From the NCBI RefSeq assembly GCF_010731855.1, contig NZ_AP022620.1:3596001-3660000 (forward strand): 64,000 bases of DNA. The letters are read 5' to 3'. The position numbers and the translations under genes were made by a program. The DNA is from Mycolicibacterium anyangense (GTDB taxonomy: Bacteria > Actinomycetota > Actinomycetes > Mycobacteriales > Mycobacteriaceae). Positions 1 through 64,000 of this stretch are shown piece after piece; position 1 is the stretch's first letter, and every line of letters starts with the position of its first letter. The notes beneath the pieces are model-generated. The model ran no database searches. It saw only the letters and a program-made list of their open reading frames with translations, and was not told the DNA's origin.

Positions 1-830
1 AGCGGACGCTGCGGCAGGTTCGGCACGTCCAGTATCGAGATGTCGGCGTTGGGGTCGTAGGAGACGACGGTGGCGTCGTAGGTCTGCCCTTCGGCCTCGA
101 CGGTGACGCTGTCCGACCCGGCAACCACGTGCGCATTGGACATCACCCGGTTGGGGGCGATGACGAAACCTGTTCCCTCCAGCACCTTCTGGCAGCCGGG
201 TGCCACACCGCGGATCTTGACGACGCTGGGCCGCGCCGTTGCCACCACCAGACTGTCGGCCAGCGAGGCGTCAGGCGCTTCGACGGCCTGGATAGGGGTG
301 CGCCCGAACGGCTGCAGGACATCCGGCAACCCGGACGTACTGAGCAGGGTCGACATCCGCTTGGGCACGGACTTCAGCCACTCCGGAGCGTATTTGTCCA
401 CCTGCGCAAGCACTTTGGAGCCACGTACGGCGGCGGCAAGATTGGGTTGATCCGAAGACGTCAGCGGGCTGGCCAGCAGCCAGGCGGCGACCAGCACCAC
501 TACCAGCTGCAGCGCCACGCCGATGATCGAGTCGACCGTACGCACCCCGCGGTTGCGGATCGCGCCGCGCACCGCCCGCCCGAGCACCACACCGGCGACC
601 TCGCCGACGACCACCAGCGCCAGGATCAGGAACAGCGCGGCGAACAGCTTGGCCCGCGGGGACTGGATGTGGCTGACGATGTGCGGAGCCAGCATCACGC
701 CGGCGATGGCACCGAGCACCACGCCGACGAACGACATCAACGAGCCCAACGCACCGGAGCGCCAGCCGGATATCGCGGCGACGAACGCCACCACCAGGAC
801 GGCGAGGTCCAGCCATTGCGAACTCGTCAC
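1..830 (-). CDS. marP: MarP, membrane-anchored periplasmic serine protease (C-terminus beyond window)
   Basis: This is the N-terminal 276 residues of a protein that runs off the left edge of the window. It begins with a GTG codon that overlaps the stop of the upstream Nudix gene (GTGA). Four hydrophobic segments (about residues 8-22, 28-50, 62-85 and 102-120) resemble a CvpA-type membrane domain. A chymotrypsin-like protease domain follows, with the catalytic His in NAHVVAG (about residue 234) and an Asp at about residue 263. These match the His235 and Asp264 known in M. tuberculosis MarP (Rv3671c), and the catalytic Ser lies outside the window. The family protease supports resistance to acid and oxidative stress. 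The gene order marP-Nudix-thioredoxin-nth agrees with Rv3671c-Rv3674c. Confidence 0.93.
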   Translation of the reverse strand, partial: MTSSQWLDLAVLVVAFVAAISGWRSGALGSLMSFVGVVLGAIAGVMLAPHIVSHIQSPRAKLFAALFLILALVVVGEVAGVVLGRAVRGAIRNRGVRTVDSIIGVALQLVVVLVAAWLLASPLTSSDQPNLAAAVRGSKVLAQVDKYAPEWLKSVPKRMSTLLSTSGLPDVLQPFGRTPIQAVEAPDASLADSLVVATARPSVVKIRGVAPGCQKVLEGTGFVIAPNRVMSNAHVVAGSDSVTVEAEGQTYDATVVSYDPNADISILDVPNLPQRP

Positions 831-1609
831 AGCGGCCCCTTACTGTTGTCGCCGACGAGTGCCATCGCCTCGTCCAGATCTCGGATGTCTTCGGTGTCCC
901 ACGGTTGTGACCAGCCGGCCACATCGAGCATCGCCGAGATTACGTGACCGGTGAACCCCCACACCAACATCTCGTTGAGCAAAAACGCCGGTCCGGCGAA
1001 ACGCGCCCCCGCATCGGTGCGGTACACCATCAGCCGATTGTCAGGATTGACGAACGCGCGCAGCGGAACCCGGGCGACGATCGCCGTCTCGGCTGCGTCG
1101 ACCACCGCGACCGGCCCGGGGTCAGGCGAGTAGGCGAGCACCGGTACGACGTGAAAGCCCGAGGGCGGGATGAACATTCGTTCCAGGGTGGCCAGCGGAC
1201 TCAGTCGGTTGGGATCCAGGCCCGTCTCCTCCTGGGCCTCCCGCAGGGCAGTCGCCACCGGTCCGGCGTCACCGGGATCTGCCGCCCCGCCGGGAAAGGC
1301 CGCTTGACCGGCGTGGTGTCGCAGTGTGCTGGCCCGCACCGTCAGCAGCAGGTCAGCGTCGTCGGGCACCGCCCCGAGCGGGTGCTCGGAGGGCGGCCCG
1401 GAGAACAGCACCAGCACCGCGGCATCGCGAGACGGCCGGCCGGCGTTGCCCGTGCTGCTCACCGCGGCCAGCAGCTCCGGGGGCACCTTGCGGCGATAGG
1501 CGTGCGGGACGCGGTCGACGTTCTCCACCAGCGGGGCCAGCCACGGCGGCCGCACGTCGGGGTTGAGCGGTATCCCACCCGTCACCCGTGCTCCCTCGCT
1601 CGCGGTCAT
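827..1609 (-). CDS. Nudix hydrolase, CoA pyrophosphatase (NudL/UPF0035) type
   Basis: The 260-residue protein carries the UPF0035 signature, LLLTVR followed by LRHHAGQ and FPGG (about residues 86-108). A Nudix box with REAQEETG comes directly after it. That combination marks NudL-like CoA pyrophosphatases, which cleave CoA or acyl-CoA to 3',5'-ADP and phosphopantetheine; the substrate here is inferred from the family. The ATG overlaps the stop of the thioredoxin gene upstream (ATGA), and its own stop overlaps the marP start. The three genes are therefore probably translated as a coupled unit. The orthologue by position is Rv3672c. Confidence 0.9.
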   Translation of the reverse strand: MTASEGARVTGGIPLNPDVRPPWLAPLVENVDRVPHAYRRKVPPELLAAVSSTGNAGRPSRDAAVLVLFSGPPSEHPLGAVPDDADLLLTVRASTLRHHAGQAAFPGGAADPGDAGPVATALREAQEETGLDPNRLSPLATLERMFIPPSGFHVVPVLAYSPDPGPVAVVDAAETAIVARVPLRAFVNPDNRLMVYRTDAGARFAGPAFLLNEMLVWGFTGHVISAMLDVAGWSQPWDTEDIRDLDEAMALVGDNSKGPL

Positions 1610-2247
1610 TGGAGTGCATTCTTCACCGCGGCGGCAATGTCATCGGCAGTGGTGAATGCCCGCGGCAAGATTGCGGCAACGCTACCGTCCGCCCGCAACA
1701 CCACCGTCGCGGGCATCACATTGGGCACCCCCAGGGCGGCGGCCACCCGCCGCTGACCGTCCTGCAGGGTAGGCAGCCGCACCTTCAGATCGGCCAGACG
1801 CAGCAGGGCTGCCGTCTCGTTCTCGTCCTGGTGCACGGTGATCACCCGGACGTCCGGCCCAGCCCGGCGTTGGTATTCGGCCATCGCGGGCAATTCTTCC
1901 GCGCACGGCCCACACCAGTAGGCCCACAGGTTCAGCACGGTCGGCTGCCCGGCCACCGCGCGGGCGACGTCGACGGCGACGCCGTCGCCCGCGCACTCGA
2001 CGACGATGCCGCGCAGCCTGGCCGGACCGGGGTTGTCCGGGCTGGACGGGCAGGGCGGCAGGTCGGCCTGCTGCCGTGGACCGGCCAGCGCCGCCGGGGT
2101 GTCGGCGTCGCGGTGGGCGCGGGCGGCCTGTGCGCTGGGGGGTCCGCCGCCGGCAGCTGGGTCGTCGTCGAGTTCGACCACGAACGCGGCGACAAGTGCA
2201 GCCACCACAGCCAGCACCACCAGCGTCCAGATTGTCGATCTGGTCAT
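1606..2247 (-). CDS. Membrane-anchored thioredoxin-like protein (TlpA/ResA type)
   Basis: The 213-residue protein starts at the ATG of MTRSTIW. The frame is open further upstream, but that would run into nth. An N-terminal membrane anchor (about residues 6-24) is followed by an Ala/Pro-rich linker and a thioredoxin fold with the redox motif WCGPC (111-115) and a cis-Pro loop (VMPAT). It is probably an extracytoplasmic thiol-disulfide oxidoreductase equivalent to Rv3673c. An extra Cys pair sits in the linker and pre-domain region (about residues 66 and 85). The stop overlaps the Nudix start by four bases. Confidence 0.88.
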   Translation of the reverse strand: MTRSTIWTLVVLAVVAALVAAFVVELDDDPAAGGGPPSAQAARAHRDADTPAALAGPRQQADLPPCPSSPDNPGPARLRGIVVECAGDGVAVDVARAVAGQPTVLNLWAYWCGPCAEELPAMAEYQRRAGPDVRVITVHQDENETAALLRLADLKVRLPTLQDGQRRVAAALGVPNVMPATVVLRADGSVAAILPRAFTTADDIAAAVKNALQ

Positions 2248-2269
2248 CGGCGGGCGGCGAGCCGGACGC

Positions 2270-3031
2270 TCACAGCCCGGCCAGGGCGAGCAGATGCTCG
2301 GTCTCGGGGCCTTTGACCAGCGCGGCTGCCACCAGCGGCTCGGTCGGGCCGACGCCGAAGGAGGGGCAGTCCTTGGCCAGGACGCACACCCCGCAGGCCG
2401 GCTTGCGGGCGTGGCAGACCCGGCGGCCATGGAAGATGACCCGGTGGCTGAGCAGCGTCCACTCGCTGCGCTCGATCAACTCGCCGATGGCGAACTCGAC
2501 CTTGACCGGATCCTCTTCGGCCGTCCAGCGCCAGCGCCGGACCAGACGGCCGAAGTGGGTGTCGACGGTGATGCCGGGGATGTCAAAGGCGTTGCCGAGG
2601 ATCACGTTGGCCGTCTTGCGGCCGACTCCGGGCAGCGTGACCAGCTCATCCAGGGTGTCCGGCACCTGCCCGTCAAACCGCTCGACGAGCTCCTGGCCCA
2701 GCCGGATCAGGGAGGTGGTCTTGTTGCGATAGAACCCAGTGGGCCGGATCAGCTCCTCGAGTTCGGTGCGGTCGGCCTGGGCGTAGTCCAGCGCGGTGCG
2801 GTACCGCTTGAACAGCGCCGGGGTGGTCAGGTTGACCCGCTTGTCGGTGGACTGCGCCGACAGGATGGTGGCGACGGCCAGCTCGAGTGGATTGTTGAAG
2901 TCCAGCTCGCAGTAAACGTGCGGGAAGGCGACGGCCAGCGTCCGGTTCATCCGGCGGGCGCGGCGCACCAGTCCCAGGTGGGTCTCGGAATCCCACTTCT
3001 TCGAGTCCGGTTTCTTGGCGGCCGCGGGCAC
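2270..3031 (-). CDS. nth: Endonuclease III (DNA glycosylase/AP lyase)
   Basis: Base-excision repair enzyme that removes oxidised pyrimidines and nicks at AP sites. The helix-hairpin-helix [13 protein letters not shown] carries the catalytic Lys, VDTHFGR carries the catalytic Asp, and the C-terminus has the [4Fe-4S] pattern C-x6-C-x2-C-x5-C. I chose the GTG of VPAAAKK because a -10-like TACCCT lies 7 nt upstream (3039-3044 on the minus strand), as expected for a leaderless message. The frame stays open to an ATG at 3094, which would add 21 residues with no family similarity. Orthologue of Rv3674c. Confidence 0.93.
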
Positions 3032-3038
3032 GCTGCCA

Positions 3039-3044
3039 AGGGTA
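3039..3044 (-). promoter_or_regulatory. -10 element for leaderless nth
   Basis: TACCCT on the minus strand fits the mycobacterial TANNNT consensus and ends 7 nt before the chosen GTG. Transcription would then start at or next to the start codon. Confidence 0.4.
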
Positions 3045-3136
3045 CTGACGAGCTCCGACGAATAGTGACCGAGCTGCGGGCAGACCGGTGACAATTCGTG
3101 ATCTGGCCGAGACCTTGCCCGTGTTTACTTTGCCGG

Positions 3137-3436
3137 GTGACCTGGTTGCTCGCGGTGTGTGTCCCCGGGCTGATGATGCTCTCAACCTTCGGGTTGCAGC
3201 GCCTGGAAAGCAGCCTGGAAACCGATCGGGCAGCCGCCGACGAGGTCGCCGAGTACCTCAAGCAGGCCGAGGAGGCGCGCAGGCAGGCGCCGCCGCGTCC
3301 GGCGCCCGAGGAGCCCCGCCCCGTCGATGTTCACCATCTGTTGAATGCCGACGAGCCGGGTTTGCCGACGCGCTCCTACGCGCACGCGAGGCCGAATCCG
3401 CAGTTTCACCGGACTCAATACGCCAATCGTGTGTAG
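3137..3436 (+). CDS. Small single-pass membrane protein (Rv3675-like)
   Basis: This roughly 99-residue protein starts at the GTG of VTWLLAVCVPG. It has one N-terminal hydrophobic segment (about residues 2-18), a short charged helix rich in Glu and Ala, and a Pro-rich segment ending in RPNPQFHRTQYANRV. A -10-like TACTTT at 3126-3131 lies 5 nt before the GTG, consistent with a leaderless start. An upstream ATG at 3098 is open in frame but gives an unlikely Cys/Pro-rich extension. It sits between divergent nth and co-directional crp, exactly where M. tuberculosis has Rv3675. The function is unknown. Confidence 0.65.
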   Translation: MTWLLAVCVPGLMMLSTFGLQRLESSLETDRAAADEVAEYLKQAEEARRQAPPRPAPEEPRPVDVHHLLNADEPGLPTRSYAHARPNPQFHRTQYANRV

Positions 3437-3530
3437 CGTTGGCACGTTGCCAGGTGTGCTACCTCTAGACTGACGTCGACATAGAGCTGGCCTGAGCATG
3501 ACTGACAATCAATGACCTAAGAGGGGCAAC

Positions 3531-4205
3531 GTGGACGAGATCCTGGCGAGGGCCGGAATCTTCCAGGGGGTTGAACCCAGCGCAGTTTCCGCGCTGACCA
3601 AGCAACTGCAGCCGGTGGACTTCCCGCGGGGGCATACCGTGTTCGCCGAAGGCGAGCCCGGCGACCGGCTGTACATCATCATCTCCGGCAAGGTGAAGAT
3701 CGGCCGGCGTTCCCCGGACGGTCGGGAGAACCTGCTGACGATCATGGGCCCGTCGGACATGTTCGGCGAGTTGTCGATCTTCGACCCGGGTCCCCGCACG
3801 TCGAGCGCCACCACGATCACCGAGGTGCGCGCCGTGTCGATGGACCGCGACGCGCTGCGCGCGTGGATCGCCGATCGGCCCGAGATCGCTGAGCAGCTAC
3901 TTCGCGTTTTGGCCCGCCGCCTGCGGCGCACCAACAACAACCTGGCCGACCTGATCTTCACCGACGTGCCGGGCCGGGTGGCCAAGCAGCTGCTTCAGCT
4001 CGCTCAGCGCTTCGGCACCCAGGAGGGCGGCGCGCTGCGTGTCACCCATGACCTGACTCAGGAAGAGATCGCCCAGCTTGTCGGCGCCTCGCGCGAGACG
4101 GTGAACAAGGCCCTGGCCGACTTCGCCCACCGCGGGTGGATCCGCCTCGAAGGCAAGAGCGTGCTGATCAGCGACAGCGAGCGCCTCGCGAGGCGCGCCC
4201 GCTAA
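3531..4205 (+). CDS. crp: Crp, cAMP-responsive transcription regulator
   Basis: The 224-residue CRP/FNR regulator has an N-terminal cyclic-nucleotide-binding beta-roll (about residues 10-125). The phosphate-binding cassette is [18 protein letters not shown], with the Glu and Arg that contact cAMP. The C-terminal winged helix reads [21 protein letters not shown] (about 170-190, quoted in part). The start is a GTG preceded by the strong ribosome-binding site AAGAGGGG, and a TAGACT -10-like element lies at 3466-3471. Orthologue of Rv3676, a global regulator of starvation and persistence genes including whiB1 and rpfA in M. tuberculosis. It is convergent with the metallo-beta-lactamase gene. Confidence 0.95.
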
Positions 4206-4206
4206 C

Positions 4207-4255
4207 GATTTCGGCGCGGTTCTCGTCCCTACTCGACGGCAACCGCGCCGAAATC
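4207..4255. terminator. Bidirectional hairpin between crp and the MBL gene
   Basis: Perfect 15-bp arms, GATTTCGGCGCGGTT and its complement, enclose a 19-nt loop two bases after the crp stop. The right arm overlaps the last codons of the convergent gene. There is no U-tract, as is usual for mycobacterial hairpin terminators. The same 15-mer arm recurs at 45005-45053. Confidence 0.6.
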
Positions 4256-5054
4256 ACGTCCTGAGGTAGTCCAGCTGGGCCCGCACGGATTTCTCCGCGG
4301 CGTCCCACAGCTTCTCGTCGACATCGGTATAGACGTGTTCGACGACTTCACGTGCCGTCGCGTCCGCACCGAGGGTGCGTAACGCCGCCCGGACCTGGTC
4401 CAGGCGCTCCTCGCGGTGAGCCAGGTACATGGTGGTGACGGCGGCGATGTCATCGAGTTCGGGGCCGTGCCCCGGTAGCACCCGCAGCCTGCCCAGCGCC
4501 TGAAGCCGGCGCAAGGACTCCAGATAGTCGGCGAGGCTGCCGTCCTCGTCGTCGATGACCGTGGTGCCGCGGCCCAGCACCGTGTCGCCGGTCAGCACCG
4601 CCCTTCTCCCGTCGCTGCGCTCGCCCCGGCCGTCCTCGAGGATGAAGGACAGCGAGTCGGCGGTATGCCCGGGAGTGGCCATCACGGTGATCCGCACCCC
4701 GGCGGCGTCAATCACCTCACCGTCGGTCAGCGGTCCGCCCAACCCACGCAGGAAGCCGCTGCCGACGGACCGCACGGTGGCCCCGGTGGCGTCGCGGATC
4801 TTGTCGATCCCGCCAGTATGGTCGTCGTGCTTGTGGCTGATGAGGACCAGCGAAATGGTGCCGAGGCCGGCGAGCCGGGCGATGTGCTCGTCATCGTCGG
4901 GCCCGGGATCGACGACGACCATCTCGTCGCTACCCGGACCGCGCACCACCCAGGTGTTGGTGCCGTCGAGCGTCATGATGCCCGGGTTGTTGCACAGCAG
5001 CACCGAGGCGACGTCGGTGACGGGCCTCAGCACCCCGTACGCCGGATGGGTCAT
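4254..5054 (-). CDS. Metallo-beta-lactamase-fold hydrolase (LACTB2-like)
   Basis: The 266-residue protein starts at MTHPAYG. It carries the metal site SHKHDDHTGG (HxHxDH), a second His in TPGHTADS, the Asp in LTGDTVLGRG and a C-terminal His in LPGHGPEL. The short C-terminal winged-helix-like domain is typical of LACTB2-type enzymes, some of which are RNA nucleases. The specific substrate cannot be read from the sequence. Its ATG overlaps the RidA stop (ATGA). Orthologue of Rv3677c. Confidence 0.88.
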   Translation of the reverse strand: MTHPAYGVLRPVTDVASVLLCNNPGIMTLDGTNTWVVRGPGSDEMVVVDPGPDDDEHIARLAGLGTISLVLISHKHDDHTGGIDKIRDATGATVRSVGSGFLRGLGGPLTDGEVIDAAGVRITVMATPGHTADSLSFILEDGRGERSDGRRAVLTGDTVLGRGTTVIDDEDGSLADYLESLRRLQALGRLRVLPGHGPELDDIAAVTTMYLAHREERLDQVRAALRTLGADATAREVVEHVYTDVDEKLWDAAEKSVRAQLDYLRT

Positions 5055-5506
5055 TGCACCTCGACGATGAGCTCGACCTCGACGGGCGCGTCGAGCGGAA
5101 GCTCGGAGACGCCGACAGCGGAGCGGGCGTGGGCGCCGGCCTCGCCGAACACCTCGCCGAGGAACTCCGAGGCCCCGTTGATGACGCCGGGCTGGCCGCC
5201 GAAGCCGGGCGCGGAGGCGACGAACCCGACCACCTTGACGACCTTGACGACGTTGTCGATGCCGACCAGCGCGTCGATGGCGGCCAACGCGTTGAGCGCG
5301 CACAGCCGGGCAGCGACCTTGGCCTGCTCAGGGCTCACCTCGGCGCCGACCTTGCCGGTGTCGGTGAGCTGGCCGGCTTCCATGGGCAGCTGGCCTGCCG
5401 TGTACACCAGGTTGCCGGTACGCACGGCGGGGACGTACGCCGCCAGCGGCTTGACGACGGTGGGCAGGGTCAGGCCCAGCTCGGCCAGTCTCTGAGAAGG
5501 GGTCAC
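5051..5506 (-). CDS. RidA/YjgF-family protein
   Basis: The 151-residue protein starts at the GTG of VTPSQRLAELG, which overlaps the stop of the small gene upstream (GTGA). The segment around YTAGQLPMEAG and the C-terminal block with ELPLDAPVEVELIVEVQ are family features. RidA enzymes hydrolyse reactive enamine/imine intermediates of PLP enzymes. It is the middle gene of a three-gene overlapping operon and the orthologue of Rv3678c. Confidence 0.85.
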   Translation of the reverse strand: MTPSQRLAELGLTLPTVVKPLAAYVPAVRTGNLVYTAGQLPMEAGQLTDTGKVGAEVSPEQAKVAARLCALNALAAIDALVGIDNVVKVVKVVGFVASAPGFGGQPGVINGASEFLGEVFGEAGAHARSAVGVSELPLDAPVEVELIVEVQ

Positions 5507-5664
5507 TTCGGCCGCTTGAGGTAGGCGACGTGTTGTTCGCCGGTCGGGCCGGGCAGGACGGCTACCAATTCCCAGCCGTCGGCGCCCCACTGGTCGAGGA
5601 TCTGTTTGGTCGCGTGGGTCAGCAGGGGGACCGTGGCGTATTCCCATGTCGTCGGTTCGCTCAT
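5503..5664 (-). CDS. Small DUF4177-like protein
   Basis: A 53-residue ORF that reads MSEPTTWEYATVPLL at its start. It contains the WEY and GADGWELVAVLP blocks characteristic of DUF4177-like small proteins and ends in AYLKRPK. Its TGA overlaps the GTG of RidA by the GTGA arrangement, which strongly supports translation. It corresponds in position to Rv3678A. No function is known. Confidence 0.8.
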   Translation of the reverse strand: MSEPTTWEYATVPLLTHATKQILDQWGADGWELVAVLPGPTGEQHVAYLKRPK

Positions 5665-5720
5665 GGCCGAAGCCTATCGCTGAACTCGGCAATCGCTGAG
5701 GGCCCCGGGACGGCCTTGGT

Positions 5721-5726
5721 TAGCAT
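5721..5726 (+). promoter_or_regulatory. -10 element for leaderless bagA
   Basis: TAGCAT matches TANNNT and ends 6 nt before the bagA ATG. No ribosome-binding site is present, so a leaderless transcript is likely. Confidence 0.4.
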
Positions 5727-5732
5727 GCACTG

Positions 5733-6752
5733 ATGGCGACCACTTCGAGCGACGGCGCTGCCGTCGGCTGGCCCTCCCGCCTGAGCAAAGCACGGCTGCA
5801 CTTCGTGACGGGCAAAGGCGGTACTGGCAAGACCACCGTCGCCGCGGCCCTGGCGCTGACGCTGGCGGCCGGTGGCCGGCGGGTGCTGCTCGTGGAAGTC
5901 GAAGGGCGGCAAGGCATTGCCCAGCTGTTCGATGTGCCGCCGCTGCCCTACGAGGAGTCCAAGATCGCCACCGCCGATGGCGGCGGACACGTCAACGCCT
6001 TGGCGATCGACATCGAGGCGGCGTTCCTGGAATACCTCGACATGTTCTACAACCTGGGCATCGCCGGCCGCGCGATGCGCCGGATCGGGGCCATCGAGTT
6101 CGCCACCACCATCGCGCCGGGGCTGCGTGACGTGCTACTCACCGGCAAGATCAAGGAATCGGTGGTCCGGCTGGACCGCAACAAGAAGCCGGTCTACGAC
6201 GCGATCGTCGTCGACTCTCCCCCCACCGGGCGGATCGCGCGGTTCCTCGACGTCACCAAGGCGGTCTCGGATCTGGCCAAGGGCGGGCCGGTGCATTCGC
6301 AGGCCGAAGGCGTGGTGAAACTGCTGCATTCCGAGCAGACCGCGATCCACCTCGTCACCCTGCTGGAGGCGCTGCCGATCCAGGAGACCATCGAGGCGAT
6401 CGAGGAACTCGAAGAGCTCGAACTGCCGATCGGCAGCGTGATCGTCAACCGGAACATCCCGCCGTTCCTGCCGCCTGCGGATCTGGCCAAGGCCGCCGAG
6501 GGTGACATCGACGCCGACGCAGTGCGTGCCGGGCTGGGCAAGGCCGGTATCACCCTGGACGACGCCGATTTCGCCGGGCTGCTCACCGAGACCATCGAGC
6601 ATGCCACCCGGATCCGGGCCCGCACGGAAAGTGCCGAACAGTTGGACCGGTTGAAGGTTCCGCGGCTGGAGCTGCCCACCATCGCCGACGGCGTGGATCT
6701 GGGGAGCCTGTACGAGTTGGCGGAAACGCTTGCGCAGCAAGGAGTTAGGTAG
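5733..6752 (+). CDS. bagA: Get3/ArsA-like ATPase, first subunit
   Basis: The 339-residue ATPase has the deviant Walker A GKGGTGKT (27-34) of the ArsA/Get3/MinD class, and VDSPPTGR as the switch II region. Its orthologue Rv3679 forms a complex with Rv3680 that has been described as a bacterial Get3-like pair, BagA/BagB; a role in metabolism of some carbon sources has been reported. The role in this species is inferred. Its TAG is followed directly by the ATG of the second subunit, so the two are co-translated. Confidence 0.88.
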   Translation: MATTSSDGAAVGWPSRLSKARLHFVTGKGGTGKTTVAAALALTLAAGGRRVLLVEVEGRQGIAQLFDVPPLPYEESKIATADGGGHVNALAIDIEAAFLEYLDMFYNLGIAGRAMRRIGAIEFATTIAPGLRDVLLTGKIKESVVRLDRNKKPVYDAIVVDSPPTGRIARFLDVTKAVSDLAKGGPVHSQAEGVVKLLHSEQTAIHLVTLLEALPIQETIEAIEELEELELPIGSVIVNRNIPPFLPPADLAKAAEGDIDADAVRAGLGKAGITLDDADFAGLLTETIEHATRIRARTESAEQLDRLKVPRLELPTIADGVDLGSLYELAETLAQQGVR

Positions 6753-7880
6753 ATGAGTGGCGCAGCTGCAGCGCTCGACATGAAGTCGATCCTCACCGAC
6801 AAGTCCAACCGCGTCGTCGTCTGCTGCGGCGCGGGCGGCGTCGGCAAGACCACCACCGCGGCGGCAATGGCGGTGCGCGCCGCCGAATACGGCCGCACGG
6901 TGGTGGTTCTCACCATCGACCCGGCCAAGCGGCTGGCCCAGGCCCTCGGCATCCGGGAGCTGGGTAACGAACCGCAGCGGGTCCCGCTGGCTCCCGAGGT
7001 GACCGGCGAACTGCACGCGATGATGCTCGACATGCGCCGCACGTTCGACGACATGGTCATCGAACACTCGGGACCGCAACGCGCACAAGCGATTTTGGAT
7101 AACCAGTTCTATCAGACCGTGGCGACCTCACTGGCGGGCACGCAGGAGTACATGGCCATGGAGAAGCTTGGCCAACTACTCGGCCAGGACCGCTGGGATC
7201 TGGTGGTGGTCGACACCCCACCCTCGCGTAATGCGCTGGACTTCCTGGATGCTCCCAAACGGCTGGGCAGTTTCATGGACGGCCGGTTGTGGCGGTTGCT
7301 GTTGGCTCCCGGTAAGGGCATCGGCCGCCTGGTCACCGGCGTGGTCGGTTTGGCGATGAAGGCGATGTCGACGATCCTCGGTTCGCAGATGCTTTCCGAC
7401 GCTTCGGCATTCGTGCAGTCGCTGGACTCGACGTTCGGCGGCTTCCGGGAGAAGGCGGACCGGACCTACGAATTGCTCAAGCGGCGCGGCACCCAGTTCG
7501 TGGTGGTGTCGGCGGCCGAACCCGATGCGCTGCGTGAGGCGTCGTTCTTCGTCGACCGGCTCTCCGAGGAGTCGATGCCCCTGGCGGGCCTGATCCTCAA
7601 CCGGACCCATCCGACGTTGTGCTCGTTGACGGTGGAGCGGGCCGTCGATGCCGCCGAGGAGCTGAAATCCGGATCCAACGGCGACCAGCTGGCGGCGGCG
7701 GTGCTGGAGGTTCACGCCGACCGGGCGCAGACCGCCAAGCGGGAGATCAGGCTGCTGTCCCGGTTCACCGGGGCGAATCCGCATGTGCCGTGGATCGGGG
7801 TTCCGTCGCTGCCGTTCGATGTCTCTGATCTCGATGCGCTGCAGGCGATCGCCGATCAGATCACGGGTGAAACGACATGA
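6753..7880 (+). CDS. bagB: Get3/ArsA-like ATPase, second subunit
   Basis: The 375-residue partner ATPase has the deviant Walker A GAGGVGKT (26-33) and the switch II motif [16 protein letters not shown]. The central hydrophobic, Met-rich helical region (about 190-215) is where Get3-like proteins bind hydrophobic clients. It abuts bagA with no spacer (TAGATG). Orthologue of Rv3680. It is convergent with whiB4, with a small hairpin between them. Confidence 0.88.
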
Positions 7881-7913
7881 CCGTCGCTAGCTGACGGATA
7901 CGAAAATTTGCTT

Positions 7914-7926
7914 GGGGCGTTGCCCC
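7914..7926. terminator. Short hairpin between bagB and whiB4
   Basis: GGGGC-GTT-GCCCC lies 33 nt after the bagB stop and 14 nt from the whiB4 stop. It could end either transcript. The stem is only 5 bp, so support is modest. Confidence 0.35.
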
Positions 7927-7940
7927 GCGTCAATAACGAG

Positions 7941-8294
7941 TTAGCTGACGCTGCGGTGCTTGCGCTGGGAGGAGAAGAACTCGGCCCAGGACACCACCTC
8001 GGGATGCTGCTTGAGCAGGGCGCGGCGCTGACGCTCGGTCATACCGCCCCATACGCCGAACTCCACCCGGTTGTCCAGGGCGTCGGCGCCGCATTCGGCC
8101 ATCACCGGGCAGTGCCGGCAGATCACGGCAGCCTTGCGCTGGGCGGCGCCGCGAACGAAGAGCTCGTCGGGATCAGTGGATCGGCACAGCGCCTTGGACA
8201 CCCACGCGATACGGGATTCTCCGTCGACACCGTGGATGGAACCGGGTACCGAAACTGCGCTGGTCCTGCGGGCAGCGGGCCGAGTAGCTGACAC
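7941..8294 (-). CDS. whiB4: WhiB4, [4Fe-4S] redox-sensing regulator
   Basis: The 117-residue protein has cluster ligands Cys37, Cys59, Cys62 and Cys68 (C-x21-C-x2-C-x5-C) and the GVWGG turn followed by a basic ERQRRALLKQ segment, all diagnostic of WhiB proteins. The GTG start follows the strong ribosome-binding site AGGAAGGGG; a longer upstream reading frame exists but lacks this signal. WhiB4 in M. tuberculosis (Rv3681c) represses antioxidant genes and compacts DNA when oxidised. It is divergent from ponA2. Confidence 0.94.
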   Translation of the reverse strand: MSATRPAARRTSAVSVPGSIHGVDGESRIAWVSKALCRSTDPDELFVRGAAQRKAAVICRHCPVMAECGADALDNRVEFGVWGGMTERQRRALLKQHPEVVSWAEFFSSQRKHRSVS

Positions 8295-8597
8295 CGGCGA
8301 TCCCCTTCCTCCGGGCCGCTGCGTGAGCGGCGCACTCTTCAGGTGTAGAACGTGCATGCGATCTACGCCACATTGCGATCCTGAGTGTTACCTGAATCGC
8401 ACTGTCTGTTTAAGTTAGGTGGTCAGGTATCGTTTGCGCAACAGTTAGATCTCAGCTTTTTTGGGACGATCGTCCAGTCCGGCTCAAATTTTGGCGTGAG
8501 CTGCCATTTTCTAACTCCCCCGTAAATTCCCCGGGGTCATCATTGCCCGCGTAGGGACGGTCCGCAAGACCCCGAAGGTCCTCAGTACTCTGTACCC
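8295..8597. other. Intergenic region between whiB4 and ponA2
   Basis: About 300 bases hold the two divergent starts. On the minus side the whiB4 ribosome-binding site is at 8301-8310. On the plus side there is a -10 for ponA2 at 8586-8591. The stretch around 8390-8520 is richer in A and T than its surroundings and probably holds the whiB4 promoter. I see no credible gene in it. Confidence 0.5.
8586..8591 (+). promoter_or_regulatory. -10 element for leaderless ponA2
   Basis: TACTCT ends 6 nt before the ponA2 ATG, and no Shine-Dalgarno sequence is present. The identical hexamer sits at the same place before the next gene (11086-11091). Confidence 0.45.
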
Positions 8598-11024
8598 ATG
8601 TCGGAACGCCCCCTGGCCGGCGCCACGATCATCAAGCTGGCCTGGTGCTGCCTATTGGCCAGCGTGATACTGGCGGCGCTCCTGTTCCCGGTGGTCGGCG
8701 GACTGGGCCTGGTGTCCAACCGCGCCTCCGATGTGGTGGCCAACGGATCAGCCCAACTTGTCGAGGGCGAGGTGCCCGCGGTGACGACGATGGTCGACGC
8801 CAAGGGCAACACCATCGCCTGGCTGTACTCGCAGCGCCGCTTCGAGGTCCCCAGCGACAAGATCGCCGACACGATGAAACTGGCGATCGTCTCGATCGAA
8901 GACAAGAGATTTGCCGAACACAACGGTGTCGACTGGAAAGGCACCCTGACCGGCCTGGCCGGGTACGCCTCCGGCGACGCGGACACCCGCGGCGGGTCGA
9001 CCATCGAGCAGCAGTACGTCAAGAACTACCAGCTGCTGGTCATCGCCCAGACGGACGCCGAGAAGCGCGCCGCGATCGAGACCACCCCGGCGCGCAAGCT
9101 GCGCGAGATCCGGATGGCGCTCACGCTGGACAAGACCTTCACCAAACCGGAGATCCTGACCCGGTACCTCAACCTGGTGTCGTTCGGCAACGGTGCCTTC
9201 GGTATCCAGGACGCCGCTCAGACCTACTTCGGAGTGGACGCCTCCGACCTGAACTGGCAGCAGGCCGCGCTGCTGGCCGGCCTGGTGCAGTCGACGAGCG
9301 CGCTGAACCCCTACACCAATCCCGACGGTGCGCTGGCCCGGCGCAACCTCGTACTCGACACCATGATCGAGAACCTGCCGGACAAGGCCGACGAGTTGCG
9401 GGCCGCCAAGGAACAGCCGCTGGGCATCCTGGCGCAGCCCAACGAACTGCCCCGCGGTTGTATCGCCGCCGGCGATCGCGCCTTCTTCTGCGATTACGTG
9501 CAGGAGTACCTGGCTCGGGCCGGCATCAGCAAGGAGCAGCTGGCCAAGGGCGGCTACCTGATCAAGACCACGCTGGATCCCGACATTCAGAATTCGGCCA
9601 AGCAGGCCGTCGACTCGTTGGCGGCCCCGGACATCCAGGGCATCGCCAGCGTGATGAGTGTGGTGCTGCCGGGTAAGACGGCCCATCCGGTGGTGGCCAT
9701 GGTGAGCAACCGCACCTACGGCCTGAACACCGCGGCCGGCGAGACCATGCAGCCGCAACCGTTCTCCCTGGTCGGTGATGGCGCCGGGTCGATCTTCAAG
9801 ATCTTCACCACCGCGGCCGCGCTCGACATGGGGCTGGGTATCAACGCCACCCTGGACTCTCCGGTGCGCTTCGAGGCCAAGGGCCTGGGCAGCGGCGGCG
9901 CCAAGAACTGCCCGCGGGACACCTGGTGTGTGCAGAACGCCGGCAACTACCGGGGCTCGATGAGCGTGACCGACGCGTTGGCGACCTCGCCGAACACCGC
10001 GTTCGCCAAGCTGATCTCCCAGGTGGGCGTGCAGCGCACCGTTGACATGGCGGTCAAGCTGGGCCTGCGGTCCTACGCCGAGCCCGGGACCGCCCGGCCG
10101 TACGACCCGGAGAGCAACGAGAGCCTGGCCGACTACATCAAGCACTACAACCTCGGCTCGTTCACGCTGGGCCCGATTGCGGTCAACGCCTTGGAGCTGT
10201 CCAATGTGGCGGCCACCCTGTCCTCCGGCGGGGTGTGGTGCCCACCCAACCCGATCGACAAGCTCTATGACCGGCACGGCAACGAGGTCGCGGTGACCAC
10301 CGAAACCTGCGACCAGGTGGTCCCCGAAGGTCTGGCCAACACCTTGTCCAACGCTCTGAGCAAGGACGACGTCAGCGGCACCGCCGCCGGGTCGGCCAGT
10401 TCGGCCGGGTGGACCCTGCCGATGTCCGGCAAGACCGGTACCACCGAGGCGCACCGGTCGTCGGGCTTCCTTGGTTACACCAACCACTACGCGGCGGCCA
10501 ACTACATCTACGACGACTCCCCCAACCCGTCGGATCTGTGCTCGTGGCCGCTGCGCCAGTGCGGCGACGGCAACCTCTATGGCGGTAACGAGCCGGCCAA
10601 GACCTGGTTCACCGCGATGCTGCCGATCGCCCAGAGCTTCGGGGACGTGGCGCTGCCACCGACCGATCCGCGTTATGTGGACGGGGCGCCGGGCTCCAAG
10701 GTGCCCAGCGTCGCCGGTCTGACCGTGGACACCGCCCGCGAGCGGCTCAAGAGCGCCGGCTTCCAGGTGGCCGATCAGCCCACCCCGGTCAACAGCGCGG
10801 CACCGGCCGGCAGCGTGGTGGGCACGTCGCCGGGCGGGCAGACGGTGCCGGGCTCCATCGTGACGATCCAGACCAGCAACGGCATCCCGCCGGCCCCGCC
10901 GCCGCCACCTCCCGGTGCGCCGCCAGGTCTCGACGGCCTGCCGCCACCCCCTGCGGTGACCGTGGTCGAGATTCCGGGCCTACCGCCGATCACGGTGCCG
11001 CTCTTGGCGCCGCCGCCACCCTGA
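8598..11024 (+). CDS. ponA2: PonA2, bifunctional class A penicillin-binding protein with PASTA domain
   Basis: The 808-residue cell-wall synthase starts with a cytoplasmic tail and membrane anchor (about 11-35). A GT51 transglycosylase domain (about 65-250, with EDKRFAEHNG and GGSTIEQQ) follows, then a transpeptidase domain. The active-site motifs are SIFK (Ser about 397), SPN (about 463) and KTGT (about 610). One PASTA repeat (about 700-757) and a Pro-rich tail end the protein. It polymerises and cross-links peptidoglycan outside the membrane. Orthologue of Rv3682, needed for stress survival in M. tuberculosis. Confidence 0.95.
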   Translation: MSERPLAGATIIKLAWCCLLASVILAALLFPVVGGLGLVSNRASDVVANGSAQLVEGEVPAVTTMVDAKGNTIAWLYSQRRFEVPSDKIADTMKLAIVSIEDKRFAEHNGVDWKGTLTGLAGYASGDADTRGGSTIEQQYVKNYQLLVIAQTDAEKRAAIETTPARKLREIRMALTLDKTFTKPEILTRYLNLVSFGNGAFGIQDAAQTYFGVDASDLNWQQAALLAGLVQSTSALNPYTNPDGALARRNLVLDTMIENLPDKADELRAAKEQPLGILAQPNELPRGCIAAGDRAFFCDYVQEYLARAGISKEQLAKGGYLIKTTLDPDIQNSAKQAVDSLAAPDIQGIASVMSVVLPGKTAHPVVAMVSNRTYGLNTAAGETMQPQPFSLVGDGAGSIFKIFTTAAALDMGLGINATLDSPVRFEAKGLGSGGAKNCPRDTWCVQNAGNYRGSMSVTDALATSPNTAFAKLISQVGVQRTVDMAVKLGLRSYAEPGTARPYDPESNESLADYIKHYNLGSFTLGPIAVNALELSNVAATLSSGGVWCPPNPIDKLYDRHGNEVAVTTETCDQVVPEGLANTLSNALSKDDVSGTAAGSASSAGWTLPMSGKTGTTEAHRSSGFLGYTNHYAAANYIYDDSPNPSDLCSWPLRQCGDGNLYGGNEPAKTWFTAMLPIAQSFGDVALPPTDPRYVDGAPGSKVPSVAGLTVDTARERLKSAGFQVADQPTPVNSAAPAGSVVGTSPGGQTVPGSIVTIQTSNGIPPAPPPPPPGAPPGLDGLPPPPAVTVVEIPGLPPITVPLLAPPPP

Positions 11025-11085
11025 CGGGTCTCTGACGTAGGGATCTTCACAGCGCCTCGACCCTTTCGGAGCTGGCCGTTGGCAG

Positions 11086-11091
11086 TACTCT
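11086..11091 (+). promoter_or_regulatory. -10 element for the metallophosphoesterase gene
   Basis: TACTCT ends 7 nt before the ATG, giving a probable leaderless start 74 bases after ponA2. The gene may also receive read-through from ponA2. Confidence 0.4.
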
Positions 11092-11098
11092 GACGGGT

Positions 11099-12055
11099 AT
11101 GGCTGTGCCTCCAGCAGTGAAAACCTCCGCCCTCGTGGCCGCAGGTTCAGCGGCGCTCGCGGTCGGTTATGCCACGGTGATCGAACGCAACGCGTTCGTC
11201 GTGCGCGAGGTGACGATGCCGGTGCTGACCCCCGGTTCGACCCCGTTGCGGGTGCTGCACCTGTCCGATATCCACATGCGCCCCACCCAGCGGCACAAGC
11301 AGGCCTGGCTCCGTGAGCTGGCCCGCTGGGAGCCGGATCTGGTGGTCAACACCGGCGACAACCTGTCGCATCCGAAGGCCGTGCCGGCCGTCGTGCAGGC
11401 CATCGGCGACCTGCTCTCGTTCCCTGGGGTGTTCGTCTTCGGCAGCAACGACTACTTCGCCCCCAAGCTGAAGAACCCGGCGAAGTACATCACCGACCCC
11501 GACCATCGGATTCTGGGTAAGCCGTTGCCGTGGCAGGACCTTCGGGCGGCGTTCACCGAGCGGGGCTGGCTGGATCTGACCCACAACCGCCGCGAGTTCG
11601 AGGTCGCGGGTCTGACGATCGCCGCCGCCGGTGTCGACGACGCCCATTTGGAGCGCGACCGCTACGACACCATCGCCGGGGCGCCCAATCCGATCGCGAA
11701 CCTCAGCCTCGGCGTGACGCACGCGCCGTATACCCGGGTGCTGGACCGGTTCGCCGCGGATGGCTACCAGCTGATCATGGCCGGGCACACCCATGGTGGG
11801 CAGCTGTGCCTGCCGTTCTACGGTGCTCTGGCCACCAACTGCGATATCGACCGCACCCGGGCCAAGGGTGCGTCGCGCTGGGGTGCGGACACCGCGCTGC
11901 ATGTCTCGGCCGGCATCGGCACCTCGCCGTATGCGCCGTTCCGGTTCTGCTGCCGCCCAGAGGCCACCCTGCTCACGTTGGTCGGCGCACCGACCGGCGG
12001 CCACGACGATTCGCGAAACGTGGTGCGCTCCAGCCCCACCGCTTCTGTGCGTTGA
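11099..12055 (+). CDS. Membrane-anchored calcineurin-like metallophosphoesterase
   Basis: The 318-residue protein has an N-terminal hydrophobic segment (about 8-26). The metallophosphatase motifs follow in order: [16 protein letters not shown], a GNHD-like FGSNDYF, THAPYTR and [12 protein letters not shown]. Ser in place of the His in GNHD-type motifs is seen in this YkuE/YaeI-type subfamily. Relatives dephosphorylate lipid or nucleotide substrates near the membrane; the substrate here is unknown. Orthologue of Rv3683, downstream of ponA2. Confidence 0.87.
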
Positions 12056-12068
12056 TAGCGTCCCGGCG

Positions 12069-13166
12069 ATGAGCAAGGTCGCCGTCCACAGCCAGCCGCG
12101 AGGCTGGGTGAACGACGCCATCCGGTTGATCGAGGCTGACGCGCGCCGCAGCGCCGACACCCATCTGCTGCGCTATCCGCTGCCGTCGTCGTGGAGCGAC
12201 CGGGTGGACGTGCAGCTGTACCTCAAGGACGAATCGACCCACATCACCGGCAGCCTCAAGCACCGGCTGGCCCGTTCGCTGTTCCTCTACGGCCTGTGCA
12301 ACGGATGGATCGGTGAAGGCACCACCGTCGTCGAGGCGTCATCGGGTTCCACCGCGGTGTCGGAGGCCTACTTCGCTGCCCTCCTCGGCCTACCGTTCGT
12401 TGCGGTGATGCCGGCCTCGACCAGCCCGGCCAAGACCGCGCTCATCGAATCCCAGGGCGGGCGTTGCCATTTCGTCGATCATCCGGGCGAGGTGTACACC
12501 GAGGCGCAGCGCATCGCCGAGGAGACCGGCGGGCACTATCTGGACCAGTTCACCAACGCCGAGCGAGCCACCGACTGGCGGGGCAACAACAACATCGCCG
12601 AGTCGATCTACGACCAGATGCGCGAGGAGTCCCACCCGATCCCGTCGTGGATCGTGGTGGGCGCCGGCACGGGTGGCACCAGCGCAACGATCGGGCGCTA
12701 CATCCGCTACCGGCGGCACGCCACCAAACTCTGCGTGGTGGATCCGGAGAATTCGGCGTTCTTCCCGTCGTATACCGAGGGCCGCCGCGACATCGTCATG
12801 GCGGGGTCCTCCCGAATCGAGGGAATCGGGCGGCCGCGGGTGGAACCGTCGTTCCTGCCGGAGGTGGTCGACCGGATGGAACTCGTGCCCGACGCCGCCT
12901 CGGTGGCCGCTGCGCACCACGTCTCGCGGGTGCTGGGCCGCCGTGTTGGGCCGTCGACGGGAACCAACGTCTGGGGGGCGTTCAGCCTGCTGTCCGAGAT
13001 GGTGGCCAGGGGCGCGAGCGGGTCGGTGGTCACCCTGATCGCCGACAGCGGCGACCGCTACGCCGACACCTACTTCGACCCGGTGTGGCTAGCGGGTCAC
13101 AACCTCGAGCCGAGCCAGCACGCGGGCGTGCTGGCCGAGTTCGAACGCTCCAGCGGCTGGTCCTGA
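12069..13166 (+). CDS. cds1: PLP-dependent cysteine desulfhydrase (cysteine synthase family)
   Basis: The 365-residue fold-type II PLP enzyme has the Schiff-base Lys64 in GSLKHRLA, the substrate loop SSGSTAVSE and the phosphate-binding [14 protein letters not shown]. The orthologue Rv3684 has been reported to be Cds1, which breaks down L-cysteine to pyruvate, ammonia and H2S. The start is ATG 13 nt after the metallophosphoesterase stop; the frame is open further upstream but overlaps that gene. The 3' end overlaps a possible small ORF on the other strand. Confidence 0.85.
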
Positions 13167-13267
13167 CCGGTGTCGTCGACGGCGTCGTAGTCGCCGGTCA
13201 CCACCAGCCACAGCGCGGCAAGTAGGAAGAATCCCCCGTACACCACGGCTCCCAAAGCGGTCATCAT
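13097..13267 (-). CDS. Possible small membrane protein, antisense to the cds1 3' end
   Basis: A 56-codon ORF starting [14 protein letters not shown] has one clear transmembrane segment (about residues 4-25), an acidic stretch (DYDAVDD) and a short tail. A very good ribosome-binding site, AGGTGGAG, precedes its ATG. Its last 70 bases are antisense to the end of cds1. I recognise no family. The ribosome-binding site and membrane segment make it credible but not certain. Confidence 0.45.
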
Positions 13268-13386
13268 CCGCTCCACCTTTCGCCTGCCGGCGTTGTCGTC
13301 GCGCCGTTAGTGTGCACAACGCCACCGACAAGTCAGATGCTTCCCGCCGCAGGTGATCAACCTGCGCACCCGCCGTGACCGGCCGT

Positions 13387-13417
13387 TTGGCTTCCCGAGG
13401 TGCCAGTGCGATACGCT
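13387..13417 (+). promoter_or_regulatory. Probable promoter of tRNA-Pro
   Basis: TTGGCT at 13387-13392 and TACGCT at 13412-13417 are separated by 19 nt. The -10 ends 14 nt before the mature tRNA 5' end. Confidence 0.4.
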
Positions 13418-13431
13418 GTCGTGGCTTCACG

Positions 13432-13505
<74 letters not shown>

Positions 13506-13518
13506 CTCGTGTGAAAGC

Positions 13519-13552
13519 AACGCCCCGACTGGCAACGAGCCGTCGGGGCGTT
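13519..13552 (+). terminator. Hairpin terminator after tRNA-Pro
   Basis: AACGCCCCGAC (13519-13529) pairs with GTCGGGGCGTT (13542-13552) around a 12-nt loop and is followed by a short T run (TTTGCG). It lies 13 nt after the tRNA. Confidence 0.7.
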
Positions 13553-13707
13553 TGCGTACCAAGCCCCTTCGGCTGATTCGCTAAGAATCCGTAAAGGTGC
13601 CGGGCGTCGGCCGTATACAACCCGTACGGAGTCCCCGGCCGGCAGGACGATGTTGGTGAGGCTGTTCCGAGCCCCATCCAGCCGATCCGCTGACCGGAGG
13701 ACCTTTC

Positions 13708-13728
13708 ATGGCAGGTAGTCACCGATGA
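13708..13728 (+). promoter_or_regulatory. Six-codon leader ORF overlapping the kup start
   Basis: ATG-GCA-GGT-AGT-CAC-CGA-TGA encodes MAGSHR. It has an excellent Shine-Dalgarno sequence (GGAGG, 7 nt upstream), and its stop overlaps the kup ATG (ATGA). The kup ATG itself has no Shine-Dalgarno sequence, and an in-frame TAG just upstream rules out an earlier kup start. This suggests translational coupling of kup to a leader peptide. Confidence 0.5.
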
Positions 13729-15653
13729 CGGACGCGGTCCCCACCACCGTGGAGCCGGTGGGCCATCAGCTGCGCACGGGCTTGGTGATCGGTGCGCTGG
13801 GTGTGGTCTTCGGCGACATCGGCACCAGCCCGATCTACACCCTGCAAACCGTCTTCGATCCGGGCGATCCGCACCCGGTCAGCATCAATCCCGACAACAT
13901 CTACGGGATCGTCTCGCTCGTGTTCTGGTCGGTGATGATCATCGTGACCGTCACCTACGTGCTGCTGGTGATGCGGGCCGACAACCACGGCGAGGGCGGC
14001 GTCATGGCGCTGATCACGCTGATCAGCCCGCTGTCGGGCGCTCGGCGCACCACAACCGTCAGAGCACTGGTCACCATCGGGATCCTGGGTGCGGCGTTGT
14101 TCTTCGGCGACAGCATGATCACCCCCGCGATCTCGGTGCTCTCGGCCGTCGAAGGCCTCAAGGTGGTCAGCCCCGGCCTGGCCGGCTGGGTGGTTCCCAT
14201 CACCGCGATCATCATCATCGGCCTGTTCTCCGTGCAGCGCCGGGGCACTGCGGTGGTAGGACGCTTCTTCGGTCCGGTGATGGTGCTCTGGTTCGTGGCA
14301 ATCGGCGTGTGCGGGGCATGGGGCATCGGCGCCCACCCGCAGATCCTGCGGGCACTGTCGCCGACGTACGCGCTCGGGTTCATGGCCGGCCACTTCCACA
14401 TCGCCTTCTTCGCGCTGGCCGCGGTCGTGCTGTCGGTGACCGGTGCGGAAGCTCTCTACGCCGATCTGGGGCACTTCGGCCGGCCGTCGATCAGTCTGGC
14501 GTGGATCGTGCTGGTGCTACCAGCCTGCGTGCTGAGCTATTTCGGGCAGGGCGCCCTGCTGCTGGGCAACCAGAGCGTGGTCAACGCGCCGTTCTTCCTG
14601 CTGGCTCCGAGCTGGGCGCAGCTGCCGATGATCGTGCTGGCCACCGCTGCGACGGTGATCGCCTCGCAGTCGGTGATCACCGGCGCCTACTCGGTGACCT
14701 CCCAGGCCGCCCAGCTGGGCTACCTGCCGAGGCTGCGGGTGGCACACACGTCCGCATCGTCGATCGGGCAGATCTACGTCCCGTGGATCAATGGCTTCCT
14801 GATGGTGGCGGTGCTGATCCTGGTGTTCGCGTTCCGCAGTTCCTCGGCGTTGGCCTACGCCTTCGGAATGGCGGTCACCGGGACCATCACCATCACCACG
14901 CTGTTGTTCTTCTACATCGCCCGTACTCGCTGGCGCTGGCCGCTGTGGGTGGTAGTGATCGGCGGCGGGCTGCTGCTGACCGTGGACTTGCTGTTCTTCA
15001 GCGCCAATCTGACGAAGCTCGTCCACGGGGCTTGGTTGCCCCTGTTGATCGGCGTGTGCGCGTTCACCGTGATGACGACGTGGGCCAAGGGGCAGGGAAT
15101 CGTCGCCACGATCCGCGACGGCGCCCAAGGGTCGCTACGGCAGTTCGTTGCCGCCCTCACCGGGCGTACCCCACGATTGCGCCGCATTCCGGGCACCGCG
15201 GTGTTCCTGGACCGTGGTGGGCTCACCGCCCCAATTGCCATGCGCGCCAACGTCAAACACAACCACGTTCTGCACGAGCACGTCATCATCTTGTCGCTGG
15301 CCACGGTTCCGGTGCCGCGGGTGGCCGATTCCGACCGGATCAGCGTCGACGATCTGGGTGATCGCACCGACGGTATCTTCTTCGTCTCCGCGAAGCTGGG
15401 CTACATGGAGCGGCCCAACGTGCCGGCGATTCCGCGGCTGATCGACCCGTCACTGACCGAGGGACCGATCGACATCGATCAGGTCTCCTACTTCCTGTCC
15501 AAGATCGACCTGGTCGCCGGGGCGGGCACCGAACTTCCGCCGTGGCGCAAGCGGCTGTTCATCGCCACGTCTTACGTCGCGGCCGACGCCGCGGCGTACT
15601 TCCAACTCCCGCTGCAGCGCACCGTCGTCATGGGTGAGCGCGTCGAGATCTGA
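13725..15653 (+). CDS. kup: Kup-family low-affinity potassium transporter
   Basis: The 642-residue protein has about 12 membrane segments over residues 18-440 and a C-terminal cytoplasmic domain. The N-terminal VVFGDIGTSPIYTLQT signature and the GGVMALI segment are typical of KUP/HAK proton-coupled potassium symporters. The 123-base leader between the tRNA terminator and the leader ORF may hold the promoter and could form GC-rich hairpins; I recognise no known riboswitch there. Confidence 0.94.
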   Translation: MTDAVPTTVEPVGHQLRTGLVIGALGVVFGDIGTSPIYTLQTVFDPGDPHPVSINPDNIYGIVSLVFWSVMIIVTVTYVLLVMRADNHGEGGVMALITLISPLSGARRTTTVRALVTIGILGAALFFGDSMITPAISVLSAVEGLKVVSPGLAGWVVPITAIIIIGLFSVQRRGTAVVGRFFGPVMVLWFVAIGVCGAWGIGAHPQILRALSPTYALGFMAGHFHIAFFALAAVVLSVTGAEALYADLGHFGRPSISLAWIVLVLPACVLSYFGQGALLLGNQSVVNAPFFLLAPSWAQLPMIVLATAATVIASQSVITGAYSVTSQAAQLGYLPRLRVAHTSASSIGQIYVPWINGFLMVAVLILVFAFRSSSALAYAFGMAVTGTITITTLLFFYIARTRWRWPLWVVVIGGGLLLTVDLLFFSANLTKLVHGAWLPLLIGVCAFTVMTTWAKGQGIVATIRDGAQGSLRQFVAALTGRTPRLRRIPGTAVFLDRGGLTAPIAMRANVKHNHVLHEHVIILSLATVPVPRVADSDRISVDDLGDRTDGIFFVSAKLGYMERPNVPAIPRLIDPSLTEGPIDIDQVSYFLSKIDLVAGAGTELPPWRKRLFIATSYVAADAAAYFQLPLQRTVVMGERVEI

Positions 15654-15673
15654 GTCGCCAGGGGCGTGCCGGA

Positions 15674-16417
15674 TCAGAACAGCTTCGGCAGGCAGAAGAT
15701 GATGCAGGGCAGCGACGGCGGGGGCGGCAGTTGCGGCAACCCGATCGGCGGAGGCGGCGGTAGTTCCGGAAGCCCGATAGGCGGCAGCTGCGGCAGGCCG
15801 ATGGGTGGCGGCGGCGGCAGCGACGGCAGGCCGATGGGCGGGAACTGCGGCAGTCCGATCGACGGAGGCGGCGGCAGCGAGGGCAGGCTCAGCGCCGCGA
15901 ACTGGGGCAGACCGATCGGCGGGGGCGGGGGCAGCTGCGGCAGGCTCAGCGAGGGCAGGGACGCGGCGCTGAAGGCCGGCATCGCCGCCACCGAGGCGGC
16001 CGGCAGCGCGAAGGCCGACCCGGACGGCGCCGAGATCTTCCCGATGTTCTGGGCCAGCAGGTAGAACAGGCCCGAGGCCGCACCCGAGGCCGCACCGGAC
16101 ACCACGCCGGCGGCCCCGTTGGCGATCGGGGTGGCGATACTCACCGCGAGGTTGGAATTGGCCTGCTGGACGGCGGTATCCCGGGCCTCGTCCAGTTGTC
16201 GTCCGATGCTGTCGTTGAAGGACTGCGACAGGCTGTTGAGGAATGACTGCAGGTCAGAAGGATTGCTGACCTTCTGCGCGCGGGGCTGCCCCTCGGCGGG
16301 CAGGATTGTGTCGTCGTCACCGGGAGCCGCCATGGCGGGCCCGCTAAGGGTCAGCAACGCCCCGACGCACAGCGACGCCGCGGCCGCCATGCGGACTGAG
16401 GTATGCCGGAAGCCCAT
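15674..16417 (-). CDS. Secreted Pro-rich repeat protein
   Basis: The 247-residue protein starts at MGFRHTSVRM, right after the ribosome-binding site AAGGAG. A signal peptide ends at AMA-APGDD. A helical segment with an Ala/Gly-rich hydrophobic stretch (about 95-135) follows, then a tail of about 100 residues built from near-repeats of IGLPQLPPPPP. The C-terminus CIIFCLPKLF carries two Cys. It looks cell-wall-associated or exported. I recognise no family. Confidence 0.7.
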   Translation of the reverse strand: MGFRHTSVRMAAAASLCVGALLTLSGPAMAAPGDDDTILPAEGQPRAQKVSNPSDLQSFLNSLSQSFNDSIGRQLDEARDTAVQQANSNLAVSIATPIANGAAGVVSGAASGAASGLFYLLAQNIGKISAPSGSAFALPAASVAAMPAFSAASLPSLSLPQLPPPPPIGLPQFAALSLPSLPPPPSIGLPQFPPIGLPSLPPPPPIGLPQLPPIGLPELPPPPPIGLPQLPPPPSLPCIIFCLPKLF

Positions 16418-16490
16418 GATCACTCCTTTTGTGGGATGCGAGCAATAGTATCCGGCATCCCCCGCCGAGGACAGCAATCGTTATCGACGC

Positions 16491-17291
16491 TCACGTCAAT
16501 ACGTTGGCCCGATGCTGACGTAAGAGCAGCACCTCGGCGGCGACGAAGATCACCAGTGACGCGACCACCGCGGCGATGATCGCCGGGTACCGACCGCCCA
16601 GATCGGTCGTCTGACGGAGCAGGATTCCGGCGAACGCCCAGATCAGCACCAGCCCGTAGGCGACGTCCCGGTTGCGTAGCATCGTGACGGTACCGATCAG
16701 CATCGCCACGGCAACGATGATCGTGGCCCATACAGCGGGGCTGATGCCGAAGCCGTCCCAGTTCAGGCTGACCAGCAGCACGGTCACATTGGCCACCGTC
16801 GCCACCGTGGTCCAGCCGAAGTAGACGCTGAACGGCACCGCGATGAAGAACTTCTCCCGCTTGCTCAGCTGCGCGACCCGCACCGTATCGGTGATCAGGA
16901 TCAGGCACACCAGGATCACGACGATCAGGACCACGGATAACCCGATGACGTCGTAGTGCCAGGCGAAGATCCAAGCGGTGTTGGCCAGGGAAGAGACCGC
17001 GAAGAGGACGCCGACCCGATTCAGCAGCGCCGTCCGCCCGACGTCGGGCGTGCTCTCCCGGAACAGACCCAGTTGGTAGAGCACGTGCAGGCCGAGCAGC
17101 AGATAGATCAGGCTCCAGATCGAGAACGTGATCCCGGCCGGGGTGAACAGGCTGGGATAGGCGTTGGACACGTCGCCGGTGTTGCGACCGTTGAGTGGCA
17201 GCGCGTTGGCCAAGACGTTCATGGTGACCATGGCCAGGTACGTCACGAGTACCAGCGCCTTGATCGGGCCCCGTCCGGGGATGGCGGTCAT
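16491..17291 (-). CDS. TspO/MBR-related multi-pass membrane protein
   Basis: The 266-residue protein has seven or eight predicted membrane segments. The N-terminal half, with NALPLNGRNTGDVSNAYP followed by FTPAGITFSIWSLIYLLL, matches the tryptophan-rich TspO-like family in its longer form. The ATG follows AGGAGG. Short TspO proteins bind porphyrins and tryptophan-derived ligands; the role of the long form is not known. Confidence 0.65.
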   Translation of the reverse strand: MTAIPGRGPIKALVLVTYLAMVTMNVLANALPLNGRNTGDVSNAYPSLFTPAGITFSIWSLIYLLLGLHVLYQLGLFRESTPDVGRTALLNRVGVLFAVSSLANTAWIFAWHYDVIGLSVVLIVVILVCLILITDTVRVAQLSKREKFFIAVPFSVYFGWTTVATVANVTVLLVSLNWDGFGISPAVWATIIVAVAMLIGTVTMLRNRDVAYGLVLIWAFAGILLRQTTDLGGRYPAIIAAVVASLVIFVAAEVLLLRQHRANVLT

Positions 17292-17399
17292 GTCGGGTTA
17301 CCTCCTGCACACAGCCTGGCATCACCGAAGGTGTTGGCGGAAAGCAGAACCGGGCTTGTCAGCAACTCGTAAGAGTCAGCAGAGGTGCCCGGCTCCTGG

Positions 17400-19070
17400 T
17401 CACACCGCGTCGGCGGCGGCCCGGCCTGCTGCCCGGCCGGAGAAAAGGCAGCCGCCGAGGAACGTGCCCTCCAGCGCGTTGTACCCGTGCACGCCACCGC
17501 CGCCGAATCCGGCCACTTCACCGGCAGCGTACAAGCCGCCGATCGGGTTGCCGTCGTGGCCGAGCGCGCGGGACGACAGGTCGGTTTGGATGCCGCCCAA
17601 CGTCTTTCGGGTCAGAATGTGCAGTTTGACGCCGATCAGCGGCCCGGCTTGCGGATCGAGGATCCGGTGCGGCGCCGCTGTCCGGCCGATCCGGTCGCCG
17701 ATGTAGCGCCGGGAATTCCGAATACCTTGCACCTGAGCATCTTTGGAGTACGGGTTGGCCATCTGCAGATCCCGAGCAACGATCTGATCCCGGATGGTGG
17801 CCACGTCGAGCAGGGGTTCGTCGGTCAAAGTGTTCATCTTGGTGACGAGTTCCTCGATGGTGCCGGCCACCACGAAGTCGGCGCCGTGTTGTTTGAACGC
17901 CTCCACCGGCGCCGGAGCACCCTTGCTCAGCAGTCGCTCCTTGAGGAAACTCCGGCGATCGGAGTTGGTGATGTCGGGGTTCTGTTCGGAGCCCGACAGC
18001 GCGAACTCCCGCTCGATGATCTTCTGCGTGAGGATGAACCAGCTGTGGTCATAGCCGGCGATCTCCGGGGTGGTGCGCAGGTAGCGCAGTGTGCCCAAGG
18101 TGTCATAACCCGGCAGATACGGGAACGGCAACCGCCTGCCCAACGCGTCGAACCACATCGAGGACGGTCCGGGCAGGATCCGGATGGCGTGTTCGGGCCA
18201 GATCGGATCCCAGTTCTGGATGCCCTCGGTGTAGTGCCACATCCGGTCCCGGTTGACCAGGCGCACCCCCGAGCCGGCGGCGATGTCGAGCATCCTGCCG
18301 TCGACGTAAGCCGGGACCCCGGTGATCATCGACCGCGGCGCGGTACCCATGCGGGCCGGCCAGTATTGGCGCACGATGTCGTGGTTGCCGCCGATCCCGC
18401 CGGTGGTGATGATCACCGCCTGAGCCGCAATCTCGAACTCGCCCAACGCATCCCGGTTGGACGGAGCGCCACGCGGTGCGTCGTCAGCGGCCAGCACGGT
18501 ACCCCGGACGCCAGTGGCGGATCCGCCGCTGATGACGAGTTCGTCGACCCGGTGGCGGTGGTGGAACGTGACCAGCCCACGGTCGGCGGCGGCCAGCGCC
18601 GAGTTGACGAACGGCTCGACCACACCGGTGCCAGTACCCCAGGCAACGTGGAACCGGGGCACCGAATTGCCGTGGCCGTCGGCGCGCAGGTCACCGCGCT
18701 CGGCCCAGCCCACCGTCGGCAGAAAGCTGATCCCGTGGCCCAGCAACCACGACCGTTTCTCACCGGCCGCAAACTCGACGTAGGCGCGGGCCCACTGCAC
18801 CGCCCAACTGTCCTCGTCCTCGATGCGGTCGAACTGGGCGCTGCCACGCCAGTCGTTCCAGGCCAGTTCGAAGGAGTCCTTGACGCCCAGGCGGCGCTGC
18901 TCGGGGCTGTCGACCAAGAACAGCCCACCGAAGGACCAGAACGCCTGCCCGCCGAGGTTCGCGGCGTTCTCCTGATCGACCAGGGCCACCCGCTTGCCGC
19001 GGCTGGTCAGTTCGTGGGTGGCAACCAGACCGGCCAGGCCGGCCCCGACGACGATGACGTCTGCGTCCAT
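17400..19070 (-). CDS. FAD-binding dehydrogenase (KstD/fumarate reductase family)
   Basis: The 556-residue flavoprotein has an N-terminal dinucleotide-binding VVGAGLAGLVATHEL and a C-terminal second FAD block GGLYAAGEVAGFGGGGVHGYNALEGT (quoted in parts). It resembles Rv0785-type FAD-binding dehydrogenases rather than true KstD, because the full-length pattern lacks clear steroid-binding features that I can name. The start MDADVIVVG follows the ribosome-binding site GGAGG; an earlier ATG at 19094 is possible. It is divergent from the haem-oxygenase-like gene, with an inverted repeat in the gap. Confidence 0.85.
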   Translation of the reverse strand: MDADVIVVGAGLAGLVATHELTSRGKRVALVDQENAANLGGQAFWSFGGLFLVDSPEQRRLGVKDSFELAWNDWRGSAQFDRIEDEDSWAVQWARAYVEFAAGEKRSWLLGHGISFLPTVGWAERGDLRADGHGNSVPRFHVAWGTGTGVVEPFVNSALAAADRGLVTFHHRHRVDELVISGGSATGVRGTVLAADDAPRGAPSNRDALGEFEIAAQAVIITTGGIGGNHDIVRQYWPARMGTAPRSMITGVPAYVDGRMLDIAAGSGVRLVNRDRMWHYTEGIQNWDPIWPEHAIRILPGPSSMWFDALGRRLPFPYLPGYDTLGTLRYLRTTPEIAGYDHSWFILTQKIIEREFALSGSEQNPDITNSDRRSFLKERLLSKGAPAPVEAFKQHGADFVVAGTIEELVTKMNTLTDEPLLDVATIRDQIVARDLQMANPYSKDAQVQGIRNSRRYIGDRIGRTAAPHRILDPQAGPLIGVKLHILTRKTLGGIQTDLSSRALGHDGNPIGGLYAAGEVAGFGGGGVHGYNALEGTFLGGCLFSGRAAGRAAADAV

Positions 19071-19133
19071 GACAACCTCCAGATCACGCAGCACTCACCG
19101 TACCGCCGAGCGGCGTGGCCGATGTGACGCACG

Positions 19134-19149
19134 GTGTTTAGCAAAACAC
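19134..19149. promoter_or_regulatory. Inverted repeat between divergent genes, possible operator
   Basis: GTGTTT-AGCA-AAACAC has perfect 6-bp arms. It lies 22 nt before the GTG of the haem-oxygenase-like gene and 64 nt from the flavoprotein start, where a TetR-type repressor site would be expected. No regulator gene is adjacent. Confidence 0.4.
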
Positions 19150-19170
19150 TCGGCAGGGAAGCCGTCAGGG

Positions 19171-20190
19171 GTGACGCTCGCCCCCTTCGCCCTGCAGCCC
19201 TACCTCCCGGCGCCGCGGGGTCCGTTGTCCATGGCCGTGCTCGACCTGTTGACCGAGCGCGCACCGCGAGCCCACCTGAACCGGGTGGAGGCCTCCGTCG
19301 GCGACTCCGACCCCTACGGCATCGACGTCCAGCTGAGCCTGTACGTCTGCTACGAACTGCATTACCGCGGATTCGCCGGAGTGGACAACGGCTGGGAATG
19401 GAACCCGGGCCTGCTACACCTGCGGGCCCGCCTGGAAGAGACCTTTCTGAGCGCCGTTCGCCACGACGTCGGGGACATCGGACTGGAAGACACCGCGGCC
19501 TCCGAGATGGAGCGGCTGTCGGTGGAACCGGCCGACGGCTCAGGGCCGTCGTACTTCCTGCGCGACAAGGGCACCTGGGAACAGATGCGGGAGTACTTCG
19601 TGCACCGCTCGCTCTATCACCTCAAGGAGGGCGATCCGCACGCCTGGGCGATCCCGCGGCTCACCGGTCAGGCCAAGGCGGCGTTCGTGGCCGTCGAGTA
19701 CGACGAGTTCGGCGGTGGCCGTAGCGATCAGGTGCACCAGCAGTTGTTCGCCGACCTCATGGTCGCGGCCGGGCTGGACGCCAGCTACCTCGGCTACATC
19801 GACGCCGTCCCGGCCGAGTCGCTGGCCGTGGTGAACCTGATGTCCCTGTTCGGCCTGCACCGCAAGCATCGAGGATGCGCCGTTGGCCACTTCGCCTCCA
19901 CCGAGATCACTTCCTCCCCCGGCTCACGCCGGCTGGTCGAGGCCTTGGAGCGCCTGGGGGCCCCGGATACCTGTGTGGCGTTCTACCGTGAACACGTCGA
20001 GGCCGACGCCGTGCACGAACAGGTGGTCCGCACCGACGTCGTCGGCGATCTGGTCAGCCGCGAGCCGGCACTGAACGGCGATGTCATCTTCGGCATCCGG
20101 GCCCACGAGGTGGTGGAGGACCGGCTGGCCAACCACCTGATGCGGTGCTGGACCGACGGAGAGAGCTCACTGCGCAAGCCGATCGGCTAG
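19171..20190 (+). CDS. Iron-containing redox enzyme, haem-oxygenase-like fold
   Basis: The 339-residue helical protein has the haem-oxygenase-like di-iron pattern: ELHYRGF in an early helix, VEYDEFGGGRSDQVHQQLFADLM in the middle (quoted in part), and YREHVEADAVHEQ with late Glu/His ligands. Members of this family bind a di-iron centre and oxidise varied substrates. The GTG at VTLAPFALQ is the most plausible start. Its stop overlaps by four bases, tail to tail, with a CDGSH Fe-S protein, so an iron-linked function for the pair is possible. Confidence 0.75.
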   Translation: MTLAPFALQPYLPAPRGPLSMAVLDLLTERAPRAHLNRVEASVGDSDPYGIDVQLSLYVCYELHYRGFAGVDNGWEWNPGLLHLRARLEETFLSAVRHDVGDIGLEDTAASEMERLSVEPADGSGPSYFLRDKGTWEQMREYFVHRSLYHLKEGDPHAWAIPRLTGQAKAAFVAVEYDEFGGGRSDQVHQQLFADLMVAAGLDASYLGYIDAVPAESLAVVNLMSLFGLHRKHRGCAVGHFASTEITSSPGSRRLVEALERLGAPDTCVAFYREHVEADAVHEQVVRTDVVGDLVSREPALNGDVIFGIRAHEVVEDRLANHLMRCWTDGESSLRKPIG

Positions 20191-20390
20191 GACCCGTCGA
20201 CCTTACGTCGACGACGGTGACTGGTGTCGCACAGCGGATAGTTCTTGCTGCGCTTGCACATACAGATCGCGACCTGGAACCGGTCCGACTCGACGACGGT
20301 ACCGTCGGCCAGTTCGATCCGGACCGGCCCCTGGACCATCATCGGCCCCGACGGGATGATCCGGACCAGCCGCGGCTCACTGTCGCTCAC
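20187..20390 (-). CDS. CDGSH-type iron-sulfur protein
   Basis: The 67-residue protein carries the mitoNEET-like [2Fe-2S] motif C-x-C-x9-C-D-x-S-H, seen as CMCKRSKNYPLCDTSH (residues 43-58). Such small proteins take part in electron or cluster transfer. The GTG overlaps the stop of the methyltransferase upstream (GTGA), so the two are co-translated. Confidence 0.88.
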   Translation of the reverse strand: MSDSEPRLVRIIPSGPMMVQGPVRIELADGTVVESDRFQVAICMCKRSKNYPLCDTSHRRRRKVDGS

Positions 20391-21085
20391 GGCTTCACCG
20401 CTCTGATCACGACCAGCTCCTCCTCACGTCTGCCGACTGGCAGCATGCCGATCCGCTCCATCCATCTCGCCCTGGCACGAAGCACTGGCCCGAACGGAAT
20501 GAGCTGTGTCAAAACAATTTCCGAGCGCAGTCCGCCGCGCTGCAGACTGCGCACGGTGAGATCTGCGTCGGCGAACTCGGACTGCACGATCAACATCGTG
20601 CCACCATCGGCCAATAGCGAGGGAGCTTTGTCGCACAACGGGTCCAGGACCATCCGGCCGTCCGGCCCGGCATCCCAGGCCTGCGACGGACCGACCTCGG
20701 CGGCGATACACTCCAGATGCGAATCGGGACTTGTTGGCACGTAAGGCGGATTAGCCACCACCACGTCATACGGGGCGTCGCGCAGCGGAGCGGTGACCGT
20801 GCCCACCATGGCCTCGACACGGACGCCGGCCCGCTCGGCGTTGGCACGCACCGAACGCACTGCGCGCGGGCAGATGTCCAACGCGGCGACGCTACGTGCA
20901 CCCAGCTGTGCGGCGGCGATGGCCACCACTCCGCTGCCGGTGCAGACGTCGAGAACCCGACGGCCGGCAACGTCCGCCTTCACCGTCATCGCCTCGATCA
21001 GAAGCATCGAATCATGTTGTGGGGCATACACACCCGTCGCGGCGGCAACCGAATCCTGCACGTCGGGATAGAGGATGGTCAACAT
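20387..21085 (-). CDS. HemK/PrmC-like SAM-dependent methyltransferase
   Basis: The 232-residue class I methyltransferase has the SAM-binding VLDVCTGSGVVAIAA (about 44-58) and the catalytic NPPY motif (about 110) used by enzymes that methylate planar nitrogen atoms in glutamine or nucleobases. The ATG of MLTILYPDV is preceded by CGAAAGG; an upstream ATG at 21133 is less likely. It forms an operon with the CDGSH gene. The target is unknown. Confidence 0.8.
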   Translation of the reverse strand: MLTILYPDVQDSVAAATGVYAPQHDSMLLIEAMTVKADVAGRRVLDVCTGSGVVAIAAAQLGARSVAALDICPRAVRSVRANAERAGVRVEAMVGTVTAPLRDAPYDVVVANPPYVPTSPDSHLECIAAEVGPSQAWDAGPDGRMVLDPLCDKAPSLLADGGTMLIVQSEFADADLTVRSLQRGGLRSEIVLTQLIPFGPVLRARARWMERIGMLPVGRREEELVVIRAVKP

Positions 21086-21169
21086 CGGCCTTTCGAGATC
21101 GAAGCCGTTGTGAGGCCACGGCATTGTCCACATACATGCCCGATTACCAGTGCGTTAAACCCCTAAGGG

Positions 21170-21316
21170 TTAGTCGGGCGGCTCGAAATCAGGCACCTCG
21201 GCGACATCGGGCGTGGGGTCGGAGTCGGATCGTTGCGGTGCCGCGGTCGCCCGGTCTTCCTGGTGGTCGTCGGTGTAGTCGGCGTGGTCGTCCTCGTCAG
21301 AAGTCCGTTCGGTCAT
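21170..21316 (-). CDS. Possible small acidic protein
   Basis: A 48-codon ORF, MTERTSDEDDHADYTDD at its start, consists almost entirely of Asp, Glu, Thr and Pro and ends in DFEPPD. It has only a weak ribosome-binding site and no family that I recognise. It fills the space upstream of the methyltransferase on the same strand. The composition suggests an intrinsically disordered peptide if it is translated. Confidence 0.35.
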   Translation of the reverse strand: MTERTSDEDDHADYTDDHQEDRATAAPQRSDSDPTPDVAEVPDFEPPD

Positions 21317-21433
21317 GGCCCTGGGGATAGCCCGCGGGCTGCTGTTTCAACCCACCGGCGCCGGGTATGAGCGCGCGATCACATACTTCGAACGAGTGGG
21401 CCAAACACGTTTCGAGACAACGGATGTGGCTGG

Positions 21434-22420
21434 TCAGCCCGCGGCGTCGCGCAGCGCGGCCAGCAGCGGTTCGGCGGCCTTGGCCAGGAATTCCTCCTGC
21501 CCGTCGTCGCCGATTTGCACCAGGGCGATGTCGGTGAATCCGGCTTTCCAATACGCACTGACCGACTCGACGATGGCGTCCAGGTCGGGCCCGCAGGGGA
21601 TGCTGTCGGCCACCGCCTCGGGCGTGACGAATTGGGTGGCGCCGGCGAACCCGGCGGGTGTCGGCAGATCGGCGTTGACCGCCCAGCCGCCGCCGAACCA
21701 CCGGAACTGCTCGTGGGCCCGGGCAATGGCGGCGTCCCGGTCGGGGTCCCAGCAGATCGGGATCTGTCCGATCACCCGGCCACCACCGGGCAGCCCGGTG
21801 GCCTGCCGGGCGCTGTGCCACCCGTCGACGAGCTCCCCGTTGGGTTCGACGGCGATCATGTGATCGCCGGCGGTGGCGAAGGCGTCAAGCGAACGAGGGC
21901 CCGACACCGCAACACCGAGCGTCACCGGTTCGTCGGGCACGTCCCAGATCCGCGCCGAGTCGACTTCGAAGTAGTCGCCTTTGTGGTCGACGAGGTCGCC
22001 GCTGAGCAGCCGTCGGATGATGACGATCGCCTCACGCAGCATGTCGTGGCGTCGCTGGACGGTCGGCCAGCCCTTTCCGACGACGTGCTCGTTGAGGTTC
22101 TCTCCGGAGCCCAGGCCCAGCGTGAACCGGCCGTCGGCCAGAATCTGCAGCGTCGCGGCCTGTTGGGCGACGACAGCGGGGTGGTACCGCATCGTCGGGC
22201 AGGTCACGTAGGTATAGAGGTCCACCTTCTCGGTCGCATGAGCCACCGCACCGAGCAGGGTCCAGGCGTTGGGCGCATGCCCCTGCGCGGCCAGCCACGG
22301 CGAATAGTGGTCACTGGAGACCTCGAAGTCGAAGCCGGCCTGTTCCGCCGAAATGGCATAGCGGACAAGCTCTTTGGGACCGCTCTGCTCAGTCATCAGG
22401 GTGTATCCGAAGCGCGTCAT
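21434..22420 (-). CDS. LLM-class F420-dependent oxidoreductase (F420-dependent G6P dehydrogenase-like family)
   Basis: The 328-residue TIM-barrel protein has FGYTLMTEQ at the N-terminus, FEVSSDHYSPW, and TLGLGSGENLNEHVVG, as in the F420-dependent G6P-dehydrogenase-like family common in mycobacteria. It should use coenzyme F420 rather than FMN. The substrate cannot be told from the sequence. It starts 154 bases after the yqeY-like gene on the same strand. Confidence 0.82.
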   Translation of the reverse strand: MTRFGYTLMTEQSGPKELVRYAISAEQAGFDFEVSSDHYSPWLAAQGHAPNAWTLLGAVAHATEKVDLYTYVTCPTMRYHPAVVAQQAATLQILADGRFTLGLGSGENLNEHVVGKGWPTVQRRHDMLREAIVIIRRLLSGDLVDHKGDYFEVDSARIWDVPDEPVTLGVAVSGPRSLDAFATAGDHMIAVEPNGELVDGWHSARQATGLPGGGRVIGQIPICWDPDRDAAIARAHEQFRWFGGGWAVNADLPTPAGFAGATQFVTPEAVADSIPCGPDLDAIVESVSAYWKAGFTDIALVQIGDDGQEEFLAKAAEPLLAALRDAAG

Positions 22421-22574
22421 GCGCTACGGGTACCCGCACGTCAGCGCACAAAACGAGTTGCAGTACCCGACGTCACCCGAGGCTCACGAGAGTAACGCCA
22501 CCGCGGAGAAGGTGGCGATTTTCCGCCGTGAGGTTACCTTCGGCGAACCCCGGGCCGAGGGGCCCACCGGCTGG

Positions 22575-23039
22575 CTAGAGCCGGTCTTTGACCGCCGCCG
22601 ACAACCGCGAGCCGTCGGCCTTGCCCGCAGCGATCAGCGTGGCGGCCTTCATCACCAAACCCATCTGCTTCATCGACGGCCGCTCCCCGAGCTCCTCGGC
22701 CACCTGCGCGATGGCCGTGTCGACCACGTCGGCCACCTCCGCCTCGGTCAGCGGGGTCGGCAGATACTCGTCGATGACGCGCGCCTCGGCGTGCTCCTCG
22801 GCAGCGAGCTCACCGCGGCCGTTCTGGGTGTAGATCTCAGCGGCTTCACTGCGCTTGCGGGATTCGCGGGCCAGCACCTTGAGGACGTCGTCGTCGGAGA
22901 GCTCCCGGGCTTGCTTGCCCGACACCTCCTCGGTCTGAATCGCCGCGAGCAGCATTCGCAGTGTCGAGGTGCGCAACTTGTCCTGCGACTTCATCGCGTC
23001 GGTGAGGTCTGATCTCAGCCGGTCTTTGAGCTCCGCCAT
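22575..23039 (-). CDS. GatB/YqeY domain protein
   Basis: The 154-residue helical protein begins MAELKDRLRSDL and shows the YqeY pattern: STLRMLLAAIQTEE, then RVIDEYLPTPLTEAEV, then a C-terminal segment with MKQMGLVMKAA. The domain resembles the tail of GatB, which binds tRNA, but the stand-alone protein has no proven role. Orthologue of Rv3688c. Confidence 0.88.
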   Translation of the reverse strand: MAELKDRLRSDLTDAMKSQDKLRTSTLRMLLAAIQTEEVSGKQARELSDDDVLKVLARESRKRSEAAEIYTQNGRGELAAEEHAEARVIDEYLPTPLTEAEVADVVDTAIAQVAEELGERPSMKQMGLVMKAATLIAAGKADGSRLSAAVKDRL

Positions 23040-23137
23040 GGCGCAAACGCTACGCGCCCGAAGTGGCAGGACGTTGAGAATTACCCCGCCGATCGACAGG
23101 ATGGGTCCATGAGCAACGACGTCGGGGGCGTCGTCCT

Positions 23138-24307
23138 GTGACGACACCACCTCCTGGCCCCGGCTGGCCGCCGTACGGTTGGCCTGGTCAGCCACAGTTC
23201 CCGCCACCGAGCTACCCGCAGGCCGGCCCGTACGTCGCTCCGCCCCGCTACCCACCGTCCGGCTATCCCCCGCCGGGCTATCCGCCACCCGGTTACCCGC
23301 CACCGAGCTATCCGCCGCCGGGATTCCTGCCGCCGGTGGGCCTCAAGCCCGGGATCATCCCGCTGCGGCCGCTGTCACTGAGCGACATCTTCAACGGCGC
23401 GGTCGGCTACATCCGGACCAACCCCAAGGCGACCCTCGGGCTGACCGCGGTCGTGGTGATCATCACCCAGATCCTGGCCCTGCTGTTGCAGCTGGGGCCA
23501 CTGGCCTACGCCGGGCGGGTGGGCGCCCAAACCGGTGACGAGCTGTCCACGCCGATGCTGATCGGCTCCGCCGCCTCGACCATCGCCGGTGGCATCGCCA
23601 CCGCGCTGTCGGCGATCCTGCTCTCGGGAATGCTGACCGTGGTCGTGGGACGAGCGGTGTTCGGGTCCACCATCACCGTCGGGGAAGCCTGGCAGCGAGT
23701 CCGCGGGCGACTGCTGGCCCTGATCGGCCTGAGCGCACTGGAAGTCGTTGCGGCAGTGGTGGTCATCGGCGCCGTCATCCTGGCGATCCTGGGGATCTCG
23801 GTCGCCGGCAACACGGTGGCCGCGGTACTGGTGGGGATCCCCCTGGTGTTGATGATGATCGCCGTCCTGCTGTACCTCTACACGGCGTTGGCCTTCGCAC
23901 CGGTGGCGATCGTCCTGGAGCGCAAGTCGGTGATGGAGGCGATCAACCGCTCATTCGGCTTGGTGCGCAACCACTTCTGGCGTGTCCTGGGGATCCGGCT
24001 GCTGGCCTCACTGGTCGCCGGACTCGTCGCGGGCGCGGTGGCAGTGCCGTTCAGCATCGCCGGCCAGCTCACCGCGCTGGGCGCCGACACCTCGGGACCC
24101 TTCATCGCGGCCACCGCCATCGCCGCGGTCGGCGGCGCCATCGGACAGATCGTGACCGCACCGTTCAACGCCGGCGTGGTGGTGTTGCTCTACACCGACA
24201 TCCGGATCCGCGCCGAGGCGTTCGACCTGGTGTTGCAGACCGGTGCCGCGCGCGGGCCCGCGGAGGCCGATGCCGGCGACGCACTCTGGCTCACCGCGGC
24301 ACGCTGA
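23138..24307 (+). CDS. Membrane protein with Pro/Gly/Tyr-rich cytoplasmic N-terminus
   Basis: The 389-residue protein has about 65 residues of repeats like YPPPGYPPP, then about six membrane segments in the glycerophosphoryl-diesterase-like membrane domain style. It matches Rv3689 in place and architecture. The GTG start overlaps the stop of a ten-codon upstream ORF (23109-23141, GTGA), a possible leader. The function is unknown. It begins the run leading into the DUF4129-DUF4350-moxR-DUF58 genes. Confidence 0.78.
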   Translation: MTTPPPGPGWPPYGWPGQPQFPPPSYPQAGPYVAPPRYPPSGYPPPGYPPPGYPPPSYPPPGFLPPVGLKPGIIPLRPLSLSDIFNGAVGYIRTNPKATLGLTAVVVIITQILALLLQLGPLAYAGRVGAQTGDELSTPMLIGSAASTIAGGIATALSAILLSGMLTVVVGRAVFGSTITVGEAWQRVRGRLLALIGLSALEVVAAVVVIGAVILAILGISVAGNTVAAVLVGIPLVLMMIAVLLYLYTALAFAPVAIVLERKSVMEAINRSFGLVRNHFWRVLGIRLLASLVAGLVAGAVAVPFSIAGQLTALGADTSGPFIAATAIAAVGGAIGQIVTAPFNAGVVVLLYTDIRIRAEAFDLVLQTGAARGPAEADAGDALWLTAAR

Positions 24308-24315
24308 GATTCACC

Positions 24316-24969
24316 GTGCCGACCGTCGATATCGACCGGGATACCGCCCACGAGCTGGCTCAGCGCGAGCTGGCCAAACCGATCTACCCGAGGCCGTCGC
24401 TGACCGACCGGATCACCGAATGGCTCGACAACCTGATCAACCAGCTGATCGTCAAGGGCGGCTCGATCCCCGGCGGCTGGTTCACCATCGCGGTGCTGGT
24501 GATCCTGGTTGCCGTGGCCTTCGTGGTGGCGGTCCGGATCGCGCGACGCACCATGCGAACCAATCGGGGCACCGGGGCGGGATTGTTCGGCGCTCATGAG
24601 CTGTCCGCCGCCGAACACCGCGCGACCGCGGAAAGCTTCGCCGCACAGGGCAATTGGGCCTCGGCGATCCGGCACCGGCTACGTGCGGTGGCCCGCCAGC
24701 TGGAAGAAGCCGGCACACTGAACGCCGTCCCCGGCCGCACCGCCAATGAGTGGGCCCGCGACGCCGGCGAGCTGCTGCCAGGTTTCGCCGCCGAGCTGCG
24801 CCGCGCCGCAACGGCATTCAACGACGTGACCTACGGCGAGCAGCCTGGTACCGAGGACGGCTACCGGATGATCGCCGACCTGGATGACGCCCTGCGCCGC
24901 CATACCGCACCGGCTGGTGCCGAGGCCGCCCTACCGGCGACCACCGAAGCCTGGGCTCCGCTGCGGTGA
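24316..24969 (+). CDS. DUF4129 membrane protein
   Basis: The 217-residue protein starts at a GTG eight bases after the previous gene. One membrane segment (about 57-77) is followed by a cytoplasmic domain with LSAAEHRATAESFAAQGNWASAIRHRLRA (quoted in part) and RTANEWARD, typical of DUF4129. It corresponds to Rv3690. The stop overlaps the next start (GTGA). DUF4129 proteins usually accompany moxR/DUF58 genes. Confidence 0.85.
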   Translation: MPTVDIDRDTAHELAQRELAKPIYPRPSLTDRITEWLDNLINQLIVKGGSIPGGWFTIAVLVILVAVAFVVAVRIARRTMRTNRGTGAGLFGAHELSAAEHRATAESFAAQGNWASAIRHRLRAVARQLEEAGTLNAVPGRTANEWARDAGELLPGFAAELRRAATAFNDVTYGEQPGTEDGYRMIADLDDALRRHTAPAGAEAALPATTEAWAPLR

Positions 24970-26087
24970 GTACCACCATCTCGCAGCGTTGGCGCACCGG
25001 CCGTTGGCTGGCGGTGGGCCTGATCCTCATCTCGGCGGTCGCCGCGGTCAGCGCCTACCTGACCGCTCCGCGGCCGGGCGGTCGGATGGATCCGGAGTCG
25101 ACGTCCTCGGACGGCGCGCACGCCGTGGTCGCCCTGCTGCGGCAGCGTGGCGTGCAGGTGATCGTCGCCAAGGACGTCGCCGATGTGGAGCGGGCCGCCC
25201 GGCCCGACACCCTGCTGCTGGCCGCCGAAACCTACTTCACCCGCGGAGAGGGTCTGCTCGACCGGCTTGCCGCGGTCCCTGGTGACCGGCTGCTGCTCGA
25301 GCCGACCGCCCGGGTGCGCGAGGCGATGGCTCCCGGGATCCGGATCGGCGGTGCCAGCGTGTTCGACGACCAGCCGAATTGCGATCTGCGCGAGGCGAAT
25401 CAGGCCGGTGTGGTGCAGTTCGGCACCACCGATGCCTACGAGAAGGCCGGCGACACCGACCTCACCCGCTGTTACGGCGGAGCCCTGGTGCGCTACCGCG
25501 ACGCAGGACGGACGATCACCGTGGTCGGCAGCTCGGACTTCATGACCAACGGCGCACTGCTCAAAGAAGGCAACGCCGCATTGGCGATGAACCTGGCCGG
25601 GCAGCGGCCCAGGTTGATCTGGTACGCCCCCCAGAAAGCGGAAGGCGGAGCCGGCGGAGGTTCGGAGATCGGGGACCTGGTGCCCGACGCGGTGAGCTGG
25701 GTGATCTGGCAGCTGTGTCTGGTGGTGGTTCTGCTGGCCCTGTGGCAGGGCCGCCGTCTCGGCCCGCTGGTCGCCGAGAAGCTGCCCGTGGTGGTGCGCG
25801 CCTCGGAGACCGTCGAGGGCCGCGCGCGGCTCTATCGGTCCCGCCGGGCCCGCGATCAGGCGGCCGAAGCGCTGCGCACCGCCTCGCTGCACCGTCTGAC
25901 GCCCCGGCTCGGTCTGGGCGCCAACGCTTCCGCAGCCGCCATCGCGTCGGCCGTCGCGCAGCGCTACCGTGGCGACGCCAACGCGGTGGCGCACATCCTG
26001 TTCGGACCCGTCCCGGCCACCGACGCCGACCTTCTGCACCTGGCCCACGCACTCGACGACATCGAAAGGCAGGTCACGACGACGTGA
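24966..26087 (+). CDS. DUF4350 membrane protein
   Basis: The 373-residue protein has an N-terminal membrane segment (about 13-32), an extracellular domain of DUF4350 type with GAHAVVALLRQRGVQV, and a second membrane segment (about 243-262) before a cytoplasmic tail rich in Arg and Ala. It corresponds to Rv3691. Start and stop both overlap the neighbours by four bases, so it is translationally coupled to DUF4129 and moxR. Confidence 0.83.
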   Translation: MSTTISQRWRTGRWLAVGLILISAVAAVSAYLTAPRPGGRMDPESTSSDGAHAVVALLRQRGVQVIVAKDVADVERAARPDTLLLAAETYFTRGEGLLDRLAAVPGDRLLLEPTARVREAMAPGIRIGGASVFDDQPNCDLREANQAGVVQFGTTDAYEKAGDTDLTRCYGGALVRYRDAGRTITVVGSSDFMTNGALLKEGNAALAMNLAGQRPRLIWYAPQKAEGGAGGGSEIGDLVPDAVSWVIWQLCLVVVLLALWQGRRLGPLVAEKLPVVVRASETVEGRARLYRSRRARDQAAEALRTASLHRLTPRLGLGANASAAAIASAVAQRYRGDANAVAHILFGPVPATDADLLHLAHALDDIERQVTTT

Positions 26088-27067
26088 CGCACTTCGCGAC
26101 CCCTCCCTCCCCCACCGCCGACCACGACGCGGCCCGCAACGCCCTGCTCGCCCTGCGGGCCGAGATCGCCAAAGCGGTTGTCGGACAGGACGCCGTCGTC
26201 AGCGGTCTGGTGATCGCGCTGCTGTGCCGCGGCCACGTCCTGCTGGAAGGTGTTCCCGGCGTGGCCAAGACGCTGTTGGTCAGAGCCATGGCTGCGGCGT
26301 TGCAGCTCGATTTCAAGAGGGTGCAGTTCACTCCGGATCTGATGCCCGGGGACGTCACGGGCTCGCTGGTCTACGACGCGCGCACCGCTGCCTTCGTGTT
26401 CCGGGAAGGTCCGGTCTTCACCAATCTGATGCTGGCCGACGAGATCAACCGCACCCCACCCAAGACTCAGGCCGCTCTGCTGGAGGCCATGGAGGAGCGT
26501 CAGGTCAGCGTGGACGGCGAACCCCGGCCGTTGCCGGATCCGTTCATCGTGGCCGCCACCCAGAACCCGATCGAGTACGAGGGCACCTACCAGCTGCCCG
26601 AAGCGCAACTCGACCGGTTCCTGCTGAAGCTGAATGTGCCGCTACCGCCGCGTGATCAGGAGATCGCGATCCTGAGCCGACACGCCCAGGGGTTCGACCC
26701 CCGCAATCTGAGCGCGATCCGGCCGGTGGCCGGGCCCGCCGAACTGGCCGCCGGCCGCGCGGCGGTCAAGCAGGTGCTGATCGCCGACGAGGTGCTCGGG
26801 TACATCGTCGACATCGTGGGCGCCACCCGGAGTTCGCCGTCGCTGCAACTGGGCGTCTCGCCACGCGGTGCCACCGCGCTGCTGGGTACGGCGCGGTCCT
26901 GGGCGTGGCTGTCGGGGCGCACCTACGTCACCCCCGACGACGTCAAGGCGATGGCACGCCCGACGTTGCGCCACCGGATCGGTTTGCGGCCCGAAGCCGA
27001 ACTCGAGGGAGCCACACCGGACGGTGTGCTCGACGGCATCCTGGCCGCCGTGCCGGTGCCACGCTAG
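26084..27067 (+). CDS. MoxR-type AAA+ ATPase
   Basis: The 327-residue ATPase has Walker A GVPGVAKT (about 56-63), Walker B LMLADEINR (about 113-121), sensor ATQNPIEYEGTYQLPEAQLDRF (quoted in part) and a C-terminal lid domain. MoxR ATPases are thought to act as chaperones for metal insertion or complex assembly, working with DUF58 VWA-like partners such as the next gene. Orthologue of Rv3692 (moxR2). The GTG start overlaps the previous stop. Confidence 0.92.
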   Translation: MTHFATPPSPTADHDAARNALLALRAEIAKAVVGQDAVVSGLVIALLCRGHVLLEGVPGVAKTLLVRAMAAALQLDFKRVQFTPDLMPGDVTGSLVYDARTAAFVFREGPVFTNLMLADEINRTPPKTQAALLEAMEERQVSVDGEPRPLPDPFIVAATQNPIEYEGTYQLPEAQLDRFLLKLNVPLPPRDQEIAILSRHAQGFDPRNLSAIRPVAGPAELAAGRAAVKQVLIADEVLGYIVDIVGATRSSPSLQLGVSPRGATALLGTARSWAWLSGRTYVTPDDVKAMARPTLRHRIGLRPEAELEGATPDGVLDGILAAVPVPR

Positions 27068-28389
27068 TGGTTCTCACCGGCCGCGCCGGGCTGGTGGCAC
27101 TGGTGTGCGTGCTGCCGATCGCGCTGGCGCCCTGGCCCGCAACGGCTTTCGCGGTCGCCCTGCTGGTGCTACTGGCGGCCGTAGTCGTGGACGTCGCGCT
27201 GGCCGGTAATCCGCGGGCACTGCGCATCCGCCGGGCCGGTGAGACGTCGGCACGCCTCGGCCAACCGGTACACGCTGGGCTGCAGGTCCACAACGACGGG
27301 TCGCGGCGGTTCCGCGGCGTGCTGCGTGACGCGTGGCCGCCCAGCGCCGGGGCGCGACCGCGGGCACACACGCTGGCTGTGCCGTCCTGCCAAACCGCCA
27401 CCGTCACATCGGTCCTGCAACCGCGCCGGCGCGGGGACCTGACATCGGAGGTCGTGACGGCGCGCTCCATCGGGCCGCTCGGTCTGGCCGGGCGTCAACG
27501 CTCTTATCAGGTGGGCGGGCTGATCCGGATCCTGCCGCCGTTCCTGTCCCGCAAGCATCTGCCGTCACGGCTGGCCAAGCTGCGGGAGATCGACGGGCTG
27601 TTGCCGGTGCTGATCCGTGGTCACGGCACCGAGTTCGACTCGTTGCGCGAATACGTCGTGGGTGACGATGTGCGTTCCATCGACTGGCGAGCGACCGCAC
27701 GGCGCGCCGACGTGGTGGTCCGCACCTGGCGTCCCGAGCGGGACCGCCGGGTGGTGATCGTGCTCGACACCGGCCGCACCTCGGCGGGCCGGGTGGGGGT
27801 GGACCCGACGGCCCGAGATCCCGGCGGCTGGCCGCGGCTGGACTGGTCGATGGATGCCGCTCTGCTGCTGGCCGCGCTGGCCTCCCGCGCCGGTGATCAT
27901 GTCGACTTCCTGGCTCACGACCGGCTGACGCGGGCGGCGGTGTTCGGCGCCTCGCGCACGGAGTTGCTGGCCCAGCTTGTCGACGCCATGGCGCCGCTGG
28001 AGCCGGCACTGATCGAGTCCGATGCCACCGCGATGGTGGCCGCGGTTCAGCGGCGGGTGCGGCGGCGCGCACTGGTGGTACTGCTGACCGACCTCAACGC
28101 CTCGGCACTCGACGAAGGGCTGCTGCCGGTGTTGCCGCAGCTGTCGGCCAAGCATCAGGTGATCGTCGCCGCGGTGTCTGATCCGCGGGTCGACCAGCTG
28201 GCCGCGGGGCGGGCCGACGCTGCTCAGGTGTACGACGCGGCCGCGGCCGAGCGGGCGCGCAATGAGCGTCGGCGCATCGCATCTCAGTTGCGGCACAAGG
28301 GAGTTGAGGTGGTCGACGCCGCTCCCGAGGATGTTGCCCCTGCGCTCGCCGACCGCTATCTGGCGATGAAAGCCACCGGGCGGCTCTGA
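27067..28389 (+). CDS. DUF58 protein, MoxR partner
   Basis: The 440-residue protein has two N-terminal membrane segments (about 6-44). The DUF58 core follows, with RGHGTEFDSLREYVVGDDVRSIDWRATARR (quoted in part), then a degenerate VWA-like fold with VVIVLDTGRTS. Orthologue of Rv3693. Its GTG shares a base with the moxR stop (TAGTG). Only 26 bases separate it from the convergent SpoIIM-like gene. Confidence 0.9.
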   Translation: MVLTGRAGLVALVCVLPIALAPWPATAFAVALLVLLAAVVVDVALAGNPRALRIRRAGETSARLGQPVHAGLQVHNDGSRRFRGVLRDAWPPSAGARPRAHTLAVPSCQTATVTSVLQPRRRGDLTSEVVTARSIGPLGLAGRQRSYQVGGLIRILPPFLSRKHLPSRLAKLREIDGLLPVLIRGHGTEFDSLREYVVGDDVRSIDWRATARRADVVVRTWRPERDRRVVIVLDTGRTSAGRVGVDPTARDPGGWPRLDWSMDAALLLAALASRAGDHVDFLAHDRLTRAAVFGASRTELLAQLVDAMAPLEPALIESDATAMVAAVQRRVRRRALVVLLTDLNASALDEGLLPVLPQLSAKHQVIVAAVSDPRVDQLAAGRADAAQVYDAAAAERARNERRRIASQLRHKGVEVVDAAPEDVAPALADRYLAMKATGRL

Positions 28390-28415
28390 ACGCCGCGCGC
28401 CTTCCCCCGGCGCTC

Positions 28416-29408
28416 TCACCCCGTAGGCACGACGTCGGGCGCGTCCTCGAGGTCGCCGGTCTCCCCGGCCAGGGCCGCCCGACGCCCGAAATAGACGACG
28501 TAGGACAGGAATCCGGCCTCGGCGACCACCCCGATGCCGATGCGAACGAACGTCGGCAGCGGTGACGGCGTCACCAACGCCTCGATGAGGCCGGATACCA
28601 GCAGCACCACGGCCAGTCCCACCGCGGCGGCGACCACCGCCCGGCCCTGCTCGGCGAGTGCCTGCCCGCGGGGGCGGTCACCGGGCGCAATCACTGTCCA
28701 GCCCAGACGCATCCCGACCGCGGCAGCCAGGAACACCGCAGTCAGCTCCAGCAGGCCGTGCGGGATCAACAGTCCGAACAGCACGTCAGCCTTCCCGGCG
28801 TGCATCATCAGACCGCCCGTGACGCCGAGGTTGGCCGCGTTCTGGAACAGCACCCACGGGATGGGGATACCGAGCAGGATCGCGAAGCCGATGCATTGGG
28901 CGGCCACCCACGAATTGTTCAGCCACACCCGCAGCGCGAACGAGCCGGCCGGGTTGTCCCGGTAGTAGTTGGCGAAGTCGTGGTTGACCAGGTGGTCGAT
29001 CTCCTCGGGTGTGCTCAGCGCGGACTGCACCTCGTGGTTGCTTGCCACCCAGATGCCGATCAGCACGACGACGACGAAGAACGCGACCGCGGTAGCCAGC
29101 CACCACCGCCAGGCGCGGTAGGCCACCACCGGGAACGACACCGTCCAGAACCGCACGAACTCGCTCCACAGCGGCGCGTGCGCCCCGGTGACCGCCGACC
29201 GTGCGCGAGCCACCAAGGTGGACAGCCGCCCGATCAGCACGGTGTCCGACGATGCCGAGCGCACCATCGACAGATGGGTGGAAACGCGCTGGTAGAGGTC
29301 GACGAGTTCGTCCACCTCCGGCCCGGTCAGCCGCCTGCGCCGCTTGACCAGCTGCTCGAGCCGGTCCCAGGTGTCCTGGTGGGCCAAGACGAATGCGTCG
29401 ACGTCCAC
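28416..29408 (-). CDS. Stage II sporulation protein M-like membrane protein
   Basis: The 330-residue protein starts at the GTG of VDVDAFVLAHQ, chosen because a TAGTCT -10 lies 7 nt upstream and because the M. tuberculosis orthologue Rv3694c starts at the matching residue. Five or so membrane segments follow a helical cytoplasmic N-terminus. The SpoIIM-like part contains NNSWVAAQCIGFAILLGIP and IPHGLLELTAVFLAAAVG. Mycobacteria do not form typical endospores, so the name reflects only the fold. Confidence 0.87.
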   Translation of the reverse strand: MDVDAFVLAHQDTWDRLEQLVKRRRRLTGPEVDELVDLYQRVSTHLSMVRSASSDTVLIGRLSTLVARARSAVTGAHAPLWSEFVRFWTVSFPVVAYRAWRWWLATAVAFFVVVVLIGIWVASNHEVQSALSTPEEIDHLVNHDFANYYRDNPAGSFALRVWLNNSWVAAQCIGFAILLGIPIPWVLFQNAANLGVTGGLMMHAGKADVLFGLLIPHGLLELTAVFLAAAVGMRLGWTVIAPGDRPRGQALAEQGRAVVAAAVGLAVVLLVSGLIEALVTPSPLPTFVRIGIGVVAEAGFLSYVVYFGRRAALAGETGDLEDAPDVVPTG

Positions 29409-29415
29409 CCGGCCG

Positions 29416-29428
29416 AGACTAGTACCGT
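29416..29428. promoter_or_regulatory. Back-to-back -10 elements of divergent leaderless genes
   Basis: TAGTCT (minus strand, 29416-29421) ends 7 nt before the SpoIIM-like GTG, and TACCGT (plus strand, 29423-29428) ends 8 nt before the RDD ATG. One base separates the two elements, so polymerase cannot occupy both at once. Confidence 0.45.
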
Positions 29429-29436
29429 TGGTCCCC

Positions 29437-30318
29437 ATGATGCCGGTGCCCGAGACGGTGGTGACCGGGGACGCCGTCGTCCTCGATGTCCAGATCGCTC
29501 AACTGCCGGTGCGCGCGGTGAGTTCGTTGATCGACATCTGCGTCGTGACGATCGTCTACCTGATCGGCATGATGCTGTGGGTCGCCACGGTGGTCCAATT
29601 CGATGAGGCCCTCAGTGCCGCGGTGATGATCATCTTCACCGTGCTGGCGCTGGTGGGTTATCCGGTGATCATCGAGACCGCGACGAGGGGCCGCTCGATC
29701 GGCAAGATGGTCATGGGGCTGCGGGTGGTATCTGACGACGGCGGCCCGGAGCGCTTCCGCCAGGCGCTGTTTCGCGCGCTCGCCGGATTCGTGGAAATCT
29801 GGACGCTGTTCGGCGGGCCTGCGGTGATCTGCAGCCTCGCCTCGGCACAGGGCAAGCGAATCGGTGACATCTTCGCCGGGACAGTGGTGATCAGCGAACG
29901 CGGTCCCAAGCTGGCTCCGCCGCCGGTGATGCCACCGGCGCTGGCGTGGTGGGCGGCCTCCCTGGAACTATCTGGCCTCGGCCCGGAGCAGGCCGAGCTC
30001 GCTCGCCAATTCCTCTCTCGCGCGCCACAACTGGATCCCGATATCCGCGACCAGATGGCCTACCGGATCGCCTCGGAGGTAGTCGCGCGGATCTCGCCGC
30101 CACCACCTCCTGGCACACCACCGCAGTACGTGCTCGCCGCCGTGCTCGCCGAGCGGCATCGACGCGAACTGGCCCGCTTGCGTCCGGCCGCCCCACCGGT
30201 GCCGGCACCCACCTACGGCTACTACCCACCCGCGCCGATACCCCCACCGCCAGCATCGCCGGTAGTGCCCGCGGTGGCCGAGCCGGCTCGGACCGACGGC
30301 TTCGTTCCGCCGGGCTGA
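29437..30318 (+). CDS. RDD-family membrane protein with Pro-rich tail
   Basis: The 293-residue protein has three membrane segments (about 25-47, 52-75, 110-135) with the RDD-domain arrangement, including the conserved GRSIGKMVMGLRVV. The long C-terminal tail is rich in Pro, Tyr and Ala. Orthologue of Rv3695. RDD proteins have been linked to ion transport in some bacteria; the function here is unproven. The 28-base gap to the divergent SpoIIM-like gene holds both promoters. Confidence 0.87.
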   Translation: MMPVPETVVTGDAVVLDVQIAQLPVRAVSSLIDICVVTIVYLIGMMLWVATVVQFDEALSAAVMIIFTVLALVGYPVIIETATRGRSIGKMVMGLRVVSDDGGPERFRQALFRALAGFVEIWTLFGGPAVICSLASAQGKRIGDIFAGTVVISERGPKLAPPPVMPPALAWWAASLELSGLGPEQAELARQFLSRAPQLDPDIRDQMAYRIASEVVARISPPPPPGTPPQYVLAAVLAERHRRELARLRPAAPPVPAPTYGYYPPAPIPPPPASPVVPAVAEPARTDGFVPPG

Positions 30319-30660
30319 TCAGGAGAAGGCCGCCACCAGAACGACGACGTCCACCAGGATCACCACCCAGGCGATCACCGGCACCAGGAAGCCGCGCCGG
30401 CGCCCGGCGGTGAAGAAGGACAGCACGATCGCGAGGACGGCGACCACAGGCGGGGTGTAGATGAGCAGCCCGTAGCCAAACCCGGTCGGTTTCGGGCAGC
30501 TCGGTTGGCTGCACGCCGCGGTGCTCATCACGGCCCCCATGGCCAGTAGCTGCACGGCTACCGCCCCGAGGATCGTGGACAGCGCCAACAGCCAGTTGAG
30601 CCACAGCCGTCTGCGGTGGACGCGGTCGGTGTCGACGTCGGTGGCATTCGATGCGGTCAT
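30319..30660 (-). CDS. Small three-pass membrane protein
   Basis: A 113-residue protein starting MTASNATDVDTD has hydrophobic segments at about 19-42, 57-80 and 90-112, and an extracytoplasmic loop with CSQPSCPKP. I recognise no family. It begins the accessory region, relative to M. tuberculosis, between the RDD gene and glpK. It is convergent with the RDD gene, with the two stops adjacent. Confidence 0.55.
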   Translation of the reverse strand: MTASNATDVDTDRVHRRRLWLNWLLALSTILGAVAVQLLAMGAVMSTAACSQPSCPKPTGFGYGLLIYTPPVVAVLAIVLSFFTAGRRRGFLVPVIAWVVILVDVVVLVAAFS

Positions 30661-30710
30661 GCCACGTCGGCTACCCGCCAAACCGGCACGGCACACCTAC
30701 CCCGGCGCGA

Positions 30711-31865
30711 CTACGGGGTCAGCGGCTGGGCGCTGTTGCGGCGGGCCGCCACCACACCGGCGACGGAGGTCACGGCGATGGTCAACAGCGCGCCCAGGAT
30801 CAATGCGGAGGGTTCGCCGGCGGACAGCAGATGCTGTTGAGTACCGAGCGTCGCGGCGGCGACCGGGACGCCCAGCTGGGCAGCGGCCAGTGCGCCGAGT
30901 GCCAGCGGCTGACTGACCAGACGCGACACGCAATGCGCCACTACCGCGCCCACCCCGAGGCTGACACCCAACAGGATGTAGGCCGGGTGATCGCCGAGAT
31001 CGCGGACCTGCAGCGAGGCACCCAGCCACACGAAGAACAGGGGGCCGAAAAAGCCTTCGGTGATCCCGAACAGCTGGCGCGCCAGCCGGCGCGGTTCCCC
31101 CACCGCATTGACCACCAAACCGATCGCGAACCCCGCCAACATGATTGACACGTGGGTGGTGATGGCGAGCGCGCCCAGACTGAACAGCACGATGAGGCTG
31201 ATCCGCAGTTCGAGGGCGAAGCGGTTGCGCTCGGAGTACCGGTGCAGTCGTTGACGTAGTCCGCGCCGATCGACAAAACGCAGCGCGACGAACAGGATCA
31301 CGGCGCAGCCGGCGATGATGGCCGCCCCGATCGCCGCAGTGACCGCGCGGCTGGGGTCGATCACCAAGGGCAGCAGCACAATGCAGGTGGCGTCGGCAAT
31401 GGCGATCTGGGCCGTCACGCTCTTGACCGCGGGGCCATCGAGCCGAAGGGACTGGATCACGGGCAACGCCAGCGCCGCCGAGGACGACGCCATGAGCACC
31501 GCGTAGACCGCGGCGTGCCCGGTCTGGAAGACCGCGGCCAGCGCCGCCCCCAGGATGGCGGCCGCCACTCCGACGAGGACGGCCCGGCCGGCAGCACCCG
31601 GAATCGATGACCGCAGGGTGGTGTCGCGGATCGGGACGTGGGTGCCGACCACGAACATCACCAGCGCGAAACCGATGTTGGCCAGCAATTCGAAGGTGCG
31701 ATCGCCCGAGTCGACCACGCCGAAGCCGGTTCTGCCGATCACCAGACCGATCGCGAGTTCCCCGATGACAACCGGGATCCGCAGTCCGGGCACCGACGCC
31801 AACAGCGGGCCGGCCAGGCCGGCCACCGTGACGATCGCCAGCGCGCCGAACCCGAAACCGCTCAC
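30711..31865 (-). CDS. Kef-type monovalent cation/proton antiporter (CPA2)
   Basis: The 384-residue protein has about 12 membrane segments. Features include GELAIGLVIGRTGFG, the intramembrane segment TAQIAIADATCIVLLP with the ion-binding Asp, and GPLFFVWLGASLQV, which is typical of KefB/NapA-like antiporters. There is no TrkA-N regulatory domain. Its start overlaps the stop of the upstream hypothetical gene (ATGA), so the two are linked. Confidence 0.85.
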   Translation of the reverse strand: MSGFGFGALAIVTVAGLAGPLLASVPGLRIPVVIGELAIGLVIGRTGFGVVDSGDRTFELLANIGFALVMFVVGTHVPIRDTTLRSSIPGAAGRAVLVGVAAAILGAALAAVFQTGHAAVYAVLMASSSAALALPVIQSLRLDGPAVKSVTAQIAIADATCIVLLPLVIDPSRAVTAAIGAAIIAGCAVILFVALRFVDRRGLRQRLHRYSERNRFALELRISLIVLFSLGALAITTHVSIMLAGFAIGLVVNAVGEPRRLARQLFGITEGFFGPLFFVWLGASLQVRDLGDHPAYILLGVSLGVGAVVAHCVSRLVSQPLALGALAAAQLGVPVAAATLGTQQHLLSAGEPSALILGALLTIAVTSVAGVVAARRNSAQPLTP

Positions 31866-32239
31866 GAACCGTCAGCCCACGACACCAGGCGGCAGGGAAT
31901 AGGGGTGTTCTCGTCGGTCAGGTAGCTGGCACACACGCGGTGATAACCGTCGGCCACCTGGAGCGCGTCAGCCGCGCTGCCGCGGACCAGCAGGATCGGT
32001 GAGAGCTTCTTGCCGTTGCTGATCTTGTCCAGATCCGAACGGACATGCGGGTTGTCGGCCGGCAGCAGGCTGAGTCTGGCCGCCCGTAAGATGTCCTTGG
32101 CCTTGCGGTACTCGGTACCCGTCGACCCGAGTGCGGCGACCGTCGCGGTGACCGCCGACGACTCGGCGAGCAGACTCAGGTAGTCCGCCGCCGCGTCGTA
32201 GTCATGATCTTCGGGATCGTCCAGCCATTTCACCGCCAT
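31862..32239 (-). CDS. Hypothetical protein with ParB/sulfiredoxin-like motif
   Basis: The 125-residue protein ends with a segment ILLVRG followed by LQVADGYHRVCASY. The DGYHR core resembles the phosphate-binding motif of the ParB/sulfiredoxin fold. The N-terminal half is acidic and helical. It is coupled to the antiporter gene downstream. The function is unknown, and the fold assignment rests on this one motif. Confidence 0.6.
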   Translation of the reverse strand: MAVKWLDDPEDHDYDAAADYLSLLAESSAVTATVAALGSTGTEYRKAKDILRAARLSLLPADNPHVRSDLDKISNGKKLSPILLVRGSAADALQVADGYHRVCASYLTDENTPIPCRLVSWADGS

Positions 32240-32275
32240 GGTGTGCAGAGGGTACTCGCCCTCACCGGCGGTTAG

Positions 32276-32304
32276 CTCAGCTCAGACCGTAATGTCGCCT
32301 GAGA
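32276..32304. repeat. Left copy of 29-bp direct repeat flanking the island (attachment-like)
   Basis: 29 bases identical to 37871-37899, with no similarity beyond either end. This copy is intergenic. It contains CTCAG-N13-CTGAG, a short dyad like the core of a recombinase crossover site. Confidence 0.75.
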
Positions 32305-32331
32305 GTGTTGGCGCCGGCATCCCCGTCGTGA

Positions 32332-33009
32332 CTAGCAGGTCAGCGTGCCGTAAATCGCCCGTGCCCAAATCGATGTCAAAGCGTCCAGTTCGGATTCGGC
32401 TTCCGCGCGCGTGAGGTCGGCGCGCAACATTCGCTCCAGAGTGCGCTCGTTCATCGATACCAACAGTCGCAGCAATGTGGCCGGCTCAGGGCCTTCAGGC
32501 GCGAGTCCTGCTGCGCGATCAGCGGCGACGACACCCGCGACCGGCGCGACGTGGCGTTCCAGCCAGCGCTCCCAGATCGTGGCCGCTTCCCGGTCGGTAG
32601 ATCGTGCGTCGAGGACGGCCAGCATCAACGGTCTGTGCTGCTGCCACAGTGCCCACAGATGCCCGATCGCCACCCGTAGGGCAGTGGGACGATCCATGCT
32701 GCGAGCCATGAATTGCGATGCGCCCTCGAAGGTCTCGTCGAACACTTCATCGAGCAACGTCGCGACAGCGACCGCCTTGCTGGGGAAGTAGAAGTAGAAG
32801 CCGGTCCGGCGCACGCCTGCGGCTGCGGCGACCTCGTTGACGCTGAGCTCATCGAGACTGCGGGTGGCCAGCAGCCCCTCGAGAGCCTCGAGGATTCGCT
32901 GGCGGGTCAGGTCGCTCTTACGAATCCTGCCCGACGACCACCGGGGCGCAGAGACGGGAGGCTGCACATCCACCGGACTTTTTCGACGGTCGTCGATTTT
33001 TTTGGACAT
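32332..33009 (-). CDS. EthR-like TetR-family repressor
   Basis: The 225-residue regulator has an N-terminal helix-turn-helix (about 36-85) with LSVNEVAAAAGVRRTGFYFYFPSK (quoted in part). The C-terminal domain resembles EthR of M. tuberculosis, including VSMNERTLERML and IWARAIYG. EthR binds hydrophobic ligands and represses the monooxygenase gene ethA; here too the regulator is divergent from a flavin monooxygenase. A TAGAAT -10 lies 6 nt before the ATG, suggesting a leaderless message. Confidence 0.85.
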   Translation of the reverse strand: MSKKIDDRRKSPVDVQPPVSAPRWSSGRIRKSDLTRQRILEALEGLLATRSLDELSVNEVAAAAGVRRTGFYFYFPSKAVAVATLLDEVFDETFEGASQFMARSMDRPTALRVAIGHLWALWQQHRPLMLAVLDARSTDREAATIWERWLERHVAPVAGVVAADRAAGLAPEGPEPATLLRLLVSMNERTLERMLRADLTRAEAESELDALTSIWARAIYGTLTC

Positions 33010-33015
33010 GCGTCG

Positions 33016-33042
33016 ATTCTAGTCCTACTATGACTCCAGTCA
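33016..33042. promoter_or_regulatory. Divergent promoter and operator of tetR and monooxygenase
   Basis: TAGAAT on the minus strand (33016-33021) serves tetR, and TACTAT on the plus strand (33026-33031) serves the monooxygenase. The palindrome TGACT-CC-AGTCA (33031-33042) overlaps the plus-strand start region. It is a natural candidate operator for the EthR-like protein. Confidence 0.5.
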
Positions 33043-33083
33043 CAACAACCTCACGCTGTGACACCCGACGCAGGGAGTGAACC

Positions 33084-34469
33084 TTGGCATCGCAGAACCC
33101 GAGGACCGCCATCATCGGTGCAGGTATCAGCGGCCTGACTACGGCAAAGAGCCTTAGCGACTACGGAATCGACCATGTGATCTTCGAGTCCGGGAACCGG
33201 GTTGGTGGCAACTGGGCCTTCAAGAACTCCAATGGGCATTCGAGCGCCTACCGCTCACTGCACATCGACACCTCCAAGGAAGGCTTGCGGTTTCGCGATT
33301 TTGCAATCTCGACGGCATATCCCGACTTCCCGCATCACAGCCAGGTTCAGCAGTATCTCGAGGACTACTGCCGGGCCTTCGACCTCAAGCGCAACATCCG
33401 GTTCGAGACGCCGGTCCGACATGCCCGGCGACTCACCCACGGTGGCTGGGAGATCGAGCTGCACTCTGGCGACGTCGAGTATTTCGATGCGCTGGTGGTG
33501 GCCAACGGCCACCATTGGGATCCGCGATACGCCGAGTTCCCGGGCACGTTCACCGGCGAGCAGATGCACTCCCACTACTACATCGATCCCAGCGAGCCCA
33601 TGGATCTGCGGGGCAAGCGGATTCTGGTGGTGGGCATCGGTAACAGCGCCTCCGACATCACCTCGGAGCTGTCGCAGAAGAGCAATCGCAACCGGGTCTT
33701 CCTCTCGACCCGCTCGGGAGCCTGGGTGGTACCCAAATACATCATGGGTGTTCCGGTCGATCAGATGCTATCCCTGAAGCCCCGGCTACCGTTGCGCCCC
33801 CAGAAGATCGCAGCCCGGATTCTGCCGAAACTTCTCTCGGGCGACATGCAGCGCTACGGTTTACCGAAGCCAGACCACCACTTCATGGACGCACACCCGA
33901 CGCAGTCCGCGGAGTTGCTCGTCCGGCTGGGATCCGGCGATGCGATCGCCAAGCCCAATGTGAAAGCACTGGAGGGCAACCGCGTTCGCTTCGTCGACGA
34001 CTCCGTCGAGGAGATCGACGTCATCATCTGGGCCACCGGCTACAACATCTCGTTCCCGTTCTTCGATCCCGAGTTCCTCAGCGCTCCCGGCAATAAGATC
34101 GATCTCTTCAAGCGAATGTTCAAACCCGGCATCGACGATCTGATCCTCGTCGGATTCGGCCAGGCGATTCCCACGCTGTTTCCCTTCGTCGAATGCCAGG
34201 CGCACCTGGCAGCGCGGTATCTCGCCGGCACCTATCGGACGCCAACCATCGACGAGATGCACTCAGCGATCGCCGCCGACGACAAACGCGACCGCGCGCA
34301 CGTCAGCGATCGCCCACGCCATACCCAGCAGATGGACACCCCCATCTACAACGACGACATCAACCGCCGCGAGATCCCTGCCGGCGCTCAACGTGCCCGG
34401 CAATTGGGCCCCGTGACGCTGGCGGGTCGCGCAACCAACCGCAACCAGGAGTCCGCCAATGCCCACTGA
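33084..34469 (+). CDS. Flavin-containing/Baeyer-Villiger-type monooxygenase
   Basis: The 461-residue FMO-like enzyme has an FAD-binding GAGISGL (about 12-18), the FMO fingerprint FTGEQMHSHYY (FxGxxxHxxxY, about 155-165), and an NADPH-binding GIGNSASD (about 186-193). It uses O2 and NADPH to oxygenate soft heteroatoms or ketones. The divergent EthR-like regulator mirrors ethA-ethR. The start is a TTG six bases after GGGAG. The next gene, a hydrolase, overlaps by 11 bases. The tail after about residue 400 is Arg- and Asn-rich and poorly conserved in the family. Confidence 0.87.
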   Translation: MASQNPRTAIIGAGISGLTTAKSLSDYGIDHVIFESGNRVGGNWAFKNSNGHSSAYRSLHIDTSKEGLRFRDFAISTAYPDFPHHSQVQQYLEDYCRAFDLKRNIRFETPVRHARRLTHGGWEIELHSGDVEYFDALVVANGHHWDPRYAEFPGTFTGEQMHSHYYIDPSEPMDLRGKRILVVGIGNSASDITSELSQKSNRNRVFLSTRSGAWVVPKYIMGVPVDQMLSLKPRLPLRPQKIAARILPKLLSGDMQRYGLPKPDHHFMDAHPTQSAELLVRLGSGDAIAKPNVKALEGNRVRFVDDSVEEIDVIIWATGYNISFPFFDPEFLSAPGNKIDLFKRMFKPGIDDLILVGFGQAIPTLFPFVECQAHLAARYLAGTYRTPTIDEMHSAIAADDKRDRAHVSDRPRHTQQMDTPIYNDDINRREIPAGAQRARQLGPVTLAGRATNRNQESANAH

Positions 34470-35403
34470 TGTCACCTTCCAGTCCGCCAATCACCGCTGC
34501 CACGCTTGGCATTTCACGGGCACAGGCGATGAATTCCTGGTCGACGACCGCCGCCCCTGTGTCGTCATGGGTCACGGGTTCAGCGCGACGAAGGACAGTG
34601 GGCTGGCCGAGTATGCAGAGCGTCTTGCCGCTGCCGGTCTCGACGTACTGGCCTTCGACTACCGCCACTTCGGTGCCAATTCCGTCGACGGTGTCCCGGC
34701 AGAGGTCAACCCGCGCTCACACGAAGCCGACTTCCGCGCCGCGGTACATCATGCTCGGTCATTGCCCGGAGTTGATCCCGAAAGGATCGTCATCTGGGGT
34801 GTTTCACTGTCCTCCGGACACGTGATGAATGTGGCAGCCCAAGACTCGTCCGTCGCAGCAGTCATCGCCATGACCCCCGCGGTCGACGGCGTCGCCGCCA
34901 TCCGCGTGGCCATTCGACGATCACCGATCGCAGCCGCCCGGATGGCGTGGGCTGCGCTCCGCGACACGGCCGCAGCACTGTCGGGCCGTCCCCGCGTGAC
35001 AGTAGCGGTGGTAGGCGAGCCCGGCGCGACGGCCGTCATGTCAGCCCCCGGTGCCGCAACGGGTTACACGCAGATGGCGGGCCCATCTGCGGTCAACGGG
35101 GTGCCCGCGCGCTCGGTCCTGCGGGCCGCGCTGTACCGGCCATTGCGGCGCGCCCACAAGATCTCGTGTCCGGTCCTCGTACAGATCGCCGACAACGACA
35201 TGTCCGCTCCCCCGCAATCGGCGCGTACCGCCGCGTTCCGGTGCCGCGCCGACGTACGCCACTATCCCTGTGATCACTTCGACGTCTACCCGGGCAGCGA
35301 CTGGTTTGAACCCGCGGTAGCTCATCAATTGCACTTCCTGCGCCGGCATTTCGCGCCCGCCAGTAAATTTGCGCCGGTCGATCCCCTGGTGCTGACGTCA
35401 TGA
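34459..35403 (+). CDS. Alpha/beta hydrolase
   Basis: The 314-residue hydrolase has an oxyanion-loop GHGFSATKD, FDYRHFGAN, the nucleophile elbow GVSLSS with the catalytic Ser, an acidic residue in IADNDMSAP and His in YPCDHFDVYPG. The type is related to dienelactone- and acyl-hydrolase-like enzymes. It overlaps the monooxygenase, which suggests that it hydrolyses the ester or lactone product of a Baeyer-Villiger step. That pathway is inferred. Confidence 0.85.
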   Translation: MPTDVTFQSANHRCHAWHFTGTGDEFLVDDRRPCVVMGHGFSATKDSGLAEYAERLAAAGLDVLAFDYRHFGANSVDGVPAEVNPRSHEADFRAAVHHARSLPGVDPERIVIWGVSLSSGHVMNVAAQDSSVAAVIAMTPAVDGVAAIRVAIRRSPIAAARMAWAALRDTAAALSGRPRVTVAVVGEPGATAVMSAPGAATGYTQMAGPSAVNGVPARSVLRAALYRPLRRAHKISCPVLVQIADNDMSAPPQSARTAAFRCRADVRHYPCDHFDVYPGSDWFEPAVAHQLHFLRRHFAPASKFAPVDPLVLTS

Positions 35404-35561
35404 CACGGGGACCCCACACGCTGCACCGCGGGTCATCCAGCACCGCCTAAAGCCGCACGCAGTTGAGCTCAGGATAGACCGCCAGACATTCGAGGCCGTC
35501 CATGAAACCCCGACCGCCACAAAATAATACTGCCCTTGCCGTGAACAGTTTGGGGCAATCC

Positions 35562-35577
35562 GTCAAATTTATTTGAC
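35562..35577. promoter_or_regulatory. Inverted repeat, possible operator
   Basis: GTCAAAT-TT-ATTTGAC has perfect 7-bp arms. TAGAAT, a -10-like hexamer, follows at 35580-35585, so a bound protein would block a promoter there. The regulator may be the island's TetR protein or another. Confidence 0.45.
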
Positions 35578-35624
35578 ATTAGAATATGTCGAGTCCGACT
35601 TCCGGTCGAAATATGCCGAAAGCC

Positions 35625-35653
35625 TTGACTACCAACGCTTGACAACCTAGCGT
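35625..35653 (+). promoter_or_regulatory. Sigma-A-type promoter of the LLM-kinase operon
   Basis: TTGACT (35625-35630) and TAGCGT (35648-35653) have an ideal 17-nt spacer. Transcription would begin near 35660, about 40 nt before the ATG. Confidence 0.55.
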
Positions 35654-35699
35654 CGCCCCCCGTGTGCACCGCCGCGACGCCCGAGACTGGGAGACATTG

Positions 35700-36770
35700 A
35701 TGACGGCCCCGATGCCAGAGATTGGCTTCTACACGTTGGCAGGTCAGGCCGAAGACCCCCGCCAGTTGGTCGACGAAGTGCACGACGCGGAAGCGATGGG
35801 GATTGGGGAGTGCTTCATCTCCGAACGGTTCTCCACCAAGGAAGCGGCCACGATCTCAGGCGCCGTCGGCGCCGCGACGACGACCATCGAAATCACCACC
35901 GCCGCAACGAACCACAACACTCGACACCCGATCGTGACAGCGGCATTCGCAACAACGATGCACAGACTCACCCGCGGCAGATTCACGCTCGGCATCGGAC
36001 GGGGTATCGCAGGGGTACAGAAGGCGTTCGGCATGCCGACAATCACCACGGCGCAGATGGAGGATTTCGCCGGGGTGATGCGTCGCCTGTTTCACGGCCA
36101 GACCGTAGTAGGGCACGATGGTCCGATGGGGCGCTATCCCGCCCTTCGATTGGATCCGAACTTCGACGAAGACGTTCAGCTGGGCATTGTGGCATTCGGC
36201 CCCGGTTCCCTTGAACTCGCCGGACGTGCTTTCGACAAGGTCGTCTTGCACACCTACTTCACCGACGAGACTCTCCAACGATGCGTCCGGACCGTGAAGT
36301 CGGCCGCCCAACGAGCTGGCCGGGATCCCGATGCGGTCAAGGTGTGGTCCTGTCTGGCCACGATCGGTGACCATCTGTCAGAAGAGCAGCGTCTGCGGAA
36401 GACGGTCGGTCGGTTGGCGACATATCTCCAAGCCTATGGTGACCTGCTCGTCACTACGAACAACTGGGATCCTCTGGTGCTCAGGCGGTTCCGCGAAGAC
36501 GCGGTGGTTCAGACCTTCATGCCGCCCAGCGGTGCGATAAAGGTCATCGACTCCCCGTCGACTACGGTTGAACAACTCGAACACATCGGCACTCTGCTGC
36601 CCGCGGAATGGCTGGCCCACGCGGCGACCGGAAGCCCGCAGCAGTGTGCTGCCACGATCCAGTCACAACTCGACCACGGCGCCGACGGAGTCATTCTGCA
36701 CGGAGCGTCTCCGGCTGAATTGAGCCCCATCTTGCCCGCCTACCGAGCAATACGCCACCAGAAGGGTTGA
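35700..36770 (+). CDS. LLM-class F420/flavin-dependent oxidoreductase
   Basis: The 356-residue luciferase-like protein starts MTAPMPEIGFYTLAG after the ribosome-binding site GGGAG; an ATG-free GTG start at 35664 is possible. The blocks ISERFSTKEAA, TAATNHNTRHP and TLGIGRGIAG fit a mycobacterial family annotated as probable F420-dependent oxidoreductases. Its substrate is unknown. Only four bases separate it from the kinase gene, so they form an operon inside the island. Confidence 0.83.
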   Translation: MTAPMPEIGFYTLAGQAEDPRQLVDEVHDAEAMGIGECFISERFSTKEAATISGAVGAATTTIEITTAATNHNTRHPIVTAAFATTMHRLTRGRFTLGIGRGIAGVQKAFGMPTITTAQMEDFAGVMRRLFHGQTVVGHDGPMGRYPALRLDPNFDEDVQLGIVAFGPGSLELAGRAFDKVVLHTYFTDETLQRCVRTVKSAAQRAGRDPDAVKVWSCLATIGDHLSEEQRLRKTVGRLATYLQAYGDLLVTTNNWDPLVLRRFREDAVVQTFMPPSGAIKVIDSPSTTVEQLEHIGTLLPAEWLAHAATGSPQQCAATIQSQLDHGADGVILHGASPAELSPILPAYRAIRHQKG

Positions 36771-36774
36771 GGAC

Positions 36775-37854
36775 ATGACAATCCACGACTACACCGTTGC
36801 CGAACTGACCCCTGGGGTTGTCACTTCGATGTTGCGTACCACGCCAGAGTGGGCCGATGCCGCTGTCGCCCAGGTGAAATCGACCGCGGTCGGTACGGGA
36901 CAGATGGCGAGCAGCTACCGCCTCGACCTCGACTACGAACGTCAACCGACTGGTGCGCCCGACACGCTCATCGCCAAGATGCCGAGCACCGATCCAACCA
37001 GCCGGCAGATGGCACTCGCGACAGGCGCTTATCTGCGAGAGATCTGCTTTTATCGAAGCCTTGCCGCCCTCACGACAGCCCGCACACCGGCCTGCCATTT
37101 CGCTGATATCACCAGTGACAGCCTGGGTTTTGTGTTACTACTCGAGGATATGGGTCCGGCCCGCACCATCGATCAGCTCGCTGGATGCACACCGGACCAG
37201 GCGGAGCTGGCCCTCGCGCAAGCGGCGGACTTGCACGGCCCCACATGGGGCCATCCTGCGCTGAAAGCGGAGTCCTGGCTGTCGATCGCCGATCTGTGGT
37301 CGGCGCTCGCCGGATCGATCCCGCAAGTCACGGGGATGTGGCTCGAGCGATTCGGCAAGTACCTACGCCCAGAGCATCTTCCAGTGATCGAGGAGTGCGG
37401 CTCACACGTGTCCTCGTGGCTGGCCACACTCCGTGATTCTCGTTGCCTTTGGCATGGCGATTTCCGGCTGGATAACCTGCTCTTCGACGCGCAGGACGGC
37501 AGGACACCGGTCGTGGTTGTCGACTGGCAAAGCGTTTCCTCCGGCCCGGGTATCGCCGACGTCTCCTATTTCCTTGGCAATTCTCTGTCGGAAGCCGATC
37601 GAATGGCCACCGAGCGGGCGCTCGTCACGTCCTACCATCGACGGCTGCTCGCCCACGGCGTACAGGGGTACTCCCTGGACCAGTGTTGGCATGAATACCG
37701 GGCTCACTCGATCTACGGCCTGATGTTGTCGATTCCGATATCGCTGGGCGTGCAGTCTACCGAGCGTGGCGACCGCATGTTCGCGGCAATGGCAGACCGC
37801 GCTGCCAATCAGATGTTGGTCAACGACACCTTCGCAGCTCTCAAGGAGCTCTAG
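36775..37854 (+). CDS. CHK/ecdysteroid-kinase-like phosphotransferase (APH fold)
   Basis: The 359-residue kinase has the catalytic LWHGDFRLDNLLF (HGDxxxxN, about 221-233) and the metal-binding VVVDWQSVSSGPGIAD (about 243-258) of APH-like small-molecule kinases. The sequence resembles the CHK/EcKL group, which phosphorylates steroids or other hydroxylated small molecules in animals and occurs often in actinobacterial catabolic clusters. It is the last gene of the island; only 16 bases separate its stop from the right repeat. Confidence 0.8.
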   Translation: MTIHDYTVAELTPGVVTSMLRTTPEWADAAVAQVKSTAVGTGQMASSYRLDLDYERQPTGAPDTLIAKMPSTDPTSRQMALATGAYLREICFYRSLAALTTARTPACHFADITSDSLGFVLLLEDMGPARTIDQLAGCTPDQAELALAQAADLHGPTWGHPALKAESWLSIADLWSALAGSIPQVTGMWLERFGKYLRPEHLPVIEECGSHVSSWLATLRDSRCLWHGDFRLDNLLFDAQDGRTPVVVVDWQSVSSGPGIADVSYFLGNSLSEADRMATERALVTSYHRRLLAHGVQGYSLDQCWHEYRAHSIYGLMLSIPISLGVQSTERGDRMFAAMADRAANQMLVNDTFAALKEL

Positions 37855-37870
37855 TCGCATCGACTGCGCC

Positions 37871-37899
37871 CTCAGCTCAGACCGTAATGTCGCCTGAGA
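37871..37899. repeat. Right copy of 29-bp direct repeat, within the SnoaL-like gene 3' end
   Basis: Identical to 32276-32304. This copy encodes the last nine residues and stop of the SnoaL-like protein on the minus strand, so the gene remains intact. The dyad CTCAG-N13-CTGAG is at 37876-37898. Confidence 0.75.
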
Positions 37900-38375
37900 A
37901 CAGCGAGCGGGTCGGTACTGTCGCGGCTTCCCCGCGGCCCCGGGCGGTCCGGGCCGACGAACTCATCCGGGCGGGTCCATTCCCGCACCGCCCACCGCTC
38001 GGCGATGGCCCACCGGCCGTCGCGGCGTTCCATCAGATCGATGTAGCGCACCCCGGTGGTGAAGTTCAAGCGCTCGCCCGATCCCCAATGCGTTGCCGTG
38101 CAATATGTTTCGCTGACCGCTCGGTCCGCACCAACGAACTCGACGTGATGGTTTCCGATGAAGTGCATTGTCCCGGACAGGTATTCGAGATTGCGGCCAA
38201 GCCAGACGACGTACTCCTCGACAGTGCCGTCAAAGCCGGTGTGGTGATCGACAGCGCCGGGATGGTAAGCCTCTCGCACCAGCTTCAGGTCGAGGCGATC
38301 CACCCCGCGGCAGTACAGCGTCACCACCTCACGAATCGCGGCGACATCAGCCAGCCGACCTACGTCCTCAGGCAC
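37872..38375 (-). CDS. SnoaL-like/nuclear transport factor 2-fold protein
   Basis: The 167-residue protein starts at the GTG of VPEDVGRLADVAAIREVV, eight bases inside the end of the SDR gene. The pattern IREVVTLYCRGVDRLDLKLV followed by HHTGFDGTVEEYV is typical of SnoaL_4-type proteins, which include cyclases, dehydratases and ketosteroid-isomerase-like enzymes. It is the last gene of the carotenoid oxygenase operon, and its 3' end is the site of the island repeat. Confidence 0.82.
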   Translation of the reverse strand: MPEDVGRLADVAAIREVVTLYCRGVDRLDLKLVREAYHPGAVDHHTGFDGTVEEYVVWLGRNLEYLSGTMHFIGNHHVEFVGADRAVSETYCTATHWGSGERLNFTTGVRYIDLMERRDGRWAIAERWAVREWTRPDEFVGPDRPGPRGSRDSTDPLAVLRRHYGLS

Positions 38376-39123
38376 CGTAGCCGCCGTCCACGTCGAGCTT
38401 CTGACCGGTGATGAAACCGGCCCGCGGCGAGGCGAGGAAGCACACCGCCTCGGCCACGTCGGCGGCACAGCCGAAGCGGCGCAGCGGGGTGTTGCGTCGC
38501 GCGGCCTCCAGCGCGGCATCATCGAGATCACCATCGGCCCTGAGCCGTTCGGCGTTGCCGTCCACGAGCATCCCCGGACCCACACAGTTGGCCCGGACGC
38601 CGAACCGTCCCTCTTCGGCCGCCACACCCCGGATCAACGCCTCGATGGCAGCTTTGGGAGCCACCGAGAGGCCGTCGCGCACCGCGAATCGCCGGGTCGC
38701 CGCAGTGGTCACCGCCACCAGGTTGCCCCGGGAGGCGCGCAGATACGGTAGTGCCGCGGTGATCAGGGCGAAGAAACCACCAGCGTCCGTGCCGATCTGG
38801 CGATCGAACTGCTCCGGTTCGATCGTGCTCAGGTGGCGCATCGGCACATGCGGCCCGGCGGCGTAGACCACGGTGTGCAAGCCAGCTGCTGGCTGTGCGA
38901 CCGATTCCACGACCCGCTGGACATCCGCGGCATCGCCCAACTCCAACCGGTGTCCACGGGCGCCGGTCTCCGCGGCGAGCGCGGCCGCCGTGGCCTCGTT
39001 GCCGTGAAAGGTAAACCCCACCCGGGAACCGCGAGCGATCAGGGTCCGCACGATCTGCGAGCCGATCCCGCCGGTGCCGCCCACGACCAGCGCCATCCCG
39101 GGCTGTGCCCCGAAGTCATCCAT
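38368..39123 (-). CDS. Short-chain dehydrogenase/reductase-like protein lacking the catalytic Tyr
   Basis: The 251-residue SDR fold has the nucleotide-binding GGTGGIG (about 15-21), an AAG motif (YAAGPH) and the C-terminal GQKLDVDGGYG. At the YxxxK position it reads LSVAPK, so Ser replaces the catalytic Tyr while Lys is kept. It may therefore be a non-canonical oxidoreductase or a binding protein. It lies nine bases after the carotenoid oxygenase gene and overlaps the SnoaL-like gene. Confidence 0.82.
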   Translation of the reverse strand: MDDFGAQPGMALVVGGTGGIGSQIVRTLIARGSRVGFTFHGNEATAAALAAETGARGHRLELGDAADVQRVVESVAQPAAGLHTVVYAAGPHVPMRHLSTIEPEQFDRQIGTDAGGFFALITAALPYLRASRGNLVAVTTAATRRFAVRDGLSVAPKAAIEALIRGVAAEEGRFGVRANCVGPGMLVDGNAERLRADGDLDDAALEAARRNTPLRRFGCAADVAEAVCFLASPRAGFITGQKLDVDGGYGA

Positions 39124-39132
39124 GCCCGAAGG

Positions 39133-40473
39133 CTAGGCGCTGATCCAGTTTCCGTGGAATCCGTACGGGACTCGCCGAGGCAATCGGATGCGGGCGACCG
39201 GGTCGGCGGCGAAGTCGGCGGCATCCAGGATCACCAGATCGCTGCCGTCGCGCTCCGCGTCGTAGACGTAGCCCAGGTACCAGCCGTTGGTCTCGTCGGC
39301 CGGGCCCGACGGCGACGGCACGAACACCGCTTCGCCGGGGCCGCCCGGGGCGGCCGCGCGACCGAAGGAATGCTCGACGGCAGCGCCGGTCTGCAGGTCG
39401 TAGCGCACCAGCTTCGCGTCGCCGACCGACACCGCATAGCGGGCGGGCAGACCGGCCAGCCGGTCATCGATCCGCGGGAACTCGACAGCCCGGTCATCGA
39501 GCTGCTGCTCGCGAACGGTGCCGGCGGCAAGGTCGATGGTCCAGCTCCACAGCACGGCACTGGCTTCGAATCCGCCGTTGTCCCGCCACAGTTCGGGATA
39601 CCGGACTGCCTGCAGCACAATCGAATTCCCGGACTCGTAGGCGTTGGCGACGTGGAAGACGTAGCAGGGATCGATGTCGAACCAGCGGATCTCGCCGAAC
39701 GGGTCGTCGCGGCGTAAGACTCCCAACCGGGCCCCGTAGTTGTCATCCCAGCGGTAGGGCATGTCGCCCTTGCCCTCGATGGCGATGTCGAGGTTGAACA
39801 CGATCGGCAGGTCCATGAAGATCACGTGCCCCGACGTCATCGCAAAGTCGTGCATCATGGTGAGCGCCCCGACTTCGACGGGCCGGTTGATCGTCAGCCG
39901 GCCGTCTGCGTCGGCACGGTGATAGGTGACGTTCGGTTCGAAGATGTTGCCGTATCCGAAGAAATGCAGTTCGCCGGTGGTCGGGCAGATCTTCGGGTGA
40001 GCCGTCATCGCGTCGTTGAGCTTGCCGTCGAAGTCGTAGCAGCCGACGGTTTCGAGGTCGTTGGTGATCTCATACGGCAGCGAGGATTCCACGAGTGCCA
40101 GCGTCTTGCCGGCATGGTTGACGACGTGAGTGTTGGCCACCGAGGCGTTGAGGCTGCGAGTGCCGTCCTCGTTGTAGAGCGGGAACGGGTCGGTGAAACT
40201 GTCGGTGCGGATCCAGCGGTTGCGGTACCACCTGGCCGCACCTCCCTCGATGCGCACCCCGTGGATCATCCCGTCGCCGGTGAACCAGTGTCCGGTGGGT
40301 TGCCGCGGGTTGGGGCCGTTGCGCAGGTACCAGCCGTCGAGCTCGGGCGGAATGACGCCCTCGACGGGCAGGTCGTAGTCGGTGAGTTCGTCGGGTACCG
40401 GCGCGTAGTTGCCGCGCTGGAAGAACTGGCCCTCGGTGGGCAGATTGGCGGAGTCTGCTGTGACGTCGGTCAT
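39133..40473 (-). CDS. Carotenoid cleavage oxygenase (RPE65/lignostilbene dioxygenase family)
   Basis: The 446-residue protein shows the four His ligands of the catalytic iron in AHPKI, MMHDFAMT, FHVANAY and GFHGNWIS, spread along a beta-propeller. NGPNPR near the N-terminus is also conserved. The enzyme cleaves carbon-carbon double bonds in carotenoids, apocarotenoids or stilbenes. The start MTDVTADS was chosen; an ATG at 40503 adds ten residues. It leads an operon with SDR and SnoaL-like genes, which could process the aldehyde product. Confidence 0.9.
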   Translation of the reverse strand: MTDVTADSANLPTEGQFFQRGNYAPVPDELTDYDLPVEGVIPPELDGWYLRNGPNPRQPTGHWFTGDGMIHGVRIEGGAARWYRNRWIRTDSFTDPFPLYNEDGTRSLNASVANTHVVNHAGKTLALVESSLPYEITNDLETVGCYDFDGKLNDAMTAHPKICPTTGELHFFGYGNIFEPNVTYHRADADGRLTINRPVEVGALTMMHDFAMTSGHVIFMDLPIVFNLDIAIEGKGDMPYRWDDNYGARLGVLRRDDPFGEIRWFDIDPCYVFHVANAYESGNSIVLQAVRYPELWRDNGGFEASAVLWSWTIDLAAGTVREQQLDDRAVEFPRIDDRLAGLPARYAVSVGDAKLVRYDLQTGAAVEHSFGRAAAPGGPGEAVFVPSPSGPADETNGWYLGYVYDAERDGSDLVILDAADFAADPVARIRLPRRVPYGFHGNWISA

Positions 40474-40493
40474 CTCACCACTCTGACTGTCCA

Positions 40494-40506
40494 GACATGA
40501 CATGTC
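40494..40506. promoter_or_regulatory. Palindrome GACATG-A-CATGTC between divergent genes
   Basis: A 13-bp perfect dyad lies 20 bases before the carotenoid oxygenase start. The same 8-bp core GACATGTC is at 43629-43636 before a PadR gene. It may be an operator. Confidence 0.4.
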
Positions 40507-40586
40507 AATAGTGAACGGTTATCCGAATTCGGTACAGCCTGGTCGCTCCCCGACCGCATGCCGCGCGGACTGCGTAGATTTCGAGC

Positions 40587-41231
40587 ATGCCGTCCGGAGG
40601 GGGAGACGACCCGGTCGGCACTGTGGGCTGGACCCGCTTCTACTTCGCCGACGACCGGTGGGAGTGGTCGCCCGCGGTGGCCCGATTGCACGGGTATGCA
40701 CCGGATGCCGTGGCCCCCACCACCGAGCTGGTGCTGTCGCACAAGCACCCGGACGATCTCGCGATGGTGCATGCGCTCCTGGACCGGGTCCGGCAGGCGC
40801 ACCAGCCGTGGAGCAGCCGGCACCGCATCATCGACACCTGCGGCGCTCTCCACGAGGTCGTGGTCGTCGGCTCCCACCTGCGTGACGACACCGGCCGGAT
40901 CGTCGGCAGCGAGGGCCACTACGTCGACGTCACTCCCACCCTGCGCGCCGCCGACGAGCACATCGCCGCCGCCGTCGCCGAGGTGGCCACCAACCGGGCC
41001 ACGATCGAACAGGCCAAGGGCATGCTGATGCTGGTCTACCGCATCGACGCCGACCGGGCCTTCGAGATCCTGCGCTGGCGCTCGGCAACCACCAACACCA
41101 AAGTGCGGCTGCTGGCCGAGCAGATCCTGATCGACGTCCGCGCCCTCGAGCACGGCGAACGGTTGCCGGCCCGATCGGTCTACGACCACGTGTTGCTCAC
41201 CGCGCACACCAGGATTCCACGCGGCCGGTAG
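40587..41231 (+). CDS. PAS-ANTAR regulatory protein
   Basis: The 214-residue protein has an N-terminal PAS domain (about 12-118, with YFADDRWEWSPAVARLHGY and SRHRIIDTCG, quoted in parts). A linker helix and an ANTAR domain (about 130-190) with IEQAKGMLMLVYRIDADRAFEILR (quoted in part) follow. ANTAR domains bind paired RNA hairpins to prevent transcription termination. The signal sensed by the PAS domain is unknown. It is divergent from the carotenoid oxygenase operon. Confidence 0.88.
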   Translation: MPSGGGDDPVGTVGWTRFYFADDRWEWSPAVARLHGYAPDAVAPTTELVLSHKHPDDLAMVHALLDRVRQAHQPWSSRHRIIDTCGALHEVVVVGSHLRDDTGRIVGSEGHYVDVTPTLRAADEHIAAAVAEVATNRATIEQAKGMLMLVYRIDADRAFEILRWRSATTNTKVRLLAEQILIDVRALEHGERLPARSVYDHVLLTAHTRIPRGR

Positions 41232-41275
41232 CGGTCTCGGCGCGCGCATCGCGGCCTGCCCGGTGAGAATGGGGG

Positions 41276-41986
41276 ATGACCGACCGCCGGCACTCCGCGC
41301 TGCTGTTCCGGCTCGCGGTGCGCCCGGTGGGCTGCTCCCAGCAGGACATCCTCGACGAGCTGCGCCGCGTCATCCTCGATGGTGCCCTGCCGCCGGGAAC
41401 TGCCGTGCCCGTCGGTGAGGTGGCCGACGCGTTCGGAGTCAGTCATATCCCGGTGCGGGAGGCGCTCAAGACCCTCACCGGCGAAGGACTGATCCAGCAC
41501 CGCCGTAACTTCGGCTACTCGGTGGCCCAGTTGACCGCCAGCGAGTTGGCCGAGATGTACATCGTGCGTCAGACATTGGAGTCCGCAGCACTTGCCGCGG
41601 CCGTGGACCGCGCCGACGATGCCGAACGCCACGCCCTGCGCGACATCAACACACAACTGGAAACCGCTCTCGCCGAGGGTGATCCGCAGAACTATCACCG
41701 GCAGAGCCGGCATTTCCATCTCGGACTTGCCCGGCCGTCGCGGATGCTGCGGCTACTGCACATGCTCGAATACGCCTGGAACATCACCGAACCCGTCCAA
41801 CTGATGGTGCACGTCGAGCAGTCGCAACGCGCCCTGCTCCACCAGGATCACCGGGTCATGCTCGAAGCGTTCCTCGACCGCGACACCGAACGGCTGCTGT
41901 CGGTCAGCGCGCTGCATCACCAGCGGCTCAACGCGGTGGTGTCCACCCTGCCGGCGCACAGCGGCCTGGTGGCTGACGAAGCGTAG
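41276..41986 (+). CDS. GntR-family regulator (FadR/FCD type)
   Basis: The 236-residue regulator has a winged helix (about 22-80) with VGEVADAFGVSHIPVREALKTL and an FCD ligand domain with metal-binding His residues. The ATG follows AATGGGGG. It is 91 bases upstream of, and co-directional with, an NCS1 permease, so it most likely controls that transporter in response to a purine- or pyrimidine-derived compound. That link is inferred from position. Confidence 0.88.
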   Translation: MTDRRHSALLFRLAVRPVGCSQQDILDELRRVILDGALPPGTAVPVGEVADAFGVSHIPVREALKTLTGEGLIQHRRNFGYSVAQLTASELAEMYIVRQTLESAALAAAVDRADDAERHALRDINTQLETALAEGDPQNYHRQSRHFHLGLARPSRMLRLLHMLEYAWNITEPVQLMVHVEQSQRALLHQDHRVMLEAFLDRDTERLLSVSALHHQRLNAVVSTLPAHSGLVADEA

Positions 41987-42077
41987 GCCGCAGAATATAG
42001 CTTTCCTGCAACGGCCCGGCAATATGGCGTCGATACGGTTCCGGCAACGACCTGTTGATTGATCCACGGAGCCTGCC

Positions 42078-43616
42078 ATGACCGAGACGCGCGACCTCCC
42101 GCCCACCGCCCGCGCCGGTGCTGACGACATCGTCGAGGCGGCCGGGCACCCAGTCGGCGGTGGCCTGATCAAACCGGGGTATGACCCGCGACTGACCAAC
42201 GAGGACCTTGCACCACTGGCCAAGCAAAGCTGGTCGGCCTACAACATTTTCGCGTTCTGGATGTCCGACGTGCACAGTGTCGGCGGCTATGTCACCGCGG
42301 GCAGCCTGTTCGCGCTGGGACTGGCCAGTTGGCAGGTGCTGGTCGCGCTGCTGATCGGGATCGTGATCGTCAACATCTTCTGCAACCTGGTCGCCAAACC
42401 CAGCCAGCAGGCCGGGGTGCCCTATCCGGTGATCTGCCGCAGCGTATTCGGTGTGCTGGGCGCCAACATCCCGGCGATCATCCGCGGCCTGATCGCGGTC
42501 GCCTGGTACGGCATCCAGACATACCTGGCCTCGGCAGCACTGGATGTGGTGCTGCTCAAGCTCTTTCCAGGCCTGGCGCCCTACGCCGATGTGAACCAGT
42601 ACGGCTTCCTCGGGCTGCCGCTGCTCGGCTGGTGCAGCTTCATGCTGCTCTGGGTGCTGCAGGCCTGCGTGTTCTGGCGCGGCATGGAATCGATCCGCAG
42701 GTTCATCGACTTCTGCGGCCCCGCGGTGTACGTGGTGATGTTCATCCTGTGCGGGTATTTGATCCACAAGGCCGGCTGGAGCGCGATCGACCTCAACCTG
42801 GGTGCGGTGACCTACACCGGACTGGAGTCGGTTCCGGTGATGCTGGGGGCGATCGCCCTTGTGGTGTCCTACTTTTCGGGCCCGATGCTGAACTTCGGCG
42901 ACTTCTCGCGGTATGGAAAGTCGTTCGCTGCGGTGAAGCGGGGTAACTTCCTGGGCCTGCCGGTCAACTTTCTGGTGTTCTCGGTACTGGTGGTGGTGAC
43001 GGCCTCGCTGACCGTTCCGGTTTTCGGTGAACTGATCACCGATCCGGTTCAGACCGTGGCCCGCATCGACAGCACCTTCGCGATCGTGTTGGGCGCCTTG
43101 ACCTTCACCATCGCGACCATCGGCATCAACATCGTCGCGAACTTCATCAGCCCGGCCTTCGACTTCTCCAACGTGAGCCCGCAGAAGATCAGCTGGCGTG
43201 CCGGCGGCATGATCGCCGCCATCGGTTCGGTGTTGATCACCCCGTGGAACCTCTACAACAACCCCGAGGTCATCCACTACACGCTGGAGATCCTCGGTGC
43301 CTTCATCGGCCCGCTGTTCGGCGTCCTGATCGCCGACTTCTACCTGGTGCGCCGCCAGCACGTCGCGGTCGACGACCTGTTCACGATGAGCCCGAACGGA
43401 ACCTACTGGTACACCAAGGGCTACAACCCGGTGGCCGTCATCGCCACCGGAGTGGGCGCGGTGCTGGCCGTGGTCCCGGTACTGCTGGCCGGGTCGGTCT
43501 ACGGGATGCACACCGCCGCCCAGTACTCGTGGTTCATCGGCTGCGGGGTGGCGTTCGGCCTGTACTACCTGCTGGCGAAACATTCGTCGATGAAGATGAC
43601 CGTGCCGCAGCCGTGA
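42078..43616 (+). CDS. NCS1-family nucleobase/allantoin/hydantoin permease
   Basis: The 512-residue transporter has about 12 membrane segments. The NCS1 hallmark FAFWMSDVHSVGGY is near the N-terminus, and GVPYPVICRSVFG and TPWNLYNNPE are also typical. Relatives bring uracil, cytosine, allantoin or hydantoins into the cell with sodium or protons. The substrate here is uncertain. The GntR gene before it is the likely regulator. The sequence ends 38 bases before a PadR gene. Confidence 0.9.
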   Translation: MTETRDLPPTARAGADDIVEAAGHPVGGGLIKPGYDPRLTNEDLAPLAKQSWSAYNIFAFWMSDVHSVGGYVTAGSLFALGLASWQVLVALLIGIVIVNIFCNLVAKPSQQAGVPYPVICRSVFGVLGANIPAIIRGLIAVAWYGIQTYLASAALDVVLLKLFPGLAPYADVNQYGFLGLPLLGWCSFMLLWVLQACVFWRGMESIRRFIDFCGPAVYVVMFILCGYLIHKAGWSAIDLNLGAVTYTGLESVPVMLGAIALVVSYFSGPMLNFGDFSRYGKSFAAVKRGNFLGLPVNFLVFSVLVVVTASLTVPVFGELITDPVQTVARIDSTFAIVLGALTFTIATIGINIVANFISPAFDFSNVSPQKISWRAGGMIAAIGSVLITPWNLYNNPEVIHYTLEILGAFIGPLFGVLIADFYLVRRQHVAVDDLFTMSPNGTYWYTKGYNPVAVIATGVGAVLAVVPVLLAGSVYGMHTAAQYSWFIGCGVAFGLYYLLAKHSSMKMTVPQP

Positions 43617-43628
43617 CGTTCCACTTCT

Positions 43629-43648
43629 GACATGTCGCGCTCTACGAT
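43629..43648 (+). promoter_or_regulatory. Palindrome and -10 of the PadR gene
   Basis: GACATGTC (43629-43636) is followed by TACGAT (43643-43648), which ends 6 nt before the GTG. The arrangement suggests autoregulation of a leaderless PadR transcript. Confidence 0.4.
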
Positions 43649-43654
43649 GGACGG

Positions 43655-44176
43655 GTGAGTCTTCGCTACGCAGCATTGGGCCTGCTGGCCCAGCAGCCCG
43701 GCAGTGGGTATGACCTGCTCAAGCGGTTCGAGTACTCGATGGCCAACGTGTGGCCCGCCACCCAGAGCCAGCTGTACGGCGAATTGAACAAGCTGGCCGA
43801 CGCCGGCCTGATCGAGGTCACCGATATCGGCCCGCGCGGGCGTAAGGAATACCGGGTCACCGACGCCGGCCGCGAGGATCTGCTGCGCTGGATGGCCCAT
43901 CCGCAGGATGACCCGCCGTATCGCAGTGCCGAACTCCTGCGGGTGTTCCTGCTCGGCGAGATGCCCGCCGATCAGGCGCGCGCGCATGTCGCCAGCCTGG
44001 CCGAACAAGCCGATGCCGAGCGCAAACGTTATGAGCAGCTGCGCGATTCGGTCGACTGGGGCACCTCCGACACCGACTTCTACGGCCGTGCCGCCCTGGA
44101 GTACGGGCTGCGCGCAGAGGCGATGGAAGCCGACTGGGCCCGCTGGCTCGTCGAGGAGATCGACCGCCGCTCCTGA
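43655..44176 (+). CDS. PadR-family regulator with Vir-type C-terminal domain
   Basis: The 173-residue protein begins MSLRYAALGLLAQQPGSGYDLLKRFE, the PadR winged helix, and continues with TDIGPRGRKEYRVTDAGRE. The C-terminal helical domain (about 90-173) is of the AphA/Vir type. The start is a GTG with an adjacent -10 element. The target genes are not evident; it lies just downstream of the NCS1 permease. Confidence 0.85.
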   Translation: MSLRYAALGLLAQQPGSGYDLLKRFEYSMANVWPATQSQLYGELNKLADAGLIEVTDIGPRGRKEYRVTDAGREDLLRWMAHPQDDPPYRSAELLRVFLLGEMPADQARAHVASLAEQADAERKRYEQLRDSVDWGTSDTDFYGRAALEYGLRAEAMEADWARWLVEEIDRRS

Positions 44177-44201
44177 AACTCGTCGTTGCATCGCGATAGC
44201 T

Positions 44202-44226
44202 TCCGATATATCGTTGACGTATCGGA
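44202..44226. promoter_or_regulatory. Inverted repeat upstream of second PadR gene, probable operator
   Basis: TCCGATA-N11-TATCGGA has perfect 7-bp arms and also contains the self-complementary CGATATATCG. It lies 40 bases before the ATG, as expected for an autoregulatory PadR operator. Confidence 0.5.
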
Positions 44227-44265
44227 GGCGCACTCGGCGCTTCCCGTCGAGAAAGAGAGAGTGCG

Positions 44266-45003
44266 ATGAGCACCCCATTTCCCCAGTTCAACGGCCCGCA
44301 CCCGGGTCGTCCCAGTTTCGGTCCCGGGTTCGGTCCTGGCTTCGGCCCCGGATTCGGTTTCGCCCCGCCCGGACCCGGCCGCCGGCACGCTCGCCGGCAC
44401 TTCCGTGAGCACGTCCGCGAACAGATGGCCGCCGGTGACGGTCCGGCCGGGTTCGGCCCGCGCGGTGGCTTCGGCCCCGGATTCGGGTTCGGCCCGGGCT
44501 TCGGCTTCGGGCCTGGTTTCGGGCCCGGCGGCCGCGGTGGCCGCCGCGGGCATGGCCGTGGCCGCGGCAGGCGCGGTGATGTCCGTGCCGCGATCCTGGC
44601 CCTGCTGGCCGAACGGCCGATGCACGGCTACGAGATGATCCAGGAGATCGCCGAACGCACCGACGGTGTGTGGAAGCCCAGCCCCGGCTCGGTCTACCCC
44701 ACCCTGCAATTGCTCGTCGACGAAGGCGTCATCGTCGGCACCGAAACCGACGGCAGCAAGAAGCTTTTCGAGCTGACCGAGGACGGTCGCGCCGCCGCCG
44801 AGAAGATCACCGCCCCGCCGTGGCAGGAGATCGCCGAAGACGTCGACCCGGGCCAGCTCAACCTGCGTGCCGCCATCGGCCAGTTGTTCGGAGCGGTTGC
44901 GCAGTCCGCGCACACCGCCAGCCCGGAGCAACAGCAGCGCATCGTCGACATCGTCAACGCTGCGCGCCGTGAGGTCTACCAGATCCTCGGCGAATCGGAG
45001 TAG
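44266..45003 (+). CDS. PadR-family regulator with Phe-Gly-Pro-rich N-terminus
   Basis: The 245-residue protein has about 100 residues of FGPG/FGFGPG repeats and Arg-rich segments before the PadR winged helix (about 105-180), recognisable by AAILALLAERPMHGYEMIQEI (quoted in part) and SPGSVYPTLQLL. A helical dimerisation tail follows. The ribosome-binding site is AAAGAGAGAG. The low-complexity region could bind metal or nucleic acid or be a flexible tether. Confidence 0.85.
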   Translation: MSTPFPQFNGPHPGRPSFGPGFGPGFGPGFGFAPPGPGRRHARRHFREHVREQMAAGDGPAGFGPRGGFGPGFGFGPGFGFGPGFGPGGRGGRRGHGRGRGRRGDVRAAILALLAERPMHGYEMIQEIAERTDGVWKPSPGSVYPTLQLLVDEGVIVGTETDGSKKLFELTEDGRAAAEKITAPPWQEIAEDVDPGQLNLRAAIGQLFGAVAQSAHTASPEQQQRIVDIVNAARREVYQILGESE

Positions 45004-45004
45004 C

Positions 45005-45053
45005 GATTTCGGCGCGGTTGCCGTCGCTGAGCGGCGGCAACCGCGCCGAAATC
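45005..45053 (+). terminator. Hairpin terminator after the PadR gene
   Basis: Perfect 19-bp arms (45005-45023 and 45035-45053) enclose an 11-nt loop immediately after the PadR stop. The outer 15 bases of the arm, GATTTCGGCGCGGTT, are identical to those at 4207-4221. Confidence 0.65.
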
Positions 45054-45075
45054 ATGGGCATGCTTCGATGGTCCC

Positions 45076-46266
45076 GTGTCACGGTCGATCGCGTGTGTCC
45101 TGACTCTCGGGCTTCTGCTTGGCGCACCGGCGCCAGGGGTGAGCCGCGCCGACGACTGGCACGTGGTACGTGCCGTCGTGGTGATGCGCCACGGCGTGCG
45201 CCCGCCAAACCAGGAACCGCCGGTACCCACCTCGATAGCCCCCCAACCGTGGCCCGCATGGGTAACCCCACCCGGCTGGCTCACCGATCACGGCGCCGCC
45301 GCCATCCGACTGGTCGCCGCCGACGACGGCCGCCGATTCACCGCCGACGGTCTCCTGCCCGCTCAGGGCTGCCCGCCGTCAGGCTCGGTGCAGGTCCTAT
45401 CCGATTCCCTGGAACGCACCATCGCCACCGGCAACGCCTATGCCGCCGCCCTGGCCCCCGGTTGTGCGTTGCCCAACCTGCACCGCCCGCAAGGGGAACC
45501 CGACCCGCTGTTCGCCGAGTATCGGGACTCGGGCATCACCACCGAGGAAGCCGCCGACGCCGTCGCCGCGGCGGTCGGCCCCGACGGCGCGACGGCATTG
45601 GCTGCCCGATATCAACCGGAGCTGGCCACGCTGACCCGCATCCTGTGCGGGACGCACAGCAGCGGATGCGGGCTCACCGACCTGACCAGCGGCACCGAGG
45701 TCGACCCCAGCGGCGCACACCGCCCGAAGCTGACCGGGGCGCTGGCCCACGGATCGGTGATCTCCGAAGTGCTGGAACTCCAGTACGCCGAGGGCAAGCC
45801 GCGCTCCGATGTCGGGTGGGGGCGAGCCAGCGCCGCCGACATCGCCGCCGTGGGAACACTGCACGCGCTGGAGCTGTCGATCATCGCCCGGCCACGCCCG
45901 TTGGCGCTGGCCAACGCCGGCGGGATCGCCGACACCGTCGCCCGCGCACTCGCCGACGGGCCGCCGTTGACGGTGATCGTCGGCCACGACACCGACATCG
46001 CCAACCTCTCCGGCCTGTTGGACCTGCATTGGTCCATCACCGGATTCGCCGACGACGAGCCGGCACCCGGCGGTGCGCTGATCTTCGAGGTGCTCGAGGA
46101 CGGTGCCGGGCACCGGTTGGTCCGGACGTCCTACCGTTCCCAAACCCTGGACCAGATCCGTGATCTGGTGCCAGGCCCGGCACAGCAGGTGCCGACGGCG
46201 CCCAGCGACTGCCCCGACGACCTCTGCCCCCTCGACGCGATCAGCGCCGGGCTGACCCGCCGCTAG
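45076..46266 (+). CDS. Secreted histidine acid phosphatase
   Basis: The 396-residue protein starts at the GTG of a signal peptide (cleavage near VSRA-DDW). It carries the catalytic MRHGVRPP (RHGxRxP, about 36-43) and the proton-donor motif VGHDTDIAN (HD, about 297-305) of branch 2 histidine phosphatases such as phytase and glucose-1-phosphatase. Four or more Cys may form disulfides. It probably releases phosphate from organic phosphates outside the membrane. Confidence 0.87.
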   Translation: MSRSIACVLTLGLLLGAPAPGVSRADDWHVVRAVVVMRHGVRPPNQEPPVPTSIAPQPWPAWVTPPGWLTDHGAAAIRLVAADDGRRFTADGLLPAQGCPPSGSVQVLSDSLERTIATGNAYAAALAPGCALPNLHRPQGEPDPLFAEYRDSGITTEEAADAVAAAVGPDGATALAARYQPELATLTRILCGTHSSGCGLTDLTSGTEVDPSGAHRPKLTGALAHGSVISEVLELQYAEGKPRSDVGWGRASAADIAAVGTLHALELSIIARPRPLALANAGGIADTVARALADGPPLTVIVGHDTDIANLSGLLDLHWSITGFADDEPAPGGALIFEVLEDGAGHRLVRTSYRSQTLDQIRDLVPGPAQQVPTAPSDCPDDLCPLDAISAGLTRR

Positions 46267-46272
46267 CCGCAG

Positions 46273-47790
46273 TCACGAGACGTCGACCCAGTCCAGGGTG
46301 CGCTGCACCGCCTTACGCCAGCCGGCGTACCCACCGGCGCGCTGCTCCTCACTCCAGGCCGGCGACCACCGGCGATCCTCCTGCCAATTCGCCCGCAGGT
46401 CATCGGGATCCGCCCAGAAGCCGGTCGCCAGACCCGCCGCGTACGCCGCGCCCAGCGCCGTCGTCTCGGCCACCACCGGGCGCACCACGTCGACGCCCAG
46501 CACGTCGGCCTGGATCTGCATGCACAACTCGTTGGCCGTCACCCCGCCGTCGACCTTCAGCACCTCCAGGTGCACGCCGGAGTCGGCCTCCATGGCGTCG
46601 ACGACGTCGCGGCTCTGATAGCAGATCGCCTCCAGCGTCGCGCGAGCCACGTGGGCATTGGAGTTGAACCGCGACAGCCCCACGATCGCGCCGCGCGCAT
46701 CGGAGCGCCAGTAGGGCGCGAACAATCCGGAGAACGCCGGCACGAAGTACACCCCGCCGTTGTCGGAGACCTGCGCGGCCAGCGTCTCGCTGTCGGAGGC
46801 CCCGCTGATGATGCCCAGCTGATCTCGCAACCACTGCACCGCCGACCCGGTCACCGCGATCGAACCCTCAAGGGCGTAAACAGGTTTCGCGTCACCGAAC
46901 TGGTAGCACACCGTGGTCAGCAGCCCGTTGGCGCTACGCACGATCTTCTCGCCGGTGTTGAGCAGCAGGAAATTGCCTGTGCCATAGGTGTTCTTGGCCT
47001 CCCCCGGCGCCAGACACACCTGGCCGACCATCGCGGCCTGCTGATCCCCCAGACTGGCGGTCACCGGCACCTGCCCGCCGGCCGGACCACCGGGATGGGT
47101 CATGCCGTAGGGCTCCGGTGAGGACGACGGACGGATCTCCGGCAGCATGGCGCGCGGAACGCCGAAGAACGACAACAGCTCGTCGTCCCAGTCCAGGGTC
47201 TCGAGGTTCATCAGCATGGTCCGGCTGGCGTTGGTGACATCGGTGACGTGCACGCCGCCGGCCGGGCCCCCGGTGAGATTCCACAGCACCCAGGTGTCCG
47301 GCGTGCCGAACAACGCATCGCCGCGTTCGGCGGCCGCCCGCACCCCGTCGACGTTGTCCAGGATCCACTGCAGCTTGCCGCCCGAGAAGTACGTCGCCGG
47401 CGGCAGACCGGCCTTGTGCCGGATCACCTCACCACGGCCGTCACGATCCAGCGCGGTGGCGATGCGGTCGGTGCGGGTGTCCTGCCACACGATCGCGTTG
47501 TAATACGGCCGGCCGGTCTTGCGGTTCCACACCAGCGTGGTCTCGCGCTGATTGGTGATACCGAGGGCAGCGAGGTCACCGGCCGACAGCTTGGTGGCGT
47601 TGAGGGCCGACTGCACCACCGTCTGCGTGCGCTCCCAGATCTCCACCGGGTTGTGCTCCACCCACCCTGCCTTAGGCAGGATCTGCTCGTGCTCGAGCTG
47701 GTGGCGCCCCACCTCCAGACCGTTGTGGTCGAAGATCATGCAGCGGGTGCTGGTGGTGCCCTGGTCAATGGATGCGACGAAGTCGGCCAA
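46273..47790 (-). CDS. glpK: Glycerol kinase
   Basis: The 505-residue FGGY kinase phosphorylates glycerol to glycerol 3-phosphate. The N-terminal phosphate loop [15 protein letters not shown] and the C-terminal block with EALCYQSRD-like [12 protein letters not shown] and GLATGFW are diagnostic. I chose the TTG start because GGAG lies five bases upstream and family members begin [11 protein letters not shown]. The in-frame ATG at 47826 has no ribosome-binding site and would overlap the divergent gene. Orthologue of Rv3696c. Confidence 0.94.
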
Positions 47791-47824
47791 CAGTGCTCCT
47801 AGAAAAGGTGGCGGTCCATCGTCC

Positions 47825-48586
47825 ATGATGGCCTACGTGGCAAAGCCAGTGGCCGACATCGCCGACATGCCCCGGGGCGGCCCGGATGCGTCCTGGTTGG
47901 ACCGCATGCTGCAGACCGATCGCCCCGAATACCTCGACCGCGACGACGTCGATGACAAGGTCAAGCGCGGGGTGATCCGGGCGCTGGACGTGATGGGCTC
48001 GCTGTTCAAGGAGCACGAACGCAACGCTGCCCTGGTGCTGGCCGAGGTCGCCGACGTGCCCGACCCCAGGATTCTCGAACTCGGTGCCGGCCATGGTGCG
48101 CTGTCGCGGATCGTCCTCGACCAGCACCCCACCGCCACGGTGACGATCTCCGACATCAACCCCGAGTCGGTGGCGGCGATGTCGGCTTCCGACCTCGGCG
48201 AGCACCCGCGCGCCACCGTCCGCACCCTCGACGCGACGGCGATCGACGCCCCGGACGACTCGTTCGACCTCGCGGTCTTCGCGCTGTCGTTCCATCACCT
48301 GCCACCGGATCTGGCTGCCCGCGTCTTCGCCGAGGGAACCCGGGTGGCCGCCGAGCTGTTGATCATCGACCTGCCGCGGCCGCCGTCACCGCTGCACCTG
48401 GTGAAGCTGGCGACGTTCGCCCCGTTCGCGCTGTGCTGGCCGTTCGCCCACGACGGGCTGATCAGCTCGCTGCGGGCCTACAGTCGTTCGGCCCTGCAGG
48501 CCCTCGGTGACCACGCGGGTGTCGACGTCGAGGTCAGCAGCGGCCAGTTCGACCGGCAGACGGTGGTAGTCCGCCGCCGCGGCTGA
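47825..48586 (+). CDS. Class I SAM-dependent methyltransferase
   Basis: The 253-residue protein has SAM motif I as [17 protein letters not shown] (about 82-98), motif II as [10 protein letters not shown], and [17 protein letters not shown], typical of small-molecule methyltransferases. A hydrophobic stretch (about 190-205) follows. The ATG at 47825 (or the next codon) is used. The frame is open far upstream, but that overlaps glpK. It is co-directional with the GCS2-like gene 41 bases on. The substrate is unknown. Confidence 0.8.
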
Positions 48587-48627
48587 TCTCCGCGATTTCC
48601 TTGCGCGCTCGGCGCCGAACCGGTTGC

Positions 48628-50114
48628 ATGGCCAAAGTGGGCGAAGAGGTCAAGCACGCCAGCTACAACCGGGCACACCGCCAGGAATACCGCCGCAAGG
48701 TGCAGCTGTGCCTGGACGTGTTCGAAACCATGCTGGCCCAGTCCAGTTTCGAGTTCGACCGGCCGCTGACCGGGATGGAGATCGAATGCAACCTGGTGGA
48801 CGCCGGCTACCAGCCGGCGATGTCCAACCAAGAGGTGCTCGCGGCGATCGCCGATCCGGCCTACCAGACTGAATTGGGCGCCTACAACATCGAATTCAAC
48901 GTCCCACCGCGTCGGCTGCCCGGGCGAACGGCGCTGGAATTGGAGGACGAGATCCGCGCCAGTCTCAACGCCGCGGAGTCCAAGGCCAACACCGACGGCG
49001 CCCACATCGTGATGATCGGCATCCTGCCGACGCTGATGCCGCAACACCTGACCGGGCATTGGATGAGCCCGTCGATGCGGTATCAGGCGCTCAACGATTC
49101 CATCTTCACCGCCCGCGGCGAGGACATCCTGATCGATATCGCGGGCCCGGAGCGGCTGAGCCTGCACGCGGAGTCCATTGCACCCGAATCCGCTTGCACC
49201 AGCATGCAATTGCACCTTCAGGTGTCGCCGGCGGACTTCGCCAGCAATTGGAACGCCGCGCAGGTACTGGCGGGGCCCCAGTTGGCACTCGGCGCGAATT
49301 CACCCTATTTCTTCGGCCATCAATTGTGGGCCGAGACCCGCATCGAACTGTTCGCCCAGGCCACCGATACCCGGCCCGACGAGTTGAAGGCACAGGGGGT
49401 ACGTCCCCGGGTGTGGTTCGGCGAACGCTGGATCACCTCGATCTTCGACCTGTTCGAGGAGAACGTCCGCTACTTCCCGTCGCTGCTGCCCGAACTGTCC
49501 GACGAGGATCCGGTCGCCGAGCTGGCCGCCGGGCGTACCCCGCACCTGCCCGAGCTGCGGCTGCACAACGGCACGGTCTACCGCTGGAACCGTCCGGTGT
49601 ACGACGTGGTGGACGGCCGCCCGCATCTGCGGGTGGAGAACCGGGTGCTGCCGGCCGGGCCGACCGTCGTCGACATGATGGCCAACTCGGCGTTCTATTA
49701 CGGGGCGCTGCGCTACCTGTCCGAGGAGGACCGTCCACTGTGGACGAAGATGAGTTTCACTGCGGCACAAGACAATTTCTGGAGTCTGCACGCAACGGTC
49801 TGGATGGCCGGCTGTACTGGCCCGGCCTTGGTGAGGTGACCGCCGACGAGTTGGTGCTGCGGACGCTGCTGCCGATGGCCGACGAGGGGCTGCGCCGCTG
49901 GCAGGTGGCCGCCGAGGTCCGCGATCGCTATCTCGGGGTGATCGAGGGCCGCGCGAAGACCGGCCGCAACGGGTCGGCCTGGCAGGTGGCCACGGTGCGC
50001 GCACTGCAGGAGCAGGGCGTGGCCCGGCCGCAGGCACTGGCCGAGATGCTGCGGCGCTACTGCGAGCAGATGCACAGCAACGAACCGGTGCACACCTGGG
50101 AGCAACCCACCTGA
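48628..50114 (+). pseudogene. Glutamate-cysteine ligase-like (GCS2) gene with a one-base frameshift
   Basis: Residues 1-384 form a GCS2 carboxylate-amine ligase with GMEIECNLVDAGYQ and NIEFNVPPR. After QDNF (base 49779) the frame is lost and a stop appears at 49839. The +2 frame restores the expected LESARNGLDGRLYWPGLGEV and runs to 50114. Inserting one C between 49779 and 49780 gives an uninterrupted protein of about 495 residues, like Rv3698. Either this is a recent inactivating deletion or a sequencing error. The gene lies next to the ergothioneine operon, whose EgtA does related chemistry. Confidence 0.85.
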
Positions 50115-50141
50115 TCCGAAACGCGGAGTAGCGTCGTTCTC

Positions 50142-50819
50142 ATGGCTGACGAAGTGATGGATTGGGACAGCGCCTACCGGCAGGACGGGGCTTTCCCGGG
50201 ACCGCCGCCGTGGAACATCGGTGAGCCGCAACCCGAATTGGCGGCGCTGATCCGCGACGGCAAGGTGACCGGCGACGTGCTGGACGCCGGCTGCGGGCAC
50301 GCCGAATTGTCGTTGGCGCTGGCCGCCCAGGGCTACACCGTGGTCGGCATCGACGTCTCACCGACCGCGATCGCCGCCGCCACCCGCTCGGCCGAGGAAC
50401 GCGGGCTGTCCAACGCGACGTTCGTGTGCGATGACATCACCGCCTTCACCGGTTTCGACGGCCGGTTCTCGACGATCATCGACAGCACGTTGTTCCATTC
50501 GCTACCGATCGAGGGCCGTGACGGGTACCTGCGGTCCATTCGCCGGGCCGCGGCGCCGGGCGCGCGCTACTACGTGTTGGTGTTCGCCAAGGGCGCCTTC
50601 CCGCCCGACATCGAGACCAAGCCGCACGAGGTCGACGAGGACGAGTTGCGAGCCGCGGTGTCGCAACATTTCGAGATCGATGAGATCCGGCCCGCCAAGA
50701 TCCATTCGCACAAACCGGAATTCCCCGACATGCCGGATGGCCCGATGCCGTTCGACACCGACGGGAAGGGCCGGATGATGATGCCGGCCTACCTGCTCAG
50801 CGCGCATACCGCGAGCTGA
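50142..50819 (+). CDS. Class I SAM-dependent methyltransferase
   Basis: The 225-residue protein has DWDSAYRQDGAFPGPPPWNIGEPQPEL at the N-terminus (quoted in part), the SAM motif VLDAGCGHAELSLALA (about 46-61), and VVGIDVSPTAIAAA. It resembles thiopurine- or tellurite-type methyltransferases, with a C-terminal MMMPAYLL. Orthologue of Rv3699. It is convergent with egtE; whether it belongs to thiol metabolism is open. Confidence 0.85.
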   Translation: MADEVMDWDSAYRQDGAFPGPPPWNIGEPQPELAALIRDGKVTGDVLDAGCGHAELSLALAAQGYTVVGIDVSPTAIAAATRSAEERGLSNATFVCDDITAFTGFDGRFSTIIDSTLFHSLPIEGRDGYLRSIRRAAAPGARYYVLVFAKGAFPPDIETKPHEVDEDELRAAVSQHFEIDEIRPAKIHSHKPEFPDMPDGPMPFDTDGKGRMMMPAYLLSAHTAS

Positions 50820-50832
50820 CCTCTGCCGCCGG

Positions 50833-51939
50833 TCAGGTGGCGGAACTGAGCGCGGCGGCCAGCACCTCGACGTCCTCGACGGTGTTGTCGACATGCGGCG
50901 ACACTCGCAGGACCGGCGTCTGCATCTCCAGTGGCGCGCGCTCCACACCTGCCGCGGTGGTGACGATGCCGTGTTCGGCGATCAGCCGGGCCCGCACCGT
51001 CACCGGGTCGGCCCCGTCGGTCGGCGCCAAAGTCGTGATGGCAGTGGGCTCGTCGGCCGGTTCCACCACGCGCCAGCCGGGGACCTCGGCCAGCACACCA
51101 CGGGTGGCGCGGGCCAGCTCGATCAGGTGCTGGCGCACCACGTCCGGACCGGCCGCCAGGTGCTCTCCCACTGCAACCGAGAATCCCACTCGCGCAGCCA
51201 CATTGGCCTCGCCGAGTTCCAGGGACTGTAATGCCGAGAACTGGTCGGCCCACTGCGGGGTGCGCAGCAGATCCGCGAGTGCGGGCCGGACGGCCAGAAC
51301 ACCGACGCCGCGAGGACCAGCCATCCACTTGCGCGACGAGGAGTAGACGGCGTCGGCGTCGACCACGCAATCGATCTGACCCAGGGCCTGCGCGGCGTCG
51401 ACCACCAGGGGCACCCCGAGCTCGCGGCAGATCTCGGCTACTGCCGGTACTGGTTGCAGCACCCCGCGGTGGCTGCCGATAGCGGTCAGATGCACCATCG
51501 CCGGAGGTGCGGCCCGCAGCGCTGCTGCGGCGGCATCGGGGTCCAGCCGGCCAAGTTCATCCACCGGCAACGGCGAGGTGGTGAATCCCTGTGCGGCGAA
51601 CTGAGCGAGGTTGGGCCCGTACTCGCCGGGCAGACAGGCCACGGTCCGCGGCAGCGGCCACACCCCGAGCAACAGTTCGAGGGCATTGCCCGATCCCGTG
51701 CTGAAAACCACATCACCCGAGGACATTCCGGTGAGCGCGGCAACCCCGGCTCGGCCGGCGTCGAGCACGGGTGCGGCGGCTTCGGCGGCCACGTAGCCGC
51801 CGACCTCGCTCTCGTGGCGGGCGTGGGCGACCGCGGCATCGATGGCCGCAAGGCTCTGCCGTGAGCAGGCCGCGCTGTCCAGGTGCACTCCGGCCACCGG
51901 CAGCCGGTCGGCGCGCCAGCGTTGCGCGAGATCGCTCAC
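50833..51939 (-). CDS. egtE: EgtE, hercynylcysteine sulfoxide C-S lyase
   Basis: The 368-residue fold-type I PLP enzyme starts at the GTG of VSDLAQRW, overlapping the egtD stop (GTGA). It has the cofactor segment [12 protein letters not shown] and [12 protein letters not shown] with the Schiff-base Lys. In the ergothioneine pathway it cleaves hercynylcysteine sulfoxide to ergothioneine. Orthologue of Rv3700c and last gene of egtABCDE. Confidence 0.93.
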
Positions 51940-52901
51940 CGGACCGCCAGCGAGAGGCCGAAATCCCCCGCCGGATCGGTCCACCAGTGCGTCCGCCGCA
52001 GCCCGGCGTCGGCCAGTTCCCTGCCGACAGCCTCCGGACGGAACTTGCACGACACCTCGGTCAACATCTCTTCACCTTGGCCGAAGTCGACGTGCAGGTC
52101 CAGTGCCGCGATGTGGACGTGCTGTGGCGTGTCGGCACGCAGCCACATCTCGATCCGCTCCTGGGGGGCGTTCCACCGGGCGACGTGGCTGAACTGCTCG
52201 ACGGCGAAGTCGGCATCGAGTTCCCGGTTGACGACTGCGAGGACGTTGCGGTTGAACCGAGCCGTCACACCGGCGCTGTCGTCGTAGGCGCGGACCAGCC
52301 GCCCGACGTCCTTGACCAGGTCGGTACCCAGCAGCAGGGAATCCCCGGGCTCGAGCACGTCGGCGAGTGCGGACAAGAAGGCTGCCCGCGGCCCCGGGGT
52401 CAGATTGCCGATCGTCGAGCCGAGGAAGACGAACAGCCGCCGACCGCCCACCGGGATCTTGGCCAGGTGCTCCTCGAAATCACCGCACACCGCGTCGATC
52501 TCCAGACCTGCGAACTCCGACTGCAGTGCCGCACCGGCGGCCTCGAGCACCCCTGCATCGACGTCGAACGGGATGAAGCGCTGCAGCGATCCGTGGTCGC
52601 GCAGGGCGGCCAGCAGCATCCTGGTCTTCTCCGAGGTGCCGCTGCCCAGTTCGACCAGGGTGTCCGCGCCACTAGCCGCCGCGATGGCGGCCGACTCGGC
52701 GCGCAGGATCTGCGCCTCGGCGCGGGTCGGGTAGTACTCCGGCAAACGGGTGATCTGATCGAAGAGGTCACTTCCGATGGCGTCATAGAACCACTTGGGC
52801 GGCAACGACTTCGGGGTCTGTTGCAAGCCGGTGCGCACATCGTGGCGCAGCGCCTGCCCGGCGGCGTCGGCAGCCAGGTAGTTCGACAGGGTGAAGGTCA
52901 C
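51936..52901 (-). CDS. egtD: EgtD, histidine N-alpha-trimethyltransferase
   Basis: The 321-residue methyltransferase, the exact usual length, starts at the GTG of [10 protein letters not shown]. It has [21 protein letters not shown] (quoted in part), the SAM motif [16 protein letters not shown], and FLGSTIGNL. It converts histidine to hercynine, the first step of ergothioneine synthesis. The GTG overlaps the egtC stop and its stop overlaps the egtE start, so translation is coupled. Orthologue of Rv3701c. Confidence 0.95.
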
Positions 52902-53593
52902 GACGATCCTCTCAGCGGGGTCAGCGTCACGCGCTGCTCGGTGACCTCGACCAGGTGACGGTCCGGGATGTCGCGCCAATCGGGGTGATCGTCGTAGGGC
53001 TCACTGGCCAGCACTACGCCGTCCGCACGCTCGAGCACCGACAAGGTGTCTCCCCAGGTGGTGGCCAGCAGCCGGGAACCGTTGGCGGCCAGGATGTTCA
53101 GCCGCGCTCCTGGGTCGGCGGCGGCCACCTCGACGATGGTGTCCCCGAGGTTGTCCAGACCGCGCTCGAAGATCATCGCGGCCAGGATCGCGCTGTCGAC
53201 GGTCGATTCGGCCGCCGACGTCAGCGGGAGCACGCCACGATCGACAATCCCGTTGTGCGACAACAACCATCGGCCGTCGGTGAAGGGGGCGCAGGCACTG
53301 GGTTCGATCGGCATACCGACACTCGCCGATCGCACAGCGGCCACCACACAACTGCTGCGCAGCGCGGGCGACACCGACGCGAACGACGCATCACCCCAGA
53401 GCGGGGCGGCGCTGCGCCAACGCCGTGGCTGACTCAGGTCATCGAAAAAGCCCACACCCCAACCGTCGGCGTTGAGCAATCCGTGCTTCTGCCGGCGGGG
53501 GGCATAGGACTGCACCAGCAACCCCGACGGCGGGTCCAGTGTCAGCGAGGCCAACGACGCCGATTCGCCCAGCCAGCCGAGATGCCGACACAT
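52898..53593 (-). CDS. egtC: EgtC, gamma-glutamyl-hercynylcysteine sulfoxide amidohydrolase
   Basis: The 231-residue protein is a class II glutamine amidotransferase-like hydrolase with an N-terminal nucleophile Cys2 (MCRHLGWLG). The [14 protein letters not shown] and [10 protein letters not shown] motifs belong to the same fold. It removes glutamate from gamma-glutamyl-hercynylcysteine sulfoxide. The ATG overlaps the egtB stop. Orthologue of Rv3702c. Confidence 0.94.
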
Positions 53594-54873
53594 CAGGCGT
53601 CCCAGGCCAATCGCACACCGGAGAAGATCTGCCGGCGGATCGGATGGTCCCAGTTGCGGAAGCTGGGGCGCAGGATGTCACCGGCCACCGCCCACGATCC
53701 GCCGCGCAGCACCCGGTAGTCGCCGTCGAAAAACGGTTCGGAGTAGCGCTGGTAGATCATCGGCGTGAAGCCCGGCCACGGCCGCAGCGGCGAGGTGGTC
53801 CACTCCCAGACATCGCCGAGCATCTGCTCGACACCGTAGGCCGACGCCCCCTGCGGGTAGGCGCCCACCGGGGCTGGGCGCAGGGCGGCACCGTCGAGGT
53901 TGGCCAGCTGCGCCGACGGGCGCTCGGCACCCCAGGGAAAGCGGCGCCGGGCACCCGCTTCCGGGTCCCAGGCGCAGGCCTTCTCCCATTCGATCTCGGT
54001 GGGCAGGCGCGCCCCGGCCCATGCCGCGTAGGCCTCGGCTTCGAAGTAGGTGATGTGCTGGACGGGTTCGTCATCGGGGATCTGTTCGATGTGGCCGAAC
54101 CGGGCGCGGCTGCCGTCGGCGTTCCAGAACTGGGGTGCGGTGAGCCCGGCTTGGACGCGATGCTCCCAGCCGCGCTGCGACCACCACCGCGGCTGGCGGT
54201 AGCCGCCGTCGTCGATGAAGTGCCGCCACTCGCCGTTGGTGACCGGCACCCGCCCGATCCGGAAGGACGGCACGTCGACGACGTGCGCGGGGCGCTCGTT
54301 GTCCAGTGACAGCGGCTCGTCATCGGCATCGACGCCGAGCACGAACGGCCCGCCGGGGACCAGCACGGAGGTTCCGGCCAGGTCGGGTCGACCGGGTGGC
54401 AGCGCGGCGCCCGGGCCGAGAATCGGTGCGCCGGTGCGCAGGTTGAGCGCCTGCAGCATGGTTTCGTCGTGCTGGTTTTCGTGGCTGATCACCAGACCGA
54501 AGCGGAATGCGATGTCCTCGTCATGCTCGGATGCGGCATCGAGGACGTCGAGCGCCGCCGCCCGCACGCTGCCGCAGTAAGCCCGGGACTGGGCCGGCGA
54601 CAGCAGTGGCAGGTCGACCCGGCTGGCTCGGCTGTGCACGAACGCGTCGTAAAGGCCCTCGACGGTGGCGGGCAGTATGCCCGGACGGTCTGGATTGCCG
54701 TCGCGCAGCAGCCAGAGTTCTTCCTGCTGGCCGATGTGGGCGAGGTCCCAGACCAGTGGACTCATCAGCGGGTTGTACTGGCGGTGCAGTTCGGCGTCAT
54801 CGAAGTCGGTGAGGGCCAGCGTCCGCTGCCGGGCCCGGTCGAGGTCACGGGCCAGCAGCTCGCGGGAGATCAC
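53593..54873 (-). CDS. egtB: EgtB, hercynine oxygenase (sulfoxide synthase)
   Basis: The 426-residue protein has an N-terminal DinB-like domain with iron ligands His46, His131 and His135 (HENQHDE) and a C-terminal formylglycine-generating-enzyme-like domain with [11 protein letters not shown] and YRVLRGGSW. It is a non-haem iron enzyme joining gamma-glutamylcysteine to hercynine with O2. The GTG start overlaps the egtA stop (GTGA). Orthologue of Rv3703c. Confidence 0.95.
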
Positions 54874-56159
54874 TCCTGCCCCCGCGCCAGCCGGCGCACG
54901 GCGGGCACGATCCCACTCCGGATCACCCCGTCGGCGATGTCATCGGCAGGACTACGGCCGGCTTCCACATTGTGGACCAACCGCGCCATGGACTCCGATA
55001 ATTCCGCGGGCGCCCGATCCGCGACGGCGGCCACGCAGCGGTTGGCCGCGGTGTACAGCCGATTGTCGGCGAGGCCGACCCGGGCAGCCAGGTCCCAGGA
55101 CGTCGCCACCGGCGCGACAGCCTCGGCGGCCACATCGGCTGCCTGGGGATCATCGAGCAGCGTGGTCAACAGGAACACCAGGGCCGGCCACAGCGCGTCG
55201 GGCACGCTGTCGAGATAACGGATCTCCAGCCAGCCGCGCGGGCGGACCGGCGGGAACAGGGTGGTCAGGTGGTAGTCGAGATCCGTCGTGGTGGGCCGCC
55301 TGCCGTCGAGCTCGACCAGGCCGTCCGCCCAGTCCGCGAAGGGCACCTGGGTGGTCAGCGGGACCGCGTGTGGTGTGTGCACCAGCATCACCGGCGCTTT
55401 CAGCGCGTAGCGCGCCCAGTCGGTGCACGGGTCATCCCCGCTGGCACCCAGGACCGGGCCGCACCGCGCGGAGTCCAGCTGTCCCCACACCCACTGCCTG
55501 CTGGACTGCCAGCCGGTGAAAGTGCCGGCCAGCAGCGGCGAGTTGGCCGCGATCGCGATCATCGTGGGGCCCAGCGCGTGGGCAAGGCGCACCCGGTCGG
55601 CCCAGCCGTCCCGGGGACCGGCGTCCAGGTTGATCTGCATCGAGGCCGTCGAGGTCATCATCGCCGCGCCGGCGCCGGCCGTGCAGGTGGCGGTGAAGAA
55701 CTGTTCCATCGCCAGGTAGCGGGCGCCCGGGTTGATCCGCTGGGCACGCCGCAGCGGGTCGGCACCCAGCAGCACCAGCCCCAGCCCGGCCTCCTCGGCC
55801 ACCGACCGCAGGACCTCCCGGTCAGCGGCCATGGCGGCAATCGCGGCCGTCGGGCCGTCCAGCGGAGGTCCGGACAGTTCGATGGCGCCGCCCGGCTCGA
55901 CCGTGATCGCACCACCGCCCGGTAGGGACGGCACCGCGGAGATCACCGCACGTAACTCGGCCCAGCTCGGTCTGCGATGCGGATCGTCGAGGTCGAAGCA
56001 GTGCGCCTCGAGTTCCAGGCCCACCCGTCCCACCGAGGTGTCGGACAGAGTCAGCCCCGCGATGTGCAGGGCGGCCGAGGTCGAATCGGCCAGCGGGCGC
56101 TCGTCGGCCTCCGGCCCGCTGCGCGAACGGCCCGGTGTGGACGTGACGACGAACGTCAT
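54870..56159 (-). CDS. egtA: EgtA, glutamate-cysteine ligase of ergothioneine synthesis
   Basis: The 429-residue ligase makes gamma-glutamylcysteine for EgtB. The N-terminal [27 protein letters not shown] and [13 protein letters not shown] are the GCS2/EgtA signature, and [12 protein letters not shown] occurs near the end. The start [10 protein letters not shown] follows a purine-rich GGAAGATGG; an ATG at 56231 is open but not supported. It is the first gene of the egt operon. Orthologue of Rv3704c. Confidence 0.94.
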
Positions 56160-56249
56160 GGGATCCATCTTCCAGACCGCACCGACAAAACTCCCCGCTG
56201 ATCGAGCGACACGTTGGTGACGTGTACCCAAAGTCGCGGATCGTTACCG

Positions 56250-56915
56250 CTACTGACCCAGGGTGTTCTGCATCGCGCCCGCCAGCACGTTGACCGCGGG
56301 GCCGCCGTTTCCGGACTGGCAGACCTTGGCTTGCAGCAGGACGTTCTCTCGCAGCCTGGTCTGGGTGAAGCAGCGCCGATCACTACCGGCCTCCTGCTTG
56401 ACCCACACGGCGTCGGTGGCAGTCGGCGGCGCACCCGTGAACGACCACACCTCGGTGGTGCCGTCCTCGAGGTGCATGGCCGTGGTCTGCCCCGCGCAGC
56501 CGACCGTGCGGTCGATCACCCGGTGGTAGGCGCGCGACGCCGCCTCGGCAGTGGCGAACACCCCGATCGCCTGCTTGACCAGGTGGCCTTGATCGCTGGC
56601 CGACGTCTGGGTCACCGCACCGTTGAACGAGGCGAGGTCGGGGTCGTAGTACACCTCGGGCAGGCCGACGTCGGCCCAGTTGTTGCACACCGGCAGATCC
56701 ACCCAGTAGGCCTGGAACGGATCGGTGAACACCGACTCCCAGGCCATCGGCGCGCCGACGATATTGCCGACCGAGCCCTTGCCGAGGACCGCGTAGGACA
56801 CCACCCCCGGATCCGACGGCCGGGCCTGTGCCGGCCCTGCCGCCGCAAAGGCGATCGCCACCGCCGCAGCCATCGCCGGCGCGGCGGCCAACAGGCGGCT
56901 GGCGTCGACGGTCAT
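56250..56915 (-). CDS. Secreted PknH-type sensor-domain protein
   Basis: The 221-residue protein has a signal peptide (cleavage near AQA-RPSD), then a fold with VYYDPDLASFNGAV and four Cys (CNNW, VGCAGQT, RRCFTQ, KVCQSG) that form two disulfides in the PknH extracellular domain family. It lacks a lipobox, so it is secreted rather than a lipoprotein. Orthologue of Rv3705c. The ligand is unknown. Confidence 0.85.
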   Translation of the reverse strand: MTVDASRLLAAAPAMAAAVAIAFAAAGPAQARPSDPGVVSYAVLGKGSVGNIVGAPMAWESVFTDPFQAYWVDLPVCNNWADVGLPEVYYDPDLASFNGAVTQTSASDQGHLVKQAIGVFATAEAASRAYHRVIDRTVGCAGQTTAMHLEDGTTEVWSFTGAPPTATDAVWVKQEAGSDRRCFTQTRLRENVLLQAKVCQSGNGGPAVNVLAGAMQNTLGQ

Positions 56916-56933
56916 GAATCGATCATGCCAGCG

Positions 56934-57359
56934 TCAGCAGACGGCGGTCGCCGTCAACTCGAGCTTCTGCTGCGGATGGATCAGCCCCGCCACCGTCACC
57001 CAGGTGCTCGTCGGGCGGTGGGCACCGACCCAGGCCTTGAGAATCGGCGCGGCAGCGGCGAGCCCAGCCATGTCGGTCGTGTAGATCGTCCATGCGACCA
57101 GACCGCTGCGCTGGCCACCGACGGCCTGCAGAGAGCGGTCGAGCACCTCCAGGGTGAAGTCCAACTGCTCGTCGAAACTACTTGCCACCGGCTCGAGCCC
57201 GGACTCACCGACGGTCAGCGGCGCTATTCCGGAGACGTAGATGGTGCCCCGGGCGACGACGGTCTGAACGATGCCCAGGTCCTCGAAGACCTGCGGGTCG
57301 AAGTAGCCGATATCGGCGGGCACCGAACGCCGGATGTCAGCGGCATCGGTTGTGGTCAT
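56934..57359 (-). CDS. RidA/YjgF-family protein
   Basis: The 141-residue protein starts MTTTDAADIRRSV behind GAGAGGG. The RidA pattern is seen in IYVSGIAPLTVGESG, DEQLDFTLEVLDRSLQAVGG and WVTVAGLIHPQQKLEL. It is a second RidA paralogue in the window (see 5051-5506). The substrate is unknown. The frame is open further upstream, but that part is antisense-like to the catalase gene. Confidence 0.82.
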   Translation of the reverse strand: MTTTDAADIRRSVPADIGYFDPQVFEDLGIVQTVVARGTIYVSGIAPLTVGESGLEPVASSFDEQLDFTLEVLDRSLQAVGGQRSGLVAWTIYTTDMAGLAAAAPILKAWVGAHRPTSTWVTVAGLIHPQQKLELTATAVC

Positions 57360-57459
57360 AGCGGTGCCCTCTCGGGTCGACGATCGACAAGCGGGTGCGG
57401 TCTCGCCGGCATCCGGCGTGTGCAGAATACGCGTGATCACCCACGATCGACGACGCGAA

Positions 57460-58911
57460 CTAACCCTCCAGGTTCGCGCGCACACCTTCCTCCACGGCCT
57501 TGCCGAGGTCGGGATCGACCTTGCGCCAGTACTCGAACACCCGGGACAGCACCGGCTCCCGCACACCCTTGGAGACGTGGCCGATGATGTTGTGCGCCAG
57601 ACGTTCCCGAGCCTCGTCGTCGAGCACCTCGCGCACCAGGGTGCCGGCCTGGCCCCAGTCGTCGTCGTCCTCGCGCAGGGCGTACGCGGTGCGCACCATG
57701 TCGCCATCGGAGGCCCAGTGCACCTCGGCGGCGCGCGCCGGGTCCGCTTGTGGGCCACCCATAGAGTTGGGCGCGTAGACCGGGTCGGTGACGTTGCGGA
57801 TGCGCATCGCACCGTCCTTGGAGTAGCTATGCACCTCGACTTTGGGGGTGTTGACCGGAATCTGCTTGTAGTTCACGCCAAGTCGGTGCCGGTGGGCGTC
57901 GCTGTAGGAGAATCCCCGGGCCAACAGCATCTTGTCCGGGCTCAGTCCGGTGCCCGGCACGATGTTGTTCGGCTCGAAGGCGGCCTGTTCGATCTCTGCG
58001 TGGTAGTCGGTGACGTTGCGGTTCAACGTCATCCGGCCGACCTCGCGCAGCGGGTAGTCGCTGTGCGGCCACACCTTGGTGAGGTCGAACGGGTTGAACC
58101 GGTAGGTCTTGGCATCCTCGAACGGCATGATCTGAACGTGCAGCGTCCAGCTCGGGAAGTCGCCTCCCTCGATCGAGGCGAACAGGTCGCGCTGGTGGGC
58201 GTCGCCGTCGGTGCCGGCCATCTCGTCGCCCTCCTCCTGGGTGAGGAACTCGATGCCCTGGTCGCTCTTGAAGTGGTACTTCACCCAGAACAGCTCACCA
58301 GCGGCGTTGAGCCAGCTGTAGGTGTGGCTGGAGTAGCCGTTCATGTGCCGCCACGTCCTGGGGATACCGCGGTCCCCCATCAGCCAGGTGACCTGATGTG
58401 CAGACTCCGGGGACAAGGTCCAGAAGTCCCATTGCATGTGGTGGTCGCGAAGGTTGCTGGACTGCAGGCGTTTCTGCGAGCGGATGAAGTTCTGGAATTT
58501 CATGGGATCCCGGATGAAGAACACCGGGGTGTTGTTGCCGACCATGTCGAAGTTGCCTTCGGAGGTGTAGAACTTCAGCGCGAACCCGCGCGGGTCGCGC
58601 CACGTATCTGGGCTGCCCCGCTCACCGGCGACGGTGGAGAACCGAGCCACCATCTCCGTCTTGGCGCCAGGCTGCAGGAACTCCGCCCTCGTGAACGCAC
58701 TGACATCCTGCGTCACTTCGAACATGCCGAAGGCGCCGCCGCCCTTGGCGTGCGGCTGGCGCTCCGGGATGCGTTCCCGGTTGAAGTTGGCCATCTGCTC
58801 GATGAGGTAGTGGTCCTGCAGCAGGATCGGTCCGTCCGGGCCGACGGTGAGCGAATGCTCGAGGCTGGGCGCCGGGGCGCCGGCATCGGTGGTCGCATAC
58901 TTCTCGGTCAT
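57460..58911 (-). CDS. katA: Monofunctional haem catalase (clade 3 type)
   Basis: The 483-residue catalase has the distal His54 in [12 protein letters not shown], the conserved Asn in [13 protein letters not shown] and the haem-ligand Tyr at about 336 in [13 protein letters not shown]. The small-subunit length lacks the C-terminal flavodoxin domain of clade 2. It breaks down H2O2. It is distinct from the bifunctional KatG. The start MTEKYATTD was chosen; the longer frame to 59136 is Arg/Pro-rich shadow. The gene symbol is descriptive. Confidence 0.93.
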
Positions 58912-58956
58912 GTGCGGGGTGTACCCACTTCGACGGATTGTCCCCACCCGACGACA

Positions 58957-58984
58957 AGAGCCCAGCGCGGGGGCACTGGGCTCT
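58957..58984. terminator. Hairpin between catalase and the Gly/Pro-rich gene
   Basis: AGAGCCCAG (58957-58965) pairs with CTGGGCTCT (58976-58984) over a 10-nt loop, just past the stop of the gene at 59000. It would end that transcript before katA. Confidence 0.65.
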
Positions 58985-58999
58985 CGTCGGGTTGATCGG

Positions 59000-59452
59000 T
59001 CAGGGGCGCGGAATCGGCGTCGCCGTGGCACCCGGGCCGCCGCTGCCCGGCATCCCCGGACCGGCGCCCGGTCCGGGGCCGGGGCCCATGCCCGGTCCGC
59101 CGAACGGGCCGGGACCGCCGGGTCCACCAAACTCACCGGGGCCGCCGGGCCCGCCCGGCATCATCGGCATGGGGAACATCGGCGGTCCGATGCGCTCGCG
59201 GAATTCGGAGTTGTGGTGACGCCAGCCGCCGTCATAGCCGCTGTGGCGGCCGAGCGCGAAGCCGGTGAAGAACACGGCGCCGACGATGAAAATGACGCCC
59301 GCGACGATCGCCACCCAGGCAGCCACCTGGTACAGGCGGCTGGGTCGCTGCGGATACACCGGTGGAACGTAGGCCGGTGGTGGAGGGGGCGGGGGAAGGG
59401 TGGCGACGGGGCCGGTTGCGGGTTCCTCGACCCGCTCGGGTGTATCGGTCAT
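59000..59452 (-). CDS. Pro/Gly-rich membrane protein
   Basis: The 150-residue protein starts [11 protein letters not shown] Pro-rich cytoplasmic segment (about 18-38) precedes one membrane segment (about 43-68). The outside segment is rich in GGPGGPG repeats and Met. I recognise no named family. Low-complexity composition makes homology detection hard. A hairpin terminator follows its stop. Confidence 0.65.
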
Positions 59453-59533
59453 GCCTTCGATCATCCGAGCCGGGCGCATAGCGCGCCGTAGGTAACGGCT
59501 TTGAAATGGATGTGAATGCTGCGGTACCACTGG

Positions 59534-60376
59534 CTAGGACAATCCCCGCGACTGCAACGCAACGCGAACCCGACGGACGACGCCAGCGGGCGCATCCTCC
59601 TTGACCACCCGGATCACGATCCAGCCCAACCTCTGCAACAACTCATGACGGCGCACATCGCGGACATACTGCGCTCGATCACTGCGGTGCTGGTCACCGT
59701 CGTACTCCACTGCGACCTTGACTTTCTCCCACCCCATGTCCAGCCGGGCGATGAAAAGGCCACAGTCATAGACCTCGATCTGGGTAACCGGAGCCGGGAA
59801 ACCCGCCTCTACCAACAACACTCGCAACCAGGTTTCACGGGGCGACTCTGCCCCCGGATCGACGAGGGCCAAGACCTGCGGCAACCGGCGCACTCCACGC
59901 GCGCCTGGATGACGGCGCGCAATCTGCTCGACCTGCTCAGCGGTGTATCCCGACGCGCGCGCCAGCGCATCTAGTCTCGCCAACTCATCTCGGCCGCGGC
60001 GTCGCGCCAGGTCGAACGCGGTGCGCGCGGGTGTGGTCACCAGGAGACCCGATCTCACCATCACCTCGTCGGGCAGCAGTGTGTCGTTATAGGTGGCAAT
60101 ACCTGGCGGCGGCCGCGTATTGGCCGATACGAGTTCGATGTCGAGATCGTCGTCGATCCACTTGGTGCCATGCCATGCCGCCGCCGCACATCCTGCGATG
60201 GCAGCAGTTCGACCCGACCACAGCCACGCCGCGACGGTTCTGCAGCGCAGTGTCAGCTCGATCGAGTTGTGGACGTAAACGCCGGGAAAGACCGCGCGGT
60301 GCTGTGTTCTCAAGGCGTGCCGAGTGAGTCTCCCGTCCAGCAAGGCGTCCTTGCCCACAAACGGCATAGGGTGCAC
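59534..60376 (-). CDS. DUF559/Vsr-like endonuclease-fold protein
   Basis: The 280-residue protein has an N-terminal region like AbiEi-type winged-helix and middle domains (residues 10-160). The C-terminal DUF559-like domain has VAVEYDGDQHRSDRAQYVRD and GWIVIRVVKED, fitting a PD-(D/E)xK nuclease-like core. Such proteins are multicopy in mycobacteria and have no proven role. The start could be GTG 60376 or ATG 60367; neither has a clear ribosome-binding site. Confidence 0.75.
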   Translation of the reverse strand: MHPMPFVGKDALLDGRLTRHALRTQHRAVFPGVYVHNSIELTLRCRTVAAWLWSGRTAAIAGCAAAAWHGTKWIDDDLDIELVSANTRPPPGIATYNDTLLPDEVMVRSGLLVTTPARTAFDLARRRGRDELARLDALARASGYTAEQVEQIARRHPGARGVRRLPQVLALVDPGAESPRETWLRVLLVEAGFPAPVTQIEVYDCGLFIARLDMGWEKVKVAVEYDGDQHRSDRAQYVRDVRRHELLQRLGWIVIRVVKEDAPAGVVRRVRVALQSRGLS

Positions 60377-60492
60377 GCGTCACAGGATGGCGGCTCGCGG
60401 GTACTCGCGGTTTCGCGCATCCACAGCTCACCCAGACGTGCACCAGGGCGGGATCCTGGCCTCAATCCCGCCCAGGCTTCAGCCTCGGCGTA

Positions 60493-63949
<3,457 letters not shown>

Positions 63950-64000
63950 TGTCTGCCCTTTCTGCATGCGTGGGGTTGCCCATAAGGATAAGGGGTATAC

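Follow-up and report, generated by a model that had tools for sequence, protein, structure and literature searches.

A five-gene cassette between 29-bp direct repeats at the 3' end of a SnoaL-like gene in Mycolicibacterium anyangense

A complete and horizontally acquired cassette of five genes lies directly behind a SnoaL-like gene in M. anyangense, and comparison with related genomes indicates that it was inserted there once, recently on the host lineage, between the stop codon of the SnoaL-like gene and the start region of a gene for a 125-aa protein. The event is of an ordinary kind but unusually clean: a young island, a 29-bp duplication at the 3' end of a gene, and no resident recombinase. 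A whole metabolic gene set has recently been captured here and can be followed to the base pair, with empty sites for comparison. Islands without an integrase are usually classed as decayed integrase elements. Here, we found neither decay nor a cognate integrase, which makes the island a good test case for the entry of compact gene sets into chromosomes by trans-acting recombinases versus repair. All positions below refer to the window, the whole stretch of 64,000 nucleotides that was analysed.

The insertion site and its empty counterparts

The features of the locus, listed from left to right, are:

31862..32239, minus strand: gene for a 125-aa protein, which stands beside the SnoaL-like gene in empty-site genomes and is now parted from it
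32276..32304, plus strand: left copy of the 29-bp direct repeat; the flank to its left is colinear with the intergenic region of empty-site relatives
32305..37870, no strand: inserted DNA, 5,566 bp, 62.6% GC
32332..33009, minus strand: TetR-family regulator with an EthR_C domain (Pfam EthR_C, 6.1e-22; closest solved structure EthR, 1.1e-24)
33010..33083, no strand: divergent promoter gap between the regulator and monooxygenase genes, with promoter-like sites on both strands and an inverted repeat, GTCACA/TGTGAC (consensus matches only)
33084..34469, plus strand: flavin-dependent monooxygenase, FMO-like (Pfam FMO-like, 9.1e-74; best solved relative ancestral FMO5, 5.3e-66)
34459..35403, plus strand: alpha/beta hydrolase; the gene overlaps the monooxygenase gene
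35404..35699, no strand: intergenic stretch of 296 bp, AT-richer (57% GC), with a perfect inverted repeat, GTCAAAT-2-ATTTGAC, at 35562-35577
35700..36770, plus strand: F420-dependent luciferase-like oxidoreductase (LLM) of the TIGR03857 family (NCBIfam, 381 bits; cut-off 218.4)
36775..37854, plus strand: APH/EcKL-type small-molecule kinase (Pfam EcKL 61.2 bits, APH 44.8 bits; HGDxxxxN motif)
37871..37899, plus strand: right copy of the 29-bp direct repeat, which is the 3' end of the SnoaL-like gene
37872..38375, minus strand: SnoaL-like gene, intact, start codon uncertain (Pfam SnoaL_4, 5.3e-21 on 37872-38390; orthologues in 26 other genomes)

As described in the initial annotation, the repeat copies at 32276-32304 and 37871-37899 are 100% identical over 29 bp and the similarity stops immediately outside, and the right copy indeed consists of the last 8 codons and the stop codon of the intact SnoaL-like gene, plus one base on each side. 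The repeat begins within this gene and stops one base past its stop codon, with the island lying downstream, and the insertion damaged neither neighbouring gene. The island is a unit with defined ends, since the outermost stop codons of its genes lie only 27 bp and 16 bp inside them. Allowing up to 3 mismatches, the 29-bp sequence occurs at these two sites only in the own genome, a single contig of 5,696,751 bp, and nowhere in 60 other genomes searched, which removes the possibility, raised with the initial annotation, that it is a dispersed genomic repeat. The pair is also the sole exact direct repeat of at least 20 bp at a spacing of 1-20 kb in the window, and none of the 20 evenly spaced 20-kb stretches of the own genome (400 kb) contained such a repeat. 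An RNA gene at the site was rejected as well, there being no Rfam match and the only tRNA of the window lying at 13432-13506. Elsewhere in the window, two 54-nt copies that are 85% identical and 40.8 kb apart (4203-4256 and 45001-45054) each form a long stem-loop (GATTTCGGCGCGGTT...AACCGCGCCGAAATC), and are possibly a dispersed terminator-like or intergenic repeat.

Orthologues of the SnoaL-like gene were searched in 396 genomes of the genus (E up to 1e-40), and a close orthologue was present in 27 of them, the own genome included. In 17 of the 26 other genomes, the 125-aa gene is present almost at full length, beginning 25-38 bp past the SnoaL stop codon. Four more (G024, G009, G018, and G199) have kept the junction and the start region with a degenerate 125-aa gene, and in five (G307, G190, G291, G067, and G312) the DNA after the SnoaL gene is different or deleted. 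The compact junction is common to 21 of the 26 relatives. None of the five cargo proteins had a match at these 26 loci, each taken with ~1.5 kb of flank, and the junctions showed no other element. The empty site that the initial annotation had suggested looking for thus exists, and the idea that all relatives might carry the same five genes in this place can be discarded, whereas the other cargo that was envisaged at the same site did not turn up.

Removal of the island together with one repeat copy leaves a gap of 37 bp from stop to start, compared with 37, 38, and 38 bp in G318, G264, and G179, and the left flank is colinear with these three genomes up to and through the repeat. The insertion is therefore precise to the base, the duplication excepted. 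The four relatives that were compared differ from the 29-mer at 4, 5, 4, and 9 of its 29 positions; positions 12, 21, and 25 differ from all four and have the same bases in both copies. Fourfold-type sites of the two flanking genes are 40-52% different from those of the nearest sampled relatives. Because the copies are identical while the relatives differ to this extent, the insertion is young relative to the splits from these relatives.

No Pfam or NCBIfam model matches the 125-aa protein. A conserved stretch directly before its start has been kept in the flank and reads GAGTACCCTCTGCACACC-ATG in the own genome; it looks like the mycobacterial -10 element of a leaderless transcript and is a candidate for one. 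With the island in place, the TetR regulator gene lies upstream of the 125-aa gene and on the same strand, so that read-through into the latter is possible. In several relatives (loci L038, L040, L041, L042, L045, and L121), little or only a degenerate form of the 125-aa gene is left, and in four of these the short stretch preceding its start is still conserved.

The A/T-rich interior pointed out in the initial annotation holds locally, as the GC content of the island (62.6%) is below that of the rest of the window (67.9%) and below that of all 474 same-size sliding windows outside the island. It does not hold genome-wide, where 62 of 620 same-size windows, taken from 20 stretches, have a GC content as low or lower. 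Low GC was for this reason dropped as proof of foreign origin, and it is a weak argument for an integrated element.

The five genes and their source

The five genes that were first annotated between the repeats were all found, in two rightward-operon groups with a leftward regulator: the leftward TetR gene is followed by the rightward monooxygenase and hydrolase genes, the 296-bp stretch, and the rightward F420-LLM and kinase genes. None of the five matches a recombinase, transposase, or relaxase family in Pfam or NCBIfam, in agreement with the initial annotation. Judging from the protein families, the monooxygenase would probably oxidise a ketone-, aldehyde-, or sulfur-containing compound and the hydrolase would then probably cleave the product by hydrolysis, after which the F420 enzyme probably reduces or oxidises the compound and the kinase probably phosphorylates it. 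The EthR-like repressor would probably control the cargo genes, and the inverted repeat at 35562-35577 may be the operator of the second operon. This combination of monooxygenase, EthR-type regulator, hydrolase, F420-LLM, and kinase looks like a so far undescribed module for catabolism or detoxification; a narrow literature search found no description of the five-gene set. In the ethA-ethR locus of mycobacteria, the gene for the TetR-type regulator EthR is likewise divergent from a flavin monooxygenase gene. However, the monooxygenase of the island is closest to FMO-type structures, and the island set adds a hydrolase, an F420-dependent LLM oxidoreductase, and a kinase. The own genome has no close paralogue of the monooxygenase, the next best match being 27-31% over half the length. 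It does contain, in the region G000:C1:514250-523249, a second TIGR03857-type LLM gene with 70% identity to that of the island, located ~7.5 kb from a PF00589 gene that is probably a Xer gene.

Fourteen loci of the genus, from 13 genomes, were picked as the best DNA matches to the cargo. All five families occur together within 19 kb at five of these loci (G132, G303, G268, G210, and G177); among the other nine, G206 is without a TetR match, G404 is without an LLM match, and seven hold two or three of the families. The five families also stand side by side on the Pseudonocardia plasmid pBCI1-2 (NZ_CP012185.1), where genes for an FMO, a TetR regulator, a hydrolase, a phosphotransferase, and a TIGR03857 LLM adjoin. 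There, however, the genes are all on one strand and in another order, the proteins are 40-61% identical to those of the island, and the set is part of a larger AMP-binding/catabolic-type region on a plasmid of 850 kb. The first half of the island is closest to G404, with the same divergent layout and 70-83% protein identity, whereas for the second half the nearest matches are in G303, G206, and others (LLM 79-81%, kinase 62-63% protein identity). In the G404 locus (L097), the kinase match at 12282-13507 covers residues 123-359 only, and overlapping frames at this place suggest that the kinase gene is truncated or broken.

The whole arrangement of the island occurs in no sampled genome, and its donor is therefore unsampled. 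At the DNA level, the best cargo match in the 396 genus genomes was 73% over the first half (G404), and the second half reached 69-71% in four of them. Among 348 genomes of the order, 8 including the own passed 1e-120, the best other being 66-70% over parts. A close cargo donor was rejected on these figures, which come from searches that scored one or two first-look candidates per genome and can miss weaker or second copies. A scan of genome contigs with the kinase gave a single match, in Sphingopyxis (38%). Phage origin was rejected, with no match in the phage collection and no exact match of the 24-bp repeat core in viral contigs, and so was a plasmid copy of the whole island, since all five records with partial matches covered less than 80% of the query. 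A search of plasmids with 51 nt around the repeat gave weak partial matches only, in 8 records. At the 14 other full or partial loci, the longest direct repeats bracketing the gene set were 11-14 bp, with as one exception a 20-bp repeat situated 1-2 kb away from the genes, and a stricter scan of five such loci yielded no bracketing direct repeats.

Possible routes of insertion

We give roughly even chances to site-specific integration at the 3' end of the SnoaL-like gene by an element that, like a cis-mobilizable element (CIME), is without its own recombinase. In this scenario, the 29-bp gene end would also have been present on a small circle, and recombination between this copy and the chromosomal one would have left the SnoaL-like gene intact and brought the displaced gene end to the far side of the island. 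As the recombinase is not in the island, it would have acted from elsewhere or have been lost, as in a CIME. The layout of repeat and gene end is the usual one for integration at a gene 3' end. Tyrosine recombinases, according to a review, are associated with direct repeats of 8-60 bp, a range that includes the 29 bp found here, and have 3' ends of protein genes among their targets (PMC5704250).

Of the integration footprint proposed in the initial annotation, the insertion itself is real, given the empty sites and the lack of cargo at all 26 loci, but the attachment-site pair did not find the same support. There is no recombinase inside the island, no cognate integrase was found, no second occupant with other cargo turned up at the 26 orthologous loci, and no long repeats edge the other copies of the gene set. 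The inverted symmetry of the repeat does not exceed chance, as its best centre gives 7 of 12 pairs and 399 of 2000 shuffles are equal or better. Moreover, the site is poorly conserved, yet both copies carry host-lineage bases, so that a perfect match to an element from another species would be unexpected. The shared bases are equally well accounted for by a duplication of the host site.

The own genome contains four PF00589 genes and no PF00239 serine recombinase gene. Two tyrosine integrase genes are located inside elements at a tRNA-Leu gene (G000:C1:2971096-2981218, a 35-bp repeat spanning 10.1 kb) and a tRNA-Met gene (G000:C1:5624934-5643575, a 46-bp repeat spanning 18.6 kb). Both elements were recovered by the same repeat analysis and served as a positive control. 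The remaining two PF00589 genes are taken to be XerC and XerD. In the 20-40 kb around each of the four genes, the best exact match to the 29-mer was 8-10 nt, a length that shuffles reach as well. The two resident non-Xer integrases were rejected as trans-acting helpers, their tRNA cores being unrelated and without similarity to the 29-mer. The repeat is presumably also unlike dif, the site of an IMEX (an XerCD/dif-integrated element). Target duplications of insertion sequences are usually 2-14 bp. A transposon was rejected, as the 29-bp duplication is longer than this and terminal inverted repeats are missing, no inverted word above 6 nt being shared by the first and last 100 bp of the island.

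A repair-type insertion is a possible explanation to which we give a smaller, though substantial, share of the probability. Here, a foreign five-gene fragment would have been joined in while the host's own 29 bp was duplicated, either at a staggered break or by a polymerase template switch that returned 29 bp further back, and neither a recombinase nor an attachment site would have been involved. The lineage-specific bases at positions 12, 21, and 25 of both copies fit this well, as do the chance-level symmetry, the failure to find a cognate recombinase in the own genome, the lack of another occupant among the 26 loci, and the occurrence of the same gene set elsewhere without repeats at its edges. 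However, a fragment with random ends would seldom carry a complete functional set and stop just 27 and 16 bp past its outer stop codons, and the end of the repeat one base past the stop codon would be a coincidence. In addition, a stagger of 29 bp is long, and the literature search found no precedent.

It is quite improbable that the occupied locus was imported whole by homologous recombination from a close relative, after insertion elsewhere by either mechanism. As even the nearest relatives in the sample differ at 40-52% of fourfold-type sites, many closer lineages lie outside it, which leaves room for such a source, but no occupied relative is among the 26 orthologous loci, and import shifts the event while the duplication still has to be explained. 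An ancestral island that the relatives have since lost by deletion is scarcely credible: direct repeats can mediate precise deletion, but 21 of the 26 relatives share the compact junction, none of the 26 carries the cargo, and divergence of this size would have eroded a perfect repeat of 29 bp.

Comparison with integrase-less islands

Site-specific integration without a resident recombinase is the reading that we compare here with described systems. We consider it unlikely that the island represents a mobile operon cassette with defined ends that enters an unconserved gene end, by a recombinase in trans or a long-duplication insertion, and can dispense with both a conserved attachment gene and an integrase of its own. 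By analogy, it is plausible that the island works like a CIME. As reviewed (PMC5704250), CIMEs share with the island the direct repeats at a gene 3' end, the accessory genes, and the lack of integration and transfer genes. The island differs in that no related ICE or IME sharing the attachment site is found among the 26 loci, and in that it has no decayed module and is unusually compact. In Dehalococcoides, 15 ssrA islands without an integration module have been reported (PMC3146451). These are likewise catabolic and bounded by a direct repeat of the target gene end, in their case of 20 bp. Their target is the conserved ssrA gene, and sister islands carry recombinases, whereas the present island, the single occupant of its site, sits at a protein gene that is poorly conserved.
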